In this document: in pieces, positions 1 through 64,000 of the stretch
Numbering within the stretch: position 1 is the stretch's first letter
How the letters are laid out: each line of letters opens with the position of its first letter
Source of the DNA: Herbihabitans rhizosphaerae
Lineage (GTDB): Bacteria; Actinomycetota; Actinomycetes; Mycobacteriales; Pseudonocardiaceae
Direction: 5' to 3'
DNA length: 64,000 nucleotides
Assembly: GCF_004216555.1 (NCBI RefSeq)
Contig: NZ_SGWQ01000002.1
Coordinates: 527,219 to 591,218, forward strand
Notes under the pieces: model-generated
Database searches by the model: none
Told to the model about the DNA's origin: nothing
Seen by the model: the letters and a program-made list of their open reading frames with translations, nothing else
Made by a program: the position numbers and the translations under genes

Positions 1-1090
1 AGGCGTCCCAGTCGCCGCGCGGATCGGCCGAGTCGAAGTAGGTGTCGATCTCTCGCACGATGGCCCGGGTCCGGTCGCGCACGTCGAACTCCACGTCGGA
101 CTGCAGGTCGGCCACGTCGTCGGCGAGCACGATCGGCCAGCGTGCGGCCATTCGCTGGAGCTGGACCAGCCGCTCCTGGGTGGCCTGCCAGCGGGAGTGT
201 TCCGGCCCGGAGAGAGGATCGGCCCGCCGGGCCTGCTCGGCACGGATCCCGCCGATCAGCGTGTGCACCACGTCGGTGGTCAGGGCGCTGGTCGAGCGTG
301 CGGCCAACTGGTCGCGCTGCCGGGCGATCTCACCGAGGAACAGCTCAAGGTCGCTGACGCCGGACTCCTCGTGCAGCCGCTGGTCGCCGGCGCGAACCGC
401 GGTCAGCCGCAGGGACGCGGACACCGGGATCACCGGGGCGCGCAGGCCGGCACCGGCGATGCGCCCCTGGGTGTCGGCCAGCGCGTCCCGCCAGCGCGGC
501 GCGATGTCGATCTTGGTGAGCACCACGGCGACCGGTCGGGCGGCCATGCGTTCGAGCATGGCGAGTTGCCCGGGGGACAACTCGCGAGTGGCGTCGCAGA
601 TCAGCAGCACGGCGTCCGCCTCGGGCAGCAGCGCCGTGGTGTTGGCCGGATCGGCCGGGCAGTCGATGAGCACCAGACCGGCGGCGAGCAGGTCACGCGG
701 CAGCCCGATCTGTGCGCGGGTGCCGGTCGCGGCGGGTTGGGTGGCCTTCGCGCGGACCTGCTCCACCGACAGCGGCGCGGCGTCGAGCGGAGTCAGTTCG
801 CGCCGGGGTGTGGGGAGTGAGAGCACGGTGGCCGTCGGGGTCGGGGCGTAGCGCACGAAGGTGGCCATCGCGGTGGTCACGCCGTCGCCGACCGCGCAGA
901 CCGGCGCGTCCACCAGCGCGTTGACCAGCGCGCTCTTGCCCTGACCGGGATCGCCGACGACCAGCACGCGGACCGCGGGATCGAGTAGCGCCTCACGCCG
1001 CGCGACCAGCTGGCCGGCGAGATCGGGTCGGTCCAGAGCGGTGCAGGCGCGCACCACACTGTCCAGAACCGGGATCCACGTCCGAGGCAT
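1..1090 (-). CDS. Dynamin-like GTPase (IniA/IniC type), C-terminus beyond window
   Basis: About 363 codons are present and the gene runs off the left edge without a stop. The N-terminus (MPRTWIPVLD) leads to a P-loop, GDPGQGKS, at residues 46-53. A GVTTA switch threonine, a DCPAD G3-like motif and VLTKID (G4) follow, so the GTPase domain is complete. The rest looks helical and charged, as in dynamin stalks. Dynamin family proteins remodel membranes. In mycobacteria IniA and IniC are encoded behind IniB and respond to cell-wall drugs, and here the IniB-like gene lies directly upstream. The start at 1090 is the first ATG of the open frame, but no good ribosome site precedes it, so the start is uncertain. 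A strong terminator separates it from iniB, so it needs readthrough or its own promoter. Confidence 0.85.
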   Translation of the reverse strand, partial: MPRTWIPVLDSVVRACTALDRPDLAGQLVARREALLDPAVRVLVVGDPGQGKSALVNALVDAPVCAVGDGVTTAMATFVRYAPTPTATVLSLPTPRRELTPLDAAPLSVEQVRAKATQPAATGTRAQIGLPRDLLAAGLVLIDCPADPANTTALLPEADAVLLICDATRELSPGQLAMLERMAARPVAVVLTKIDIAPRWRDALADTQGRIAGAGLRAPVIPVSASLRLTAVRAGDQRLHEESGVSDLELFLGEIARQRDQLAARSTSALTTDVVHTLIGGIRAEQARRADPLSGPEHSRWQATQERLVQLQRMAARWPIVLADDVADLQSDVEFDVRDRTRAIVREIDTYFDSADPRGDWDA

Positions 1091-1158
1091 CCAGGAGAGT
1101 GTGCCGTGATTCCCCGAATGGGTGAACCCGTCTGGGGGACTGTATTGCGCCAATCGAC

Positions 1159-1205
1159 AAAAAGCAGGCCGGAAACTCGTCCAGGGAGACGAGTTTCCGG
1201 CCTGC
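1159..1205 (-). terminator. Intrinsic terminator after the iniB-like gene
   Basis: A perfect 17-bp stem has arms at 1164-1180 and 1189-1205 with an 8-base loop. On the minus strand it is followed by a run of five U (bases 1163-1159). It lies 15 bases past the iniB-like stop codon and 69 bases before the dynamin start. It should therefore end most iniB transcripts and lower dynamin expression relative to iniB. Confidence 0.85.
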
Positions 1206-1220
1206 GCGACGCGGCTGGTC

Positions 1221-2708
1221 TCAGAGCACGCCGTCGACGTCGATCACCTTGTCGACCTGCGGCAGCGCGTGCTGGGCGGCACTGGTGATGCCGTCCACCG
1301 GGCTGGCGTTGAGCACGTCGCCCACCGGGCTGTGCGTGATGTGCGCGACACCGGGCAGCTCGGTCACCTTCGGCAGCTCGGTGACCTTCGGCAGCGCGGG
1401 CAGGTGCGCCGGAAGGTCGGACAGGTCAGGCAGCTTCGGCAGGGTCGGGATCTGCGGGAGGTGCGGCACCGGCAGGTCGGTCGACTCCGGCAGCGCGGGC
1501 ACCTGCGGCAGGTTCACCGGCAGCTGCGGCACCGCCGGGACGTCGACCGGCAGGTCCGCCGAGGGCTGCGGCAGCGCGGGCACGGCCGTCGGGAGGGCCG
1601 GGACGGCCGGCACACCGGGGACCGAGGGCAGCGCCGGCACGGCCGGCAGGTCCAGCGGCAACCCGTCGGTGAGCTCCGAGCCGCGGTTCACGAAGTCGGC
1701 CACGGTCCCCGCGGCGACCTGCGCCGACGGCAGCGAGTTCAGGGCCTTGGTCGGGTCGGCGATGGTGAAGCCGCTGTCGGTGGTGAACTGGCCGACCGGC
1801 GAGTCGACCGAACCGGTCACGCCGTCGACGCCGATGGCACCGGCCAGCGACACGCTGCCGAGCGGGCTGCTCAGGGCAACGCCGCCCTCGACGCCCTCCA
1901 GGCCGCCGGAGAGCCCACCCTCGGCCGAGAGGTACTCGTTGCCGGCGGCGACCTGGGCCTCGACGCCGGACGTGCTACCCGAGCCGGACAGGTCGACGTC
2001 GCCAACCGGAGAGACGCCGGTGAACGAGCTCTCGACACCGTCGGCGGTCGCGGTGACCCCACCGACGCCGGTGACCTGGTCGCTGACGAACCCGCCGGCC
2101 GCGGTCACACCGTCGGCGCTGCCCGCGGCACCCGCGGCGAAGTCGCCCAGCGCTGAGGTGCCGTAGAGAGCACCCTCGACACCGTCGGCGCTCGCGGTGA
2201 CCTCGCCGATGCCGCTGACGTGATCGGTGGCCACCCCAGCGACGGCGTCGGCGCGCTCGGGGCCGGCCGCGGCCCATCCGGCGACCTCACCGAGGGTGGA
2301 CTCGCTGGTCACCGCGCCACCGATACCACCGGCGTTGGCGGCGAACTCGCCGGCCACGGAGCCGAGGCTGCCGAGGCTCCCGGTGACGGCACCGGCCGCA
2401 CCGTGCAGGTCGCCGGCAACCGACGCGGCGAACTGGGGCGCGCAGTCGGCCACGGCCTTGAGCTGCTCGATCACGCCGGCGTCGGTGGGCACGGCGGCGC
2501 GCAGCGCGTCGACACCGTCCTGCACCGCGGCCGCGCCCGGCGCCGCGTCGAGGACCAGCGGCACGACGTCCTGGACGTCCTGGGTGGTCACGTCACCCAG
2601 GCCGGCGGTCGACAGCGCGGCGGTGGGGTCCTGCGCGAAGGCCGCGCGCGCCTGCTCGTTGGTGAGCAGGTTGAGGACGAAGTCGTAGAGCGTGGGCTGC
2701 GAAGACAA
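1221..2708 (-). CDS. iniB: IniB-like protein with Gly/Ala-rich core and Pro-Leu repeat tail
   Basis: The protein is 495 aa from a TTG start at 2708. That start has AGGGAG five bases upstream and gives MSSQPTLYDFVLNLLTNEQ. The first ~75 residues match the IniB N-terminal domain: a DFVLNLL helix, then Asn/Asp-rich helices and AGLGDVTTQDV. Residues ~90-340 are low complexity, with recurring GxVTxxADGVExxxxG units. The tail (~370-480) is a chain of LP-x-VP/LP repeats. In mycobacteria IniB belongs to the isoniazid-inducible iniBAC operon; its biochemical role is unresolved. No signal peptide is seen. It is separated from the dynamin gene by a terminator and is divergent from hsp70/luxR. The family call rests on the N-terminal domain and gene order; the repeats are too biased for homology. 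Confidence 0.75.
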   Translation of the reverse strand: MSSQPTLYDFVLNLLTNEQARAAFAQDPTAALSTAGLGDVTTQDVQDVVPLVLDAAPGAAAVQDGVDALRAAVPTDAGVIEQLKAVADCAPQFAASVAGDLHGAAGAVTGSLGSLGSVAGEFAANAGGIGGAVTSESTLGEVAGWAAAGPERADAVAGVATDHVSGIGEVTASADGVEGALYGTSALGDFAAGAAGSADGVTAAGGFVSDQVTGVGGVTATADGVESSFTGVSPVGDVDLSGSGSTSGVEAQVAAGNEYLSAEGGLSGGLEGVEGGVALSSPLGSVSLAGAIGVDGVTGSVDSPVGQFTTDSGFTIADPTKALNSLPSAQVAAGTVADFVNRGSELTDGLPLDLPAVPALPSVPGVPAVPALPTAVPALPQPSADLPVDVPAVPQLPVNLPQVPALPESTDLPVPHLPQIPTLPKLPDLSDLPAHLPALPKVTELPKVTELPGVAHITHSPVGDVLNASPVDGITSAAQHALPQVDKVIDVDGVL

Positions 2709-2937
2709 CAGATCTCCCTGATCGGCGGACAGCGGGGACGGTTCGCCCCGTCGTGTTGACCACACGCTAGGCACGGGCGCGCCCCAGGCCATCGGGTTTC
2801 ACTCCCTGTCTTCAATTCACCCGATAGGGAGTTGGTGAGTTACGCCAATTAGGGGATTAGGGGGTTGCTCCGCGTGTACCGGTCTTTGATAGGAAGACGC
2901 CGCTCCGAAGCAGGCCCCCGCACGTGTGAGGAGACCA
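2709..2937. promoter_or_regulatory. Divergent control region between iniB-like and hsp70/luxR
   Basis: This 229-bp region separates the two TTG starts. It contains an inverted repeat ACTCCCT (2801-2807) / AGGGAGT (2826-2832) and, just after it, the tandem ATTAGGGGATTAGGGGG (about 2849-2865). The ribosome site GAGGAG for hsp70 is at 2928-2933. The inverted and direct repeats are plausible binding sites for the LuxR-type regulator encoded downstream, but no consensus is known to me for it. A GTG 12 bases upstream of the chosen hsp70 start is in frame but has no ribosome site. Confidence 0.5.
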
Positions 2938-4116
2938 TTGCCGTACGTCCTGGGTGTCGATCTCGGTTCAACCCGGGCTCGGGCCGCGACCTGCGAGATC
3001 GGGTCCGCGGACGTGCCGGAGCTGATCCGCCTGGAAGGTCGTTCGCCATGGTTGCCCGCGGTGTTACAGGTCCGTGACGACGAGACCGTGTTGGTCGGCG
3101 CGGCCGCTGAGCGCCGGGCCGGGGTCGAGCCGGAGTGCACGGCCCGTGGGCTGCTGCACCGGGTCGGCGACACCGTCCCGTGCGTACTGGGCGAGCGCGC
3201 CTACCCGGCCGACATCCTCGTCGCCGTGCTGATCACCTGGATCGTCGGCGCGGTGCGGGAGAGCCGAGGCTCCGATCCGGAACTCGTGATGCTGACCCAC
3301 CCCGCGAGCTGGGGCGCCTACCGCCGGGGGCAGCTTGCCGGGGCCGCGCGCGAGGCCGGTGTCGCGGACATCGTGCTGATTCCCCGACCGGTGGCGACCG
3401 TGGAGACGGCGCTCGCCGCGCGGCCGACCCGGGACGGTCTGTTCGCGGCGAGCACGGTCGGCGCGACCCGGGCGGAATGCGCGATCGTGCGGGCCACGCC
3501 CGGCGACTGCGAGGTCCTGGCCACCGTCGAGGACGATCACGGCGCCGGCACCCACCTCGACGAGGTGCTCATGCGGCACGTGCTGGCTGGCCGGCCGCAC
3601 GTGGGCGAGTCCGACCGGCTGCGGGCGGCGTGCGCGCTGGCCAAGGAGCGCCTGGCGGTGCACGGCCAGGCCAGTGTCGCGATCCCCGAGGACTCGGCAC
3701 CGGTCCCGCTGTCCTGGGCGGAGTTCGAACCGCTGGTGCGACCGGTGGCCGAGGGCGCCGTCGACCGGATACGCCGGGCCACCCTGGCCGCCGGCGTGCG
3801 TCCGGAGCAGCTCGACGCGATCGCGCTGGCCGGTGGATCGACCCGGATCCCGCTGTTCGGCGCACTCGTCGGCGAGGCGTTCGGCCGGCCGGTGCTGACC
3901 GACGACGTGCCGGCCGGCGTCGCCTGCCGAGGCGCCGCCCTGGCCGCCCGTCGCCTGCTGACCCCGAGGACGCCCGAGTTGGTCACCGCCGCCGCCCACC
4001 CCGAGCCCAGCGCCCCGGTGGCCCCGCCTCCGCCCCGGCCGCCGGTCGACATTCCCGGACTGGAGCCGCCGCCCCGCCGCCGGTTCGGCCGCCGCGCGAA
4101 AGCGGTGGAGGAATGA
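2938..4116 (+). CDS. Hsp70-family ATPase, nucleotide-binding domain only
   Basis: The protein is 392 aa from TTG 2938, chosen because GAGGAG precedes it by four bases. It begins PYVLGVDLGSTRARA, the first phosphate-binding loop of the Hsp70/actin fold. The second phosphate region is around residue 170, and the adenosine motif LAGGSTRIPLFG is near residue 300. A proline-rich basic tail (about 350-392) replaces the substrate-binding domain, so this is not a classical DnaK (about 600 aa). Its stop overlaps the ATG of the LuxR regulator by four bases, implying coupled translation and a joint role. By context it may be a nucleotide-dependent sensor or switch for the regulator (inference). Confidence 0.8.
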   Translation: MPYVLGVDLGSTRARAATCEIGSADVPELIRLEGRSPWLPAVLQVRDDETVLVGAAAERRAGVEPECTARGLLHRVGDTVPCVLGERAYPADILVAVLITWIVGAVRESRGSDPELVMLTHPASWGAYRRGQLAGAAREAGVADIVLIPRPVATVETALAARPTRDGLFAASTVGATRAECAIVRATPGDCEVLATVEDDHGAGTHLDEVLMRHVLAGRPHVGESDRLRAACALAKERLAVHGQASVAIPEDSAPVPLSWAEFEPLVRPVAEGAVDRIRRATLAAGVRPEQLDAIALAGGSTRIPLFGALVGEAFGRPVLTDDVPAGVACRGAALAARRLLTPRTPELVTAAAHPEPSAPVAPPPPRPPVDIPGLEPPPRRRFGRRAKAVEE

Positions 4117-6467
4117 TCCTCGACGAGCACACCCGCACGTTGTGCGAGCGGATCACCACGGACCCGTCGGCACCGCGCCGGGTCGCGGTCGTGGCACCCG
4201 GCGGGCTCGGCAAGACGACCCTGTTGCGACATCTGGGACGGGAGTTCGCCGAAGCCGGGACGCGCCCGGTCTGGCACGGCTCGGGTGAGCAGCCGGGTGA
4301 CGGCGACGTCCTGCTGATCGACGACGCGCACCGGCTGGCCGAGGACACGCTGACCGACCTGGTTCGACGGGCGCGGGTGGTGATCGCCGCCCGGCCGTGG
4401 CCCCAGCCGGCCGCGCTGGGCGACCTGTTCCGGATCGTGCTGCGGCCGTTCGACCAGGATCAGGTCGGCGCCTATCTGGCCCGCTACTGCCCGGACGCGG
4501 ATCGCGCGGCGGTGCACGAGCTGACCGGCGGCGTGCCGCGCCTGGTGGCACTGGTCGCGCGGGGCGCCGATCCGGTGGAGCTGCGCGCCGAGATCGAGGC
4601 GCTCGCGCCCGACACCCAGACCTATCTGCTCGCCGCCCAGGCCGGCGCCATCCGTCATCCGGATCTGCTGCGCGCGCTGTTCGACACCGACGAGGCGGGC
4701 ATCGGCGCGATCAGTGAGGCCGCCCGGTCGACCGGTCTGCTCGATTCCGGTGGCGCTCTGGTGCCGGTCGCCGAGGCGGCGGTCAGCGCGCTGGTTCCGG
4801 TCGACCGGCGGCTGGCGGTGTGCCGGAACCTGGTGCGGTTGCAGCGAAATCGGAGTGGGCCGGTGCTGGATCTGGTGCGCCCGCTGCTCGGTACCGACGC
4901 GGGCGGGGCGGACCTCGCGCAGGCCTACCAGACCGCGGCCGAGGAGGCGCTCACCGCCGATCCGGCGCTGTCCGTGCGGCTGTACGAGGCGGCCGCCCGC
5001 GCGGGTGCGGGGGAGCTGGAGATCGGTGCGCACTGGGCGCGCGCGTCCGCGTTGGCCGGCGATCTGACCGGTGCGCTGCGGCGGGCCGACCGGGTGATCG
5101 GCACGCCGGACGCCCCGGGCCGCGCCGAGGCCGCGCGGGTGGCCGCCGTGGTGCTGGGCAGCCACGGCCAGCTCGATCGCAGTGCCGAGCTGCTGCGGTG
5201 GGCCGGCGACTCGACCTCGCGCGCGTTCGCGGCACTCGCGCTGCTCGGCGCCGGCCGGCCGGACGAGGCCACGCCCCTGCTCGACGAGCGGTCGGACGGG
5301 GAACCGCCCACGCTGCTGTCCGGTGCCGCATCCCTTGTGGCACAAGGGATTCACGAGTCGCTGCGATCACCGGCCGCGACCGTGCTGGCGACACTGGCGC
5401 GGGCCTCGTCGATGGTCGAACCGTTGGGCCGCACGGCATTGCTGCCGGACAGCCCGGCCGCGCTGGGGGCGATCGTCGGCATCCACGCCGGCGAGATGGC
5501 GATGGCCGAGGCGCTGGTGCGTGACGCCGTCGCGGCCGACGTCGGCACCCTGCGACTCGGCATCCGGCACAGTCTGATGAGCGCCTGGATCGCGATGACC
5601 CGCGGTGATCTCAATGCCGCCGAACCGGTACTGGTCGACGTGCTCGGCCGCGACGAGTTGCAGCCGAGGGACTGGTTGTTCGCCATCGGTCTGGACGTCG
5701 GGCTGGCCCGGCGGCGCGGTGATCTCGCGGCGCTGCGCGGAATCTGGGAGCAGGCGCGGGAGGCGGTGATCCGCCATCCGGTGGACCTGTTCACGCTCCT
5801 GCCGTTCGGCGAGTTCGTCGTGGCGGCGGCCCGGCTCGACGAGTACGACCGGCTGGCGCCGCATCTCGCACAGGCGCACGCGCTGCTGGCTCGGCTGGGT
5901 GACCCGCCGCTGTGGAGCGCGTCGCTTCGCTGGCACCGCCTGCACGCCGCGATCATCATGGGCCAGCCCGACGAGGCGGCGACGCACGTCGAGGCGCTGG
6001 CCGGGTTCGCGCCGCACGAGCGACACCTGGCCGCGCTGCACGCCGCGGCCCGGTGCTGGCTCCAGGTGCTGACCGGCACGATCGATTCGAGTCAGGTCAT
6101 CGACGCCGCGCGCGATCTGCACGCGACCGGCCTGAGCTGGGACGCCGCCCGCCTGGCTGGTCAGGCGGCCATCCACACGACCGATCGCACCGCGATGGCC
6201 GCGCTGCTCGAGTGTGCGCGCCAGCTCCAGGGGCCGACCGCCCCGACCCCGGAGCCGTCACCTGGTCCGGTGACGGCTCAGCTCAGTGATCGGGAGCGGC
6301 AGGTCGCCGAGTTGGTGGTCGCGGGCATGACCTACAAGCAGGTCGGCGACCAGCTCTACATCTCGGCGAAGACGGTCGAGCACCACATCGCCCGCATCCG
6401 CCACCGGCTCGGTGCGCAGAATCGGCGTGAGCTGCTCGACCGGCTCCGTTCAATGCTGGCCGGCTGA
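4113..6467 (+). CDS. STAND-type LuxR transcriptional regulator (IniR-like by position)
   Basis: The protein is 784 aa. It has an N-terminal ATPase with Walker A APGGLGKTT (about residues 28-36) and Walker B VLLIDDAH (about 66-73). A long alpha-helical, TPR-like middle covers about 230-690. A C-terminal LuxR helix-turn-helix lies at ~720-780 (LSDRERQVAELVVAGMT, then ISAKTVEHHIARIRHRLGA). This is the LAL/MalT architecture: an ATPase gates DNA binding in response to a ligand. In mycobacteria a large LuxR-type regulator (IniR) is encoded next to iniBAC, so activation of the divergent iniB-like gene is the natural hypothesis. The ATG overlaps the hsp70 stop (ATGA). The last 18 bases overlap the convergent nitroreductase gene. 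Confidence 0.85.
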   Translation: MILDEHTRTLCERITTDPSAPRRVAVVAPGGLGKTTLLRHLGREFAEAGTRPVWHGSGEQPGDGDVLLIDDAHRLAEDTLTDLVRRARVVIAARPWPQPAALGDLFRIVLRPFDQDQVGAYLARYCPDADRAAVHELTGGVPRLVALVARGADPVELRAEIEALAPDTQTYLLAAQAGAIRHPDLLRALFDTDEAGIGAISEAARSTGLLDSGGALVPVAEAAVSALVPVDRRLAVCRNLVRLQRNRSGPVLDLVRPLLGTDAGGADLAQAYQTAAEEALTADPALSVRLYEAAARAGAGELEIGAHWARASALAGDLTGALRRADRVIGTPDAPGRAEAARVAAVVLGSHGQLDRSAELLRWAGDSTSRAFAALALLGAGRPDEATPLLDERSDGEPPTLLSGAASLVAQGIHESLRSPAATVLATLARASSMVEPLGRTALLPDSPAALGAIVGIHAGEMAMAEALVRDAVAADVGTLRLGIRHSLMSAWIAMTRGDLNAAEPVLVDVLGRDELQPRDWLFAIGLDVGLARRRGDLAALRGIWEQAREAVIRHPVDLFTLLPFGEFVVAAARLDEYDRLAPHLAQAHALLARLGDPPLWSASLRWHRLHAAIIMGQPDEAATHVEALAGFAPHERHLAALHAAARCWLQVLTGTIDSSQVIDAARDLHATGLSWDAARLAGQAAIHTTDRTAMAALLECARQLQGPTAPTPEPSPGPVTAQLSDRERQVAELVVAGMTYKQVGDQLYISAKTVEHHIARIRHRLGAQNRRELLDRLRSMLAG

Positions 6468-6923
6468 CCTCAGGGCGAGGCGGACGACCGGGTATTCGCG
6501 GTCGCTCTTGGACTGGTATTTCCCGTAGCGGGGCTGGGCTTCGATGATGCGCTGCCAGGCCTGTTCGCGGTCGGTGCCGTCGAGTCGTTCTGGTGTGACG
6601 GGCGTGGCGTCCTTGCCGGGCAGTTCGATCGACGCCTGCTCGGGGTGTGCCATGAGGTTGACGTACCAGTCCGGGTGGACGCTGCCTCCGCCGGAGGCGA
6701 CGACCAGTTGGGCGTCGCCGTCGGCGAAGCAGGCGACTGGGGTTTCTCTGGGTTGTCCGCTTTTGCGGCCGACGGTGTTGAGGATGAGCACGTTCATGCC
6801 CATGAACTTGTCGCGGCCGCCGCGGATCTTGCGGTTGATGCGGGCGTTGGCCTTGTGCTGCATCCAGCGGGAGAAGGTTCCGGGGGTGCCGGGCTTGCGC
6901 TTGTTCTTCTTGTTGTCGTCCAT
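6450..6923 (-). CDS. Nitroreductase/deazaflavin-dependent oxidoreductase (DDN family)
   Basis: The protein is 157 aa, with a basic N-terminus (MDDNKKNKRKPGTPGTFSRW) and the family core. The core is NVLILNTVGRKSGQPRETPVACF, then VVASGGGSVHPDWYVNLMAHP, and a C-terminal YxSKSDREYPVVRLAL. DDN-family enzymes use F420 or FMN to reduce quinones or nitro compounds and are abundant in actinomycetes; the substrate here is unknown. Its 3' end overlaps the LuxR gene by 18 bases. A diverged second copy of this 3' end, including the stop codon of the convergent neighbour, is found at the end of ureD. Confidence 0.85.
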   Translation of the reverse strand: MDDNKKNKRKPGTPGTFSRWMQHKANARINRKIRGGRDKFMGMNVLILNTVGRKSGQPRETPVACFADGDAQLVVASGGGSVHPDWYVNLMAHPEQASIELPGKDATPVTPERLDGTDREQAWQRIIEAQPRYGKYQSKSDREYPVVRLALRSAGQH

Positions 6924-7052
6924 GGCGATAACGCTAAGGACGGCACCACGACCAGCGCTTCTCGATTCCTGACCGGTTGGCCATCGGCGCGACTTAACGA
7001 GGTGCTAACACGCCACAATCGCCCCGCAAACTCGGCTTCGTAGCTTCCGACG

Positions 7053-8738
7053 ATGACCGAGACGATGCGGGAAGTGGAAGCGGGTGCCACCCGGGAGTTA
7101 CGCCGGTACGCCCCGCTCGCGGCCAACGACAACCGGGAGGACTACTCACTGCGCTTCGCCGCGGTGTCCTTCCGCCGCTGGAGGCCGTTCGTGGTGGCCA
7201 CGGCGGCGCTCGGCGGCATCGCGTACCTCGCGGACTTCGCCATCGGCGCGAGCATCGTGCTCTCCTTCGGCTTCACCTCGGGCGTGCTGGCGATCCTCGC
7301 CGCGGCGCTGGTGATCTTCCTGACCGGAATTCCGATCGCGGCCGCGTGCGCGCGCAGCGGCGTGGACATGGACCTGCTGACCCGCGGTGCCGGGTTCGGG
7401 TACCTCGGCTCGACGCTGACATCGTTGGTGTACGGCAGTTTCACGGTGATCTTCTTCTCGCTGGAGGGGGCGATCATGGCGCAGGCGCTGGAGATGGCGC
7501 TGCACCTGCCGCTGTGGCTGGGCTACCTGGTGTCGACGCTGATCGTGCTGCCGTTCGCGATGTACGGCATGGGCGCGATCGCGAAGATGCAGACCTGGAC
7601 CCAGCCGCTGTGGATCGCCGGGCTGATCCTGCCGTTCGTGGTGATCGCGGTCCGCGAGCCCGGCCGGTTCGCGGAGTTCGCGTCCTTCGCCGGCACCGAC
7701 GGCACGCACGGCTCGTTCTCGGCGGTGGGTTTCGGGTTCGGCATGGGTGTGGCGCTGTCGCTGATCGGACAGATCGGGGAGCAGGCCGACTACCTGCGGT
7801 TCATGCCGCCGAAGACCGCGGAGAACAAGCGCGCGTGGTGGACCGCGGTGATCGCGGCCGGTCCTGGCTGGGTGGTGCTCGGTGCGGCGAAGCAGATCGG
7901 CGGGGCGTTCCTGGCGTTCTGCGCGCTCGGGGTGGTGGGTGCGGCGCACGCGGTGGAGCCGATCGCGCCGTACGTCGAGGCGGTGCGCCCGGCGCTCGGG
8001 CCGATGGCGATCGCGCTGTCCGCGTTGTTCGTGGTGATCTCCCAGATCAAGATCAACACGACGAACGCGTACTCGGGGTCGCTGTCGTTCGCGAACTTCT
8101 TCTCCCGCGTGCTGCACCGCCATCCGGGCCGGGTCTGGTACGTGCTGGTCAACTGCGGGATCGCGCTGGCGCTGATGGAGTTCGGCGCGTTCGGCTTCCT
8201 GAACAAGATCCTCGGCTTCTACTCCAACGTCGGGATCGCGTGGATCGGCGCGCTGGTCGCGCACCTGGTGATCGTCAAGCCGCTCGGGCTCGCGCCGCCG
8301 TACATCGAGTTCAAGCGGGCGTACCTGCCGTCGATCAACCCGGTCGGCTTCGGCTCGATGGTGATCGCGTCGGTGGTGTCGATCGTGGCGTTCTTCGGGG
8401 CGTTCGGCCAGACGGCCGCGGCGTTCAGCCCGCTGCTGGCGCTGGTGATCGCGATGGTGCTGGTGCCGCTGTTCGCGTACCTCACCAAGGGCCGGTACTA
8501 CCTGAAGCGGCCGAACACCGTCGCCGGGCCGGACGTTCCCGCGGCGCTTCTGGCCGGCACGCACGAGTGCCTGGCCTGCGGCGAGCACTACGAACTGCCG
8601 GACATCGCCGACTGCCCGGCGCACTCCGGTGCGATCTGCTCGCTGTGCTGCACGCTGGAGACGACCTGCGGCACGGCGTGCCAGGAGCCGGGCGCGGAGC
8701 CGGTTTCCCTTGGCATGCCGACGATGAAGCTCAGTTAA
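7053..8738 (+). CDS. NCS1-type purine/cytosine permease with cysteine-rich C-terminus
   Basis: The protein is 561 aa. The N-terminal motif RxYAPLAANDNREDYSLRFAA precedes about twelve hydrophobic segments (residues 40-475), and QIKINTTNAYSGSLSFANF is typical of the NCS1 family. These are cation-coupled importers of nucleobases, allantoin or related nitrogen compounds. After the last membrane segment come ~50 residues with CxxC, CPAHSGAICSLCC and CxxxC clusters, probably a metal-binding cytoplasmic domain rare in plain NCS1 transporters. It lies 47 bases before ureA, so imported ureides or purines could feed urea to the urease. The start at 7053 (MTETMREVE) lacks a strong ribosome site; ATG 7065 is an alternative. 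Confidence 0.8.
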   Translation: MTETMREVEAGATRELRRYAPLAANDNREDYSLRFAAVSFRRWRPFVVATAALGGIAYLADFAIGASIVLSFGFTSGVLAILAAALVIFLTGIPIAAACARSGVDMDLLTRGAGFGYLGSTLTSLVYGSFTVIFFSLEGAIMAQALEMALHLPLWLGYLVSTLIVLPFAMYGMGAIAKMQTWTQPLWIAGLILPFVVIAVREPGRFAEFASFAGTDGTHGSFSAVGFGFGMGVALSLIGQIGEQADYLRFMPPKTAENKRAWWTAVIAAGPGWVVLGAAKQIGGAFLAFCALGVVGAAHAVEPIAPYVEAVRPALGPMAIALSALFVVISQIKINTTNAYSGSLSFANFFSRVLHRHPGRVWYVLVNCGIALALMEFGAFGFLNKILGFYSNVGIAWIGALVAHLVIVKPLGLAPPYIEFKRAYLPSINPVGFGSMVIASVVSIVAFFGAFGQTAAAFSPLLALVIAMVLVPLFAYLTKGRYYLKRPNTVAGPDVPAALLAGTHECLACGEHYELPDIADCPAHSGAICSLCCTLETTCGTACQEPGAEPVSLGMPTMKLS

Positions 8739-8745
8739 CACGTCG

Positions 8746-8775
8746 TTGACAGCGACGCGGCCGATCGCGTGATAG
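8746..8775 (+). promoter_or_regulatory. Candidate sigma-70-like promoter for the urease operon
   Basis: TTGACA (8746-8751) and TGATAG (8770-8775) are separated by 18 bases. The -10 element ends ten bases before the ureA ATG, and there is no ribosome site between them, so the transcript may be leaderless or nearly so. GTTAAC at 8734 and GTTGAC at 8745 are direct repeats resembling GlnR half-sites, and a similar GCTAACACG occurs at 7004 before the permease gene. Confidence 0.45.
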
Positions 8776-8785
8776 ACCTTCATTC

Positions 8786-9088
8786 ATGCACCTCACGCCA
8801 CAGGAGCGGGACAAGCTGCTCGTGTTCGTGGCGGCCGACGTGGCGCGGCGGCGGCAGGCGCGCGGGCTGCGACTGAATCATCCCGAGGCCGTCGCGTTGA
8901 TCACCGAGCACGTGCTCGAGGGCGCGCGGGACGGCCGCGGCGTCGCCGAGCTGATGAGCAGCGGTCGCGAGGTGCTGCGACGTGAGCAGGTTCTCGACGG
9001 AGTGCCGGAGATGCTCGACTCCGTGCAGGTCGAGGCCACCTTTCCGGACGGCACCAAGCTCGTCACCGTGCACGACCCGATCCCGTGA
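8786..9088 (+). CDS. ureA: Urease gamma subunit UreA
   Basis: The protein is 100 aa, the usual gamma length. It starts [23 protein letters not shown] and contains [34 protein letters not shown]-type and [14 protein letters not shown] motifs. It is the structural gamma subunit of the nickel urease that hydrolyses urea to ammonia and carbamate in the cytoplasm. It is the first gene of ureABCFGD and lies ten bases from ureB. Confidence 0.97.
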
Positions 9089-9097
9089 GGAGTGTGC

Positions 9098-9409
9098 ATG
9101 CGTCCCGGTGAGGTGCTCTGCGGCAGTGATCCGATCCCGCTCAATGCCGGCCGGCCTCGGGTACGGCTGACCGTGATCAACACGGCGGACCGGCCCGTCC
9201 AGGTCGGCTCGCACTACCACTTCGCCGCCGTCAATCCCGGCCTCGAGTTCGACCGTGACGCCGCCTGGGGACACCGGCTCCACGTGCCCGCCGGCACGTC
9301 GGTGCGCTTCGAGCCCGGAGTGGAGCGCGAGGTGGACCTGGTGCCGATCGCCGGCGCGCGGGTGGTGCCGGGCCTGCGCCCCGAGTCGGCGGGAGCGCTG
9401 GACCGATGA
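9098..9409 (+). CDS. ureB: Urease beta subunit UreB
   Basis: The protein is 103 aa. The ATG at 9098 is preferred over an in-frame GTG at 9092 because GAGGAG (9087-9092) is correctly spaced for it and it gives the family N-terminus MRPGEVL. Conserved stretches are [29 protein letters not shown], then [14 protein letters not shown]. This is the beta structural subunit of the (alpha-beta-gamma)3 urease. Its TGA overlaps the ureC ATG by four bases. Confidence 0.97.
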
Positions 9410-11109
9410 CCGACGCGCTGGATCGCGAGCGCTACGCGGAGCTGTTCGGCCCGACCGCCGGCGACCGGATCAGGCTGGCCGACACCAACCTGTTGATCGA
9501 GATCACCGAGGACCGCGCCGCCGGGCCGGGCGGCTCCGGTGACGAGGTGGTTTTCGGCGGCGGCAAGGTGATCCGCGAATCGATGGGCCAGGGCACGGCC
9601 ACCCGCGCCGACGGCGCACCCGACCTGGTGATCACCGGCGCCACCATTCTGGACCACTGGGGCGTGATCAAGGCGGACATCGGCGTACGCGACGGGCGGA
9701 TCGTCGGCATCGGTAAGGCCGGCAACCCGGACACCATGGACGGTGTCGACTCCGCACTGGTGATCGGCCCGTCCACCGAGATCGTCGCCGGCAACGGCAA
9801 GATCGTCACCGCCGGCGGCATCGACTGCCACGTGCACTTCATCTGCCCGCAGCTCACCGACACCGCCCTGGCGTCCGGCGTCACGACCCTGATCGGCGGC
9901 GGCACCGGTCCGGCCGAGGGGACGAAGGCCACCACGGTGACACCCGGCGCGTGGAACCTGGCCCGCATGCTCCAGGCGATGGACGGCCAGCCGGTCAACA
10001 TTCTGTTGCTGGGCAAGGGAAACACCGTCTCCGAGGCGGCGTTGCACGAGCAGGTGCGCGCCGGCGCCGGCGGGTTCAAGCTGCACGAGGACTGGGGCAC
10101 CACCCCGGCGGCGATCGACGCCTGCCTGCGGGTCGCCGACCAGACCGGCGTGCAGGTCGCGATCCACACGGACACGCTGAACGAGGCGGGCTTCCTCGAG
10201 TCCACAGTGGACGCGATCGCCGGCCGGTCGATCAACGCCTACCACTCCGAGGGTGCCGGCGGCGGGCACGCGCCGGACATCATCCGGATCGTCTCGCAGC
10301 CGAATGTGCTGCCGTCCTCGACCAATCCGACCCGCCCGCACACGGTGAACACCATTGACGAGCACCTGGACATGCTCCTGGTGTGCCACCACCTGAACCC
10401 GTCGGTGCCCGAGGACCTCGCGTTCGCGGAGAGCCGGATCCGGCCGACCACCATCGCGGCCGAGGACGTGCTGCACGACCTCGGCGCGATCTCGATGATC
10501 GGCTCCGACGCGCAGGCGATGGGCCGGATCGGCGAGGTGATCATCCGGACCTGGCAGACGGCACACGTGATGAAGGACCGGCGCGGCGCGCTGGCCGGCG
10601 ATGGCGCGGCGGACAACCTGCGGGCGCGCCGGTATGTCGCGAAGTACACGATCAACCCCGCGATCGCGCACGGCGTCGCGCACGAGGTCGGCTCTGTCGA
10701 GGTGGGCAAGCTCGCCGACCTGGTGTTGTGGGAGCCGAAGTTCTTCGGTGTGCGCCCGTCGCTGGTGATCAAGGGCGGGTTCATCGCCTGGGCCGCGATG
10801 GGCGACGCCAACGCGTCGATCCCCACCCCGCAGCCGGTGTTCGCCCGGCCGATGTTCGGCGCCGCACCGCGAGCGGCCGCGGCGAGCAGCCTGCATTTCG
10901 TGGCTGTCGAGCCGGAGATCGACACGTGGACCCCGCGGTCGGTGATCACCGACACGCGCCGGATCGGCAAGGCGGACATGGTGCTCAACGACGCGCTGCC
11001 GGACGTGCGGGTCGACCCGGACAGCTTCGCGGTGCACGTGGACGGTGAGCTGATCGAGCCGGCACCGGTGTCCGAGCTGCCGATGGCGCAGCGCTACTTC
11101 CTGTTCTGA
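9406..11109 (+). CDS. ureC: Urease alpha (catalytic) subunit UreC
   Basis: The protein is 567 aa, full length. The nickel site is intact: CHVHFI (first histidines), [10 protein letters not shown] with the lysine that becomes carbamylated, [10 protein letters not shown], and [12 protein letters not shown]. The mobile-flap motif [14 protein letters not shown] includes the catalytic Cys and His. An [12 protein letters not shown]-type motif and the substrate-side [11 protein letters not shown] are present. It hydrolyses urea once loaded with nickel by UreF, UreG and UreD. One copy of the recurrent palindrome GTCCACAGTGGAC lies at 10200. The ureF ATG overlaps its stop by one base (TGATG). Confidence 0.98.
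10200..10212. repeat. Recurrent palindrome GTCCACAGTGGAC, copy in ureC
   Basis: Eight exact copies of GTCCAC(A/T)GTGGAC occur in the window. Here it reads Ser-Thr-Val-Asp in UreC (ESTVDAIAG). Confidence 0.8.
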
Positions 11110-11783
11110 TGCACGCCGCCGCGCTCATGCTCGCCGACTCCCGGTTCCCGGGCGGCGGGCACGCGCATTCCGGCGGGCTCGAGGAGGCGGTGGCTCGCGG
11201 GCTGGTCCACTCCGAGTCGGATCTGGCGCCGTTCCTGGCCGGCCGGTTGCGGACCGCGGGGGAGTTGGCCGCCGTGTTCGCCGGGGCGGCTGCCCATGCC
11301 GGTCGACGCGACGCCGGAGTTGATCACTGGCGGCTGCTGGACGCCGAACTGGACGCCCGCACACCGTCACCCGCGCAGCGAACCGCGTCGCGCGCCCAGG
11401 GCCGCGGCACCCTCCGTGCGGTGTCCCACCTCGTGCTCGACACGCTCGCCGCCGCCACGCCTCGGCCGCACCACCCGATCGCGGTCGGTGCGGTCGTCGG
11501 AGCGTCCGAGGGTGCACCAGCCGACGCCGCCCTGACCGTCGCCTACCTGGCGGTGAGCGGGCCGGCCAGCGCCGCCGTCCGGCTGCTCGGCCTGGACCCG
11601 TTCGCGGTGAACGCGCTGGTCATGCGGCTGATCCCGGTCATGCACACGGTCGCCGAGTACGCGGTGCGGCACGCCGGAACGGACCCCGCGGACCTGCCCG
11701 CCCCCGCCGCGGTGGGGCTGGACCTGCTCGCCGAAGCCCATGATCGACACAGTCAGAAGGAGGTGCGTCTCTTTGCCAGTTGA
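11109..11783 (+). CDS. ureF: Urease accessory protein UreF
   Basis: The protein is 224 aa. [32 protein letters not shown] is the UreF signature, and a helical body follows with a RAQGRGTLR segment and [15 protein letters not shown]. UreF joins UreD and UreG in the complex that delivers nickel and drives lysine carbamylation of UreC. It overlaps ureC by one base and ureG by 11 bases. No ureE is found next to it, as in many actinomycete urease operons. Confidence 0.93.
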
Positions 11784-12468
11784 GCACACCCACACGCATC
11801 CGGTGAACTTCGACCCGACCGCGACCGAGCCCGATCCACACGCCGCCGCGACCCACGCCGGGCGGGCGTTCCGGCTCGGCATCGGCGGGCCGGTGGGCAG
11901 CGGCAAGACGGCGCTGGTCGCCGCGCTCTGCCGGGCGCTGGGCGGCCAGGTCGAGCTGGCCGTGGTGACCAACGACATCTACACCACCGAGGACGCCGAC
12001 TTCCTGCGCGGTGCCGGCGTGCTGGACGCGACTCGGATCGAGGCCGTGCAGACCGGCTGCTGCCCGCACACCGCGATCCGCGATGACATCAGCGCCAACC
12101 TGGACGCCGTCGAGCACCTCGAACAGCACCATCCCGGGCTCGAGCTGATCATCGTGGAGAGCGGCGGCGACAACCTCACCGCGGTGTTCAGTCGCGGACT
12201 GGTGGACGCGCAGATCTTCGTGGTGGACGTGGCCGGCGGGGACAAGGTGCCTCGCAAGGGTGGTCCCGGCGTCACCACGGCCGACCTGCTTGTGATCAAC
12301 AAGATCGACCTGGCCGAACAGGTGCGCGCCGATCTGGGCGTGATGGTCACCGACGCGCACCGCATGCGCGGCGAACTGCCGGTGATCACCCAGTCTCTGG
12401 TGCGGACACCGGACGCACCCGAGGTGGCCGCCTGGGTGCGAGACCGGCTGGCCGCACAGCCGGCGTGA
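11773..12468 (+). CDS. ureG: Urease accessory GTPase UreG
   Basis: The protein is 231 aa from TTG 11773, supported by AGAAGGAGG eight bases upstream; an upstream in-frame ATG at 11740 lies inside ureF without a ribosome site. The His-rich N-terminus (HTHTH) may bind nickel and could substitute for the missing UreE. The P-loop is GGPVGSGKT, and the metal motif [10 protein letters not shown] contains the conserved Cys-Pro-His. [27 protein letters not shown] and the final domain complete the SIMIBI GTPase. It couples GTP hydrolysis to nickel insertion into urease. Confidence 0.96.
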
Positions 12469-13172
12469 AGGCACACGCCCGGTTGGTAGTCGAATGCGAC
12501 TCAGCTGGTCGCAGCGTGATCCGTGAGCTGCGTTCCGCCGCACCGCTCACATTGGTCCCGCAACGCCGCCGGCAGGCCGCTGCCGTGGTGCACCTGGTCA
12601 GCTCGGCCTGCGCGCCGCTGGGCGGTGATGAGCTGGTGCTCGACGTGCGGGTCGGCGCGGGCGCCACGCTGCGGCTGGCCGGTGTCGCCGCCACCGTGGC
12701 GCTTCCCGGGCAGCATGCGGGGCCGAGCCGCACGACGGTGCGCGTCGATCTGGAGGGTGCGCTGGAGTACCTGCCCGAGCCCACGGTGGTCACCGCGCGA
12801 GCCGATCACACGGCCGTGCTGACAGCCGACCTCAGCGATCGGGCGAGCCTGCGGTGGCGGGAGATCCTGGTCCTCGGCCGGTCGGGGGAGTCGCCCGGCC
12901 GGTGCCGCAGCGGGCTGTCGGTCCGGCGAGCCGGTCGCCCGGTGCTGCGCCAGCAGTTGGACATCGGCGACCGCGAGCTGGACGCCAGCCCCGCCGGTCT
13001 GGCCGGCAAGCGGGTGTCGGGTACCGGCCTGCTCCTCGACGGTTCGACACCCGCGGCCGCCGGTGGCCCGTGGTGGTCGCGCGTCCCGATCGACGGCGGC
13101 GCGCTGACCACGGTCCTGGCCGACGATGTGGTCAGCGCCCTGGCCGTACTGACCACCTCAATGCCCGGCTGA
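12465..13172 (+). CDS. ureD: Urease accessory protein UreD (UreH)
   Basis: The protein is 235 aa from a GTG overlapping the ureG stop (GTGA). The beta-strand-rich sequence [44 protein letters not shown] and [12 protein letters not shown]-like segments fit UreD, which binds apo-urease and recruits UreF and UreG. It closes the operon. Its last codons (TSMPG) lie in a short block that is duplicated at the 3' end of the LuxR gene at 6450. Confidence 0.9.
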
Positions 13173-13223
13173 CCGCACGGCGAGCCGGACCACCGGGTAC
13201 TGGCGCTCGCTCTTGGCCTGGTA
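13158..13223 (-). pseudogene. Relic of a DDN-family nitroreductase C-terminus
   Basis: The minus strand reads [21 protein letters not shown] and a stop. This corresponds residue by residue to YQSKSDREYPVVRLALRSAGQH at the end of the intact gene at 6450-6923. Nothing upstream of the tyrosine matches; the frame runs straight into the 3' flank of the next gene. The relic overlaps the end of ureD just as the intact copy overlaps the end of the LuxR gene. Confidence 0.8.
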
Positions 13224-13237
13224 CGTCCATCGAGTTG

Positions 13238-13603
13238 TTAGCGTTGTTGCTCGATGCGCTCGAAGATGTCGGCGTCGGTTTCTTGCTGCCAGTCGGGCAG
13301 TTGGTCCCAGTCGGCGACGTAGGCGGGCTTGGGGTCTGGGAAGTGCTTGTAGATCTGGCCGATCCAGCAGAGGGCGACGAACTTGCCCTTCTGCTCGCGG
13401 GTGAGTTTGGTGGTGGCGCCGTCGGTGGCGGTGATGAACGCAAGCACCTGGTCGTAGACGGCCGCGGCGGAGGCGCGCTCCCAGTCGGGGGTGTCTTCCC
13501 AGGGTGCGGTGTAGCCGGGTTTGGGCTCGCCCGGGTAGTGCTTGGTGACTCCGGCGATCCAGGCTTCGCGGAAGGCACGGCCGTGCTCGTTCTGCAAGAT
13601 CAT
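13238..13603 (-). CDS. Small protein with two copies of a Trp/Pro-rich repeat, function unknown
   Basis: The protein is 121 aa, starting at ATG 13603 behind AGAAGGGA. It has an internal duplication. Residues ~8-60 read FREAWIAGVTKHYPGEPKPGY, then PWEDTPDWERASAAAVYD. Residues ~73-121 read FVALCWIGQIYKHFPDPKPAY, then DWDQLPDWQQETDADIFERI. The shared pattern is W-I-x2-(T/Y)-KH-(Y/F)-P-x-PKP-x-Y, then PDW, then an acidic helix. There is no signal or membrane segment. It stands alone between the nitroreductase relic and the hexosaminidase operon. I do not recognise a functional family. Confidence 0.65.
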   Translation of the reverse strand: MILQNEHGRAFREAWIAGVTKHYPGEPKPGYTAPWEDTPDWERASAAAVYDQVLAFITATDGATTKLTREQKGKFVALCWIGQIYKHFPDPKPAYVADWDQLPDWQQETDADIFERIEQQR

Positions 13604-13721
13604 TTCCCTTCTCGTCGGTGGTCCTGTGGCGAACAAGACGTTGATCTGTCTCGCCTGCGGCTTAGAGATCGTACGAGGCGACGCCCTCCGCCCCGGTCCT
13701 TGTGACGCCGTCGGCTCACAG

Positions 13722-13736
13722 ATTCGATTTTCGAAT
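13722..13736. repeat. Inverted repeat ATTCGA-TTT-TCGAAT
   Basis: Perfect 6-bp arms around three bases lie in the 148-bp gap between the hypothetical gene start (13603) and the end of the hexosaminidase operon (13752). It could be an operator or a weak terminator hairpin for the long operon; the stem is AT-rich and short, so neither is firm. Confidence 0.35.
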
Positions 13737-13751
13737 GAGCCTGTTGCTCGG

Positions 13752-15146
13752 TCAGCGCGGCCGGCCGGGGACGCCGGGGCGGGTTTGCCAGGGGTGCGGG
13801 CCGTGCAGCGGGCGGTACTCGACGCCGAGCGCGTCCAGTCGCGGCAGGTGGTGGGTGGCGAGCCGGTTTTCGAACTCGGTGTAGTCCTTGTCCGGCGGGG
13901 ACCAGACGACCTCGGCGAACGCGGACAGCCGGGGGAAGGCCGCGTAGTCGACGCGGCGAGGGTTGTCGAGGTGCTCGGTCCACACCTGGGCCTGGGCACC
14001 GAGAACCCTTGCGGGGTCAGGCATGCCGGGCGGGATCGGCTCGTATGAGTACACGTCGCGAAGGGTGACCAGGTAGCCGACCGGGATCGGTTCGTCGGGG
14101 TGGTCGGACTGCCGGTGATCGAGGTAGACGGACTGCTCGGGGCACATGATCACGTCGTGGCGGGTGGTGATCGCCGCCTCCTCGCTGCGCCAGCACGCGA
14201 TGATCGTGTCCGGGGGCAGTGGCCCGGTCTCCAGGATCTCGTCCCAGCCGAGCGCGCGGCGGCCGAGCGTGGACAGGTGCTCGGCGATCCAGCCGATCGG
14301 CCAGTTGTGCCGACCGGCTTCGTCGCCGCCGAGGCAGATCACCGGGGAGTCGAAGACATCCGCGAGATGGTCGAACACCCGGCGGTAGAAGTCCACTGTG
14401 GACGGTGCGGTGTTGAGCACGTGTTCGCTGATGCCCCAGGCGGTGCGCACCTCCGCCGGCCCGCACGCGCCCAGCAGCGGGTACGCGGCGATCGCGGCCT
14501 GGCTGTGCCCGGGAATGTCCACCTCGGGCACGACGGTGACCGACCGTGAGCGCGCGTAGGCGACGATCTCGCGCAGGTCGTCGGTCGTGTAGTACCCGCC
14601 GTGCGGGCGGCCGTCGTGCGACGTGGTTCCGTCCGGCGGCCGGCCGACCCACGATCCGGCGCGCCAGGCACCGACCTCGGTCAGCCGGGGGTAGCCGGGG
14701 ACCTCGACGCGCCAGCCTTGATCATCGGTGAGGTGCAGGTGCAGCACGTTCAGCTTGTGCGCGGCGAGCAGGTCCACGAAGCGCAGCACGGCGGCCTTCG
14801 GCTGGAAGTGCCGTGCCACATCCAACAAGCACCCGCGCCAGGCGAACCGGGGGTGGTCCTCGATCTCGCCGCACGGCAGGTGCCACTGTCCACTGTGGAT
14901 GTTCGCGGCACGGAAAGCGTTGGGGCCGGCCAATTGTCGCAGGGTCTGTTCGGCGTGCCGCACTCCCGACTCGTCGGCGGCGATCGCGCGCACGCCGTCC
15001 GGGGTGATTGTGATCCGGTACCCCTCGGCGTGCCGAACTTCGGCCGGATCGATGACCACCCGCGTCCGCCAACTGTCCACTGTGGACACGCCGGGTGCCG
15101 GTGAGGCGCGCACCGGGCGGGGGAGCAGTCCGTCGAACGCGGTCAT
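13752..15146 (-). CDS. Beta-N-acetylhexosaminidase (GH20), predicted cytoplasmic
   Basis: The protein is 464 aa without a signal peptide. It has an N-terminal GH20b-like domain (about 1-95), then the catalytic barrel with HLHLTDDQGWRVEVPGYPRLTEVGAW (about 136-161), PEVDIPGHSQAA, and the catalytic Asp275-Glu276 pair in CLGGDEAG. ALGWDEILE and a late WTEHLDN complete the site. GH20 enzymes release terminal GlcNAc by substrate-assisted catalysis. It is the last gene of the nine-gene operon and overlaps the upstream permease (ATGA), so it should act on oligosaccharides brought in by that transporter. Two copies of the STVD palindrome occur in it (14391, 15075) plus a near copy at 14888. Confidence 0.92.
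   Translation of the reverse strand: MTAFDGLLPRPVRASPAPGVSTVDSWRTRVVIDPAEVRHAEGYRITITPDGVRAIAADESGVRHAEQTLRQLAGPNAFRAANIHSGQWHLPCGEIEDHPRFAWRGCLLDVARHFQPKAAVLRFVDLLAAHKLNVLHLHLTDDQGWRVEVPGYPRLTEVGAWRAGSWVGRPPDGTTSHDGRPHGGYYTTDDLREIVAYARSRSVTVVPEVDIPGHSQAAIAAYPLLGACGPAEVRTAWGISEHVLNTAPSTVDFYRRVFDHLADVFDSPVICLGGDEAGRHNWPIGWIAEHLSTLGRRALGWDEILETGPLPPDTIIACWRSEEAAITTRHDVIMCPEQSVYLDHRQSDHPDEPIPVGYLVTLRDVYSYEPIPPGMPDPARVLGAQAQVWTEHLDNPRRVDYAAFPRLSAFAEVVWSPPDKDYTEFENRLATHHLPRLDALGVEYRPLHGPHPWQTRPGVPGRPR
14391..14403. repeat. Palindrome copy in GH20 gene
   Basis: Reads APSTVDF on the minus strand in the hexosaminidase. Confidence 0.8.
15075..15087. repeat. Palindrome copy near GH20 N-terminus
   Basis: Reads GVSTVDS on the minus strand. 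Confidence 0.8.
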
Positions 15147-15976
15147 CCCTTCACCGCCCCGGCCAACCCGCTGACCAGATGCCGCTGCACCAGCACGAAG
15201 AAGATCAACACTGGAATGGTCATCAGCGTCGAGCCGGCCATGATCGCGCCCCAGTCCTGCTCATCGGGCTTGTAGAACACCAGCAGCGCCTGCGGCAGCG
15301 TGCGGTTCTCCGTACTGGAGTAGATCAGCGTCCGGGCGAACAGGAAGTCGTTCCACGAGTGGATGAACGACAGCACGCTGGTGGCCACGAGTCCAGGCGC
15401 CACAAGGGGAAACAGCACTCGCCAGGTGAACTGGAAGCGGCTGGCGCCGTCCAGCGCGGCGGCCTCCTCCAGGTCGGCCGGCACGGCGGCGACGAACCCG
15501 CGCAGCATCCAGATCGCGAACGGCAGGCTGAACGCCAGGTTCACCAGCACCAGCGGGCCCAGTTCGTTGAGCCCGAACGCCGGCGCCACGTCGCCGACCG
15601 AGCGCACCATGAAGAACAGCGGAATGGTCAGCGCCTCGACCGGCACCATCTGCGCGACGAGCAGCATCACCAGCAGCACGGTCCGGCCGCGGAACCGGAA
15701 CCGGGTCAGTGCCACCGCGGACAGGAACGACAGCAGGATCGACCCGCCGACCACGAGCACCGCGACCAGGGCGCTGTTCAGGAAGTACTGCCCGAAACCC
15801 TGCACGTCGAGCACTCTGCGGAAGCTGTCCAGCGTGGGGGCGAACGTCCACGGGCGCGGATCGGCGGACTGGATCTCGCCGGCCGGTTTCAGCGCGGACA
15901 GCACCATCCAGTACAGCGGCAACGCGACGAGGATCGCGGCGACCACGCAGAGCACATCGGAGATCCGGGACCTCAC
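15143..15976 (-). CDS. Carbohydrate ABC transporter permease (MalG type)
   Basis: The protein is 277 aa from a GTG at 15976 overlapping the preceding permease stop (GTGA). It has six hydrophobic segments. The inner-membrane EAA loop EEAAALDGASRFQFTWRVLFPLVAPGL binds the ATPase. With its partner it forms the channel of a CUT1 sugar importer. No ATPase gene is in the operon; actinomycetes commonly use one shared MsiK-type ATPase. The context (GH20, deacetylase) points to GlcNAc-containing oligosaccharides. Confidence 0.9.
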   Translation of the reverse strand: MRSRISDVLCVVAAILVALPLYWMVLSALKPAGEIQSADPRPWTFAPTLDSFRRVLDVQGFGQYFLNSALVAVLVVGGSILLSFLSAVALTRFRFRGRTVLLVMLLVAQMVPVEALTIPLFFMVRSVGDVAPAFGLNELGPLVLVNLAFSLPFAIWMLRGFVAAVPADLEEAAALDGASRFQFTWRVLFPLVAPGLVATSVLSFIHSWNDFLFARTLIYSSTENRTLPQALLVFYKPDEQDWGAIMAGSTLMTIPVLIFFVLVQRHLVSGLAGAVKG

Positions 15977-16890
15977 GGCTGCCACCCCGATTTCCGTTGC
16001 ACGCGAAGGTAAATCACGGTGATCAGCAACAGCAGCACGGTCATCACCACGCCGATCGCCGCGCCCATGCCGTATTCCTCGCCGGCGAACGCCTTCTGGT
16101 AGGCGTACACGTTGAGCACGAGGTTGCGGCCCGCGACACCGCCGCCGCCCGTCATCACGTAGATCTGGGTGAAGATCTTGAAGTCCCAGATGATCGACTG
16201 GATCGTGGCGATCACGATCAGCGGTTTCAGGATCGGCAGGATCACGCCGGTGGCGATCCGCCGCCAGGACGCGCCGTCCAGTTGGGCCGCCTCCACCACC
16301 TCGGACGGGATGGCCTTGATCCCGGCGTACATGGTCACCATGACGAACGGGAACGAACACCAGATGATCTCCGCGGCGACCAGCCCGAACGCGGAGAACC
16401 GGTCGAAGGTCCACGAATGTCCTTCCAGACCGGTGAATCCGAGCCCGGCGAGCACCTCGTTGACCAGCCCGAGGTCCTGGTCGAACAGGAACAGCCACAC
16501 ATAAGAGCCGGCCATCGCCGGGGTGGCCCACGCACCCAGCGCGGCCAGGAACAACAGCATGCGCGGGATCGGCCGGGCACGCGTGGCCAGCACGGCGAGC
16601 GCGCCGCCGACTAGGAGACTGCCGACCACGCACACCGCGGCGAACAGCACCGTGGCCAGCAGCACGCTCCAGAACTGCGGATCGGTCAGCAGCTCGGCGT
16701 AGTTCGCGAAAGCCAGGAACCGCAACGGTTCCGCGCCGCTGGCCTGCGGCTGGTTGTAGTCGTACAGCGAGATCTGGGCGAGCTGGAACAGCGGATAGGC
16801 CATCAGTCCGACCAGCAGCACCGCGGCGGGCGCGAGGTAGAGGACGGCGGCGCGCCCGTCGCGGCGGGTCCGCTGGCGGGGAACGGTCAT
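15973..16890 (-). CDS. Carbohydrate ABC transporter permease (MalF type)
   Basis: The protein is 305 aa. It has a basic N-terminus, a first membrane helix (AVLYLAPAAVLLVGLMAYPLF) and five further helices. The EAA loop is EVVEAAQLDGASWRRIATGVILPILKPL. It is the partner of the downstream MalG-type permease. Its ATG overlaps the binding-protein stop by one base. Length and topology are normal for CUT1 permeases. Confidence 0.9.
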   Translation of the reverse strand: MTVPRQRTRRDGRAAVLYLAPAAVLLVGLMAYPLFQLAQISLYDYNQPQASGAEPLRFLAFANYAELLTDPQFWSVLLATVLFAAVCVVGSLLVGGALAVLATRARPIPRMLLFLAALGAWATPAMAGSYVWLFLFDQDLGLVNEVLAGLGFTGLEGHSWTFDRFSAFGLVAAEIIWCSFPFVMVTMYAGIKAIPSEVVEAAQLDGASWRRIATGVILPILKPLIVIATIQSIIWDFKIFTQIYVMTGGGGVAGRNLVLNVYAYQKAFAGEEYGMGAAIGVVMTVLLLLITVIYLRVQRKSGWQP

Positions 16891-18179
16891 CAGCCGCCGA
16901 ACGCCTTGTTCATCTCGGCGGCCGCGGCGTCGGTGGCAGCCTCGACGCTCTGCGCCCGGGTGGCGATCTGCTGGATGGCGGTGGGGATGATGTTCGCGGC
17001 GTCGATCTTCGTCCAGGCCGGGCTCGCCGGCACGAACTTGGCGCCCGCCTTCACCGAGGCGACGAACGCCGCCAGCGTCGGGTCGGCGCCGGCCAGCTCG
17101 GACTGCACGTCGGTGAACGTGGGCAGGTTGCCCATCGCCTGGTACATCTTCCGCTGGTACTTCTTGCCGGCCAGCAGCTTGCTGAACTCCATCGACAGCG
17201 AGTACTTCTTGCTCGCCCGGAACACGCCGAGCAGGTTGCCGCCGGCGAACGGCGGCGCGATCGCGCCGATCTCCTTGCCGGGCAACGGAATCACGGCGTA
17301 CTTGCCCTTCGCCGTACCGGCCTCGATCGCCTTGCGGTTGAAGTCGCCGCCGATCACCATGCCGGCCTTGCCCGCCGCGAACGCGGCCACCGACTGGCTG
17401 CCGGTGAGCTGCGCGCAGGCCGCGGGCGGGCAGATGTCGTCGTTGATCAGCTCGGCGTAGCGGCGCAGCCCCTCGCGGGACGCGGCGCTGGTCACGCCGG
17501 CGGTCCACTTGTCGCCGTCGCGCGTGGCGACGTCGCCGCCGTGCGCCCACACGTAGGGCAGCGCCGCGTAGACGTACTTGCCGCCGGTGGCGATGCCGTA
17601 CAGATCGGGCTTGGCCTTGCGGATCGCGCGGGCGGTGTCGGCCAGTTCGGTGAGCGTCTTCGGCGGGTTGATGCGCAGCTCGGTGAACACGTCGGTGCGG
17701 TAGTACAGCGCGCGCGTCCCGGTGAACCACGGGATGCCGTAGGTCTTGCCGTTGATCTTCGCGGTGTCCAGCACGGTCGGCGCGAGGTCCTTGCCCTCCG
17801 CCCAGCCGGCCAGGTCGCCGGACACGTCGGCGAACCCGTTGGACGCGATGTAGCCGGCGAGGTCGGTGTTGCCGAACTCGGCGACGTCGGGGGAGCTGTT
17901 CCGGTCGTTGAACGCGCCGTTGAACCGGTTGGCCCGCCCGTCGACCGGGAGGTATTCGACGTTCACGGTGACGCCGGCGTGCGACGCTTCGAACTCCCGC
18001 TTCGCTTCCGCCACAACGGTTTCCTTGGGCGTGTTGTTCGCCTCCTGGAACAGCCACACCTTCAGCTCGCCGGTGGTCTCGCCGCCGCCGGACTGCTGCT
18101 GGTTGTTCGACGCCTGCGGCGGTGCGCATCCGGCGGCCAGCGTCACGGCCAGGGCCATCAGTAAGAGTGGGCGTCTCAT
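16890..18179 (-). CDS. Sugar-binding lipoprotein of the ABC importer
   Basis: The protein is 429 aa. The signal sequence MRRPLLLMALAVTLAAGC ends in a lipobox (LAAGC), so it is anchored outside the membrane. A family 1 solute-binding fold follows (LKVWLFQEANNTPKETVVAEAKREFE, SSPDVAEFGNTDLAGYIASNGFADVS). Tyrosine- and tryptophan-rich segments (YVWAHGGD, WTAGVTSAASREG) are typical of oligosaccharide binders. The ligand is inferred from the operon: chito-oligosaccharides or their C1-oxidised forms. The start overlaps the lactonase stop (ATGA). Confidence 0.9.
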   Translation of the reverse strand: MRRPLLLMALAVTLAAGCAPPQASNNQQQSGGGETTGELKVWLFQEANNTPKETVVAEAKREFEASHAGVTVNVEYLPVDGRANRFNGAFNDRNSSPDVAEFGNTDLAGYIASNGFADVSGDLAGWAEGKDLAPTVLDTAKINGKTYGIPWFTGTRALYYRTDVFTELRINPPKTLTELADTARAIRKAKPDLYGIATGGKYVYAALPYVWAHGGDVATRDGDKWTAGVTSAASREGLRRYAELINDDICPPAACAQLTGSQSVAAFAAGKAGMVIGGDFNRKAIEAGTAKGKYAVIPLPGKEIGAIAPPFAGGNLLGVFRASKKYSLSMEFSKLLAGKKYQRKMYQAMGNLPTFTDVQSELAGADPTLAAFVASVKAGAKFVPASPAWTKIDAANIIPTAIQQIATRAQSVEAATDAAAAEMNKAFGG

Positions 18180-19270
18180 CGGGCGTTCCTTCCGAACAGC
18201 ACGAAACAGGCGGAGTTCACCGCGGCGGACCCGGCCGGCGACCCGAGCCGGCCGGTGCGCGGGTCACGGAGGAGCCAGGACACGGCGTTGGCGCGCTGGT
18301 TGGCCACGTACACCCAGCGGCCGGTCGGGTCGAGGGTGAAGTGCCGCGGCCAGGCGCCGCCGCACGGGGTGGTGCCGGCGAACGCGAGCCGCTCGCCGCG
18401 CACGTCGAAGGTGGCGATGCTGTCGTGGCCCCGGTTGGCGGCGTAGACGAACCGCCCGTCCGGCGACACCTGGATCTCCGAGGGAAAGTTCTGCGGCGGT
18501 GTCGCGTCGCCGAGCGTCCCGATCACCTGGCCGGGGGTGAACAGGCCGGCGGACGGGTCCCACGCGGCGACCGTGATCTCCGAGCGCAGCTCACCGAGAA
18601 TGTAGGCGCGACGCCCGTCCGGGTGGAACGCCAGATGCCGCGGCCCGTACCCGGTGGGCAGCCGAAGTTGTTGGCGCGCACGGAGTTTCCCGCTCGCCGG
18701 GTCGAGGCCGTACACGTACACCGAGTCGGTGCCGAGATCCACGGCGACCACCCAGCGGCCACTCGGGTCGGGCAGCACCTGGTGCGCGTGCGCCTCGGCG
18801 GCACCGGTGTGTGTCACCAGGTCGGTGGACTCGCCGATGGTGCCGTCGCCGGCCAGCCGATGCACCACGACCGAGCCGGAGCCGTAGTTGGCGGTCAGCA
18901 GGAATTGCCCGTGCACGCTCAGGTGTGTGGGTGCCTCGCCGTGCGTGGACTGCTTGTTCAGCACTCTGCCGGTGGCGGCGTCCACGGCGGAAACGTGGCC
19001 CTCGGGCAGTTCGTTGGTGACGTAGACGATCCGGCGGTCGGCCGAGTGGGCGAACCAGGACGAGTCCGGCAGGTCCGGCACGGTCGCCCCCACGGTCAGT
19101 ACGCCGGTGCGCGGGTCGACGGTGCCACGCTGCACGCCGGCATCCGGTGAGAAGCTGCCGAGGTACACGCCGAGTCTCCTACCGTGGGCACTGGCGGTCG
19201 TGCCGAACAACTGCGCTGCGGCACCCGCCACGGCGCCGGTGAGCAGGGTCCTTCTGGGTAGGGCACGCAC
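18176..19270 (-). CDS. Exported seven-bladed beta-propeller lactonase
   Basis: The protein is 364 aa from GTG 19270, chosen for AAAGGA at the right distance; an in-frame ATG at 19309 would overlap the previous gene. PRRTLLTGAVAGAAAQLFGTTASA is a twin-arginine-like signal. Propeller repeats follow, with DPSGRWVVAVDLGTDSVYVYGLD, GPRHLAFHPDGRRAYILGELRSEI and VSPDGRFVYAANRGHDSIATF. It belongs to the 6-phosphogluconolactonase/YbhE (lactonase, Pfam 10282-like) family, whose members open sugar lactones. In this operon it could hydrolyse the 1,5-lactone formed by C1 oxidation of chitin outside the cell (inference). Confidence 0.85.
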   Translation of the reverse strand: MRALPRRTLLTGAVAGAAAQLFGTTASAHGRRLGVYLGSFSPDAGVQRGTVDPRTGVLTVGATVPDLPDSSWFAHSADRRIVYVTNELPEGHVSAVDAATGRVLNKQSTHGEAPTHLSVHGQFLLTANYGSGSVVVHRLAGDGTIGESTDLVTHTGAAEAHAHQVLPDPSGRWVVAVDLGTDSVYVYGLDPASGKLRARQQLRLPTGYGPRHLAFHPDGRRAYILGELRSEITVAAWDPSAGLFTPGQVIGTLGDATPPQNFPSEIQVSPDGRFVYAANRGHDSIATFDVRGERLAFAGTTPCGGAWPRHFTLDPTGRWVYVANQRANAVSWLLRDPRTGRLGSPAGSAAVNSACFVLFGRNAR

Positions 19271-19295
19271 GTGGTTTCCTTTCACCGCAGGGAAA

Positions 19296-20684
19296 TCAGA
19301 TGATCGCAATGAGCACTGCGGCGACCGCGAATCCGACCACCGACAGGATCGTCTCCAGCACCGTCCAGGTCTTGAGGGTGTCCTTGACGGTCAGCCCGAA
19401 GTACCGCGACACGATCCAGAATCCGCCATCGTTGACGTGCGAGGCGATGATCGAACCGGCGCAGATGGCGGCCACGATCAGCGCCAGCTCCGGCTGGGAG
19501 AACCCGGTGGTGGCGATGGTGGGGCCGATGATGCCCGCCGTCGCGGCGATCGCGGCCGTCGCCGAGCCCTGCGCGATCCGCAGCCCGCAACTGATCACGT
19601 ACGCCGCGAAGATCACCGGCAGCCCGGCGTCGGCCAGCGAGTTGGCCAATGCCGTGCCGATCCCGGTGGCCTTGAGGACCGCGCCGTAGAACGCGCCGGC
19701 ACCGACCACCAGCAGGATCATCGCCACCGGACGCAGCGACACCGACCCGATCTCGGCCACCTGTGAGCGGGTCATCCCACGGCGATATCCCAGGAGCCAG
19801 AAGGCGAGCAGCACCGCGATGGTCAACGCGATGGCCGGCGTGCCGACGAAGTTGGCGATACCGGCGGCCACCGAACCCTTGGGCAACCAGATACTGCCGA
19901 ATGTGCCGGCCAGGATCAGCGCGAGCGGAACCGCGATGATCGACACCACCAGCCCGAGTCTCGGCTCCTCCTCGGGCCGGTCGGCGACCTTGGCGGCCTC
20001 CAGCATCTCCTCGGGCACCGGCACGTGCATCCGCTTGCCGATCCACGACGAGAAGATCACGCCGCCGATGTACCAGGCCGGGATCGCGCAGGCGGCGCCC
20101 ATCAGGATCACCCAGCCCAGCTCGACCTTGAGCAGCGCGGCCGCGGCGACCGGCCCGGGGTGTGGCGGCAGGAACGCGTGCGTCACCGACAGGCCGGCGA
20201 TCAGCGGCAGGCAGTACAACAGGATGGACTTGCCGCTCTGCTTGGCCGCCACGTATACCAGCGGTGCCAGCACGAAGATGCCGACGTCGAAGAACACCGG
20301 CACGCCGAAGATCAGCCCGGCCAGGCCCATCGCCAGCGGCGCCCGGTTCTCGCCGAGCGCGCGCAGCAGCGCCCTGGTGAGCACCTGCGCGCCACCGGAC
20401 GCCTCGAGCATCGCGCCCAACATGGTGCCCAGTCCGATGATCGCCGCGATGTGCCCGAGGATCGACCCGAAACCCGTCTCCAGCAACGACTTTCCGGGAT
20501 CCTGCGCGGTTCCGACCAGCGTGCCGATCGGCACCCCGGCGGCCAGCGCGGTGAGCAACCCGATCACCAGCAGCGCGATGAACGGCTCCAGCTTGAACTT
20601 GACGATCAGCAACAGCAGCAGGGCGATGCCGACGGCGGCGAGCAGCAGCAGGCCGCCCGTCTCGTGCTGTAACCAGTGGATCAT
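19296..20684 (-). CDS. Gluconate:H+ symporter family permease (GntP)
   Basis: The protein is 462 aa with about twelve hydrophobic segments. Family landmarks are GVPVFFDVGIFVLAPLVY, THAFLPPHPGPVAAA, GSATAAIAATAGIIGPT and ASHVNDGGFWIVSRYF. GntP permeases import aldonic acids such as gluconate. Placed between a deacetylase/dehydratase pathway and a lactonase, the likely cargo here is an amino or N-acetylamino aldonate rather than plain gluconate. ATG 20684 has GGAG upstream and overlaps the aldolase stop (ATGA). Confidence 0.92.
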   Translation of the reverse strand: MIHWLQHETGGLLLLAAVGIALLLLLIVKFKLEPFIALLVIGLLTALAAGVPIGTLVGTAQDPGKSLLETGFGSILGHIAAIIGLGTMLGAMLEASGGAQVLTRALLRALGENRAPLAMGLAGLIFGVPVFFDVGIFVLAPLVYVAAKQSGKSILLYCLPLIAGLSVTHAFLPPHPGPVAAAALLKVELGWVILMGAACAIPAWYIGGVIFSSWIGKRMHVPVPEEMLEAAKVADRPEEEPRLGLVVSIIAVPLALILAGTFGSIWLPKGSVAAGIANFVGTPAIALTIAVLLAFWLLGYRRGMTRSQVAEIGSVSLRPVAMILLVVGAGAFYGAVLKATGIGTALANSLADAGLPVIFAAYVISCGLRIAQGSATAAIAATAGIIGPTIATTGFSQPELALIVAAICAGSIIASHVNDGGFWIVSRYFGLTVKDTLKTWTVLETILSVVGFAVAAVLIAII

Positions 20685-21298
20685 GGCTGCTCCTTCACGG
20701 CGGCGACGAACTCGCTGGCGCGCAGGCGAATGCGGTCGAGATCGGTCAGGTCGGGCGGGACCACGCCGCTGCCGGCGGTGACCGCGATCGCCCCGGCGGC
20801 GAGGTAGGCGGCGGCGTTGCCGGCGTTGACACCACCGCTGGCCACGAGCGGCACGTCGGGGTAGGGACCGCGCAGGTCGCGGAAGTAGGCCGGGCCGAGC
20901 CGGGCGGCCGGGAACACCTTCACGGCGGCGGCCCCGATGTCCATCGCGTCGGCCACCTCGGTGGGCGTGAAAGCGCCCAGCACCACCGGAATCCCGAGCC
21001 GCTCGGCCTCCTCGGCCACGTCGTCGCGCAGGCCCGGCGTGAGCAGATATCTCGCGCCGGCGTTGACCGCGTCCCGGGCCATCGCCGCGGTCATCACCGT
21101 GCCGGCGCCGATCAGCGCACCGTCCACAGTGGACGCCTGCTCGATCACGCGCGGGGCGTTCGGTGTGGTGAACGCGATCTCGATCATGGGCAGCCCGGCG
21201 TCGACCAGCGTGCCGGTCAGGCCGACGGGATCCGGCACCGCCGGCGCGCGCACGATGCACAGCGCACGCCGTGTGCGCAGCTCGCCGAGCAGGTCCAT
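20681..21298 (-). CDS. eda: 2-keto-3-deoxy-6-phosphogluconate aldolase
   Basis: The protein is 205 aa, normal length. The Schiff-base lysine is K127 in AAVKVFPA, the general acid/base Glu is E40 in MIEIAFTT, and the phosphate-binding loop is VASGGVNAGN. It cleaves KDPG to pyruvate and glyceraldehyde 3-phosphate. Its substrate would come from the KDG kinase encoded on the divergent operon. The start overlaps the deacylase stop by one base. A copy of the STVD palindrome is at 21122. Confidence 0.93.
   Translation of the reverse strand: MDLLGELRTRRALCIVRAPAVPDPVGLTGTLVDAGLPMIEIAFTTPNAPRVIEQASTVDGALIGAGTVMTAAMARDAVNAGARYLLTPGLRDDVAEEAERLGIPVVLGAFTPTEVADAMDIGAAAVKVFPAARLGPAYFRDLRGPYPDVPLVASGGVNAGNAAAYLAAGAIAVTAGSGVVPPDLTDLDRIRLRASEFVAAVKEQP
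21122..21134. repeat. Palindrome copy in eda
   Basis: Reads QASTVDG on the minus strand in the aldolase. Confidence 0.8.
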
Positions 21299-22884
21299 CA
21301 CGCCCCCCGGTTGCGCAGCGAGTGGCCGGCCAGCGCGCCGGTGTGCGCACCGTCGCTGATCACCGGAACGCCGTTGACCAGCACGTACGGGATTCCGGCG
21401 GCAGGCGTGCGCGGCTCGTCGAACGTCGCGGTGTCGGCGATCGTGTCCGGGTCGAACAGCACCAGGTCGGCCGCGTAGCCCGGCTTGACCAGCCCGCGAT
21501 CGGTCAGCCGCAGGCGGCGCGCGGCCCGGCCGGTCAGATGCGCGACGCACTCCTCCAGCCCGAGTACGCGCAGCTCGCGCACGTAGCGGGCCAGATACCG
21601 GGGGAAGGTGCCCCAGGCGCGCGGGTGCGGGCGCGCGCCGACCAGCAGCCCGTCGCTGCCGCCGGTGTGCGCGGGGTGCCGCATGATCGTCCGCACGTTG
21701 TCCTCGTGGCCGACGTGCATCAGGCACGAGGTGCCCAGCTTCTCGGCGATCAGCGTGTCGAAGTACAGATCGGCGGGCGCGGCGCCGGCCGTGCTGGCCG
21801 ACTCGGCGACGCTGTGCCCGACCAGGTGGGCGTTCGCCGGGTCGCGCACGCCGTTGATCTCGATGGACGACCAGTCGACCGGCACGCCGTGGCAGCCGTC
21901 CGAGCCGGTCACCTCGATGTCCCGCCGGATCCGCTCTCGGGTGTCCACATCGGACAGCCGGGCGATGGTGGCGTCCGGGCCGCCCTCGGTGGCCCAACTC
22001 GGCAGCAGCGCGGACAGGTACGTCGCGCCCGGCAGGTACGGGTAGGTGTCCAGCGAGATGTCCGTACCCTCGGCGATCGCGTTGTCCAGCAAGGAAAGCA
22101 GCTCGCCCGCGCGGCCGGCGTTGACCGGGAAGTTCATCGTGGCGTGCGCCAGGTGCAGCGGGCAGGCCGACCGCTGGGACACGTCCACCATCTCGGCGTA
22201 GGCCTCCAGCGCGCCGGCGCCGTAGCTGCGATGGTGCGGGCTGTAGTACCCACCGCCGGCGCCGACCACCTCGCACAGCGCGACCAGCTCGTCGGTGTTC
22301 GCGTACATGCCGGGCGTGTAGGTCAGCCCGGAGGACATGCCCATCGCGCCCTCGGCGAGCCCGGTCGCGGTGATCTCGCGCATCCGGTCCAGCTCGTCGG
22401 GCGTCGCCGGCCGGTCGTCCCAGCCGACCACCAGCATCCTGATCGTGCCCTGCGGCAACAGGTACGCGGCGTTCACCGCGATGCCGAGGTCCAGCCGGTC
22501 GAGGTACTCCGCGACGCTGCGCCAACTCCAGTCGAACCCGGGCGGGTCGTCGTTCCAGCCGGCGAGCTGTGCGCGCAGACCGGCCAGCGTCGCGTCGTCC
22601 ACCGGTGCGTACGACAGCCCGTCCTGGCCGAGCACCTCGGTGGTCACGCCCTGGGACACCTTGGCCAGGTGCTCCGGATTGGCCAGGATCTGCAGGTCGG
22701 AGTGCGAGTGCATGTCGATGAACCCGGGCGCGAGGACCAGGCCGTCCGCGTCGATCACGGTGTCGCCGGTCAGCGCGCCGCCCTCGACGGCGGCGATGCG
22801 CCCGTCGGTCACGCCCACGTCGGCGACGTAGGACGGCTCGCCGGTGCCGTCGACCACCCGTGCGCCGCGAAACACGATGTCCAT
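21298..22884 (-). CDS. D-aminoacylase-type N-deacetylase (amidohydrolase superfamily)
   Basis: The protein is 528 aa. An N-terminal beta domain is followed by the metal motif APGFIDMHSHSDLQ (about residues 52-65), YYSPHHRSYG, HLAHATMNF, TYPYLPGATYL, and the C-terminal GRAARRLRLTDRG with the closing beta domain KPGYAADLVLFD. The family removes N-acyl groups from D-amino acids. The usual zinc-ligand cysteine context GNCG is GQDG here (VLGQDGLSYAP), so it is not a canonical D-aminoacylase and the substrate may differ. By operon context it is a good candidate to deacetylate N-acetylglucosaminic acid (inference). Confidence 0.85.
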   Translation of the reverse strand: MDIVFRGARVVDGTGEPSYVADVGVTDGRIAAVEGGALTGDTVIDADGLVLAPGFIDMHSHSDLQILANPEHLAKVSQGVTTEVLGQDGLSYAPVDDATLAGLRAQLAGWNDDPPGFDWSWRSVAEYLDRLDLGIAVNAAYLLPQGTIRMLVVGWDDRPATPDELDRMREITATGLAEGAMGMSSGLTYTPGMYANTDELVALCEVVGAGGGYYSPHHRSYGAGALEAYAEMVDVSQRSACPLHLAHATMNFPVNAGRAGELLSLLDNAIAEGTDISLDTYPYLPGATYLSALLPSWATEGGPDATIARLSDVDTRERIRRDIEVTGSDGCHGVPVDWSSIEINGVRDPANAHLVGHSVAESASTAGAAPADLYFDTLIAEKLGTSCLMHVGHEDNVRTIMRHPAHTGGSDGLLVGARPHPRAWGTFPRYLARYVRELRVLGLEECVAHLTGRAARRLRLTDRGLVKPGYAADLVLFDPDTIADTATFDEPRTPAAGIPYVLVNGVPVISDGAHTGALAGHSLRNRGA

Positions 22885-22892
22885 GGCGTTCC

Positions 22893-24191
22893 TCAGAAGT
22901 AGGTGCGGATCAGGTCGACCACGGTCTCGCCGTCGGCGCCGACCATCGGGATGAGCTGCCACTTGTCGAACGCGGTGCACGGGTGCGACAGGCCGAGCCC
23001 GATCCAGTCGCCGACCAGCACGTCGGTGGCCGGCTCCAGGAACGCGTGCTGGTCGTTCACCGCGGTGATCGTTGAGCCGTCCAGTGGCGTGGTGACGCCG
23101 TCGCGGCGACGCAGCCGAGGGATCGGCAGCCCCTCGTCGTAGGGCACGTCCCGCTTGCCCGCGGTGAGCAGCGCCAGACCGTCCGACGGTCGTGAGGTGA
23201 CCTGCGCCCAGGCCAGCATTCCGGACTGGAAGCCTGGTGTGCCAACGATTCTGGGGTGCTCGCCGAGCGGGGAGATGCCGCGGTAGAAGCCGTCGTCGTG
23301 GGTCACGTAGGCGCCGCTGCGCAGCACCGGGAGCACGGGCACGGTCTCCGGCCACGGCGTGGTCAGCGCGCGGGTCACCTGGTCGAAGTACGCGCTGCCG
23401 CCGACCGAGACGATCACCTTCGGCACCTCGTCGAACCGGCCGCGGTCGGCCAGTGACACGGTCAGCTCGCGGATGCCGTCCAGGTAGGCGTCCACCGTGG
23501 CGCGCGAACTCTCCGACGCGTCGTGCGCGAGCGCGCCCTCATAGCCGGCGACGCCGACGAGCCGCAGCGCCGGACTGGCCACCGCCGCCTCGGCCACCGC
23601 GATCGCCTCGGCCGAGCCGCGCGCCCCGGTCCGCCCGCCGTCCGCGCCCAGCTCGACCAGCACGTCCACCGGGCGCGTGGCGCCCTCCAGCGCGGCGGTC
23701 ATCAGCTCGACGCCGGCCACCGAGTCCACCCAGCAGTAGCACGAGAAGTCCGGATCCCGTTGCAGCTCAACGGAAAGCCAGCGCAGCGCGGCGGCGTCCA
23801 CGAGCTGGTTGGCCAGCATGATCCGGCTGACCCCGAACGCCCGGTACACCCGCACCTGGCTCGCCGTGGCGGCGGTGATCGCCCACGCGCCGTGCTCGAT
23901 CTGCCGGGCGAACAGCTGCGGCGCCATGGTCGTCTTGCCGTGCGGGGCCAGCGCCAGCCCTCGCTCGGCGCACCACCGTTCCATGGTCCGGAGGTTGTGC
24001 TCGATGGCGTCGTCGGACAGCACCAGCAATGGCCCGACGAACCCGTCGGTGAACAGATTCGGCTTGCGCGCCAACGCTTCCGCGATCGTGCTGCCGAACA
24101 GCGCGTCGGGCGCTCCCTTGACATGCCAGTCGATCCGCTCGGTCCTGATGGCCGAGACTCGGTCGAGATCGATCCTCGCCGGTGGTTCCAT
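22893..24191 (-). CDS. PLP fold-type III amino acid dehydratase (D-serine dehydratase-like)
   Basis: The protein is 432 aa from ATG 24191. The alanine-racemase-like N-terminal barrel carries the PLP lysine K86 in APHGKTTMAPQLFARQIEHGAW. The C-terminal beta domain ends with LSHPCTAFDKW, whose His-x-Cys is the zinc pair of eukaryotic-type D-serine dehydratase. Such enzymes eliminate water and ammonia from D-amino acids with a beta-hydroxyl. D-glucosaminate fits that description and would yield 2-keto-3-deoxygluconate. It is the first gene of the minus-strand operon, eight bases before the deacetylase gene. D-serine or D-threonine remain alternative substrates. Confidence 0.85.
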   Translation of the reverse strand: MEPPARIDLDRVSAIRTERIDWHVKGAPDALFGSTIAEALARKPNLFTDGFVGPLLVLSDDAIEHNLRTMERWCAERGLALAPHGKTTMAPQLFARQIEHGAWAITAATASQVRVYRAFGVSRIMLANQLVDAAALRWLSVELQRDPDFSCYCWVDSVAGVELMTAALEGATRPVDVLVELGADGGRTGARGSAEAIAVAEAAVASPALRLVGVAGYEGALAHDASESSRATVDAYLDGIRELTVSLADRGRFDEVPKVIVSVGGSAYFDQVTRALTTPWPETVPVLPVLRSGAYVTHDDGFYRGISPLGEHPRIVGTPGFQSGMLAWAQVTSRPSDGLALLTAGKRDVPYDEGLPIPRLRRRDGVTTPLDGSTITAVNDQHAFLEPATDVLVGDWIGLGLSHPCTAFDKWQLIPMVGADGETVVDLIRTYF

Positions 24192-24290
24192 CACTCGCCG
24201 CCTGATTGCGTATGTTGCAACGGGTGTTGCGCAATGTGGTGTGGAAGTGTGTAGCATCCGCTCGTCGGCACGTCAACGGATCGGAGGAAC
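24192..24290. promoter_or_regulatory. Shared control region with nested inverted repeats, probable IclR operator
   Basis: These 99 bases separate the two divergent operons. ATTGCG (24205-24210) and CGCAAT (24230-24235) form an inverted repeat centred at 24220. Nested in it are the self-complementary GTTGCAAC (24214-24221) and TTGCGCAA (24227-24234). The IclR gene of the plus-strand operon is the obvious candidate to bind here. The ribosome site GGAGGA precedes the GTG at 24291. Confidence 0.6.
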
Positions 24291-25280
24291 GTGGACACCG
24301 AGGTTCTGTGCCTCGGCGAGTCGATGGCCCTGTTCGTGCCAGCCGAGCCCGGTCCGGTCGACGAGGTGCGAACCTGGACGAGGACCGTGGGCGGCGCCGA
24401 GTCGAACGTGGCCTGCCACCTCGCCGGGCTGGGCGTGCGCGCGAGCTGGGTCAGCACGGTCGGGGCGGACGCCTTCGGCCGCGCGGTGGTCTCCGCGATC
24501 GCCTCCGCCGGCGTCGACGTGTCCTCGGTCGAGGTCGATCCGAGCCGCCCAACTGGCTTGTACGTCAAGGAGAGCAGCGCGACCGGCAGCCCGGTGCGCT
24601 ACTACCGCGCCGGCTCGGCCGCCGCCGGAATGGGGCCGGCGCTGCTGGACCGATTGAGCCTCGACGGCGTGCGGATCGTGCACGTCAGCGGCATCACCGC
24701 CGCCCTGTCACCGGAGTGCCTCGCGTTGATGCGCGGGCTGATCGCCACCGCGCGCCCGACCCACCTGCTGTCCTTCGACGTGAACTGGCGCGCTCCACTG
24801 TGGACGGACGGCGAGCCGGGTGTGCTGCGTGAACTGGCCGACGCGTCGGACATCGTGCTGGTCGGCGACGACGAGGCGGCAGCCGTGTTGGGAGTGTCCA
24901 CAGTGGACGAAATCCGCCGGGTGCTGCCCGGCCCGCGTACCCTCGTGGTCAAGCACGGCGAGCGGGGCGCGTCCCTGATCGAGCGCGACCCGTCGACGGG
25001 GGAGGACCTGCCCGTGGTGTTCGAGCCGGCGTTGCGGGTGGACGTGGTCGAGCCGGTCGGTGCCGGTGACGCGTTCGCGGCCGGGTTCCTCGCCGCCACG
25101 CTGAACGGCGCCACACCCGGCCGGCGGCTGCGGGCCGGGCACCTGCGTGCCGCGGGAGCCCTGCGCGCGCACGATGATCTGGGGACACCGCTGCCCAGCG
25201 AGTTGGTCGCCGAGTTGTTGGAGGCGGACGGTGCGAGCTGGGCGGCGACGCGTTTGACCGAGCAGGGAGTGCTGCGATGA
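24291..25280 (+). CDS. kdgK: 2-keto-3-deoxygluconate kinase (PfkB family)
   Basis: The protein is 329 aa from GTG 24291 with GGAGGA upstream. The PfkB motif near the N-terminus is GGAESNVACHLAGLGVRASWVSTVG, and the C-terminal catalytic motif VEPVGAGDAFAAGF holds the base Asp. It phosphorylates KDG to KDPG, the substrate of the aldolase encoded across the divergent promoter; that pairing is why KDG is preferred over other sugars. Its TGA overlaps the IclR ATG by four bases. It has two STVD-type palindromes (near copy 24793, exact 24896). Confidence 0.88.
   Translation: MDTEVLCLGESMALFVPAEPGPVDEVRTWTRTVGGAESNVACHLAGLGVRASWVSTVGADAFGRAVVSAIASAGVDVSSVEVDPSRPTGLYVKESSATGSPVRYYRAGSAAAGMGPALLDRLSLDGVRIVHVSGITAALSPECLALMRGLIATARPTHLLSFDVNWRAPLWTDGEPGVLRELADASDIVLVGDDEAAAVLGVSTVDEIRRVLPGPRTLVVKHGERGASLIERDPSTGEDLPVVFEPALRVDVVEPVGAGDAFAAGFLAATLNGATPGRRLRAGHLRAAGALRAHDDLGTPLPSELVAELLEADGASWAATRLTEQGVLR
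24896..24908. repeat. Palindrome copy in kdgK
   Basis: Reads GVSTVDE in the kinase; a one-mismatch copy lies at 24793-24805 in another codon phase. Confidence 0.8.
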
Positions 25281-26032
25281 GCCAGAGTTTGGATCGCGGC
25301 CTGGCTCTCGTGGAAGAGCTGGCCGGCGGGCGCAAGACGCTCGACGAGTTGACCGACGCCGCCGGCGTGCACAAGTCGACCGTGCTGCGCCTGCTGCGCA
25401 CGCTGGAGGCGCGCCGGTTCGTGCAGCGCGACGGCGTGCACCACTACCGGCTCGGCACCGCGCTGTTCGCGCTGGCCCAGCGATCCCTCGACGACCGGGA
25501 CGTGCGGCGCAGCGCCGAGCCCGCGTTGCGCGAGCTGAACGCCCGCACCGGGCACACCGTCCACCTGGCCAGCTACGAGGACGGCGAGGTCGTCTACATC
25601 GACAAGTTCGAGAGCCGGCACGCGGTGCGGATGTACTCGCGGATCGGCAAGCGCGCGCCGCTGCACTGCACGGCGGTGGCGAAGGTGTTGCTCGCCGCGA
25701 TGCCGGCGCCGAAGCGCTGGGCGATCGCGCACGCCATGGAGTACCCGAAGCTGACCGAGAACACGATCACCACACCCGAGGAGTACCTGGCCGAGCTGGA
25801 CCGGGTGGCCGAGCGCGGGTTCGCCGTGGACGACGCCGAGCACGAGGACTTCATCCACTGCGTCGCCGCGCCGATCCGAGGACAGCACGGGGTGGTCGCC
25901 GCCGCCTCGCTGTCGGTGCCCGAGGTGATCGCCGACCTGGACACGCTGCTCGGGCTCGTCCCGGATCTCCTTGCCACGATGGAGAAAGCCTCGATCGAAT
26001 GTGGCGCCGCACCCGCACGAAAGGATGTCTGA
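25277..26032 (+). CDS. IclR-family transcriptional regulator
   Basis: The protein is 251 aa. A winged helix-turn-helix lies at ~5-65 (SLDRGLALVEELAGGRKTLDELTDAAGVHKSTVLRLLRTLEAR), followed by the IclR effector domain with HLASYEDGEVVYIDKFES, GKRAPLHCTAVAKVLLA and AAPIRGQHGVVAAASLSVP. IclR proteins bind small acids such as KDG or related intermediates and commonly repress divergent catabolic operons. The ligand here is probably a pathway intermediate, and the likely operator is at 24205-24235. It is translationally coupled with kdgK and ridA. Confidence 0.92.
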   Translation: MSQSLDRGLALVEELAGGRKTLDELTDAAGVHKSTVLRLLRTLEARRFVQRDGVHHYRLGTALFALAQRSLDDRDVRRSAEPALRELNARTGHTVHLASYEDGEVVYIDKFESRHAVRMYSRIGKRAPLHCTAVAKVLLAAMPAPKRWAIAHAMEYPKLTENTITTPEEYLAELDRVAERGFAVDDAEHEDFIHCVAAPIRGQHGVVAAASLSVPEVIADLDTLLGLVPDLLATMEKASIECGAAPARKDV

Positions 26033-26412
26033 TGCCCAGGACCGCCTACCTCCCCGACGGCACCCGCCCGCCGGCCGTGCCGCTGTCGCCCGGCGTGCGC
26101 AAGGGCAACATCGTGCAGGTGGCCGGTCAGGTGGCGTTCCACCCGGCGACCAACGAGATCGTCGGTGAGACGGTCGCCGAGCAGACCCGCCAGGTCATGA
26201 CCAACGTGCTGGCCGTGCTCGCCGCCGCCGGTGCGACCGAGGCGGACGTGGTGATGTTCCGGGTGTACCTGACCGACGTCGCACACTTCGGCGAGATGAA
26301 CGAGGTGTACGAGGAGTTCCTCTCCGAGCCGTACCCGGCGTGCACCACGGTCTACGTCGGCCTGCCGCCCGGTCTGCTGGTGGAGATCGACGCGCTCGCC
26401 GTAGTCGACTGA
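26032..26412 (+). CDS. ridA: RidA family enamine/imine deaminase
   Basis: The protein is 126 aa. RKGNIVQVAGQVAFHPATNEIVG, VFRVYLTDVAHFGEMNEVYEEF and CTTVYVGLPPGLLVEIDALAV show the YjgF/YER057c fold with the conserved Arg replaced in context by KG-NIVQVAG and the usual Glu near the end (LLVEIDA). RidA hydrolyses reactive enamines released by PLP dehydratases, so it protects or speeds the fold-III dehydratase step. TGATG overlap with iclR. Confidence 0.92.
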   Translation: MPRTAYLPDGTRPPAVPLSPGVRKGNIVQVAGQVAFHPATNEIVGETVAEQTRQVMTNVLAVLAAAGATEADVVMFRVYLTDVAHFGEMNEVYEEFLSEPYPACTTVYVGLPPGLLVEIDALAVVD

Positions 26413-26431
26413 CCCCCGGTTAACGTGAGAT

Positions 26432-27295
26432 GTGAGCACCGAACGCCCTTCCATCGCCCGACGCCGCCGCGAGCAACTCCGCGACTTCCTCCGCACCCGC
26501 CGGGCCCGGCTGACACCCGGTGACGTCGGCATCGTCTCGGTCGGCCGGCGGCGCACACCCGGCCTGCGCCGCGAGGAGGTCGCGATGCTGGCCGGCGTCG
26601 GAGTCTCCTGGTACACCTGGCTCGAGCAGGGACGCGACATCACGGTCTCGGCCGAGGTGCTCGACGCGGTCAGCCGAGCGTTGCGGCTGACCGATCCCGA
26701 GCGCGCACACCTGTATCTGCTGGCGGGCCTGAATCCGCCGAGGCCGGACGTGCCGGCCGACGCGGAGATCACCCCGCAGTTGCGGCGCATGATCGACGCG
26801 TGGGCGCCGCGCCCGGCGGTGCTGCGCGACCGGTACTGGAACCTGCTCGTGGTCAACGACGCGGCGCGCGCCGTGTTCGGCTACGACGACACCGACTACA
26901 ACTGCCTGATCTCGTTCTTCACCAACGCCCGCTATCGGGCGATGCACGTCCCCTGGACCGACGTGGCGCCGGCCGTCGTCGCCGCGTTTCGCGCGGACGC
27001 CGCCCGCGCTCCCGGCGATCCGGGGTTCGACCGGGTGATCGACGAGTTGAGTGCCGCCTCTCCGGAGTTCGCCGAACTGTGGGCCCGTCACGACGTCGGC
27101 GCTCCCGAGCAGGCCGTCAAGGCGGTGCGGCACCCGGACGCCGGCGAGCTGATCTTCGACACGACGACCATGACGGTGGCCGATCGTCCGGACGGGTACG
27201 TCGTGCTGTACGACCCGCGTCCCGGTACCGGAACGGAGGATCGGCTCCGGTTGCTCGATCTCGCGCCGAACGTGGTGGTGCCAGTCCCAGGCTGA
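26432..27295 (+). CDS. XRE-type regulator with MmyB-like ligand domain
   Basis: The protein is 287 aa from GTG 26432. A helix-turn-helix lies at about 15-90 (RRREQLRDFLRTRRARLTP, RTPGLRREEVAMLAGVGVSWYTWLEQGRDI). A PAS-like MmyB domain follows (RPAVLRDRYWNLLVVNDAARAVFGY). Such regulators often control an adjacent short-chain dehydrogenase, which is what follows 44 bases downstream. It lies only 19 bases after ridA but has its own function; no operator was recognised. Confidence 0.88.
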   Translation: MSTERPSIARRRREQLRDFLRTRRARLTPGDVGIVSVGRRRTPGLRREEVAMLAGVGVSWYTWLEQGRDITVSAEVLDAVSRALRLTDPERAHLYLLAGLNPPRPDVPADAEITPQLRRMIDAWAPRPAVLRDRYWNLLVVNDAARAVFGYDDTDYNCLISFFTNARYRAMHVPWTDVAPAVVAAFRADAARAPGDPGFDRVIDELSAASPEFAELWARHDVGAPEQAVKAVRHPDAGELIFDTTTMTVADRPDGYVVLYDPRPGTGTEDRLRLLDLAPNVVVPVPG

Positions 27296-27339
27296 GCACG
27301 CACTGGTTGGGGCGCGTTCCGCCGGGCACCGTCGGTGCC

Positions 27340-28089
27340 ATGACACACCGATTCGACGGCAAGATCGCCCTCGTCACCGGCGGCACGAGCGGCATGGGGT
27401 TGGCGACCGCCAGGCGGTTGCTCGCCGAGGGCGCGCGGGTGATCATCACCGGGCGCGACGAGACCCGGCTGGCCGCGGCGGTCGAGCAGCTGGACGGCAC
27501 GGTCCGCGCGGTGCGCGCGGACGCGGCGAGCCTCACCGACCTCGACGCCCTGATGGACGTGATCAGCACCGAGTACGGCCGCCTCGACGTGGTCTTCGCC
27601 AACGCGGGCGTCGCCTCGTTCGGGCCGATCGCCGACGTCACCGAGAAGGAGTTCGACCGCGTCGTCGACATCAACCTCAAGGGCGTGTACTTCACCGTGG
27701 CCAAGGCGCTGCCGCTGCTGGCCGACGGTGCCGCCGTGGTGATCAACGCGTCCTGGACGCTGCACCGCGGGTTCTCCGGCGCCTCGCTCTACGCGGCGAC
27801 CAAGGCAGCGGTGCACAACCTGGCGCACACCCTGACGGCGGAACTGGCCCCACGGCGAATCCGGGTCAACTCGGTCAGCCCCGGCTACATCGCGACCCCG
27901 ATGTTCCACGACAACGTGTCCGTCGACGACCAGCCCGGTGTCGTCGCCGCGGTGGCCGCCGGGCGCACCGGGACTTCCGAGGAGGTCGCCGACGCGGTGG
28001 TGTTCCTCGCGTCCGCCGAGGCGTCCTACGTCAACGGGCAGGATCTGATCATCGACGGCGGTCTGGTCGCCGCGATTCCGGGCTCGTGA
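27340..28089 (+). CDS. Short-chain dehydrogenase/reductase
   Basis: The protein is 249 aa from ATG 27340. Cofactor loop TGGTSGMG (about 13-20), NAG motif (FANAGVASFG), catalytic Ser in NASWTLHRGFSGAS, YAATK (Tyr-x3-Lys) and the ISPGYIATPMF-type motif (VSPGYIATPMF). It is a classical NAD(P)-dependent SDR; the GRD after strand 2 suggests NADPH. The substrate is unknown. It is probably controlled by the preceding MmyB-type regulator. It ends one base before the convergent ferredoxin-like subunit gene. Confidence 0.88.
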   Translation: MTHRFDGKIALVTGGTSGMGLATARRLLAEGARVIITGRDETRLAAAVEQLDGTVRAVRADAASLTDLDALMDVISTEYGRLDVVFANAGVASFGPIADVTEKEFDRVVDINLKGVYFTVAKALPLLADGAAVVINASWTLHRGFSGASLYAATKAAVHNLAHTLTAELAPRRIRVNSVSPGYIATPMFHDNVSVDDQPGVVAAVAAGRTGTSEEVADAVVFLASAEASYVNGQDLIIDGGLVAAIPGS

Positions 28090-28545
28090 CTACATGGTGG
28101 CGGCGGCGCTCTTGATGGCCTGGCGGATTCGGGCGTAGGTGCCGCAGCGGCAGACGTTCTCGATCGCGTCGATGTCGGCGTCGGTGGGATTCGGGTTGCT
28201 CTTGAGCAGCGCGACGGCGGCCATGATCTGGCCCGGTTGGCAGTAGCCGCACTGGGCGACGTCGTGGTCGATCCAGGCCTGCTGCACGGGGTGGAGCGTG
28301 TCGCCGTCGGCGAGGCCCTCGATGGTGGTGACCGTTCGGCCGGCGGCGTCGGCGACCGGGACGACGCACGGGTTGACCGCTTCGCCGTCGAGGTGGCTGG
28401 TGCAGGCCTTGCAGACGTCGATGCCGCAGCCGTACTTGGGTCCGCGGATCCCGAGCTTGTCGCGCAGCACCCAGAGCAGGGACAGGTCGGCCGGTGCGTC
28501 GACGGTGACGGATTCGCCGTTGACGGTGAAGGTGTACTTCGGCAT
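28090..28545 (-). CDS. oxiA: (2Fe-2S) subunit of molybdenum hydroxylase (OxiA/IorA type)
   Basis: The protein is 151 aa. The plant-ferredoxin cluster motif is [17 protein letters not shown] and a later Cys in NPCVVP. The second cluster domain has [18 protein letters not shown] and [14 protein letters not shown]. This is the small electron-transfer subunit of IorAB/aldehyde-oxidase enzymes. It has no signal peptide and is probably exported in complex with the Tat-signal-bearing large subunit. It is the last gene of lcp-oxiB-oxiA. In Streptomyces rubber degraders oxiAB next to lcp oxidises the aldehydes made by Lcp. Confidence 0.85.
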
Positions 28546-28553
28546 CGGGATCC

Positions 28554-30761
28554 TCAGCGGGGAAACGGTTCGAAATCGACCGGGAAATGGATGGGGAACA
28601 GGGTCGGCGTGGTTCCGGTTGCCCGGCGATAGGCGTTGGCGATCGCGCCGACCGCGGCGGGCAGTCCGAGTTCGCCCGCGCCGCCGGGTTTTCCGTGCGC
28701 CGGCATGACGACGATTTTCACGTCCGTGGGCGTGTTCTTCTGCCGGGCGTAGTGGAATTGCGAGTAGCTGCCCTCGAGTGGCAGCCCCTTGTCGATGTGC
28801 AGGCCGGCGCGCAGGGTGGTGGAGATGGCGTCGGTGAGCCCGCCGAGCATCTGCGCCTCCAACCCGCGAGGGTTGACGGGTTTGCCGACGTCGACGGCGA
28901 TAACCGCTTTGGTGACACGGGGTTCCGCGCGATCCCTGGCGTCGATCTCGACCAGGCACGCGGTGCACGACTTGTACTCGTCGTGGATGCCGATGCCCTG
29001 GGCGTGGCCGTCGGGCATGGGCCGGCCCCAGTTGCCGGCACTGGCGACGGCGTCGAGCACCGCGCGTTGCCGGTCGTTCTTGAGGAATTCGTGGCGAAAC
29101 GCGACCGGGTCCTTGCCCATTTTCTCGGCGATGAGGTCGACCATGATTTCTTCGGCGCCTCGGGTGTTGGCCGAATAGACCGACCGGAAGCTCGCGGTGT
29201 GCATTTTCAGTGGCACTTCGCTGAGCTGGTGTTTGGTGGCGCCGAAGTGATAGGGCGTGTGGATCGTGGTGAGAAACAGGGCCTGGGAAAAGGCCAGGTT
29301 TCCGATGATCGGCAGGTGGGTGACCGCGGCGCTGAGGATCTCGCCGATTCCGTGCCGGAAGTCGGTCTCCACGCTGGCGACCCGGTGTTCGAAGCTGAGC
29401 ACCTGGCCGAGCGCCATGGTCGCGCGGATCTTGTGGTGGCTTGCCGGGCGGGCCCGGCCGTGCCGCATGTCGTCGATGCGGCTCCACATCAGTTTGACCG
29501 GCCGGCCGATGGCGCGGGAGATCTGGGCGGCTTCCAGCGCGCCGTCGAAGAACAGGCGGCGGCCGAACGAGCCGCCGGCCTGGGTGACGTGCACGGTGAC
29601 CCGGTCGACCGGGAGACCGAGGGCCGCGGCGATGGTCTGCCGGGCGATGATCGGCGCCTTCAACCCAGACCAGATCTCGGCCCGGTCGGCCCGGACGTCG
29701 GCGATCGCGGAGTTGGTCTCCAGCGGAGCGTGGCTCACGAACGCGAACTCGAAGTCGGCGTCCACGGTCTGCACGAGCGGGTTCGGCGCCGGGAACCGTG
29801 GCGCCGCGTTCCGCAGTTTGGCGCTGATGTCCGAGTCGGACAGGTCGTCCACGGTGCCGCGATTCCAGGTGACCTCGAGGGCGTTCTTGCCGTCCAGCGC
29901 CTGACCGAAGGTCTCCGCCGTCACCCCGACGCCGGTCGGGATGACGCTGACGGCGACCACGCCCGGCATGGCCAGCACGGCCGCGCGGTTGTCCACCGAG
30001 CGCACGCTGCCGTTGATCGTCGGCGGCCGGCGCACCATCGTGGGCAACGCGCCGGGCACGTCGAGATCGAGGGCGTAGCGCACCTGCCCGGTCACGATGG
30101 CGCGCGCGTCCACGCGGGTGGTGGGCGTGCCGACCAGGGTGTGCTCGGACTCCGGTTTCGGTTGGGCCGCACCGGTTCGCAGCGTGCGGTCGGCCGCCGC
30201 CGCGGTGAGGGTGCCGTAGGTCGCGCGACGCCCATCCGGCGCGACGACCGCGCCGTCCCGGGTGTGAAGTTTCCTGGTCGGCAGGTCCCACAGTGTGCTC
30301 GCCGCGGCGAGCAGCCGGCCTCTGGCGGCCGCCGCGACGTGCCGGATCGGGTCGTACAGCGACCTGACCGAGTTGGAGCTGCCGGTGAGCTGGTTGAACA
30401 GCAGCTCGGGTCGGGCGTCTTCCAGGGTGACCGCCACGGCGCCGATCGGAAGGTCGAGCTCCTCGGCGACCAACATCGCCACGGCGGTCGTGATGCCCTG
30501 GCCCACCTCGGTGCGCGGGAGCCGGAGCCGGACGGTGTCGGTCACCTCGATGACGATCATGTGCGCGGTGGGCAGGCCGACCAGGATGCCCAGGTCGCCG
30601 ATGTCGGCGATCTCCGCGACGGCCGGGGGAGACGGGACGACCGCCGCCGCGGTCTTCGCGGTGCTGAGGTCCGCGGCGACGGTCAATACCGGCGCCGCCA
30701 CCAGAAAGGTGAGGAATCGGCGCCGTTCGATCCCGGTCGATTCCTTCGTGGAGCGTGCCAT
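28554..30761 (-). CDS. oxiB: Molybdopterin-binding subunit of aldehyde oxidoreductase (OxiB/IorB type)
   Basis: The protein is 735 aa. A twin-arginine signal lies at the N-terminus ([22 protein letters not shown]). The IorB-type architecture follows, with [64 protein letters not shown] and the C-terminal glutamate motif [24 protein letters not shown]. These enzymes hydroxylate aldehydes or N-heterocycles at a molybdenum-cytosine-dinucleotide site. It sits 25 bases after the lcp-like gene and eight before oxiA. Isoquinoline-type substrates are the alternative to polyisoprenoid aldehydes. Confidence 0.87.
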
Positions 30762-30786
30762 CGGATTCCCTTTCGAATCGCCGGGG

Positions 30787-31962
30787 TCAGGGGCGGTTCA
30801 TGTCGGGAATCTCGATTTTCGTTTCCTTGCCCTTGGTGAGATAGAACAGGATGTACCGACGGGCGGCCTCGTCGATGGCCCAGGCGGCCTCGGGCACCAG
30901 CGGCAGCGGTAGGAGGCCTTCGCGGAACGCCACCAGTGCCGGCCATGCGGCCTTGATCGCCGGGCCCCAGATGGGCTCGCGCCTGATCTGGTCCCAATCG
31001 GATACCTGGTCGCCGACCAGGTATCGGGCGAACGCGTTGCACAGTGGCCGGCTGATGCTGCCAGGACTGGTCTGCTCGGCGAGTTGGCCGAGCAGAATGT
31101 CGGTCAATTCGACACCTTCTCGGGTCGGGCCCATGTTCGGCGGCAGAACCTGGTCGGACTGGGCATTGGCCGCGGCCCAGTCGGCGGGAATGTATTCGTC
31201 CCTGATGCCGAGAAGATGTGCGGTCACCTGCCACACGTGCAGATAAGCCTCGGAGTCGGCGGGTTTGATCGAGACCTTCCATTCGAGCATCTTGCGCATG
31301 GCGTAGGTCGGCAGCGTGTGCCAGGTGACCAGCATGTCGTTCTGGCTGATCGGGATGTCGCCGTTCCAGTGCGGGGATTGCGGCAGCAGATGCCGCACGG
31401 CCGCGTGCACCAGTCGCGTCTTCACGGCCTCGACCACACACGAACCGTCGGGGCGATACGCGTTCAGCGAGCCGACGGCGAAACCGAGAATGCTGGTCTT
31501 GGCGACGCGGTCCTCCATATCGGCGCCACCCTTGGAGTAGTAGACCGCGCGCGCCTCCTTGGGAATGGCGGTGCTGAGCATGCCGCCGCCGAGACCGTTG
31601 AGCAGATTGAGGTACAGCCCACGGGACTTGTTGAACTCGGCGGCGATCTCCAGCTTGCGGGAATCGGCCCAGGACGGCATTCGGCGGGCGTACTCGACGA
31701 AGTCGCGCACGTAGCCCGGTAACCCGTCCGGCACCGGCTGGTCGTTGCGGGTCCAGTTCCACAGCGCGGCGTTGACCTGCTGGACCTCGCCGCGATCGAG
31801 GATCTTGGCGGCCACCGGGTCGGCCTCCGGATCCCACACCCACTTGGGGTCGGTACCCGCGCGGGGCAGTGCGTTGGCGGACGCGGCGCCCAGCATGCCC
31901 AGCGCACCCAGTGCCGCTCCACCACCGACGAGGAACATCTTGCGCCGACTGAGGTCATCCAT
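30787..31962 (-). CDS. lcp: Lcp-like (latex clearing, DUF2236) secreted oxygenase 1
   Basis: The protein is 391 aa from ATG 31962 behind GGAGGAG. The twin-arginine signal is LSRRKMFLVGGGAALGALGM, with cleavage after SANA. The DUF2236 core contains EARAVYYSKGGADMEDR, KTRLVHAAVRHLLPQSPHW and QNDMLVTWHTLP. The Arg of KTR and the His of TWH are plausible equivalents of the LcpK30 Arg and haem-ligand His. Lcp proteins are haem dioxygenases that cleave poly(cis-1,4-isoprene) outside the cell into aldehyde/ketone oligomers. It heads lcp-oxiB-oxiA and is divergent from a TetR gene. A non-rubber MpaB-like oxygenase remains possible. Confidence 0.8.
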   Translation of the reverse strand: MDDLSRRKMFLVGGGAALGALGMLGAASANALPRAGTDPKWVWDPEADPVAAKILDRGEVQQVNAALWNWTRNDQPVPDGLPGYVRDFVEYARRMPSWADSRKLEIAAEFNKSRGLYLNLLNGLGGGMLSTAIPKEARAVYYSKGGADMEDRVAKTSILGFAVGSLNAYRPDGSCVVEAVKTRLVHAAVRHLLPQSPHWNGDIPISQNDMLVTWHTLPTYAMRKMLEWKVSIKPADSEAYLHVWQVTAHLLGIRDEYIPADWAAANAQSDQVLPPNMGPTREGVELTDILLGQLAEQTSPGSISRPLCNAFARYLVGDQVSDWDQIRREPIWGPAIKAAWPALVAFREGLLPLPLVPEAAWAIDEAARRYILFYLTKGKETKIEIPDMNRP

Positions 31963-32085
31963 GCTCTGAACTCCTCCTTGAGTCTGAGACACCCGACTTG
32001 GTACCGTGATACGCGTCATGCAACGGTGTATCACAGGAGACCACAACCTGAGCCGTGACACCAGACCTGCGAGAAAGGCTGATTC
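31963..32085. promoter_or_regulatory. Divergent promoter with TetR-type operator
   Basis: An inverted repeat GTGATAC (32006-32012) / GTATCAC (32028-32034) with a 15-base spacer lies midway between the lcp-like gene and the tetR gene. A related half-site CACCGTATCA occurs at 35781-35790 before the second lcp-like gene, suggesting one regulator controls both. The lcp ribosome site is at about 31971-31979 on the minus strand. Confidence 0.6.
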
Positions 32086-32760
32086 GTGGAACCTGCATTG
32101 TCCGCTCTGATTACCACCGGTGGATCGGAGTCCATGCTGGAACGCGCGTTCGCGGAAGCGGTCGAGCGGAGTGAGGGTGAGGACGAGGTTATCGGGCGTC
32201 TGCTCGACGCCGCGTACGAGCAGTTCTGTCGCATGGGAATCCGGCGATCCACCATGGAGGACGTCGCCCGGCGGGCAGGAATGTCACGGATCACCGCGTA
32301 CCGGCGGATCGCCACGAAGGACGCGTTGGTCGAGCAGGTGGTGCGACGCGAGTTTCGGCGCTACTTCGACCAGTTCCTGCTGGACATCCGGCAGGCGAAG
32401 ACGGTCGGTGACCGTGTCGTACTGGGATTTGTCAGCTCACTGCAGGCGATCCGGCGCAATCCGCTGATCGGCGGCCTGATGGCGACCGAGCCGGAGATGG
32501 TCGTCCCGTCCTTGATCAACGACGGTGGTCGGACACAGGCGACGGTGCAGCGATTCGTCGCCGGCCAGCTTCGCGCGGAGCAGCAGGCCGGCAATGTGTC
32601 CGACGAGCTGAACGTGGAACTCGTGGCGGAAATGATGACCCGTGTCTCCACGTCTTTCCTGATCAGTCCCAGCCAGGTCATCGACCTGGATGACGACGAG
32701 CAATTGCGTGAGGTGGCCAGGAAGTTTCTCGTGCCCATGCTGGAACCAGTGAAGAGCTGA
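32086..32760 (+). CDS. TetR/AcrR-family regulator of the lcp/oxi locus
   Basis: The protein is 224 aa from GTG 32086. A 35-residue extension precedes the helix-turn-helix (RLLDAAYEQFCRMGIRRSTMEDVARRAGMSRITAYRRIATKDALV). The C-terminal ligand domain is TetR-like. TetR-type repressors regulate lcp in Gordonia and related rubber degraders. The palindrome in the divergent promoter is the likely operator, and fadD lies 11 bases downstream in the same transcript, so it is probably autoregulated. Confidence 0.88.
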   Translation: MEPALSALITTGGSESMLERAFAEAVERSEGEDEVIGRLLDAAYEQFCRMGIRRSTMEDVARRAGMSRITAYRRIATKDALVEQVVRREFRRYFDQFLLDIRQAKTVGDRVVLGFVSSLQAIRRNPLIGGLMATEPEMVVPSLINDGGRTQATVQRFVAGQLRAEQQAGNVSDELNVELVAEMMTRVSTSFLISPSQVIDLDDDEQLREVARKFLVPMLEPVKS

Positions 32761-32771
32761 TGAGGTAGGCA

Positions 32772-34640
32772 ATGACCACCGAGGACGACTGTGCGCGAGC
32801 GATAGCCGGACTGACGATTCCCGCACTCGTACATCGCAATGCGACCGAGTTCGGCGCGTTGCCCGCGTTGACCACAATGGACGCGCCCGATCCAGTCACA
32901 TTGACCTGGGCGGAATTGCGTGACGAGGTCGCGGCGCTCACCTTCGGCCTCGAGGACGCGGGCCTGCGGACGGGTGACCGGATGCTGATCATGATGTCGG
33001 CCAGGACCGAACACTGGATCACCGACCTGGCCGCCGTGCATCTCGGTGCGGTGCCGTGCACGGCTTATCACACGCTGAGCCCGGACCAGTTGCGTTACCT
33101 CGGCCGGCACAGCAAGGCCCCGGTCGTGGTGCTGGAGGGTCGCGCGGAACTCGACCGGTGGCGGCCGATCCTGGACGACCTGCCGGACCTGCGCACCGTG
33201 CTGGTGCTGGACGAGGACGCGATTCCGGATGCGGATCCCCGGTTCCGCGCACTGTCCGAGGTGCTCGACACCGGTCGGAAACACTATGTGCCGCAACGGT
33301 TCGAGGAACTCTGGCGCGCGGTGTCGCCCGAGGATCCGGTCACTCTGCTCTACACCTCGGGCACGACCGGCGATCCGAAAGGCGTCCTGCTCAGTCACAC
33401 CAACGCGCTGTATCAGGCGGCCGCACTCGAGGCGATGGTGCCGCTGCCCGCGCACGCGCCGAGCGTGTCCTACCTGCCGCTCGCGCACATCGCCGAGCGC
33501 GAGTTGGGCATCTACATCCCGATCTTCCGCGCCGGGCAGGTGCACATCTGCGCCGACCCCGGCCAACTGGTGGGCACGCTGCGCCAGGTGCGTCCGGTGT
33601 CGTTCTTCGGTGTGCCGAGGGTGTGGGAGAAGATGATCGCCGCCGTCCGGTCGATCGTCGATCTTCTGCCGGAAGGTCAGCCCGCCGCGTTCGAACGGGC
33701 CCACGCGCTCACGCTGCGCGCCTACCAACTGCGGTCGAACGGCGCGTCGGTCCCCAGCGGTCTCGCCAGGCAGGTCGCCGAGGTGGACGAGGCCGTGCTC
33801 AAGCCGATTCGCGAGATGTTGGGGCTGGGCAACGTGATCTGGGCGGGCAGCGGCGCCGCGCCCATTCCGGTCGATGCCCTGAACGACCTCGCCGGCCTGG
33901 GTATCGAGGTGCTCGAGGTCTGGGGGATGACCGAGACGACCGGGACGGCGACGATCAACACGCCGGAACGGTTCCGCCCCGGCACGGTCGGGCTGCCCAA
34001 CCCCGGCATGCGGGTGAAGCTCGCCGAGGACGGCGAGATCCTGGTCCGCGGACCGCTGGTGTGCCTCGGTTATCTCCAGCCGGACGGCAGCGTGGAGCCG
34101 CAGACCGACGCGGACGGATGGCTGGCCACCGGCGATGTCGGCACCCTCGACGCGGACGGCTACCTCACGATCGTCGACCGCAAGAAGGAGCTGATCATCA
34201 CCTCCAGCGGGAAGAACATCTCGCCGGCGAGGATCGAGGGTTTGCTGCGCGCGCACCCGCTGATCGGCCACGCGGTCGCGGTGGGGGACCGGCGGCCGTA
34301 CGTCACCGCGATCGTGGTGCTGGACGAGGAAACGGCACCCGCGTGGGCGCGCTCGCACGGCATCGACACGGCCGCCGACGATCCGACCGCGCTGGCCGAG
34401 CATCCCGCTGTCCTGGCCGAGGTGGAGAACGCGGTCACCGCCGCGAACGCCAAGCTGGCCAGGGCGGAGCAGATCAAGAAGTACCAGGTACTCGGGCGGC
34501 CATGGACGCCGGACAGCGGCGAATTGACGCCCACCTTGAAACTGCGCCGGCGGGTGATCGGGGAGCGGTTCGCCGACCTGATCGACGGCCTCTACGAAAC
34601 CGAACGGGAGAAATCGGATGACCATGCCCTTCACACCTGA
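32772..34640 (+). CDS. Long-chain acyl-CoA synthetase (FadD15-like)
   Basis: The protein is 622 aa. The AMP-binding P-loop is LLYTSGTTGDPKGVLLSH (about 195-212), then WGMTETTGTATIN, GWLATGDVG and IVDRKKELIITSSGKNISP, with a C-terminal lysine context AEQIKKYQVLGRPW. It activates fatty or isoprenoid acids as CoA thioesters. In this locus it would take the acids made by OxiAB. It overlaps the acyl-CoA dehydrogenase gene by 23 bases and follows tetR closely. Confidence 0.9.
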   Translation: MTTEDDCARAIAGLTIPALVHRNATEFGALPALTTMDAPDPVTLTWAELRDEVAALTFGLEDAGLRTGDRMLIMMSARTEHWITDLAAVHLGAVPCTAYHTLSPDQLRYLGRHSKAPVVVLEGRAELDRWRPILDDLPDLRTVLVLDEDAIPDADPRFRALSEVLDTGRKHYVPQRFEELWRAVSPEDPVTLLYTSGTTGDPKGVLLSHTNALYQAAALEAMVPLPAHAPSVSYLPLAHIAERELGIYIPIFRAGQVHICADPGQLVGTLRQVRPVSFFGVPRVWEKMIAAVRSIVDLLPEGQPAAFERAHALTLRAYQLRSNGASVPSGLARQVAEVDEAVLKPIREMLGLGNVIWAGSGAAPIPVDALNDLAGLGIEVLEVWGMTETTGTATINTPERFRPGTVGLPNPGMRVKLAEDGEILVRGPLVCLGYLQPDGSVEPQTDADGWLATGDVGTLDADGYLTIVDRKKELIITSSGKNISPARIEGLLRAHPLIGHAVAVGDRRPYVTAIVVLDEETAPAWARSHGIDTAADDPTALAEHPAVLAEVENAVTAANAKLARAEQIKKYQVLGRPWTPDSGELTPTLKLRRRVIGERFADLIDGLYETEREKSDDHALHT

Positions 34641-35760
34641 GCGGGAAGATTTCGCCGCGTCGGTCGCCGACTTCTGCCGTCGCGAGTGCGGCGCCCGTGA
34701 ACAACGCGACGCGCTGACCGACAACGGCCGGCATCAGCACAATTCGTGGCTGTACCAGAAAATGGCCGACCTTGGCTGGGTCGGTGCCGGTCTGCCCTCC
34801 GAATTCGGCGGATCCGACGCCGGAATGGTGGACGTCTGTCTCTTTCTGGAAACAACGGCGCGCGGTATGGCGCCGATCAGCGGATTCACCACGTCGACCA
34901 TCGTGGCCGGGGCGTATCAGCGATTCGGGTCACCGGAACAGCGCAAGCTCGTCCTCGGCGGTGTCGCCGGCGGTGAGGTCGCCGCGATCGCGATGTCCGA
35001 GCCCGAGGCCGGTTCGGACGTGGGAGCGCTGTCCTGCCGGGCCGAGCGGTGGGGCGATCACTGGGTGATCAACGGCCAGAAGACGTGGTGCTCCAACGCG
35101 CACATCGCGAACAGCATTCTCCTGGTCGCGCGCACCTCGTCCGACAAGGACAAACACAGTGGCCTGACCATGTTCCACGTGCCCGCCGACGTCGACGGGC
35201 TGCGGATCCACGGCATCGACACGATGGGCGGCCGCGAGGTCAACGACCTGTACTTCACCGACTGCGAACTGCCCGATGACGCGGTGGTCGGACAGGTCGA
35301 CGGCGCCTGGGGGCAACTGATGGCGGGCCTCAACCTGGAGCGCCTTGTGCTCGCCGCGGTCATGCTGGGCACCGCGCAGCGCGCGTTCGACGACACCGTG
35401 GCCTACATCAGCGAACGACGACAGTTCGGCCGGCCGGTCGGATCGTTCCAGGCTATTCGGCACCGCATCGCCGACCTGGCGACGGAAATCGAATGCTGTC
35501 GGCTGCTGGTGTACCGCGTGGCCGAACTCGTCGACGAAAACCCCGACCGGATGCTGCCGAAAGAGGCGTCGATGGCCAAACTCAAGGTCACCGAGACGGC
35601 CAAACGAGTGGCGCTGGAGGGTATGCAGATGATGGGTGGTTACGGCTATGCCACCGAATACGACATGGAGCGCCATGTGCGCGGCACGTTGATTTCCACG
35701 GTGTACGGCGGCACCAGCGAAATCCAGCGGGACATCATTGGCAAGACCTACGGTCTCTGA
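34618..35760 (+). CDS. Acyl-CoA dehydrogenase
   Basis: The protein is 380 aa. FAD and substrate motifs are IAMSEPEAGSDVGAL, WVINGQKTWCSNAHIANS, YISERRQFGRPVGSFQAIRHRIADL, MQMMGGYGYATEYDMERHVRGTLISTVYGGTSEIQRDIIGK. The catalytic glutamate position falls in the last motif region (YGGTSEIQ). It introduces the first double bond in beta-oxidation of the acyl-CoA made by the upstream synthetase. It is translationally overlapped with fadD. The next gene (lcp-like 2) is 55 bases downstream. Confidence 0.92.
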   Translation: MTMPFTPEREDFAASVADFCRRECGAREQRDALTDNGRHQHNSWLYQKMADLGWVGAGLPSEFGGSDAGMVDVCLFLETTARGMAPISGFTTSTIVAGAYQRFGSPEQRKLVLGGVAGGEVAAIAMSEPEAGSDVGALSCRAERWGDHWVINGQKTWCSNAHIANSILLVARTSSDKDKHSGLTMFHVPADVDGLRIHGIDTMGGREVNDLYFTDCELPDDAVVGQVDGAWGQLMAGLNLERLVLAAVMLGTAQRAFDDTVAYISERRQFGRPVGSFQAIRHRIADLATEIECCRLLVYRVAELVDENPDRMLPKEASMAKLKVTETAKRVALEGMQMMGGYGYATEYDMERHVRGTLISTVYGGTSEIQRDIIGKTYGL

Positions 35761-35815
35761 CCGCGCGAGACAAGTTGTTGCACCGTATCAATCCGGCCAT
35801 TTGAGGAGCGAAGAC

Positions 35816-37039
35816 ATGCGCGAACTCAGCAGGCGCAAGGTGCTGGTGACGGGTGGAGCGTTGGGCGCACTCGGTGCGCTGGGCGTGGCATCGACGGCGA
35901 ACGCGAACTCGGTGTGGAACTGGTCGCCGACGGGGTCGGTGGCCGGCGCCGGGAAGGGCGCCGACCCGCGATGGGTATGGGACCCGGAGGCCGATCCGCT
36001 GGTCGCCTCGTTGCTCGACCGGGGTGACGTGCCCAGGGTCAACGAGCTGCTGCGGACCTGGACCAAGAACGCCCAACCGCTGCCGGCCGGGCTGCCCGCG
36101 GACCTTCGGGACTTCATGGAGCGCGCACGTGCGCTGCCGCCGTGGACCGACCAGGGCAAGCTGGCCACCGCGGTGGAGTTCAACGAGAAGCGCGGGCTGT
36201 ACCTGGGCGTGTTGTACGGGCTGGCCAGCGGAATGATGAGCACGGTCATTCCGCACGAGGCGCGCGCGGTCTACTACTCGCAGGGCGGCGCGGACATGAA
36301 GGACCGCATCTCCAAGACCGCCAAGCTCGGGTACGACGTCGGGTCGAACAATGCCTATCAGCCCGACGGCGAGATGATCGTGACCTGCGTCAAGACCCGG
36401 CTGGTGCACGCGGCCGTGCGGCACCTGCTGCCGCAGTCCCCGCACTGGCCCGGCTCGGCTGACGAGGAGATTCCGATTAGCCAGGCGGACATGATGGTCA
36501 CGTGGCACAGCCTGCCCACGACCGTCATGCGGAAGCTGACCGCGTGGAAGGTGCCGATCCCCGCCGCGGAGTCCGAGGCCTTCCTGCACTCGTGGCAACT
36601 CGCCGGGCACATGCTCGGGATCAAGGACGAGTACATCCCCGCCTCGTGGGAGGAGGCCAACTCCCAGGCCAAGCAGGTACTCGACCCGACGCTCGCGCCG
36701 ACGCCGGAAGGCATCAAGCTGGCCGACATCCTGCTCAACCTCGGTCGCGAGATCGACGGCGGACTCCTCTCCAAGCCCGTCCTCGGCGCGTTCACGCGCT
36801 TCATGCTCGGCGACCGGATCGCCGACTGGCTGCACATCGGGCGCGAGCCGGTCTGGGACCCGCTGCTCAATGTGGCCTGGGGACCGTTCATCGCCGTGCG
36901 CGAAGGCCTGCTCCCGTTCCCGTTGGCGCCCAAGGCTTACTGGACTTTCGACGAGTTCCTGCGCAGGGCCGCTCTGCTGTTCCTGTCCGAGGCGAAACCG
37001 ATCAGCATCGAGATCCCGGAGACCAACCGACCGTCGTGA
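35816..37039 (+). CDS. Lcp-like (DUF2236) secreted oxygenase 2
   Basis: The protein is 407 aa from ATG 35816 behind GAGGAG. The Tat signal is LSRRKVLVTGGALGALGALGVASTANA. It is clearly paralogous to the 30787-31962 protein: DPKWVWDPEADP versus DPRWVWDPEADP, KTRLVHAAVRHLLPQSPHW in both, TWHSLPTTVMRKLTAWKV here. It has a four-residue insertion (SADE) between the shared Arg and His. It sits at the end of tetR-fadD-acad, so the two oxygenases bracket the locus on opposite strands, and a half-site of the TetR operator precedes it. Confidence 0.8.
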   Translation: MRELSRRKVLVTGGALGALGALGVASTANANSVWNWSPTGSVAGAGKGADPRWVWDPEADPLVASLLDRGDVPRVNELLRTWTKNAQPLPAGLPADLRDFMERARALPPWTDQGKLATAVEFNEKRGLYLGVLYGLASGMMSTVIPHEARAVYYSQGGADMKDRISKTAKLGYDVGSNNAYQPDGEMIVTCVKTRLVHAAVRHLLPQSPHWPGSADEEIPISQADMMVTWHSLPTTVMRKLTAWKVPIPAAESEAFLHSWQLAGHMLGIKDEYIPASWEEANSQAKQVLDPTLAPTPEGIKLADILLNLGREIDGGLLSKPVLGAFTRFMLGDRIADWLHIGREPVWDPLLNVAWGPFIAVREGLLPFPLAPKAYWTFDEFLRRAALLFLSEAKPISIEIPETNRPS

Positions 37040-37075
37040 CCTGACGGCCCGGGCGGCGGTGTGGCACGGTGACAT

Positions 37076-38419
37076 ATGGATGTCGTGACGGCGATACGTG
37101 CACGAGGGACCGAACAGCGCCAGAGCCAGATCGTGAACGTGCTCGTCGACGCGTTCGAGGAGTTGATGCGGGCCGACACGACCGCGTTCCGCCGTCGGTT
37201 CCGCCGGATGGCCGACGCGCCGTTCTCGTTCTACCGGGGCTCCGCGTGCCTGTTCTACGCGGACATGGAGCACGACCCGGATCCGTGGGCGGACGAGCGG
37301 ACCAGCCGGGTGTGGATCCAGGGTGATCTGCACGCGGAGAACTTCGGCAGCTACATGGACTCCTCGGGCACGCTGGTCTTCGACGTCAACGACTTCGACG
37401 AGGCGTACCTGGGCTGTTTCACCTGGGACCTCAAGCGGCTGGTGGCCAGCGTCGCGCTGCTGGCGTGGAGCAAGGCGCTGTCCGACGACGACATCGCGGT
37501 GCTGATCGGCAGCTTCCTGCGTGCCTACGTGCGGCAGGTGCGCGACTACGCCGACAAGCCCGGCGACGAGCTGGTCCGGCTGCACATCGACAGCACCGAC
37601 GGAGTGCTGCGCGAGGTGCTGCTGCGGGCTCGGCTGCGCACCCGGATCGATCTGCTCGACCAGCTGACCGCCATCGAGGACTACGACCGCCGGTTCCACC
37701 GTGGCCCGGGTGTGCGGGACCTGGACGGTGACGAGCGGGACATCGTGCACCAGGCGTTCGAGTCCTATTTGGACACCATTCCGCGGCGCAAGCGGTTCGG
37801 CAGCATCACCTACAAGATCAAGGACGTGGTGGGGCGCACCGGGTTCGGCATCGGATCGGCCGGACTGCCGGCGTACAACATCCTGGTCGAGGGCCGCACC
37901 CAGGCGTTGGAGAACGACGTGGTGCTGTCGATGAAGCAGGGCAACGTGGCCGCGCCCAGCCGGATCGTGCCCGACCAGCGCATCCGGCACTACTTCGAGC
38001 ACGAGGGGCATCGGACCGCCGTGTCGCAGCGCGCGCTGCAGGCGCACGCGGATCCGTGGCTCGGCCACACCGAGATCGGCGGCACCGGTTTCGTGGTCGC
38101 CGAACTGTCGCCGTACGTCTACGACCTGGACTGGTCCGACCTGACCGAGCCGGCCGAGATGAGCCCGGTGCTGGCTTACCTCGGCCGGGCCACCGCCAAG
38201 ATGCACTGCGTGTCGGATTCCGACTCCGAGCAGACTCTGGTCGACTTCCAGAGCGAGGAGGCCATCGCCGCGGCGATCGGCGACGGCGAGGAGGAGTTCG
38301 TGCGCACGCTGACCGAGTTCGGGCTGGCCTACGCCGAACAGTCCCGGGAGGATCATCGGCTGTTCGTCAACGCCTTCCGCCACGGGCAGATCCCCGGCGT
38401 GCGGTCGGCCGACTCGTAG
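37076..38419 (+). CDS. DUF2252 family protein (kinase-like fold)
   Basis: The protein is 447 aa. Landmarks are FYRGSACLFYADM, RVWIQGDLHAENFGSYMDSSGTLVFDVNDFDEAYLGCFTWDLKRL, GSAGLPAYNILVEG, VLSMKQGN and LGRATAKMHC. The GDLHAENFG and DFDEA motifs resemble the catalytic and metal motifs of aminoglycoside-phosphotransferase-like kinases, which is how DUF2252 is usually related. No substrate is known. It follows the second oxygenase by 36 bases but has no obvious link to rubber metabolism. Confidence 0.8.
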   Translation: MDVVTAIRARGTEQRQSQIVNVLVDAFEELMRADTTAFRRRFRRMADAPFSFYRGSACLFYADMEHDPDPWADERTSRVWIQGDLHAENFGSYMDSSGTLVFDVNDFDEAYLGCFTWDLKRLVASVALLAWSKALSDDDIAVLIGSFLRAYVRQVRDYADKPGDELVRLHIDSTDGVLREVLLRARLRTRIDLLDQLTAIEDYDRRFHRGPGVRDLDGDERDIVHQAFESYLDTIPRRKRFGSITYKIKDVVGRTGFGIGSAGLPAYNILVEGRTQALENDVVLSMKQGNVAAPSRIVPDQRIRHYFEHEGHRTAVSQRALQAHADPWLGHTEIGGTGFVVAELSPYVYDLDWSDLTEPAEMSPVLAYLGRATAKMHCVSDSDSEQTLVDFQSEEAIAAAIGDGEEEFVRTLTEFGLAYAEQSREDHRLFVNAFRHGQIPGVRSADS

Positions 38420-38428
38420 CGGTCCTGG

Positions 38429-39391
38429 TCAGGGGAATTCGCGGGGGAGCTTGGTGAGTTCTCGTCGATACCGTGGGGTGCGGATCGCCGCGCGGACGCG
38501 GTCCAGCGTCGACCGCTCACCGAACGCGGGCCACAGGGCGAACAGCTCCGCGTCCCGCCATCTCATCGTCGCCTTGTCGGTGGTCGGGTCGACGGCGATG
38601 ATGCGGTTCACGATCTCGTCCAGCAGCGGGTGATCGCGGTCGGGATTGTGGCCGGAGGCCGCTCGCACCGTCTGCGCGAGCATGCTGAGCTGATCGATTT
38701 CGGACAGCACACCCGTGGCATCGCCGGCGAAGACCCGCCGCAGGCCGGCCACGTCCCCGACGGCGGGAAAGCCGGCGAAGGCGAACTTGGCGAATGCGGA
38801 GCCGACGCGCTTGTCCTTGGTGACGGCCAGCGCGGCCTGCCACCCCTCGTCGCGGGCGACCGCGGTGATCAGCTTCTTCTTGAGCACGACCATGCCGTCG
38901 CGATCCTTGCCCGCCACATAGCGTTTCCAGTCGCCGAAGAACTCGTCGACGTCACCGCGCTCGGCCAGCACGGTCCCGATGTCGCGGTACCCGACCCAGG
39001 ACCGACCGTCGGCGATCAGGTCGGCCGCCGCTCGAGCTCCAGCGAGATCGCCCGCCGCGAGCCGGTTCAGCACCTGCTGACGGCGCACCCCGCAGTAGGA
39101 CGGCACGTGCTCGATCAGCGCGTCGACGTCCGTGTCGTCCAGCGCCCCGACCGCGAGCAGAGCGCAGGTCGCGTCACCGAAATCGAAGCGATCAGGTTTG
39201 CCCAGCGAACGCACCACGCCGCGGTAGGCGACCGGCGTCCCGTGGATCCGCGTCACCGTCAACGGGCCGTCCCCGTCCGTGGGGAGCCTTGACTCCAACT
39301 CGCGCAGCAGCCGGTCACGCTCGGTCTCGGTGACCGGCGCGGTGAGCCCCTTGACGATGACCTCGGCCAACGACCGATCCCGCGTTGTCAT
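38429..39391 (-). CDS. Uncharacterised helical protein
   Basis: The protein is 320 aa, with no signal peptide or membrane segment. It is rich in alpha-helix-forming residues; LLAVGALDDTDVDALIEHVPSYCGVRRQQVLNRLAAGDLAGARAAADL resembles short helical repeats of an ARM/TPR type. The C-terminal half contains KKLITAVARDEGW and FAKFAFAGFPAVGD. I do not recognise a family. It lies 12 bases downstream of the tyrosine recombinase on the same strand, so the two may be co-transcribed, and it ends nine bases from the convergent DUF2252 gene. Confidence 0.6.
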   Translation of the reverse strand: MTTRDRSLAEVIVKGLTAPVTETERDRLLRELESRLPTDGDGPLTVTRIHGTPVAYRGVVRSLGKPDRFDFGDATCALLAVGALDDTDVDALIEHVPSYCGVRRQQVLNRLAAGDLAGARAAADLIADGRSWVGYRDIGTVLAERGDVDEFFGDWKRYVAGKDRDGMVVLKKKLITAVARDEGWQAALAVTKDKRVGSAFAKFAFAGFPAVGDVAGLRRVFAGDATGVLSEIDQLSMLAQTVRAASGHNPDRDHPLLDEIVNRIIAVDPTTDKATMRWRDAELFALWPAFGERSTLDRVRAAIRTPRYRRELTKLPREFP

Positions 39392-39403
39392 ATCGCGATC
39401 CTG

Positions 39404-40582
39404 TCAAACCCGGTGCTGGCGCCGCTCGGAGATCACCTGCGCGATGGTGTGCACGGGGCTGGTGCCCAGCCGGTGCCGGGCGGCGTCGTAGCCGCGGGTC
39501 GTGCGCGGGTCGGCGTGCCCGAGCAGGTCCTGTACCTGTTGCAGCGAAGCGCCGTTGGCCAGCGCGATCGTGCCAGCGGTCCGGCGGGTCGAGTGCAGCG
39601 TGATCGTTTCCCAGGTCGACACACCGATGTCGCGAGCCACCACCTTGAAGTGGTCATAGACGTTGCTCTGCACCATTTGTCGGCCGCCGGTCAGTTCGGG
39701 CCGACGCGGGTGCGGGGTCGACACGAAGACGAATCCGGACAGGTTCTCCACGGCGATTCCCGCCCGCCGCGCGCGCACGTCCCAGTACCGGTGCAGCAGG
39801 CGCAGGACGTCCTCGGACAGCGGAACCCAGTCGGCCTCGCCGCCCTTCTTGACGTAGTGCAGCACCGCGTACTTCTGGTGCCCGTCGGACTCGAACCCGA
39901 TGTCGCTGATCCGCGCGCGCAGCACCGGCGCGATCCGCAGGCCGGTGTGGAACATCAGGGTGAACATCGCGGCGTCGCGCCAGGCCGCCTCCTCGCCGAG
40001 CCGTTCGGCTCGCTCGACCAGACCGTCGAGGAACATGGCCAGTTCGGTGGCGTCGACGGTGGGGTAGGGCGAACGCTTGCGTCGCTTCGGCCGTTTGGTT
40101 CGCGCGGCGGGGTTGAGCACCGCGAGCTCGTTGTCCTGCAGGTAGCCGTACCAACTGCTCAGCCCGGACAGCCGCTTGCACACCGTATCCGCGGCCGGCT
40201 TGACCCTGACGAGTTCGCCGTCGACCCACCGCTGCGCGGTCATCTGCGCCTTCCAGGCGTCGGTGTCGGCACGGCGAGCCAGCAGAGGATCGCGGCCGAC
40301 GTGGCGACACCACAGCAGGAAATCCGCCAGCGCCAGGAAGTAGCTGCGTCGTGAGGTGTCCGCCAGGTCGACCAGCCAGCGCACGGTGAGCGTGCGCGGG
40401 TCGTAGGGATCGTCCGGGTCCGGCGGTGGCAGGACAGGGAGCAACGCGACGGTGGCGGCGATCTGTCGCTCCAGATCCGCCGCCTGCTCCGTACGCCGCA
40501 GCCCGAACTGGTCGAAGACCTCCAACGCGCTCGAAGTCTCGACCGCGGGTGCCTCCCACTTTTGCTCGCTGCTGCCGGCCAC
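39404..40582 (-). CDS. Tyrosine recombinase/integrase
   Basis: The protein is 392 aa. An N-terminal SAM-like core-binding domain lies at ~60-165. The catalytic domain has the first Arg in HTGLRIAPVLRARIS, the beta-hairpin Lys in VKKGGEADWVPL, LHSTRRTAGT (His-x2-Arg), LLGHADPRTTRGYD (His and the Tyr nucleophile). All catalytic residues are present, so it could be active. No attachment repeats, excisionase or phage genes were found around it, and it does not adjoin a tRNA. It faces the coiled-coil gene across palindromic sites. Confidence 0.88.
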   Translation of the reverse strand: MAGSSEQKWEAPAVETSSALEVFDQFGLRRTEQAADLERQIAATVALLPVLPPPDPDDPYDPRTLTVRWLVDLADTSRRSYFLALADFLLWCRHVGRDPLLARRADTDAWKAQMTAQRWVDGELVRVKPAADTVCKRLSGLSSWYGYLQDNELAVLNPAARTKRPKRRKRSPYPTVDATELAMFLDGLVERAERLGEEAAWRDAAMFTLMFHTGLRIAPVLRARISDIGFESDGHQKYAVLHYVKKGGEADWVPLSEDVLRLLHRYWDVRARRAGIAVENLSGFVFVSTPHPRRPELTGGRQMVQSNVYDHFKVVARDIGVSTWETITLHSTRRTAGTIALANGASLQQVQDLLGHADPRTTRGYDAARHRLGTSPVHTIAQVISERRQHRV

Positions 40583-40703
40583 ACCGCAGTCTACAACGAA
40601 GGGGTGATAACAGTGATTCTCACCCCTCTAATTGACCATGCAGATGTCTAGAAATATCTAGCAGTGTTGCACAAGTAGAAATTTATCACTGTGATAAGGT
40701 GAG
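40583..40703. promoter_or_regulatory. Intergenic region with three palindromes between recombinase and coiled-coil genes
   Basis: Three elements are visible. GGGGTGA (40601-40607) / TCACCCC (40620-40626) is an inverted repeat near the recombinase start. CTAGA-AATA-TCTAG lies at about 40649-40662. TTATCAC-T-GTGATAA (40683-40697) is a perfect 15-bp palindrome abutting the ribosome site of the coiled-coil gene. The octamer ATCACTGT of the last site recurs inverted at 40610-40617 (ACAGTGAT), so one protein may bind both ends. The region is clearly more AT-rich than its surroundings. Confidence 0.6.
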
Positions 40704-41969
40704 GTGGTGACCAAGCAAGCCGTGTCGACCGGCGATGACCAGGTGTTTTCCGACAAGCTGGAGGACCGCCCCGGAAATCGGCCTGACGAAACCGGTGACG
40801 AAACGGCCGTCAAGGCACTCAGGGAGGCACGCCGGGCGTTGACGAGCGGCGTTCGCCGCTGCGCCTGCTGCGGCAACCCGCTGCCCCCGCCCACCCGGGA
40901 AGCCAAGAAACCACGCAAGTACTGCCCGGACGGCCAGGGCGGCTTCGAGGACAGCCACGGCATCACCTGCGCCGAACTCGGCCCGGCCAAGGAGAAGGTC
41001 GACCGGGTTTTCGACCACGCGGCTGTCCCGCCGGCCGGCCTCGAACGCCTCGGCGAGCAGATCGCGGCCGCCCAGGACCTGCTCGGTCCCGAGAGTCCGG
41101 TCACCCGGCTGCTCACCGGCCTGGCCGGCACCATGACCGGCGTCGGCGATCAACTGGAGAACACCGTCGCCGAGGCGCTGGCCCGCGCCGAGCGTGCCGA
41201 GGCCGACGCCCGCGAGGCGCGCGGCGAGAAGAACGCCATGGAGATCGAGCGGGACACCGCCACACACCAGGCCCAGCAAGCCGTACTCGACCGTCAGGCC
41301 GCCGAACGCGACCGCGACACGAAGGTCCGCGCCGCCGAGAACGCGGTGAAGACCGCCCAGGAAGATCAGCGCACCGCCGAACGAGCCCAGACCAAGGCCG
41401 AGGCCGAGCGCGACCTGTACCAGGAACAGGCCACACGAGCCGGCGAGGCGGCCGAACGCGACCGTGTGCGCGCCGAGGAGACCGCCCGCGAGAACACCGA
41501 GCTGACCACCAAGGTCACCGAACTCACCGAGCGGCTGCGGCAGGCTGGCGCCGATCTCACCGCGCAGCGCGAACAAACCCAGGCGACGCTCGACCGAATC
41601 GCGGCCGAGACCGAGGCCAAGATCGAGACGATCCGTGACAGGGCCCGCGAGGAGGTCGACGCCGAGCGCGTTCGCGCCGACGGGCTCGCCGCCGAGTTTC
41701 GTCGCGATCTGCAAGCCATCCGCGGTCGCCACACCACCCAACTCCGCCGCGTCGACCGCCAGTCGAGCACCGCCCTCGCCACAGTGCGACAACTACACCG
41801 CGACCTCGCCGCCGCTCGCCGCCGCCCGGCCGACGTCACCGACCGCGAATGCGCCACGTGCACCACACTCGACGACTTTCTCGCCGCGGCGGACGAGACC
41901 CTGGGCGAACTCGACGGCAGCCTGGCCACCCTCGACGTCGACGAACCAGCCGACGACCCTCGCACGTAA
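40704..41969 (+). CDS. Coiled-coil protein with N-terminal zinc-finger-like motif (KfrA-like architecture)
   Basis: The protein is 421 aa; GTG 40704 or 40707 are equally possible. The N-terminal ~90 residues contain RRCACCGNPLPPPTREAKKPRKYC and later ITCAEL, a probable Cys4 zinc site. Residues ~130-370 are an almost continuous heptad-like coiled coil rich in Glu, Ala, Arg and Gln. The tail has DRECATCTTLDDFLAAADETL with a second CxxC. Plasmid KfrA proteins combine DNA binding and a long coiled coil; this has similar shape but no recognised homology. It is divergent from the recombinase and probably autoregulated through the adjacent palindrome. Confidence 0.7.
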   Translation: MVTKQAVSTGDDQVFSDKLEDRPGNRPDETGDETAVKALREARRALTSGVRRCACCGNPLPPPTREAKKPRKYCPDGQGGFEDSHGITCAELGPAKEKVDRVFDHAAVPPAGLERLGEQIAAAQDLLGPESPVTRLLTGLAGTMTGVGDQLENTVAEALARAERAEADAREARGEKNAMEIERDTATHQAQQAVLDRQAAERDRDTKVRAAENAVKTAQEDQRTAERAQTKAEAERDLYQEQATRAGEAAERDRVRAEETARENTELTTKVTELTERLRQAGADLTAQREQTQATLDRIAAETEAKIETIRDRAREEVDAERVRADGLAAEFRRDLQAIRGRHTTQLRRVDRQSSTALATVRQLHRDLAAARRRPADVTDRECATCTTLDDFLAAADETLGELDGSLATLDVDEPADDPRT

Positions 41970-42054
41970 TGATCTTCGGCGCGTCGCGCCGTCCGCGCGG
42001 GCTGGATCTGATTGGATCGCCGGTCGTGGGCACGCAGGGGGAGGGCTTTCGCTG

Positions 42055-42831
42055 ATGATGGGCCGCACGCACGCGTTGACCGGTTGGTGCGCGGGACTGG
42101 CCGCGGCGCCCCTGCTCGGCATCGGGTCGGTGTACCAGGTGCTGGCGTTCGCCGCGACGACCGCCGGGTTCGCGCTGCTGCCCGATCTCGATCACCCCGG
42201 CGCGAAGGCCTCCCGGCTGCTCGGCCCGTTCTCCCGGGCGGTGAGTTGGCTGCTGCGGCGCGCCTCGGCGGCGCTGTACGCGGTGACGAAGGGGCCCAGG
42301 GACGAGAAGCGCACCGGAACTCATCGCCACCTGTCGCACACCGTGCTGTTCGCGGTCGGACTCGGCTTCGCCACCCATGCCGGCACGAAGGCCGGTGGCG
42401 CGTGGGTGGTCGCCGCGATCGTGCTGCTCGGCCTGCTGCTCGCCGACGCCTGCCTGGGCGACTGGCTGCTGCCGGTCGGCTGCGCCGCGGTGGTCGTCTG
42501 GGTGTACAAGGCGCCGGATGTGGTGGCGCAATTGGACGCGCTGGCCGGTTTGCTGGGTGTCGCGGTCGCGTTGGGCTGCGTGGTCCACTGCCTCGGCGAC
42601 GCCATCACCGAATCGGGTTGCCCGTTCCTCTTTCCGATCCCGATCGCCGGTGAGACCTGGTATGAACTCCGCCCGCCCAAGGTCCTGCGCATCCGCACCG
42701 GTCGCCGTGTGGAGAACCTCGTCGTGTTCCCGGCCTTCGCCGTGCTGGCGGTGTTGCTGTTGCCAGGCGTGTGGGCCTTCACGGTGGCCACCATCGGCGG
42801 TGTGTTCGACTCGCCGACGGCGTCACCGTGA
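42055..42831 (+). CDS. Membrane-bound metal-dependent hydrolase (YdjM-like, DUF457 type)
   Basis: The protein is 258 aa, start 42055 (a second ATG follows at once) behind GGGGGAGGG. MMGRTHALTGWCAGLAAAPLLG, LLPDLDHPGAKASRLLGPFS, and TGTHRHLSHTVLF hold the His and Asp residues characteristic of LexA-induced YdjM-type inner-membrane hydrolases. About five to six membrane helices are present, and a later VVHCLGDAITESGCPFLFP motif adds His/Asp. The substrate is unknown, possibly lipids. It follows the coiled-coil gene by 85 bases and overlaps the convergent HAD gene by nine. Confidence 0.82.
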   Translation: MMGRTHALTGWCAGLAAAPLLGIGSVYQVLAFAATTAGFALLPDLDHPGAKASRLLGPFSRAVSWLLRRASAALYAVTKGPRDEKRTGTHRHLSHTVLFAVGLGFATHAGTKAGGAWVVAAIVLLGLLLADACLGDWLLPVGCAAVVVWVYKAPDVVAQLDALAGLLGVAVALGCVVHCLGDAITESGCPFLFPIPIAGETWYELRPPKVLRIRTGRRVENLVVFPAFAVLAVLLLPGVWAFTVATIGGVFDSPTASP

Positions 42832-43602
42832 AAACGTCCATCGCGCCTCCTCGTCGATAAGCTCCGCGGCCATTCGAAAATCTGAGACTCGCTTCCAATT
42901 ACTGACGGAAGGCAGTTCACGGCCGCCGGATGCCCAGGTGACCTCTATGGGCGTGATGCCACAGCTCTCCGCGGCGCTCAACTCGCCATTGTTGCCGTCC
43001 CCAAGGAAATATGCCTCTTGAGCCTGACAGTTCAGGAGCGAGAGTGCGTGATCATAGATTCGCGGATCCGGCTTCACCGCGCGTATCTGATAGGAGAGAA
43101 CTTCGCAATCGAAATGCGACCGCAGCCCGCTGGCGTTCAGTGCCCAGTTCACGCTGGGCGAACAGTTGCTGACAAGGCCCACCTTGTAGCCTCGACGCCT
43201 CAATTGGATCAGAAATTCTGCCGCCCATGGGCCGAGTTCGATGTTCTCCAGGAGCATATCGTGCTCCATTTGAGCAAGTTTGCCCACGTCAACGTCGCCC
43301 GTGACACCAAGCCGCTCCAGAATAACCGCGAACCTCGCTGACGTATCGACGATGCCCCCGACGTTGCTGTCATATGTCGTCGATTCCCATTCCTGCGCCA
43401 GTCTGTTCGCGTCAATGGACAACATCTCGGCCATCTGGGCGTGCATGGATTCTCGGACGCCCGGCTTCACCCTGATCAACGTGTCGTAGAGATCAATAAG
43501 TACGGCGGCACGCCCGTACGGTCGAGACCGAAATTCCCAGAGGTAGTCGAACCATTGGCGTGTTGAGTGGTACACCCGGATCTGAAGATTGACATTGGCC
43601 AC
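42823..43602 (-). CDS. HAD-superfamily hydrolase with atypical N-terminus
   Basis: The protein is 259 aa from GTG 43602. HAD motifs: VLIDLYDTLI (motif I, nucleophile Asp), LVSNCS (II), KPDPRIY (III lysine) and FLGDGNNGEL (IV). A helical cap lies between I and II. The first ~30 residues (NVNLQIRVYHSTRQWFDYLWEF) are unlike a HAD start and look like the end of another protein. The same frame stays open for about 15 codons upstream, suggesting a former fusion or a frameshift with the upstream pseudogene. Base composition is visibly less GC-rich than the flanks. Confidence 0.7.
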   Translation of the reverse strand: MANVNLQIRVYHSTRQWFDYLWEFRSRPYGRAAVLIDLYDTLIRVKPGVRESMHAQMAEMLSIDANRLAQEWESTTYDSNVGGIVDTSARFAVILERLGVTGDVDVGKLAQMEHDMLLENIELGPWAAEFLIQLRRRGYKVGLVSNCSPSVNWALNASGLRSHFDCEVLSYQIRAVKPDPRIYDHALSLLNCQAQEAYFLGDGNNGELSAAESCGITPIEVTWASGGRELPSVSNWKRVSDFRMAAELIDEEARWTFSR

Positions 43603-44046
43603 AATTGTCTTGATAGGTGACAGCTGCGGCCAATGCGTTCAATTCCGAAGCGACATGTGAAACATTCCGCCTCGTTCGCTCAAGGAACTGCGGGATGGTC
43701 AATCTTGCCGCGGCGTGCTCCAACGCGGTTTTCTCGACTATGGACTGAGAGTCCGGATTGAGCATCAGTATGCGCACCCTGTGGCCGGCCGACAGGCTGC
43801 GCCTGATCTGAGGCATGATCTCGGCCACGATGGCGTGAACGGAGTAGCCGACGACGTCCATTGCTCCCGGACTGCCGTTTCAATCGCCGCTCGGAACCTT
43901 GCGAATGCTGTCTCTGGCGCTACCCGGGCGAGCTCACCGTCAGAGCGTGCGCGCTTTCGACCCGCGCGGCGGCCCAGCTCGAACACCGCCGCATAGAACG
44001 CCAGAAGCGATGCTACGGAGCCGGCGATGGCCAGAAACGTCATCAT
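43603..44046 (-). pseudogene. Frameshifted membrane-anchored protein, possibly once fused to the HAD gene
   Basis: Coding-like sequence continues across three frames. From ATG 44046 come MMTFLAIAGSVASLLAFYAAVFELGRR (membrane anchor) and FARFRAAIETAVREQ. The next frame, from about 43861, gives MDVVGYSVHAIVAEIMPQIRRSLSAGHRVRILMLNPDSQS and LERTRRNVSHVASELNA. A third frame, from about 43645, gives PQLSPIKTIVANVNLQIRVY and runs into the HAD gene. DVVGYS-x(n)-G-x2-VRIL-x-LNPDS resembles phospholipase-D-like helix-strand segments. Two single-base shifts near 43862 and 43645 would restore one protein. Sequencing error is an alternative. Confidence 0.55.
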
Positions 44047-44125
44047 GGGCAGGTCCTCACCAGGGCGCGGGAGAGCGGAACACCCTGCCGATCGGGATGT
44101 GGCACCGCTCCATTACCGCCACAAT

Positions 44126-44791
44126 TCAGCCGGCAGAATGGTCCGGTTCCCTGGGGACTGGTGTGGCGGTGCCGAGGATGTGGCGGGTGAACGGCGTGCG
44201 GGCGTTGCCGAGCCAGAACCGGTCGATCGACTCGATGGTGAACCCGGATTCGTTGATCGTGGCGGTGGTGTCGCGGCCGGTGTGGCAGCCGCCGGCGAGG
44301 TGCGGCCAGATGGTCGCGTCGAGGATTCGTTGGGTGCGGGCGATGCCGCGGGTGTCGGCGCGGACGTGTTCGAGGAATCGGAGCTGGCCGCCCGTTTTGA
44401 GTACGCGCCTGATCTCGCGCAGCGCGGCACCTGGATCGTTGATCGAGCACAGCACCAGGGACACCACGGCGGCGTCAAGGCTGGCATCGGCGGTCGGGAG
44501 GTGCTCGGCGAGGCCGGCGACCACCTCGACCGGGACGGGGGCTCGCTCGGCGGCGATCTCGGCGAGCCGACGTAGCCGGTGCTCGGGCTCGACGGCGACG
44601 ACCCGGGTCACCGTGGGCGGATAGTGGCGGAAGTTGAGGCCGTTGCCGGCGCCGATCTCGATCACCTCACCGGTCAGGCCGGCCAGTAGCCGCTGTCGGT
44701 GCTCGGTCATGCCGCCACGTTCGGCCGCCCGGCTGAGCGCCGGGTACACGCGGGCGAAGATCGGATGCTGGTGTGCCATGTCGTTCACCAT
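44126..44791 (-). CDS. Class I SAM-dependent methyltransferase
   Basis: The protein is 221 aa; ATG 44791 overlaps the P450 stop, and MAHQHP at 44779 is an alternative start. SAM motif I is VIEIGAGNGLNFRHYP (about 43-58), motif II VVAVEPEH, and the post-I region LDAAVVSLVLCSINDPGAALREIRRVLKTGGQLRFLEHV. It resembles UbiE/type 11 methyltransferases that act on phospholipids, quinones or small phenols. It is translationally coupled to the P450 gene, suggesting joint tailoring of one metabolite. Confidence 0.85.
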   Translation of the reverse strand: MVNDMAHQHPIFARVYPALSRAAERGGMTEHRQRLLAGLTGEVIEIGAGNGLNFRHYPPTVTRVVAVEPEHRLRRLAEIAAERAPVPVEVVAGLAEHLPTADASLDAAVVSLVLCSINDPGAALREIRRVLKTGGQLRFLEHVRADTRGIARTQRILDATIWPHLAGGCHTGRDTTATINESGFTIESIDRFWLGNARTPFTRHILGTATPVPREPDHSAG

Positions 44792-45900
44792 TCCACCGCG
44801 AGTGTCGTGAACCCGCCGGTCAGTACGTCACGCCGTGGCGTCAGCTCGTTAGCCGGCCTGGTGAGCCGCATCGTGGGGAACCGCGTGGTGAGCTGCGTGA
44901 ACACGGCACACAGTTCGATGCGGGCGAGTGGGGCGCCGATGCAGTAGCGGATCCCGTGCCCGAAGGTGAGGTGTGCGGCGCCGGTGCGGGTGATGTCGAC
45001 CTGGTCCGGGTCGGCGAACACCGTGGGGTCGTGGTTGGCGGTGTTGGTGTCCAGCAGCACCAGTTCACCGGCGCGGACGGCTGTTCCGGCGATCTCGAGG
45101 TCGGTGCGGGCGTAGCGCGGGATGCCGCCACCGCCTTGGCCGGGGGCGCGCAGGATCTCTTCGACCGCACCGGGAACCAGCTCGGGGTCGCTGGCCAGGG
45201 CCCGCCAGTGCTCCGGGGTGTCCAGCAGCAGCGCGGCGCCGAGGCCGATCCGCGCGACCGTGGTCTCGTGGCCGGCGAACAACAACGCCATGGACAGCAT
45301 CGCCGCCTCGTCGTCACCGACGCCGTCCGTGGCGCACAGCCGGGAGATCACGTCGTCCGCCGGCTCGCGCCGCTTGCGGGCGACCAGGTCTCGGCCGTAC
45401 TCGAACAGCGCGCCCAGCCCACGCTCGGAGCGCGCTCGATCCCGCACGTCGCCCACCTGACCGGTCCAGGCGCGGAATCGGTCGCGATCCTCGTACGGCA
45501 CGCCGAGCAACTCGCAGATCACCAGCACCGGCAGCGGAACGGCCACCAGCGCGTGCAGGTCCGCTGGCGGCCCGTGCTCGGCGAGCGCGTCGACCGATTC
45601 GCTGGTCAGCTCCGACACCCGGTCGGTCAACGCGCGCATCCGCTTCGCCGTGAAGTGCGGTGCCAGCAGTGAGCGCATCCGCGCGTGGTCGGTGTGCTCG
45701 GTGTCGAACGAGCCCAGCGGCCCGCCGAACAGGGCCGACTCGCCCGTGCGGGCCGCGCTGTCCGGCTCGGGGTGCGATCGGCCCAACCGGTCGTCGCCGA
45801 GCAGTCGTCGCACCTCGGCGTAATCGGTCACCAGCCAGGCATCGTCCCCGACGGGCGTGCGTATCCGATGGATCGGCCCGGAGCTTCGCAACGCCACCAT
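44785..45900 (-). CDS. Cytochrome P450
   Basis: The protein is 371 aa, slightly short at the N-terminus for a bacterial P450 (about 400). I-helix oxygen motif LLFAGHETTVAR, ExxR in VEEILR, and haem loop LTFGHGIRYCIGAPLARIEL with the Cys ligand are all present. DTEHTDHARMRSLLAPHFT is the usual helix C region. It is a soluble class I monooxygenase that needs ferredoxin partners, none of which is nearby. It is divergent from a TetR gene across 86 bases. Confidence 0.93.
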   Translation of the reverse strand: MVALRSSGPIHRIRTPVGDDAWLVTDYAEVRRLLGDDRLGRSHPEPDSAARTGESALFGGPLGSFDTEHTDHARMRSLLAPHFTAKRMRALTDRVSELTSESVDALAEHGPPADLHALVAVPLPVLVICELLGVPYEDRDRFRAWTGQVGDVRDRARSERGLGALFEYGRDLVARKRREPADDVISRLCATDGVGDDEAAMLSMALLFAGHETTVARIGLGAALLLDTPEHWRALASDPELVPGAVEEILRAPGQGGGGIPRYARTDLEIAGTAVRAGELVLLDTNTANHDPTVFADPDQVDITRTGAAHLTFGHGIRYCIGAPLARIELCAVFTQLTTRFPTMRLTRPANELTPRRDVLTGGFTTLAVEW

Positions 45901-45986
45901 CGCTGGGGCCTCCTAGTTAACATCTGCAGATACACAACGTTGTAAACTAGCGTAGAAGTAAACATGCCTGTTAACAAGGAGGGTTC
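45901..45986. promoter_or_regulatory. P450/tetR divergent promoter with two palindromes
   Basis: ACAACGTTGT (45934-45943) is a perfect 10-bp palindrome at the centre of the region. GTTAACA (45916-45922) and TGTTAAC (45969-45975) form a wider inverted repeat around it. The central element is the better candidate operator for the TetR protein encoded at 45987. GGAGG precedes the GTG start. Confidence 0.55.
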
Positions 45987-46571
45987 GTGGCGACGAGTCA
46001 GCGGCTGCCTCGGGCGCAGCGGCGTGAGCAGATTCTCGACGCGGCGACGCGTGTGTTCGCCCGCGCCGGCTATGCCGCCACCAGCGTCGACGATGTCGCG
46101 GTGGAAGCCGGGATCACGCGGGTGCTGCTGTACCGGCATTTCGACTCGAGGACCGACCTGTACCGGGCCGTGTTGGATCGGGCCCGCGCCCACCTCGGCG
46201 ACACCGTCGGCTCCCGCGACTTCGACGACAACAGCATCGCCGACCTCGTGCGTGCCGCGGTCGCGGATCCGGACGGGTTCCGGCTCCTGTTTCGGCACGC
46301 GGGCCGGGAACCGGAGTTCCGCGACGTGATCGAGACGATGAGGGCGGCCTCGACCGAGATCGCGGCGAACGCGCTCGCCGACCACGTCCCGGACGGACCG
46401 TGGCGCGCCTGGGCCGCCCGGCTCGTCCCGACGCTGGTGTTGGAGGCCGTCCTGGCCTGGCTCGACGTCGGTCAACCCGATCCGGACACCGCGGCCGACC
46501 GCATCGGCCGCGCCGTGCACGCCGCGCTTGACGCCGCCCAGCCCGAACCGAGCGAGCGACCGGCGCCGTAG
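45987..46571 (+). CDS. TetR-family regulator next to the P450
   Basis: The protein is 194 aa from GTG 45987. The helix-turn-helix is REQILDAATRVFARAGYAATSVDDVAVEAGITRVLLYRHFDSRTDLY. The C-terminal domain is TetR-like with AWAARLVPTLVLEAVLAWLDVG. It is likely a repressor of the divergent P450-methyltransferase pair through the palindrome at 45934. Its last codons abut a methyltransferase fragment on the opposite strand. Confidence 0.9.
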   Translation: MATSQRLPRAQRREQILDAATRVFARAGYAATSVDDVAVEAGITRVLLYRHFDSRTDLYRAVLDRARAHLGDTVGSRDFDDNSIADLVRAAVADPDGFRLLFRHAGREPEFRDVIETMRAASTEIAANALADHVPDGPWRAWAARLVPTLVLEAVLAWLDVGQPDPDTAADRIGRAVHAALDAAQPEPSERPAP

Positions 46572-46572
46572 G

Positions 46573-46684
46573 GGCATCGTCGGTGTGCCGCACGGTGTAG
46601 ACGAACATCGCGCCCGGTCGCAAGACCCGACGAACCTCGCCGACCAGGCCCAGGATCGGTTCCGCAGCATCGATTGGGCAATAT
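46573..46684 (-). pseudogene. Fragment of a SAM methyltransferase
   Basis: The minus strand reads EPILGLVGEVRRVLRPGAMFVYTVRHTDDAP. This has the pattern of the post-motif II region of class I methyltransferases (E-x2-RVLRPGG-x-F-x-Y-T-V). No start, SAM-binding motif I or downstream part is present; the fragment stops at the end of the tetR gene. It appears to be a remnant left by deletion. Confidence 0.6.
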
Positions 46685-46767
46685 CATCGACCGTAATCGA
46701 TGGTTGCACCCGGTCGGCTCGGCCGCTACATTCATCCACATCGATGGATAAATCGATATGGATCGAT
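46668..46767. promoter_or_regulatory. Array of five ATCGAT sites upstream of the FAD enzyme operon
   Basis: ATCGAT occurs at 46669, 46696, 46740, 46752 and 46762. CATCGATT (46668-46675) and AATCGATG (46695-46702) form one inverted repeat. The last three are spaced 12 and 10 bases, about one helical turn, and run into the ribosome site of the FAD gene. The layout suits a small dimeric repressor such as ArsR/SmtB, but no such gene is in the window. Confidence 0.5.
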
Positions 46768-46777
46768 GGAGGTTGTC

Positions 46778-48001
46778 GTGGGTGAGCCGGTGGTGATCGT
46801 CGGAGCCGGGCCGGTCGGGCTGGCGGCGGCGGCACACGTGCTGGAGCGTGGGCTTGAGCCGTTGGTGCTGGAGGCTGGTGACGCGGCGGGTGCCGCGGTG
46901 CGCGAGTGGGGCCACGTGCGGTTGTTCTCGCGGTGGGCTGAGCTGGTCGACGAAGCGGCTGCCCGGTTGCTTGCTTCGACCGGTTGGGTGAGGCCGGCCG
47001 GGGACGTCTATCCGACCGGAGGTCAGTGGGTGGACCAGTATCTGGGGCCGCTTGCGGCCGCGCTGGGGGAGCGGGTGCGGTTCGGCGCGGTGGTGACCGG
47101 GGTGGCGCGCCGGGGGTGGGATCGGGTGGTTGACGCGGGCCGCGAGGACGAGCCGTTCACGGTGCACCTGACCGGGGCCGGTCGCGGCGGGCAGGAGCTG
47201 ATCACGGCGCGCGCGGTGATCGATGCGAGCGGCACGTGGAACTCGCCGAGTCCGGCCGGTGCGGACGGGCTTCCCGCGGTCGGCGAGGCTGCCGCCGGGG
47301 AGCGGATCAGTTACCGCGTTCCGGACTTCGGTGACGATGTGACCCGGGCGCGGTATCTGGGCAAGCACACGGTGGTGGTCGGGCGTGGGCATTCGGCGCT
47401 GACCGCGTTGATCCAGTTGGCCCGGCTGTCCGAACAGGACGGTGCGACGCGGGTGAGTTGGGTGCTGCGTCGCGGCCTGTCGCCGAACACCTTCGGCAGC
47501 GGGGAGTCCGACCAACTTGCTCAGCGCGGTGCGCTCGGCTTGCGGGCGAGGCAGGCCGTCGACGCCGGCACGGTGGAGGTGGTGACCGGGTTCCGCACCG
47601 CGGCCGTCGAGTCCACAGTGGACGCCGTGACGCTGGTATCCGAGGAGGGTGCGCGGATCGAGGGCGTGGACGAGGTGGTGGTGCTGACCGGGTTCCGGCC
47701 GGATCTCGGGTTCCTGTCCGAGGTGCGCCTCGACCTGGATCCGACGCTGCAAGCTCCGGTGAAGCTCGCCCCGCTGATCGACCCGAATGTGCACTCCTGC
47801 GGCACGGTCCGCCCGCACGGGGTGGTCGAGCTGGCGCACCCGGAGCCGGGTCTGTTCGTGGCCGGCATGAAGAGCTACGGCCGGGCGCCGACGTTCCTCG
47901 CGCTGACCGGCTACGAGCAGGTGCGCAGCATTGCCGCGGACCTGGCCGGAGATCGCGCGTCGGCCGAACGGGTGGAACTCGTCCTGGAGGCCACCGCATG
48001 A
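46778..48001 (+). CDS. FAD-dependent oxidoreductase paired with ArsO-like enzyme
   Basis: The protein is 407 aa from GTG 46778, chosen because GGAGG (46768-46772) is correctly placed; ATG 46766 lies inside that ribosome site. Dinucleotide-binding loop VVIVGAGPVGLAAAAHVLERG at the N-terminus, a second NAD(P)-type loop VVVGRGHSALTALIQLARL near residue 200, and ATG-like VVVLTGFRPDLGFL. It is a two-dinucleotide-binding-domain flavoprotein. It overlaps the ArsO-like gene by four bases; such a flavoprotein often accompanies arsO in actinomycete arsenic loci. The substrate is unknown. Confidence 0.8.
   Translation: MGEPVVIVGAGPVGLAAAAHVLERGLEPLVLEAGDAAGAAVREWGHVRLFSRWAELVDEAAARLLASTGWVRPAGDVYPTGGQWVDQYLGPLAAALGERVRFGAVVTGVARRGWDRVVDAGREDEPFTVHLTGAGRGGQELITARAVIDASGTWNSPSPAGADGLPAVGEAAAGERISYRVPDFGDDVTRARYLGKHTVVVGRGHSALTALIQLARLSEQDGATRVSWVLRRGLSPNTFGSGESDQLAQRGALGLRARQAVDAGTVEVVTGFRTAAVESTVDAVTLVSEEGARIEGVDEVVVLTGFRPDLGFLSEVRLDLDPTLQAPVKLAPLIDPNVHSCGTVRPHGVVELAHPEPGLFVAGMKSYGRAPTFLALTGYEQVRSIAADLAGDRASAERVELVLEATA
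47611..47623. repeat. Palindrome copy in FAD oxidoreductase gene
   Basis: Reads VESTVDA. Confidence 0.8.
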
Positions 48002-49035
48002 GCATGCACGACGCCGTCGTCATCGGCGCAGGGCAGGCTGGGCTCGCCGCCGCGAAAGCCTTACGGGACAAGGGATTCGATCCGGTCGTGCTGGAGGGTT
48101 CGGACGCGCCGACCGGGTCCTGGCCGCGTTACTACGACAGCCTCACCCTGTTCTCGCCGGCCCGGTTCAGCTCGTTGCCCGGTATGGCGTTCCCTGGAGA
48201 CCCGGACCGGTATCCCCGCCGTGACGAGGTGGTCGACTACCTCAAGCAGTACGCCACCGCCCTCGACGTCGACATCCGCACCGGCCACCGCGTCACCGCT
48301 GTGTCCACAGTGGACTCGCGGTTCACGGTCGAACTCGCCGGCCGGCGGCCCCTGCACGCGCGGTACCTCATCGCGGCGACCGGCGCCTTCGGGCAACCAC
48401 ACGTGCCGAGCTTCGACGGCGAGTTCACCGGGGCGATTCTGCACGCGTCCGCCTACACGACCCCGCGATCCCTTGCGGGGCAACGGGTTGTCGTGGTCGG
48501 CGCGGGTAACTCGGCGGTGCAGATCGCGGTCGAGCTTGCCCGGCACGCGAAGGTGACCCTGACCAGTCGCTCGCCGGTGAAGTTCGTCCCGCAGCGTCCG
48601 TTGGGTCGTGACCTGCACTGGTGGCAGCACATCACCCGAATCGACAGCTGGCCGATCGGGCGGTGGCTGCCGGAGTCCTTCACCCAGCCCGTCTTCGACA
48701 CCGGCAGCTACCGCGCGGCGATCGAGGACGACCGGCCCGAGCGGACGCCGGTGTTCTCCCACCTGGACGGCGACGGCGTGATCTGGGCCGACGGCCGCCG
48801 CGAACGAGTCGACACCCTGCTTATCGCCACCGGCTACCGGCCCGATCTCGGCTACCTGTCCGAGACGCACGCACTCGACGACGGCGGCATGCCGGTCCAC
48901 AGGAACGGCGTGTCCACGACGGTGCCGGGACTCGGCTACGTCGGCCTGGAGAACCAGCGCACCCTCTCGTCGAACTCGCTGCGCGGGGTCGGCCGCGACG
49001 CGAGGTACGTGATCGATCGACTCCTGCGGGCCTGA
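47998..49035 (+). CDS. ArsO-like flavin-containing monooxygenase
   Basis: The protein is 345 aa. FAD loop VVIGAGQAGLAAAKALRDKG, then GSWPRYYDSLTLFSPARFSSLPGMAFPGDPDRYP, the stretch typical of ArsO/CzcO-type monooxygenases. NADP loop VVVVGAGNSAVQIAVELARHA and LLIATGYRPDLGYL are present. ArsO proteins are encoded in actinomycete arsenic-resistance operons and probably oxidise organoarsenicals or a redox partner. No arsB/acr3, arsC or arsR gene is seen in the window, so the arsenic link is only by family. One STVD palindrome at 48303. Confidence 0.8.
   Translation: MSMHDAVVIGAGQAGLAAAKALRDKGFDPVVLEGSDAPTGSWPRYYDSLTLFSPARFSSLPGMAFPGDPDRYPRRDEVVDYLKQYATALDVDIRTGHRVTAVSTVDSRFTVELAGRRPLHARYLIAATGAFGQPHVPSFDGEFTGAILHASAYTTPRSLAGQRVVVVGAGNSAVQIAVELARHAKVTLTSRSPVKFVPQRPLGRDLHWWQHITRIDSWPIGRWLPESFTQPVFDTGSYRAAIEDDRPERTPVFSHLDGDGVIWADGRRERVDTLLIATGYRPDLGYLSETHALDDGGMPVHRNGVSTTVPGLGYVGLENQRTLSSNSLRGVGRDARYVIDRLLRA
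48303..48315. repeat. Palindrome copy in ArsO-like gene
   Basis: Reads AVSTVDS. Confidence 0.8.
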
Positions 49036-49052
49036 CTCCACGACCCGCCGGC

Positions 49053-49505
49053 TCAGGAGGTTTGTCGCCCCTCCTGGGTCAGCACGACCGTCCTGTTCGC
49101 CAGGGGCTCGACCAGGTGCACCACAAGATCCGGATAGCGGATGTCCATCGTGCACGGCCTGGATTCCTTGGGAACGGTTTCCACAATTCTCACGACGACC
49201 TTGGCCGCGGATTGCTCGGCGATTTCAGCATTCGCACGACTGCACCCGCTTTCCTTGCCCTTCAGGCCGACCGTAGTGCCGCGGCGTTCGGTCCACACCT
49301 TGGCTTGGAAATCGTGCAGCGCCGCCGCGTCCACCTGTCCCTGCGGCACCACCTGATGCTGTGCCGGCGGCGGCCGACCAGGCGACGAATTGGGTGGTGG
49401 GCTCGTCGACTGGCCTGGGGGAGTGCTACTCGACGCGGGGTTGGCGCATGCCGTTCCCAGGATTGCCAGGACACTTGCACTGATCGTAATGGTGATTCGT
49501 TTCAT
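49053..49505 (-). CDS. Small lipoprotein of unknown function
   Basis: The protein is 150 aa from ATG 49505. Signal MKRITITISASVLAILGTAC ends in a lipobox (LGTAC). A low-complexity Ser/Pro linker (ANPASSSTPPGQSTSPPPNSS) is followed by a small domain with two cysteines (GCSRANAEIAEQSAAKVVVRIV and RPCTMDIRYP) that could form a disulphide outside the membrane. It is alone on its strand, convergent with the ArsO-like gene and divergent from the VanW gene. The family is not recognised. Confidence 0.7.
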   Translation of the reverse strand: MKRITITISASVLAILGTACANPASSSTPPGQSTSPPPNSSPGRPPPAQHQVVPQGQVDAAALHDFQAKVWTERRGTTVGLKGKESGCSRANAEIAEQSAAKVVVRIVETVPKESRPCTMDIRYPDLVVHLVEPLANRTVVLTQEGRQTS

Positions 49506-49693
49506 GGTTGGAGGACGGAACCGGGAACGGATTCGGTTGCACCGTGTACGAGACCGCCGAGGCGTGACCGTGTGGGTGATACCCGCCATTCGTTGACACC
49601 GCCGGCGCGCGGTCGCGGGGGTCGCCGTCGGCGCGTCGGGGCGGACGCTCATGATATTGACGATGCCTCCCTTCACATGGCGCGAGGAGACCA

Positions 49694-51112
49694 GTGACCG
49701 ACGACGGCAGTAGTCACATCCAGATCGATCGGCAGGTCAGCGATGCCGAGGCACAGACCGACGATGGTGCGGTCGCCGAGACTGAGCCGGGTCGCGCGCG
49801 GCGTCGCTGGCCGCTGTTGGCCGCGCTGATCGGGCTCCTGGTTCTCGGCGGCGTCTACGGGGTGGACCTGCTGGTGTCAGCCGGGACTGTGCCGCGTGGC
49901 GTGGTCGTCGCCGGTGTGGAGGTGGGCGGTCTGACGCGGGCCGAGGCGGAGTCGCGGTTGACCGAGCGGTTGGCGTCGCGGCTCGCCGAGCCGGTCACGG
50001 TGGTGGGGGCGGACGGTGCGCGCGCGGTGCTCGATCCGCGTGGTGTCAACGTCACGGCCGACTGGGCGGCAACGCTCGACCGAGCCGGTGACCAGCCGGT
50101 TGCGCCGTGGACGCGGGTGCGGTCGCTGTTCACGACGACCGAGGTGAGTCCGGTCCTGTCCAGGGCGGACGGCGCGGCGTTGGTGAATGTGTTGGGTCCG
50201 CAGGTGTTGCCGACCGAGCGGCCGGCTTCGGACGCGCGATTGCGGTTCGCTGACGGGCGGCCGAGCGTGGAGCCCTCCGTCGCGGGCCGTCGCGTCGACT
50301 GGGATCGCCTGGCCGCGGCGTTGCCCGAGGTGCTCGCGCGGCCACGTGACCGGGTGGTGGAGCTCGCGTATCGGACGGTGCCGCCGGCGGTGGGCACCGA
50401 GCAGGTGACCGCGCTCGGCGTGAACGAAGTGATCGGTGAGTTCACCACCAAGGGTTTCGCCCGCGATTCGGGGGTGAACATCCGTGTGGTGGCCGAGAAG
50501 GTGAACGGGGCGGTGCTCCCGCCGGGTGGGACGTTCAGTCTCAACGGTTTCACTGGGCCGCGGGGCAGGGCGCAGGGTTACGTCGAGGCCGGTGTGATCG
50601 AGGAGGGCGTGCCGGCTCGTGCGGTCGGTGGCGGTATTTCGCAGTTCGCGACGACGATGTACAACGCGTCGTATTTCGCCGCCATGACCGATGTCGAGCA
50701 TAAGGAGCACAGTTACTACATCAGTCGCTATCCGATGGGCCGTGAGGCGACGGTATTCCAGAATCCCAACGGCTCCAGTGTGATCGACTTGAAGTTCCGC
50801 AACGACAATCCCACCGCCGTGGCGATCCAGACCATCTGGACGCCCGCCACGATCACGGTGAAGCTGTGGGGGACGAAGCGCTACACGATCGAATCCGTCA
50901 ACGGCGGCCGCTACGGCTCCACGGGTGCGCCGACAACGATCAAACCCCCGGGCGAGTCGTGTCGCGCCAGCAAGGGGCAGTCCGGATTCAGCACCTCGGA
51001 CACCCAGATCGTCCGCGATCTGACCGGAAAGGAAATCCGCCGCACGCCCCGGACAGTGGTGTACAACCCGGTGCCCGCGATCCGCTGCCAGGCCGAGAAG
51101 CCCACACCCTGA
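49694..51112 (+). CDS. VanW/YoaR-type membrane-anchored cell-wall protein
   Basis: The protein is 472 aa from GTG 49694 behind GAGGAG. A cytoplasmic acidic N-terminus of ~45 residues, one membrane helix (WPLLAALIGLLVLGGVYGVDLLV), then a YoaR/peptidoglycan-binding-4-like domain (PRGVVVAGVEVGGLTRAEAESRL). The VanW domain covers about 255-400 (FARDSGVNIRVVAEKVNGAVLPPGGTFSLNGFTGPRGRAQGYVEAGVIEEG, AVGGGISQFATTMYNA). VanW-domain proteins are common in actinomycete envelopes; the name comes from vancomycin clusters but does not by itself imply resistance. Confidence 0.88.
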   Translation: MTDDGSSHIQIDRQVSDAEAQTDDGAVAETEPGRARRRWPLLAALIGLLVLGGVYGVDLLVSAGTVPRGVVVAGVEVGGLTRAEAESRLTERLASRLAEPVTVVGADGARAVLDPRGVNVTADWAATLDRAGDQPVAPWTRVRSLFTTTEVSPVLSRADGAALVNVLGPQVLPTERPASDARLRFADGRPSVEPSVAGRRVDWDRLAAALPEVLARPRDRVVELAYRTVPPAVGTEQVTALGVNEVIGEFTTKGFARDSGVNIRVVAEKVNGAVLPPGGTFSLNGFTGPRGRAQGYVEAGVIEEGVPARAVGGGISQFATTMYNASYFAAMTDVEHKEHSYYISRYPMGREATVFQNPNGSSVIDLKFRNDNPTAVAIQTIWTPATITVKLWGTKRYTIESVNGGRYGSTGAPTTIKPPGESCRASKGQSGFSTSDTQIVRDLTGKEIRRTPRTVVYNPVPAIRCQAEKPTP

Positions 51113-51168
51113 GCGCACTTCGTGGCCGACGGTCAATGGACACACTCGGGCCTGATCAGTTGACCGGG

Positions 51169-52383
51169 TCAGGTGTTCGTGCGGGGTGCGCTGCATTTGT
51201 GAGCCGGCGGGGTGTCGCGCCAGAGGCAGACCTCGATCGTGGTGTCCTTGCCGCTGATCTGAGTCGCTACGGCCGGTGAGTACACGTAGTCCGGTTCGGT
51301 TGCTGGTAGCGGCACCGCGCAGTTGTGCCAGGGACCGTTGCCGATCTTCCAGCGGGTCATGATTCCGCCGTTTTGCCGGTCGTGGTCATCGGATCCGGCG
51401 CGGCCCCAGATGTAAGTGCGGCTGTCCTTGACGGTGCGCCAAACCGATCCGTTCATTGGGCCAAAGTCAAGGATCTCGCCTAGCTGGGCATGGGACGTGA
51501 GCGCGCTCCCGGTGGGGAGGATTTCCCCAGCGCCGGTGGCTGTATGGCATTCCTCGGCCGCGGTCGGAAAGTCCTTCTCGGGTGGCGGGACAGTGCCGAG
51601 CTCGTCACGGCTGACCAGGACCACGATGACGGCGATCATGAGCACGGCCACCCCGGCCGCTCCTGCTGCCAGCAGCCACCGGCGCCGGCGTGGTGTGACA
51701 GAGGCGGTGGGCACTTGTTCCGGCTTGTCGCTGTCGTCGCCGGGGGAGGCTTGCCTCGCCTTCTCGAGCGTGGCGCTGCGATCGTGGGCAGATGCCTGGG
51801 AACGGTGTCCGATCACGGTCAGCCACGCCCGCACGGTCTTGGAGTCGGTGATCGCGACCGTGGTCCCGGCGAACTCCTCGGGGTGGATTCCCTTGTGTCC
51901 CTGGGAGATCACGTCGGTGTGGAACACGTCGGACACGACCAGCACCACGGTCGCGGCGGGTGTGCCGGCGAGCGCCAGCTTGGTCGCCGGCGCGTTGAGC
52001 ATCCGGGCCAGCACGACCTTCGGCGACCCGGTCAGCCCGTGCGCGTCGCGCACCAGATCGCCAGCGTGCAGCGCCACCCGCACCCGGATCACATCGTCCT
52101 CGCGAGCGGTCCGGTTGCGGTGCCGCAGCGTCTCGGCGAGGTGCCCGAGCAGCGGATACACCAGGCGCGACTTGGGCACGTCCGGCTCCACCAACACGAT
52201 CAGCTCGTCGCCGCGATCCTGTGTCTCGCAACGCGCCCAGTCGATCCCGCTGGCCTCGAACGCCTCGACCACCGCGGGAAACAGCGCCTCCCGCATGCGC
52301 GCGTAGCCGGCGTTGTCCCGCGCGCTGGACCGCTCGACATCGATCGCGAACAACGCCCGGTACACCGAGACCCGCTCCGTCAT
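51169..52383 (-). CDS. Membrane-anchored class III nucleotide-cyclase-like protein
   Basis: The protein is 404 aa. Residues ~7-185 resemble a cyclase homology domain: FAIDVERSSARDN (first metal Asp context), ETQDRGDELIVLV (second Asp, GDE), IRVRVALHAGDLV and GLTGSPKVVLARMLN. Whether it binds substrate is unclear since the usual Lys/Asp and Asn/Arg pairs are not evident. One membrane helix follows at ~236-257, then an extracellular ~145-residue domain with three cysteines (EECHTATGAGE, HNCAVPL, EVCLWRD, HKCSAP) and tryptophans. The orientation is unusual: catalytic-like domain inside at the N-terminus, sensor-like domain outside at the C-terminus. Confidence 0.65.
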   Translation of the reverse strand: MTERVSVYRALFAIDVERSSARDNAGYARMREALFPAVVEAFEASGIDWARCETQDRGDELIVLVEPDVPKSRLVYPLLGHLAETLRHRNRTAREDDVIRVRVALHAGDLVRDAHGLTGSPKVVLARMLNAPATKLALAGTPAATVVLVVSDVFHTDVISQGHKGIHPEEFAGTTVAITDSKTVRAWLTVIGHRSQASAHDRSATLEKARQASPGDDSDKPEQVPTASVTPRRRRWLLAAGAAGVAVLMIAVIVVLVSRDELGTVPPPEKDFPTAAEECHTATGAGEILPTGSALTSHAQLGEILDFGPMNGSVWRTVKDSRTYIWGRAGSDDHDRQNGGIMTRWKIGNGPWHNCAVPLPATEPDYVYSPAVATQISGKDTTIEVCLWRDTPPAHKCSAPRTNT

Positions 52384-52517
52384 GAGATCCCCCTGAGATC
52401 GAGTGCCTACCCAGTGTGACCCGAGCTGTCGACCATTTCCAGCCGGCGAACCACCGACCCACCGATCGCACGATCTCTGATCGCCTACGACCGCTGATCG
52501 AATTCGGACTTACTCGT

Positions 52518-54248
52518 CTAGCCGCGGATCTCGTTGAGGTAGTTGTAGATCGTGTGCCGGGTGACGTCGAGCTGTCCGGCGAGGTGCTCGACGGATTCCT
52601 TGATCAGGAAGAAGCCGGCGTCGTCGAGCTCGCGCACCACGGCAGCCTTGTGCGCCTTCTTCATCAGCTCGATCGGCACGCCGGTCTTGGTGATCGCCCG
52701 GTCGACCAGGAACCGCTGCAGGCTGTCCACGTCCGGCGGGAACGTCTCCCGGTGGGGCGTCCTCGGCTGCTCCCCGTTGGCCAGTTCGCTGTTGACGCAC
52801 AAGCAGCCGATCGCCGTGCCCTCGCCGTCGCGCAGGAACAGCGTCGAGGAGCGGATCGACCTGCCGTCCGGGCCGTAGGTCAGGTAGTTGGTCAGGTTCT
52901 GCGTGGTTCCCCTGCGGATGAGCCCGAGCAGCAGATCGGTCATCGGGCCGCCGACGGTCCGGCCGGTGACGTCACCGGCGATCGCGATGATCGAGTCCGG
53001 CAGCTTGCTCAGGTCGTGCAGCAGCACCTCGTTGCCCGGGCCGAGCATCGCGGCGAGCCCGTGCACGGCGGGCACGAGCGCGGTCAGCACGTCGGACGGC
53101 GGCGCACCACCGGCCGCTCGGGCCGGAGCGGCGACGGTGGTCACCGGCCGGACCAGCCGGGCCAGCGCGGCGCGCACCCGGTCGGCGGCCGTTGCCGGCG
53201 TCGAGGCGTGTGGGGAGAGGCGGACGTGGTCCGGCCGCACGGTCGCGGCGATGTCGGCGGCGGTCAGCGCCGCGCCGACCTGCTCGGCTGGATAGCCGGG
53301 CAGGTCGAACCCGAGGATGCCGGCGCGCCGCTCGGTCGCGGACACGATCCGCCCGCCCGCGGACTCGAGAACCTGCTCCAGCTCGCCGATCCGCTCGGCG
53401 ATCCGCCCCGCGATCGCGGGCACCCGTGCCTGCTCGACCAGCTCCAGCGCGGCGGCCAGCGCGCCGGAGGTGACCGGGCTGAGGTTGCTGATCGACCAGC
53501 CGGCGGCGGTCGGGTCCGGCGGATGGATCATCTCGTCGAACAACCCCGGGTCCAGGGCGCCGGTCCAGCCGGACAGCAGCGGCCTGGTGCGCTCCAGGGC
53601 CCGGTCGGACAGCACGGCGAAGCCGGTTCCCCAGCCGGCGCGCAGCCACTTCTGCCCGCCGGCGACCAGGATGTCGGCCGCCTCCCACGGTTCGTCGGCC
53701 ACGCCGAAGCCCTGGATGGCGTCCACCACCAGCAGCCGGTCGCCGACGACCTCGCGCAGCGCGGCGAGATCGGCGCGGTAGCCGGTGCGGTAGTCCACCG
53801 CGCTCACCGCGACGGTCGTGACGGCGGGGGTGAGCGCGGCGGCGACGGCCTCGGGGGTGACGTGGCCACCGCGCAGCCAGCGCACGGTGAGCAGGCCGGC
53901 CTGCTCGGCCCGCGCCCACGGGTAGGTGTTGGCGGGGAACTCCGCGGCGGGTACCAGTACCTCGCCGCCCGGCGTGTTGAACGCCGCCTGGAACAGGCCC
54001 GAGCTGGTGTTGGGCAACAGCACGACGTGGTCGGTGTCGGTGCCGGACAGCCGTGCCGCGGCGGCCTTGGCGCGGACCTCCTGCCGCATCAGCTCGTCCA
54101 CTGTGGACGGTCCAGCGGTGGTGGTCTGGTCGAGCAGGTGGACCGTGGTGTCCAGCACGGCGTGCGACGGCGGCCCGAAGCGGGCGAAGTCGAGGTAGCC
54201 CGCCGGCTCGTCGAACTGCAGCAGGTACCGGGGGGCGATCCGGCTCAT
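52518..54248 (-). CDS. Fusion: class V aminotransferase + YheO-PAS/HTH regulator
   Basis: The protein is 576 aa. Residues ~1-370 are a complete class V PLP enzyme, with [12 protein letters not shown] (phosphate loop), VVDAIQGFG (Asp176), [14 protein letters not shown] (PLP Lys200) and [12 protein letters not shown]. Residues ~378-576 are a YheO/DauR-type regulator: [49 protein letters not shown] (PAS-like), IGCLCVNSE, and the final helix-turn-helix [30 protein letters not shown]. Stand-alone YheO proteins are about 220-240 aa. It closes the amino-acid transporter operon (ATGA overlap), so it may process the imported amino acid and regulate its uptake. Class V members include cysteine desulfurases and epimerases. 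Confidence 0.85.
54096..54108. repeat. Palindrome copy in aminotransferase fusion gene
   Basis: Reads GPSTVDE on the minus strand. Confidence 0.8.
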
Positions 54249-55015
54249 GCGAGAACCCGGGCGAGGAACTGTCGGGTGCGGTCCTCCCGCGGATCGCCGA
54301 GCACCTGACTCGGCGGGCCGGTCTCGACCACGGCGCCGTCGGCGAGGAACACCACCTCGTCGGCGGCTTCGGCGGCGAAGCCCATCTCGTGTGTCACGAC
54401 CAGCATGGTCATCCCCTCTGCCGCGAGTGAGGTCATCACCGCCAGCACATCACCGACCAGCTCGGGGTCGAGCGCGGAGGTGGGTTCATCAAACAGCATC
54501 AGCTCCGGTTTCATGGCCAGCGACCGGGCGATCGCGACCCGCTGCTGCTGCCCGCCGGACAGCTGCGCCGGATAGGCGCCGGTACGCTCGGCCAGACCGA
54601 CCCGCTCGAGCAGATCGAGCGCCTCGGCCCTGGCCTGCTCGCGCGGCGTGCCCAGCACCCGGATCGGGCCATCCATGACGTTCTGCAGCGCTGTGCGGTG
54701 CCCGAACAGGTTGAAGTGCTGGAACACCATGCCGATCTTGCGGCGCTGCCGGGCGACCTCGCGCTCGCGCAGCTCGTACAGTTTCCCGTGCCGCAGCCGG
54801 TAGCCCATCGGCTCGCCCGCGACCCAGATCTGGCCCGCGTCAACGGTTTCCAGGTGGTTGACGCACCGCAGGAAGGTGCTCTTGCCGCCGCCGGACGGGC
54901 CGAGCAGGCAGACCACCCGCCCCTTGGCGACGTCGAGGTCGATGCCGCGCAGAACCTCGGTGCCGCCGTAGGACTTGTGCACGCCGACGGTGCGCAACAG
55001 TGGCAGGTCAGACAC
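54245..55015 (-). CDS. Polar amino acid ABC transporter ATP-binding protein
   Basis: The protein is 256 aa from GTG 55015 with AGGAG upstream, overlapping the permease stop by eight bases. Walker [13 protein letters not shown]-loop [17 protein letters not shown], signature [17 protein letters not shown], Walker [15 protein letters not shown] and the switch VVTHEMGF. It is a GlnQ/HisP/TcyC-type ATPase driving uptake with the adjacent permease and binding protein. Contains an extra segment [17 protein letters not shown] also seen in HisP-like subunits. Confidence 0.94.
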
Positions 55016-55877
55016 GGGCGCTCCTTGCCGCCCTGGACACCGGGCCGCGATCGGCGGCGCCGAAGGCACGTTCGAGGTAGTGCTGGCCGATGCTCGCGAT
55101 CGTGACCACGACCATGTACCACACGGCCGCCGCGAGCAGCGTCTCCATGACCAGCAGGTTGTGCGAGGAGATGTTGTTGGACGCGTGGATCAGCTCGGTC
55201 ACCCCGATGACCGACGCCATCGACGTGCCCTTGAGCATGTTGATGAAGTCGTTGCCGGTCGGCGGGATGATCACGCGCATGGCCTGGGGGAGCACCACCC
55301 GGCGCAAGGTCGTCGCCGGCGTCATGCCGATCGACTTCGCGGCCTCGGTCTGCCCGGTGCTCACGCTGGTGAGCCCTGCGCGCACGATCTCGGCCATGTA
55401 CGCGCTCTCGTTGAGCGCCAGGCCGAGCAGGGCCGCGGTGAACGCGCTGATCAGCACGTTGGTCTGCTCGTGAACAAGGTGTCCGCCGAACGGCAGCGAG
55501 ATCGAGATCATGGGGAAGACAAGCGCCAGGTTGTACCAGATCAGGATCTGCAGCAGCACCGGCAGACCGCGGAACAACCAGATGTAGCCCGAGGCGAACC
55601 ACCGCGCGACCGGATTGGCAGACAGCCGCAGCAACGCGATCACCACGCCGATGACGATCGCGCTCGCCTGTGCCAGCACCGCCAGCACCACGGTGTTCAG
55701 CAGCCCGATCGCCATCACCCGATACCACAGGAAGTCCGGGACGGAGTTCCACTGGATCTTCGCGTTGCCCAGGGCGATTCCGAGCAGCACCAGCAGGGCG
55801 ATGATGATCAGCGCGCTGATCCAGCGTCCCCACCGGCGCAGCGGCACCACGGGCAGTGGCTCGGTGTCAGCCGCCAT
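55008..55877 (-). CDS. Polar amino acid ABC transporter permease
   Basis: The protein is 289 aa. A 60-residue N-terminal extension with one helix precedes the usual five-helix HisM/GlnP core. The core has [21 protein letters not shown] (FRGTP-like motif) and the EAA loop [39 protein letters not shown] single permease suggests a homodimeric channel. It overlaps the binding-protein stop by 11 bases. Confidence 0.92.
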
Positions 55878-56805
55878 TGATCACGGCCTCCTTGACCGCG
55901 CCCTGCTCCACGCCCCAGGAGCGCAGGATCGCGCCGTAGGTGCCGTCGGCGATCAGCGCCCGCAACGCCGCGCGGATGGCGTCGGCGAGTGGACGGTTGT
56001 TCTTGTCGACGCCGATCCCGTACGGCCCGCCGTTGATCGGCGCACCCGGCACGACCTCGAAGAACGCGCCGTCACCCGCGGTGCGGGAGACGTACACCGC
56101 GGTCGGCAGATCGTTCAGGATCGCCGCGACCCTGCCGGTGCGCAGCTGGTTCTGGTTCTGCGTGTCGCTGTCGGTCGCCACCGCGTTCACCGCGGGCTTG
56201 CCGGCGCCGGTGCAGCGCGCGGTCTGCTCGGCGGCGAAGGCCTGGTGCGTGGTGCCCTGGACCACGGCGACTGCCTTGCCGCACAACGTGTCCGAGCCGG
56301 TGATGCCGTCCGGATTGCCCTTGCGCACCATGATCGTGATGCCCGAGGTGAAGTAGTCGATGAAGTCGATCTGCCGCTGGCGTGGCTTGGTGTCGTTCAT
56401 CGCGGCCATGGTCAGGTCCACCCGCCCCGACTGGAGGCCGGTGATCAGCGAGCCGAACGCCATGTCCTGGTGTGCGACGCCCACGCCGAGCTTCGCGGCG
56501 ATCGCCTTGGCCAGGTCCACCTCGTAGCCGATGGGCGTCTTGCCGTCGGCGGAGTAGAAGTTGTTCGGCGCTGACTGCAGGCTGGACGCCACCTGGAGCG
56601 TGCCGGCCTGTTTCACCCGGTCCGGCAGCGCGGCGTGCATCGCCGGGTCCTTGCGCACACCGGCGATCACCTGCGTGTTGTCCGGGATGGGCGATGCGGC
56701 CCTGCCACCGTCACTGCCGCTGCCGTCACCGCAGCCGGCGACGGCGACCAGTGTCAGGCCCGCGACGAGCCACTTGACGTGTGGAATCCGGCTTCTCGAC
56801 ATCAC
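55867..56805 (-). CDS. Amino acid-binding lipoprotein of the ABC importer
   Basis: The protein is 312 aa. Signal with lipobox (VAVAGC) after ~25 residues, a Ser/Gly linker, then a family 3 solute-binding fold: GKTPIGYEVDLAKAIAAKLGV, FGSLITGLQSGRVDLTMAAMNDTKPRQRQIDFIDYF, GKAVAVVQGTTHQAF, NDLPTAVYV and GIGVDKNNRPLADAIRAAL. The Arg and Asp usual for alpha-amino-acid binding are in TKPRQ-RQIDF and LNDLPTA. Ligand unknown; polar or sulphur amino acids are likely given the class V enzyme in the operon. First gene of the operon; a second ATG lies at 56802. Confidence 0.92.
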   Translation of the reverse strand: MMSRSRIPHVKWLVAGLTLVAVAGCGDGSGSDGGRAASPIPDNTQVIAGVRKDPAMHAALPDRVKQAGTLQVASSLQSAPNNFYSADGKTPIGYEVDLAKAIAAKLGVGVAHQDMAFGSLITGLQSGRVDLTMAAMNDTKPRQRQIDFIDYFTSGITIMVRKGNPDGITGSDTLCGKAVAVVQGTTHQAFAAEQTARCTGAGKPAVNAVATDSDTQNQNQLRTGRVAAILNDLPTAVYVSRTAGDGAFFEVVPGAPINGGPYGIGVDKNNRPLADAIRAALRALIADGTYGAILRSWGVEQGAVKEAVINGG

Positions 56806-56912
56806 GACCTCCGGGCTGGGCCATCTGGGTCAACGCAAAGTACAACGTCTTGTTGAAGAAGTCGACACCGTGTAGAAGTCCTTGTGTCGGACGCACCGGA
56901 GGGACTCCTGTC

Positions 56913-59423
56913 ATGCGCTTCACGCTCGCCCCCGTCCTCGTGGCCGCCCTCGTCCCGTTCGCGGCGCAGCCCGCGCAGGCCGGGCAACCGGCCGGTGATC
57001 CGGCCCGCCACGTCGACCCGTTCGTCGGCAGCGCGAACAAGGGCAACACGTTCCCGGGAGCCGTCGCGCCGTTCGGCATGCTGAGCCTGTCGCCGGACCA
57101 GCGTCGCTACTACGGGCCCACGTCCGGCCCGAACGCCGGCAAAGGAGCGATCCGGCCGGCCTCGCCGAGTGGCTACCAGTACGACACCGACTACATCTCC
57201 GGCTTCAGCCTCGCCCACCTGTCCGGCCCCGGGTGCATCGGCAGCGCCGGCGACGTGCCGCTGATGCCGATCACGCGGGAGGTCACCACCTCGCCGGCGG
57301 CCTCGGAGTACACCGCGCCGTATCGCAGCACCTTCAAGCACGCCAACGAGCAGGCGCAGCCCGGCTTCTACCAGGTGGGGCTGGACTCCGGGGTGACCGC
57401 GTCGATGGCGGCCGACCAGCGTGCCGGCAGCCTGCGGTTCGCCTACCCGGCCGGCACGCCCGCCGGTCTGTTGGTGCGCGGCTCGGACTCCATCGCGGGC
57501 AGCAGCGACGCCGCGCTGTCCATCGACGAGGCGGGGCGCACCGTGTCCGGCTCGGTCACCGGCGGCAACTTCTGCGGGCCGTACACCGACGACAGGATTC
57601 TGCAGCGCAGCTACTACACGCTGCACTACACGATCACCTTCGACCAGCCGTTCACCGCGACAGGTACCTGGCGCGACGCCGCCGTGAGGCCGGGCGGCAC
57701 CCGCGTCCGCGGCGGCACCGGGTACGAGGGCGGATTCAAGCCCGACGGGTCACCGGCCTACGGGTACCCGCCGCATGGCAAGGGCTCCGGCGGCTATCTG
57801 ATGTTCCAACCGGGATCGACGGTCAACGCCCGGGTCGGCATCTCCTACGTCTCCTCGCGCAACGCCGAGGCCAACCTCGCGGAGGAGAACCCCGACGGCA
57901 CCACGCTGGAGGAGATCCGAGACAGGACCCGGCGAGCCTGGAACGCCGAGCTGGGCCGGATCGCCGTCGGCGGCGGCACCGAGGAGCAGCGGCGCACGTT
58001 CTACACCGCGCTGTACCACTCGCTGCTGCACCCCAACGTGATCAACGACGTGAACGGCCAGTACCCCGGGTTCGACGGGCGGCCACACCGGCTGAGGCCA
58101 GGGCAGGACGCGCAGTACGGCACGTTCTCCGGCTGGGACGTGTACCGCTCGCAGGTGCAGTTGGTGACCCTGCTCGACCCGAAGCGCGGCAGTGACATCG
58201 CCTCCTCGCTGCTCAACCAGGCCGACCAGAACAAGGGCGTGTGGGACCGCTGGACACACCTCAACGGCGGCACGCACGTGATGGTCGGCGATCCGTCCGC
58301 CGTCGCGCTCGCCGGGATCTTGTCCTTTGGTGGCAAGGACTTCCCGGTGCGCGAGGCGTTCGGCTCGCTGGCCACCGCGGCCCGCGTACCCACCAAGGAC
58401 GACTACTCGCGTGCCGGCTACGAGGTGGCGGTCGTCGGGCAGCGCCCGTCGCTGGACAAGTTCCTGCGGCACGGCTTCTACCCGGCGGACTGCAATGCCT
58501 GGGGGTGTCCCAACGAGACGCTGGAGATGGCCGCGGCCGATCACGGTCTCGCCACCATCGCCAGGCAGCTCGGGGACGAGCGGTCCTACGCCGAGTTCGC
58601 GAAGCGGTCGCAGTCCTGGCAGAACCAGTTCAACCCGGAGAGCGGCTACGTCCAGAACCGCAACGCCGACGGTAGCTGGGTGCCCGGGTTCGACCCCGCG
58701 TCGGCGAAGGGTTTCGTCGAGGGCACCGCGGCGCAGTACGTGTGGATGGTCCAGCACAACCCGGCCGGGCTGATCGACGCCATGGGCGGCCGGCGGAACG
58801 CGATCTCCCGCCTGGACCGGTTCTTCAAGGACGAGAACGGCGACTGGGTGCTGATCGGGCCGTGGGACGGCACTACCCACGCCAACATGGACAACGAGCC
58901 GTCGATCGGCGTGCCGTGGCTGTACAACTACGCGGGCGCGCCGTGGAAGACCCAGGAGACCGTGCGCGCCACGATCCGGCAGCTGTGGCTGGATACCAAG
59001 GACGGCGTACCCGGTGGGCCGGACGGTATTCCGGGCAATGACGACCTCGGCCAGATGAGCTCCTGGCTGGTGTTCTCGGCCATGGCCGTGTACCCGCAGA
59101 ACCCGTCCCAGGCGGATCTGGTCGTGACCGCGCCGCTGTTCCCGTCGATCACTGTGCACCGGGCCAGCGGGCAGACCCTGCGCATCACCGCGCCGGGCGC
59201 CGGCCTGGACAAGCCGTACATCACCGGCATGAAGCTCGACGGCGACGCACGCACGCAGACCTACGTCCCGGCGTCCGCGTTGTCCAGGGACACGACCGTG
59301 GACTTCGCCCTGTCGGCCACCCCGGACACCGGTTGGGGCACCGAGCCGGCCGATGCGCCGCCGTCCAACCGCGATGGCGAAGCGCTTTCGCGCGACCAGC
59401 TGGGTCCGCTCGGATCCAGATAG
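56913..59423 (+). CDS. Secreted GH92 alpha-mannosidase
   Basis: The protein is 836 aa from ATG 56913 behind GGAGGGA. Signal peptide ~1-23 (cleavage near AQPAQAG). GH92 landmarks: DPFVGSANKGNTFPGAVAPFGMLSLSPDQ, YISGFSLAHLSGPGC, FYTALYHSLLHPN, GTFSGWDVYRSQVQLVTLLDP, GGKDFPVREAFGSL, GFYPADCNAWG, ETLEMAAADHGLATIARQLG, VEGTAAQYVWMVQHN, NEPSIGVPWLYNYAGAPWKTQETV and NDDLGQMSSWLVFSAMAVYPQNP. GH92 enzymes are calcium-dependent exo-mannosidases that trim mannans or glycoprotein glycans outside the cell. It is divergent from the amino acid transporter across about 107 bases. Confidence 0.95.
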   Translation: MRFTLAPVLVAALVPFAAQPAQAGQPAGDPARHVDPFVGSANKGNTFPGAVAPFGMLSLSPDQRRYYGPTSGPNAGKGAIRPASPSGYQYDTDYISGFSLAHLSGPGCIGSAGDVPLMPITREVTTSPAASEYTAPYRSTFKHANEQAQPGFYQVGLDSGVTASMAADQRAGSLRFAYPAGTPAGLLVRGSDSIAGSSDAALSIDEAGRTVSGSVTGGNFCGPYTDDRILQRSYYTLHYTITFDQPFTATGTWRDAAVRPGGTRVRGGTGYEGGFKPDGSPAYGYPPHGKGSGGYLMFQPGSTVNARVGISYVSSRNAEANLAEENPDGTTLEEIRDRTRRAWNAELGRIAVGGGTEEQRRTFYTALYHSLLHPNVINDVNGQYPGFDGRPHRLRPGQDAQYGTFSGWDVYRSQVQLVTLLDPKRGSDIASSLLNQADQNKGVWDRWTHLNGGTHVMVGDPSAVALAGILSFGGKDFPVREAFGSLATAARVPTKDDYSRAGYEVAVVGQRPSLDKFLRHGFYPADCNAWGCPNETLEMAAADHGLATIARQLGDERSYAEFAKRSQSWQNQFNPESGYVQNRNADGSWVPGFDPASAKGFVEGTAAQYVWMVQHNPAGLIDAMGGRRNAISRLDRFFKDENGDWVLIGPWDGTTHANMDNEPSIGVPWLYNYAGAPWKTQETVRATIRQLWLDTKDGVPGGPDGIPGNDDLGQMSSWLVFSAMAVYPQNPSQADLVVTAPLFPSITVHRASGQTLRITAPGAGLDKPYITGMKLDGDARTQTYVPASALSRDTTVDFALSATPDTGWGTEPADAPPSNRDGEALSRDQLGPLGSR

Positions 59424-59490
59424 ACAGCCGCCAGTCCGCGATTACGCGGCCGTTGTGACGATTCAACCCAAGACCCGGGTGAATAGTGTG

Positions 59491-59575
59491 TGTCCGAGGG
59501 GGGACTTGAACCCCCACGCCCTTAACCGGGCACTAGCACCTCAAGCTAGCGCGTCTGCCATTCCGCCACTCGGAC
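59491..59575 (-). tRNA. tRNA-Leu (anticodon GAG)
   Basis: The minus strand folds as a class II tRNA. Acceptor GTCCGAG (59575-59569) pairs with CTCGGAC (59498-59492), with discriminator A at 59491. The D arm contains TGGCGGAATGGCAGACGC. The anticodon arm is CTAGC-TTGAGGT-GCTAG with anticodon GAG. A long variable arm (GCCCGGTTAAGGGC) and T arm GGGGGTTCAAGTCCCCC complete it. No CCA is encoded. Confidence 0.95.
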
Positions 59576-59908
59576 TCAGTGGAGGACGCAAGCCTAACCG
59601 ATGGTGGGGAGCTCGCCCAACTCGGGTTCAGTGCCCGAAAGTTGGTGACTCTTCGTGGTGATTTCCGACACCACGTGGCTCGCGTTGAACGATAGCTCGG
59701 TTAGTGCATCCGGTCGTATTCCCTTGTGAGCCTGGTCGCTTCGACGGTACATCGGCCCAGGTGGGACCTGAAACCGAGCTTGAACCGGCCTCGGGGCACG
59801 TTACTGTGGGTGACGTTCTGGGGCAACTGGCCCCGATCACCTTCGACTGGCTGCAGGGCGCGCGACCGGCGCGTCCTGGACGGGTGCGCGCTTACTGAGG
59901 GGCTGCGA
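59576..59908 (+). other. 333-bp leader region before the GNAT-lux cassette, with a possible small ORF
   Basis: No recognised gene. A 64-codon frame from GTG 59704 to 59898 encodes VHPVVFPCEPGR... ending HVTVGDVLGQLAPITFDWLQ; it looks protein-like near its end but lacks a good ribosome site. The rest probably holds the promoter of the GNAT-luxE-luxC transcript. GAGGGG at 59897-59902 serves the GNAT start. Confidence 0.3.
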
Positions 59909-61039
59909 GTGGGGTTCGAACGGGCTCGGATCGATGATGTCTACGAGTTACTTGAGCTGTATCGGAAGGTCTACGGGCGGGGCTACGCGCTTCCGCTCGG
60001 TACCGATCCGCAGGTGATGGGCGATCACATCAATTCACCGGACACCACCTGGTTGGTCGGCCGGGCTCAGGGCCGGGTGGTCGCGTCGATCTTGGCCACC
60101 CGTTCGTCGGCGGACCGGCTGGCCAAGATGCAGGGGCTCGTGGTCGATCCGGACAGGCGCGGCTCGGGCGTCGCGCAGCAGGCGGTGCGCTCGCTGGCGG
60201 ACGCGTTGCTCGACAGCGGGGAGGTGGATTCGGTCTATGCCACAGCGCGGACCACGGCCACCGCGCCGCAGCGGATCTGCTTGCGCGCGGGGTTCCGCGG
60301 GCTCGGCATCTTTCCGAATCAGCGCAAGGCGGCCAAGCACGAAACCATGGTGCTGCTGGCTCGCCATCAGGACGGGGTGCTCGAACAGCGGGTGCCTGTG
60401 GCACGGGTGCCCATCGGGCTCGGGCCGATCATGGACGCACTGGATAGCGTGCCGGGAATGCCGGTCCGCCCGAAATGCATGCCGTCGGACATCGTGCGGC
60501 CGCGCACCGCGCGCGCCGCCGGGGGAGACATCGAACTCGTTTCAGCCGACCGATTCGTGCTGCGCCGGTTCGACGAGGTGCTCACCGACCCGGCCCGCCG
60601 GTTCTACCCGTTCCACCAGCCCAACGTGTTGCTCGCCGGCCCGGACGGCGACTACGAGGTGTACGCACATTTGAGCCCGGCGGACGGGTATTGCGCGCTG
60701 ATCGGTGCGGTGCCCTCGGCCGGCGTGGTCACCGAACACCTGGACCAGATCATCGCCAGGCTGGCCGAGTCCGGCGCCCACCACGTGGAGACGCTGGTGC
60801 CGCTGGACGCCTTCGACGGGCTCAGCGCGCTGCTCGCACACGGCTTCCTGCCGGCGGCGGTCTACCCGGCGATGCGCCGTGAGGCCGACGGCTTCCACGA
60901 CTACGTCGTGATGACCCGCACGATGCAGCCGCTCGATTTCCGTGGCCTGGCAATGGATGCCGCGTTCCGCCCGTTCGCCGAGCAGTACATCTCGCAGTGG
61001 ACGCAGATGTACCTCAACACTCAAGGAGTGTTTCGTTGA
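59909..61039 (+). CDS. GNAT-family N-acyltransferase, two-domain
   Basis: The protein is 376 aa from GTG 59909 with GAGGGG six bases upstream. The N-terminal GNAT domain (about 1-150) has WLVGRAQGRVVASILATR, LQGLVVDPDRRGSGVAQQAVRSLADALL (acetyl-CoA loop) and CLRAGFRGLG. The C-terminal ~220 residues form a second domain with DGYCALIGAVPSAG and VETLVPLDAFDGLSALLAHGFLPAAVYPAM, which resembles a degenerate GNAT half. It is translationally coupled to luxE (TTGA overlap), so it probably N-acylates or otherwise modifies a substrate or product of the acyl reductase pathway. Confidence 0.78.
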   Translation: MGFERARIDDVYELLELYRKVYGRGYALPLGTDPQVMGDHINSPDTTWLVGRAQGRVVASILATRSSADRLAKMQGLVVDPDRRGSGVAQQAVRSLADALLDSGEVDSVYATARTTATAPQRICLRAGFRGLGIFPNQRKAAKHETMVLLARHQDGVLEQRVPVARVPIGLGPIMDALDSVPGMPVRPKCMPSDIVRPRTARAAGGDIELVSADRFVLRRFDEVLTDPARRFYPFHQPNVLLAGPDGDYEVYAHLSPADGYCALIGAVPSAGVVTEHLDQIIARLAESGAHHVETLVPLDAFDGLSALLAHGFLPAAVYPAMRREADGFHDYVVMTRTMQPLDFRGLAMDAAFRPFAEQYISQWTQMYLNTQGVFR

Positions 61040-62189
61040 GTTCGTACCTTGACCCGGTCGAGGTTCCCGATCCGGTGGCCTTGTCCGCGGTCGCCGAGTT
61101 GTGCGACCTGCCGCCGTACGAAGAGCACAGCGACGACTTGTTCGTCGACGCGATGAACCAGATCAACGCGTGGCACGCGGAGCGCTCGGAGTTCTTCGCC
61201 GCGCTGTGGGCCGACACACCGGGTGCGATGGCCGACATCGACGATCTGGCCCGCCAACCGTTGGTACACGCCAACTTCTTCAAGCAGCACTCGCTGGTGT
61301 CGGTGCCCGAGTCCGAGGTCGCGCTGCACGTGACCTCCTCGGGCACCACCGGGCAGAAGTCGCAGATGCACTTCGACAAGTGGACGCTGCACACCGGCCA
61401 GCGCATGGTCGCCAGGATCTTCGACCATCACGGCTGGATCGACGACTCCGAGCCGGTCGACTACCTGATCTACACCCATCAGCCGCGCCCGGCATCCGGC
61501 TCGGCGCCTCTTTCACGGATCACTACCTGTGCGAGTTCGCGCCGGTGCGCACCGTCGAGCACGCCATCCCGCACACCGGTGAGGGCCACGAGTTCGACGC
61601 GTTCGGCTGCGTGCGCGCGCTGCTGCGGTCGGCCAGGGACGAGGTGCCGGTGCGGATCTTCGGGTTCCCCGCCTTCCTTTCCTTCACCTTGGACCGGATG
61701 CGCGCGCTGGGCGTGCCGCCGGTGACGCTGCCGCCGAGTTCGCTGGTGCTGTTCGGCGGCGGCTGGAAGGGCCACGCCGACCAGCAGGTCGGCAAGCCGG
61801 AGTTGTACGCGCGGATCACCGAGCAGCTTGGCATCCCGGACGAGCGCATCCGCGACGGGTTCGGCTCGGTCGAGCACTCGGTGCCCTACTTGGAGTGCGA
61901 GCGGCACAACCTGCACGTGCCGGCGTGGGCGCGGGTGCTGATCCGGTCGGTGCGCGACCTGTCGCCGCTGTCCGACGGCGAGCGCGGCTACCTGCAGTTG
62001 ATCTCGCCGTACATCACCTCGGCGCCGGCCCAGTCCGTCCTGATGGGCGATCTCGCGTCGCTGCACCCGGCTGCCGAGTGCGGCTGCTCCCTGAACACCC
62101 CGTGGTTCCAGGTGCACGGCCGGGCTGGCCTGTCCCGCAACCGCAGCTGCGCGATCGCCGCGGCCGAACTTCTGAAGGGCACCTCGTGA
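61036..62189 (+). pseudogene. LuxE/PaaK-type acyl-protein synthetase, frameshifted
   Basis: TTG 61036 has AAGGAG seven bases upstream. The first frame encodes FKQHSLVSVPESEVALHVTSSGTTGQKSQMHFDKW (adenylate-forming P-loop) and DYLIYTHQPRP up to about 61490. From there the coding signal jumps to the next frame: GIRLGASFTDHYLCEFAPVRTVEHAIP, FGFPAFLSFTLDRM, LVLFGGGWKGHADQQVGKPEL, DGFGSVEHSVPYLECERHNLHVPAW, ending at 62189. Adding one G in the CCGG at 61489-61492 restores a ~384-aa LuxE. LuxE activates fatty acids and passes them to the LuxC reductase. Either a recent mutation or a sequencing error. Confidence 0.8.
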
Positions 62190-64000
62190 CCGAGCATTTA
62201 TGGCAGGGCGAGCGGATCGCCGACGACGAGGCGCGGCGGCGGCTCGATGAGCTTGAGGCGACGGCGGGCCGGGTGCTCGCCGGCGAGCAGATCCGGCCGC
62301 TGCGGGTCATCCGCGCCTGCGATCGCGTGGCCGCGCGATTGGCCGACCAGGACGACGAGCTGACCGGTCGGTTGACCGCCGCGCTGGCCGAGCAGGGAGT
62401 GCCGGCCGCCGAGGCGCGCGACACGCTGGACGGGCTCGCGGCGGCGCTGCGCCGGGAACCGTTGGAGCGCAAGCTGATCCGCGAACTCGGTGGTACCGAT
62501 CCCGGCCGGCTGGCCAGGTTCGACCACCACCAGACGGTGTTCGAGGCGTGGGCGCCGGTCGGTCTGCTGGCGCACGTCGCCCCGGGCAACGCGCCGGCCG
62601 CGGGCGCGCTGAGCGTGGTCGAGGGCCTGCTCAGCGGCAACCTCAACGTGATCAAGACCAGTGGCGCCGACGCCGGGTTCACCACGACGCTGCTGGCCGC
62701 GCTGGCCGACGCCGACCCCGGCGGCGGGATCGCCGAGCGGGTGATCGTGCTGGCCTTCCCGTCCGCGCGCACCGAGTGGCTGCGGCTGATCTGCGCGGCC
62801 GCCGACGCGGTGGCGGTGTGGGGCGGCGAGGAGGCGGTGGCCGGCATGGCCGGGCTGGTCCGGCCGGGCTGCCGGCTGGTCGACTGGGGGCCGAAGCTGT
62901 CCTTCGCTTACCTGACAACGGAATCGTGCACCGACGACGTGCTGGCCGAGGTTGCCGCCGACGTGTGCCGGCTCGACCAGCAGGCCTGCTCCAGTCCGCA
63001 GGTGATCTACCTGGACACCGACGACGAGGCGGAGCTGTTCGCCGTGGGCACCCGTTTCGCGCGGGTGTTGGAACGCGTCTCCGCCGAGTCGCCGGCCAGG
63101 GTGCCCGGTGACGCGGAGTGGGCCGAGATCACCAACACGGTGTTGGTCGCCGACCTGGAGCGGCACCTCGGCCTGACCGACGTGCACACCGCGGAGGACC
63201 GCTCGTGGCGGGTGCTGGTGGACACCCGTTCCGCCCTGCGTGCCTCGCCGCTGCACCGCACCGTGTGGGTCAAACCGTTGCCGCGCAAGGAAATCGGCCG
63301 CTATCTGCGTCCGATGCGCCGCTACCTGCAGACCGCGGGCGTGGGCGCGGACCGGACCGATGTGGCGGTGCTATCCCGGATGCTGCTGGCCGCCGGGGTG
63401 CAGCGGGTGACCGTGCCGGGCGCGATGCTCGGCAGCTACGACGGCGAGCCGCACGACGGGGTGTACGCGTTGCAGCGCTACTCCCGCCGGGTGGACGTGC
63501 AGCTGGACGACCGGTTCGCCACCGACTCCTGCCTCGACGATCTCACCGGCACGGGACAGCTGCCCGCGCCGGACGTCCCGATCACCGGCAAGGCCGCGTT
63601 CGGCACGCTGCAGGAGGACACCAGCCGGGCGGCGGTGTTCTTCCGCAGCGGCGGCACCACCGGCGAGCCGAAGTTGTCCGCGTTCAGCTGGGCCGACTAC
63701 GACGAGCACATGCACGCCGGCGCCGAGGGTCTGCTCGCGGCCGGGCTGGACCCGCGCACCGATCGCGTGATGAACCTGTTCTTCGGCGGCCAGCTCTACG
63801 GCGGGTTCCTCAGCTTCTTCTCGGTGCTGGAGCGGCTCGGCGCGGTGCAGTTCCCGATGGCCGGGCAGCAGAACGGGCACGCCATGGTGGTCAAGTCCAT
63901 TGTGGACAATCGGGTGGACACGCTGCTCGGCATGCCCAGCTACCTGATGCGGCTGTTCGTGGAAGAAGGCGCGGCGCTGCGTGAGTACGGCGGTGTGCGC
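62186..64000 (+). CDS. LuxC-type acyl-CoA reductase fused to a PaaK/LuxE-like adenylation domain, truncated by window
   Basis: 605 codons are present from GTG 62186 (GTGA overlap), and the gene continues past the right edge. Residues ~100-430 are LuxC/acyl-CoA reductase: VAPGNAPAAGALSVVEGLLSGNLNVIKTS (cofactor region), DQQACSSPQVIYL with the acyl-accepting Cys near residue 275, and VWVKPLPRKEIGRYLRPMRRYLQTAGVG. After a linker, residues ~475-605 start a second enzyme: AVFFRSGGTTGEPKLSAFSWADYDEHM, then NLFFGGQLYGGFLSFFSVLE and DTLLGMPSYLMRLF, as in PaaK/LuxE. A fused reductase plus acid-activating domain could make aldehydes from free acids. No luxAB is present. Confidence 0.85.
   Translation, partial: MTEHLWQGERIADDEARRRLDELEATAGRVLAGEQIRPLRVIRACDRVAARLADQDDELTGRLTAALAEQGVPAAEARDTLDGLAAALRREPLERKLIRELGGTDPGRLARFDHHQTVFEAWAPVGLLAHVAPGNAPAAGALSVVEGLLSGNLNVIKTSGADAGFTTTLLAALADADPGGGIAERVIVLAFPSARTEWLRLICAAADAVAVWGGEEAVAGMAGLVRPGCRLVDWGPKLSFAYLTTESCTDDVLAEVAADVCRLDQQACSSPQVIYLDTDDEAELFAVGTRFARVLERVSAESPARVPGDAEWAEITNTVLVADLERHLGLTDVHTAEDRSWRVLVDTRSALRASPLHRTVWVKPLPRKEIGRYLRPMRRYLQTAGVGADRTDVAVLSRMLLAAGVQRVTVPGAMLGSYDGEPHDGVYALQRYSRRVDVQLDDRFATDSCLDDLTGTGQLPAPDVPITGKAAFGTLQEDTSRAAVFFRSGGTTGEPKLSAFSWADYDEHMHAGAEGLLAAGLDPRTDRVMNLFFGGQLYGGFLSFFSVLERLGAVQFPMAGQQNGHAMVVKSIVDNRVDTLLGMPSYLMRLFVEEGAALREYGGVR

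Follow-up and report, generated by a model that had tools for sequence, protein, structure and literature searches.

A probable rubber-degradation locus of Herbihabitans rhizosphaerae with two Lcp oxygenases and an OxiAB pair unlike that of related clusters

Layout of the locus

Two genes for DUF2236 proteins lie close together in a genome of Herbihabitans rhizosphaerae, next to genes for a molybdenum hydroxylase, a TetR regulator and acyl-CoA enzymes. Is this a rubber-degradation (lcp) locus of a known type, and are all of its parts the usual ones? In the window, as we call the whole stretch of 64,000 nucleotides analyzed here, open reading frames and domain matches place oxiA, oxiB and lcp1 on the minus strand, divergent from tetR, fadD, acad and lcp2 (Table 1), which bears out the gene order and divergence given in a preliminary description of this DNA. 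As starts of lcp1 and lcp2 we took the ATG codons at 31962 and 35816 instead of the longest open reading frames, because the resulting N-termini are MDDLSRRKM (Lcp1) and MRELSRRKV (Lcp2). The gap between lcp1 and oxiB is 25 bp, and fadD and acad overlap. A DUF2252 gene (37076-38419) begins 36 bp past lcp2. Since it adjoins lcp2 here and reaches the threshold in none of the other lcp loci listed, the end of the operon is uncertain, and we set this gene aside as a member of the system. A scan for sigma-70 promoters gave 0 sites. Terminator-like sites numbered 10 (4.1 expected), with none in the acad-lcp2 gap or the lcp2-DUF2252 gap.

Table 1. Predicted features of the locus, with their positions in the window
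Feature	Position	Strand	Domains and assignment
oxiA	28090-28545	-	Fer2 + Fer2_2; [2Fe-2S] small subunit of molybdenum hydroxylase, type II
oxiB	28554-30761	-	MoCoBD_1 + MoCoBD_2; molybdopterin large subunit, Tat-type N-terminus, type II
lcp1	30787-31962	-	MPAB_Lcp_cat; predicted secreted rubber oxygenase (Lcp)
LcpR-type operator GATAC-N15-GTATCA	32007-32033	both (32007-32032, 32008-32033)	between lcp1 and tetR
tetR	32086-32760	+	TetR_N; LcpR-type TetR regulator, GTG start assumed
fadD	32772-34640	+	AMP-binding domain; acyl-CoA ligase
acad	34618-35760	+	Acyl-CoA_dh domains; acyl-CoA dehydrogenase, Glu241 at the isovaleryl-CoA-dehydrogenase position
lone operator half-site GTATCA	35785-35790	+	upstream of lcp2; read in sequence
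lcp2	35816-37039	+	MPAB_Lcp_cat; predicted secreted rubber oxygenase (Lcp)

Two Lcp proteins from two clades

Both DUF2236 proteins matched LcpK30 (5o1l) from end to end in phmmer searches, with E values of 1.2e-145 for Lcp1 and 1.2e-162 for Lcp2. In LcpK30 numbering, E148, K167, T168, R195, H198 and R202 are kept in all 133 Lcps compared, both of ours included, and R164 in 132 of the 133, the sole exception being a gap. In the portions of PMC6311187 drawn on here, H198 and K167 are the haem ligands, Glu148 is the likely base and R164 is near-invariant; residue roles were also taken from parts of PMC11169899. These matches and residues reject a placement outside Lcp and support both proteins as members of the family with the tested active-site residues, as had been proposed. 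Five further PF09995 proteins are encoded in the genome. The twin-arginine signals described earlier on these two proteins and on OxiB are also present as motifs read by eye (SRRKMFL in Lcp1, SRRKVLV in Lcp2 and ERRRFLTF in OxiB).

In trees built by a quick method with SH-aLRT support only, Lcp1 falls in a clade of 28 rows (SH-aLRT 99), in 18 of which oxiB is directly next, and Lcp2 in a clade of 53 rows (SH-aLRT 99), 41 of them divergent from tetR. The lcp2 gene sits behind acad instead, an arrangement that, for this clade, is unique to the window among the loci seen; in locus L048 the gene that comes immediately after acad, in the same orientation, is of the Lcp1 clade. Among the 118 rows of the first set, lcp1 alone is both flanked by a divergent tetR and directly followed by oxiB. 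Uniqueness of the whole gene order was rejected, as locus L170 shows a tetR-divergent lcp followed by oxiB as well.

One could argue, in line with the preliminary description, that the two oxygenases are specialized by polymer or by chain length (cis versus trans, long versus short), given that they belong to separate, well-supported clades that have been retained together in several families. We consider this doubtful, since the tested active-site residues are identical in both and the Lcp1 and Lcp2 of Actinoplanes sp. OR16, counterparts by gene order only, are both active on latex. According to the relevant part of PMC7413915, these tandem enzymes consume oxygen with natural rubber latex at 4.02 (Lcp1) and 1.17 (Lcp2), in the units of that paper.

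A TetR regulator with a single exact operator

TetR is up to 77.9% identical to other lcp-linked TetRs (70 rows including the window). The exact operator was found in 36 of 70 tetR-lcp spacers, that of the window among them, with a spacing of 15 every time, and the lcp1-tetR site is the only exact match of the LcpR type in the 6.6-Mb genome. The same plan is seen in the site given for LcpR-VH2 at lcp2VH2 in PMC7413915. By its position next to lcp and the conserved palindrome between the divergent genes, the regulator is assigned to the LcpR-VH2 type. Related regulators beside lcp and a matching candidate operator thus argue for the link between this TetR and lcp regulation that had been suggested. 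For tetR a GTG start is assumed; GTGGAACC / GGTTCCAC recurs in 30 of the 70 spacers.

Allowing one mismatch gave 32 more matches by strand genome-wide versus 5 for a reversed control, an excess because of which weaker sites cannot be judged. A second operator before lcp2 was rejected: no full pattern with up to two mismatches lies near the lcp2 half-site, in a scan that was overall not above chance (9 seen, 5.62 expected). The half-site GTATCA could conceivably be a relic.

Acyl-CoA enzymes and other lcp loci

FadD shares 76.8% identity with its counterpart in L016, the lcp locus of Actinophytocola algeriensis, which has a type I OxiAB; the top NCBIfam score of the window FadD is that of FadD11, below the cut-off of that model. 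In the acyl-CoA dehydrogenase, the Glu lies in GLxxERLxLA, as in the aligned 1ivh (GLDLERLVLA), and not in YEGT, as in the short-chain dehydrogenase (YEGTSEIQ); we take both Glu positions to be catalytic. The Glu241 position is common to 20 of 20 rows including the window, and by sequence the enzyme is of the IVD/LCAD (branched acyl-CoA) type.

A contig scan with exact peptide patterns identified at least 57 other lcp loci, a number that misses Lcps lacking those patterns, because the scan required them. Among the 57 listed, 26 have two lcp genes with oxiB and tetR, and 11 have fadD and acad in addition; these counts are not independent, because several loci stem from one genome seen twice (L016, L076 and L180 are an example, the first and last of which appear to come from the same genome). 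The recurrence of tetR, fadD and acad around lcp in other genera upholds the earlier assignment of FadD and the acyl-CoA dehydrogenase to the locus. Loci with two lcp genes have also been published for Actinoplanes OR16 (PMC7413915), Dactylosporangium AC04546 (PMC11169899), Microtetraspora AC03309 (PMC8538451) and Streptomyces CFMR7, as far as the parts of these sources drawn on here go. The locus type is therefore already known, and two-oxygenase loci are not exceptional.

OxiAB belongs to another subfamily

OxiAB has the features of IorAB- and aldehyde-dehydrogenase-type enzymes: MoCoBD domains, the Glu of GxGE, 2Fe-2S domains with 8 Cys, and a Tat motif. Glu697 of OxiB is found in 28 of 28 rows and the 8 Cys of OxiA in 31 of 31, the window included in both, and the solved chain nearest to OxiB by sequence is 8gy3_C, an aldehyde dehydrogenase large subunit. 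In the related molybdenum hydroxylases of acetic-acid bacteria, also of the aldehyde dehydrogenase type, the electron acceptor is a cytochrome c subunit. The locus has no electron acceptor gene for OxiAB, and none of the ten genes scanned encodes a cytochrome. OxiAB may be exported, a point on which agreement is lacking; Table 4 of PMC11169899 lists the AC04546 OxiB without a Tat site.

The window OxiB is 67-74% identical to OxiBs away from lcp versus at most 53% to lcp-linked ones, and in a tree built by the same quick method it nests among 26 unlinked OxiBs with a support of 100 and a long end branch (0.34). A single group of the window OxiB with the lcp-linked rows was rejected (AU p 1.4e-5); this group was scripted before the tree was seen, though the identities were already known. 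Out of 73 diagnostic columns, 64 are of type II, 2 of type I and 7 of neither, and the other lcp-linked OxiBs scored are type I in 41 of 41 cases and of the window's type in 0 of 41. The comparison sets comprised 27 lcp-linked OxiBs for the tree and 41 for the scores (the 27 from named records plus 14 from 20 extra regions), with the K30 and OR16 sequences not among them. OxiA agrees with OxiB: it groups with 25 unlinked OxiAs (support 100) and is 85% identical to that of L136. Judged by these sequence comparisons, the OxiAB of the window is not an orthologue of the usual lcp-linked OxiAB (the K30/OR16 type). The parallel with the oxiAB of Streptomyces sp. K30 drawn in the preliminary description is not supported as written, because the pair comes from a subfamily distinct from that of the lcp-linked OxiABs examined. 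A second OxiB in the genome (C2:127821, 49% identity) is placed tentatively, on a long branch next to the lcp-linked OxiBs.

No lcp was found near 13 unlinked OxiAB pairs (12-15 kb fetched for each). The subfamily also occurs in genomes that are Lcp-negative at E <= 1e-60 (G006, G009, G012, G016 and G019 are examples), and hence it is not rubber-specific. This independence from lcp would also suit a pair that is a chance neighbor, inactive on rubber products, with another enzyme oxidizing the aldehydes, as intracellular aldehyde dehydrogenases do in Gordonia and Nocardia; Nocardia farcinica employs aldehyde dehydrogenases after uptake (PMC9782182, in part). We regard this as unlikely, since oxiB lies 25 bp behind lcp1 on the same strand, in the usual relative place of OxiBA. 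Horizontal transfer of oxiAB was considered from base composition and set aside: the G+C of 28-31 kb is 0.68-0.71, within the range of the neighborhood, so base composition is uninformative on this point.

Proposed pathway and its significance

From homology, residues, gene order, operator sequence and OxiAB phylogeny we infer the transcription units, regulation, substrate, step order and OxiAB export of the following model. The locus is very probably one for rubber degradation, with two Lcps, one LcpR operator and the usual OxiAB replaced from a paralogous subfamily. The two oxygenases, exported by Tat, would act extracellularly and cleave the polymer into oligo-isoprenoid keto-aldehydes, and a Tat-exported OxiB, with OxiA carried along, would oxidize the aldehyde to an acid. 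After uptake, FadD would convert the acid to its CoA ester, and the acyl-CoA dehydrogenase would open beta-oxidation. The LcpR-type TetR, acting at the single lcp1-tetR operator, is predicted to govern both arms, and lcp2, lying behind acad, would depend on the tetR-fadD-acad arm. The genome also encodes TatC, has XdhC-type factors in two locations and carries three Mce blocks.

It is quite improbable that the locus serves another isoprenoid (squalene or plant polyprenols) instead of rubber: FadD and the dehydrogenase are generic acyl enzymes that would fit such a substrate, but the Lcp residues, the close match to LcpK30 and the Tat-type motifs, which suggest an extracellular substrate, all speak for rubber. 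That OxiAB is the ordinary lcp-linked pair, fast-evolved in this lineage, is hardly credible, since its place directly downstream of an Lcp1-clade gene, its retained Tat-type N-terminus, Glu and Cys and its end branch of 0.34 would fit, but the 67-74% versus at most 53% identity is left unexplained, 64 of 73 diagnostic columns are of the other type, the AU p is 1.4e-5 and the OxiA tree agrees with that of OxiB.

Under the preferred model, a paralogous OxiAB pair found elsewhere away from lcp would have taken the place of the usual one. We slightly favor a version in which the canonical OxiAB was displaced in place, the newcomer adapted to rubber aldehydes and lcp2 moved under the other operator arm. 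The long OxiB branch fits adaptation in such a displacement.

What looks new here, by sequence, is an lcp-linked OxiAB from a different branch than in the related clusters examined; the rest is the known locus type. What OxiAB does in rubber degradation, and at which point of the pathway, has been inferred, not proven; according to PMC9782182 (2022), the products of its oxidation had yet to be identified. With the usual OxiAB missing and another subfamily in its place, both pairs could be compared directly on the same Lcp products. If the displacement took place, the locus is a natural experiment on the requirements of the OxiAB step. The single exact operator makes regulation simple to test, and for rubber recycling the pair is an alternative candidate aldehyde oxidase.

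Comparison with known systems

Both Lcps resemble LcpK30 of Streptomyces sp. K30 (5o1l, 5o1m) in full-length homology, haem-ligand and catalytic residues and Tat-type N-terminus; the window differs in having two Lcp copies of two clades in one locus. Actinoplanes sp. OR16, from the portion of PMC7413915 used, has two lcp genes, oxiBA, a TetR and a related operator sequence. However, its lcp1-lcp2-oxiB-oxiA is a single unit, with an oxiB 71.6% and an oxiA 78.0% identical to those of K30, whereas in the window lcp2 belongs to the opposite arm and OxiAB falls outside the subfamily of the lcp-linked pairs examined. The Fig. 3 legend of PMC8538451 presents the same gene set for Microtetraspora sp. 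AC03309, in a different gene order. L170 (genome G378, of the same family) has the same six-gene order, with acad-fadD-tetR divergent from an Lcp1-clade lcp-oxiB-oxiA, but its Lcp2-clade gene, with a second tetR of its own, lies beyond oxiA and its OxiAB is of type I. In Saccharopolyspora hirsuta (L036) and Streptomyces aurantiacus (L042), codirectional tetR, fadD and acad are likewise divergent from lcp-lcp-oxiB-oxiA; both lcp genes are on the oxi arm there, and OxiAB is of type I. By tree, the OxiA and OxiB of the window are members of the unlinked OxiAB/IorAB-like pairs found in the same family of genomes, but the 13 such pairs fetched with 12-15 kb have no lcp nearby, while the pair of the window stands beside lcp1.

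Organization of the locus

The genome spans 6.6 Mb in 25 contigs, with the locus on contig C2. The gene list, strands and outer coordinates of the preliminary description were confirmed by open reading frames and domains. The outline of its interpretation also stood, but the OxiAB pair belongs to another subfamily than the lcp-linked OxiAB.

Features of the locus (window coordinates)
Feature	Position	Strand	Match
oxiA	28090-28545	-	
oxiB	28554-30761	-	
lcp1	30787-31962	-	PF09995
operator site	32007-32033		exact GATAC-N15-GTATCA
tetR	32086-32760	+	
fadD	32772-34640	+	
acad	34618-35760	+	
lcp2	35816-37039	+	PF09995

Within the family, we found Lcp (E ≤ 1e-60) in 124 of 390 genomes, this one counted. 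From the genome_contigs collection, 57 lcp loci were gathered via exact peptide patterns. Two lcp genes, oxiB and tetR occur within the fetched flanks of at least 26 of the 57 other loci, and the same set plus fadD and acad in at least 11 (both by score thresholds), while the order acad-fadD-tetR divergent from lcp-lcp-oxiB-oxiA was seen in at least eight. These are lower bounds, because several loci are broken by contig ends. A comparable gene set is depicted for Microtetraspora sp. AC03309 (PMC8538451). Since the set recurs in this way, this locus is mostly one more case of a known type.

Regarding gene order, the adjoining tetR is divergent in 41 of the 53 rows of the Lcp2 clade, and the window lcp2 is the only one located behind acad. 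In the Lcp1 clade, oxiB lies directly downstream in 18 of 28 rows; the window lcp1 is the sole Lcp of the 118-row set that has both a divergent tetR on one flank and oxiB immediately after it. The whole six-gene order is not unique to the window: L170, one of 20 lcp regions fetched later and outside the 118-row set, has acad-fadD-tetR divergent from an Lcp1-clade gene followed by oxiB-oxiA, differing in that a second, separate tetR accompanies its lcp2, and in the lcp region L048 fadD-acad immediately precede an Lcp1-clade gene. Among the loci examined, then, it is only where lcp2 sits that sets the window order apart. In the spacer before lcp2 (35761-35815), a GAGGAG ribosome-binding site is kept together with a single GTATCA half-site, and a scan with the operator pattern found no full operator in it; lcp2 is probably read from the tetR-fadD-acad arm.

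Beyond lcp2, after 36 bp and on the same strand, lies a DUF2252 gene (37076-38419) that is not beside lcp in the other loci listed. Nearby, a Phage_integrase-family recombinase and a divergent charged protein, probably coiled-coil and without a Pfam match (39404-40582 and 40704-41969), are possibly the edge of a mobile element. The Rfam match 5_ureB_sRNA at 9576-9865 on the minus strand (75.4 bits) presumably reflects similarity of urease-gene sequence and not an sRNA.

The OxiAB pair belongs to another subfamily

The window OxiB shares at most 53.0% identity (median 51.9%) with the 27 other lcp-linked OxiBs, which among themselves show a median of about 78%. For OxiA, the best value is 70.7% and the median 67.1%, versus about 82% among the lcp-linked OxiAs. 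These low values arise because the nearest relatives sit elsewhere in genomes: among the matches listed, the best for OxiB (67-74% identity) are at other sites in related genomes, with genome G226 at the top (74%). OxiB matches at E ≤ 1e-80 occur in 282 of 386 genomes of the family, though many are weaker. Thirteen such oxiB-oxiA pairs, examined with flanks of 12-15 kb, have none of the rubber-set genes lcp, tetR and fadD nearby.

A tree of 55 OxiBs unites the 27 lcp-linked rows in a single group (support 92) and nests the window OxiB among 26 unlinked rows (100), as sister to that of G226 (94). Of these 26, the 13 just described were classed as unlinked by their wide flanks and the other 13 by an Lcp match that was on a different contig or absent. 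Constraining the window OxiB with the lcp-linked rows cost 213.7 log-likelihood units (AU p 1.4e-5); this grouping was specified ahead of the tree, with the identities already known. The OxiA tree is concordant, with the window and 25 unlinked rows as one set (100). With two long-branch rows excluded, 73 OxiB columns distinguish the types; the window OxiB agrees with the unlinked type in 64 of them, with the lcp-linked type in 2 and with neither in the remaining 7, and it also lacks a short insertion of the lcp-linked type. When OxiBs were scored against one reference per type, all lcp-linked ones were of the usual type, 27 of 27 in the first set and 14 of 14 in 20 extra lcp regions of the family. 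The window type was thus absent from 41 other lcp-linked OxiBs, among which L016 and L180 apparently represent one genome.

Identities, trees, AU test, diagnostic columns and scores together indicate that the aldehyde oxidase was replaced, in the same position behind lcp1, by a pair from another OxiAB subfamily. The literature that we examined describes no such replacement, which is no proof of absence. The GAGELG Glu is kept in 28 of 28 OxiBs and eight Cys in 31 of 31 OxiAs (window included in both), and the strict RRxF[LIVM] motif in 27 of 28 OxiBs, the exception being RRRFF. By sequence, the nearest solved relative of OxiB is 8gy3_C, an aldehyde dehydrogenase large subunit (E 4.7e-34). As the window type is also present where no Lcp match reaches E ≤ 1e-60 (genomes G006, G009, G012, G016 and G019), it is not specific to rubber; position alone suggests that this pair acts on rubber aldehydes. 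A second OxiB-OxiA pair in the genome that carries the window (L148, C2:127821-130049), 49% identical to the window OxiB, forms a long branch beside the lcp-linked clade.

Two Lcp oxygenases, FadD and the acyl-CoA dehydrogenase

Lcp1 and Lcp2 are 58% identical, and their only PDB matches at E ≤ 0.001 (phmmer) are two LcpK30 chains (best E 1.2e-145 and 1.2e-162, respectively). Across 133 aligned Lcps of the fetched loci, some genomes being present twice, E148, K167, T168, R195, H198 and R202 are kept in all, including both of the window, and R164 in 132, the remaining row being gapped; histidines other than H198 vary slightly. H198 and K167 are the haem ligands and Glu148 the likely base (PMC6311187). 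In the tree built from 118 distinct Lcps, Lcp1 falls within a 28-row clade and Lcp2 within a 53-row clade (SH-aLRT 99 for each), so the placement outside the Lcp clade that the preliminary description had named as its refutation does not occur. Both clades are present in Pseudonocardiaceae, Micromonosporaceae, Streptosporangiaceae and Frankiaceae.

The closest lcp-linked relatives found for FadD (76.8%) and the acyl-CoA dehydrogenase (83.6%) are in the Actinophytocola locus L016; a row at 87.7% (L076) is a partial piece, apparently of the same gene as in L016. Aligned with human isovaleryl-CoA dehydrogenase, the window enzyme reads GLNLERLVLA against GLDLERLVLA and is without the YEGT Glu of the short-chain dehydrogenase; the isovaleryl-type pattern is found in 20 of 20 rows, window included. 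Isovaleryl- and long-chain acyl-CoA dehydrogenases, which accept branched substrates, typically have their Glu here; this would suit methyl-branched oligo-isoprenoid CoA esters.

The putative operator between tetR and lcp1

We collected 76 divergent tetR-lcp spacers, near-duplicates from the same genome among them, of which 70 are different (window included). An exact GATAC-N15-GTATCA is present in 36 of the 70, always with an arm spacing of 15, compared with a mean of 0.04 in single-base shuffles; many of the other 34 have, by eye, a similar element with GTTTCA or another change. The genome has no exact match other than the window site. Allowing one mismatch gave 32 more matches by strand, versus 5 for the reversed control pattern. 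One palindrome a single mismatch from the pattern, GATACCTGGTCG-N-CGACCAGGTATC, lies at 31000-31026 within the lcp1 coding sequence. Identity between the window TetR and its lcp-linked counterparts reaches 77.9% (70 rows, window included). The tetR-lcp spacers of L012 and L024, two Actinoplanes relatives, have a second pair of GTATCA-type half-sites closer to tetR, a hint of a second TetR site.

Proposed pathway

According to their sequence motifs, Lcp1, Lcp2 and OxiB would be exported by Tat, and TatC is present in the genome. The Lcps would cleave the polymer to keto-aldehydes, as expected from their family, and OxiAB would convert aldehyde to acid outside the membrane. Uptake perhaps occurs via one of three Mce blocks found elsewhere in the genome, and CoA activation and the first dehydrogenation would follow, with one operator presumably controlling both arms. 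An electron acceptor for OxiAB is missing from this scheme. Beside the plasmid lcp of Gordonia polyisoprenivorans VH2 (p174; L097, 8001-13538) are genes for a FAD:protein FMN transferase, a ferric-reductase-like membrane protein, an NADH-ubiquinone-oxidoreductase-F-like protein and a ferredoxin, possibly an extracytoplasmic electron-transfer set.

Comparison with known systems

The OxiB of strain K30 has a putative Tat signal, and Gordonia and Nocardia use aldehyde dehydrogenases (PMC9782182); in PMC11169899 (Table 4), the AC04546 OxiB is listed without a Tat site. The window operator shares its plan with the LcpR-VH2 site of lcp2VH2, GATACAGAGAAGCATAGACTGTAACTCGGTTTC (PMC7413915), and regulation here appears to be the known LcpR mode of control. 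In Actinoplanes sp. OR16, both tandem Lcps take up oxygen with natural rubber latex (PMC7413915). Judged solely from the gene order of three loci of Actinoplanes type (L012, L020 and L024), the window Lcp2 corresponds to OR16 Lcp1 and the window Lcp1 to OR16 Lcp2. The window locus is of a known kind in most respects, but its OxiAB has been replaced and its lcp2 is out of the usual place.
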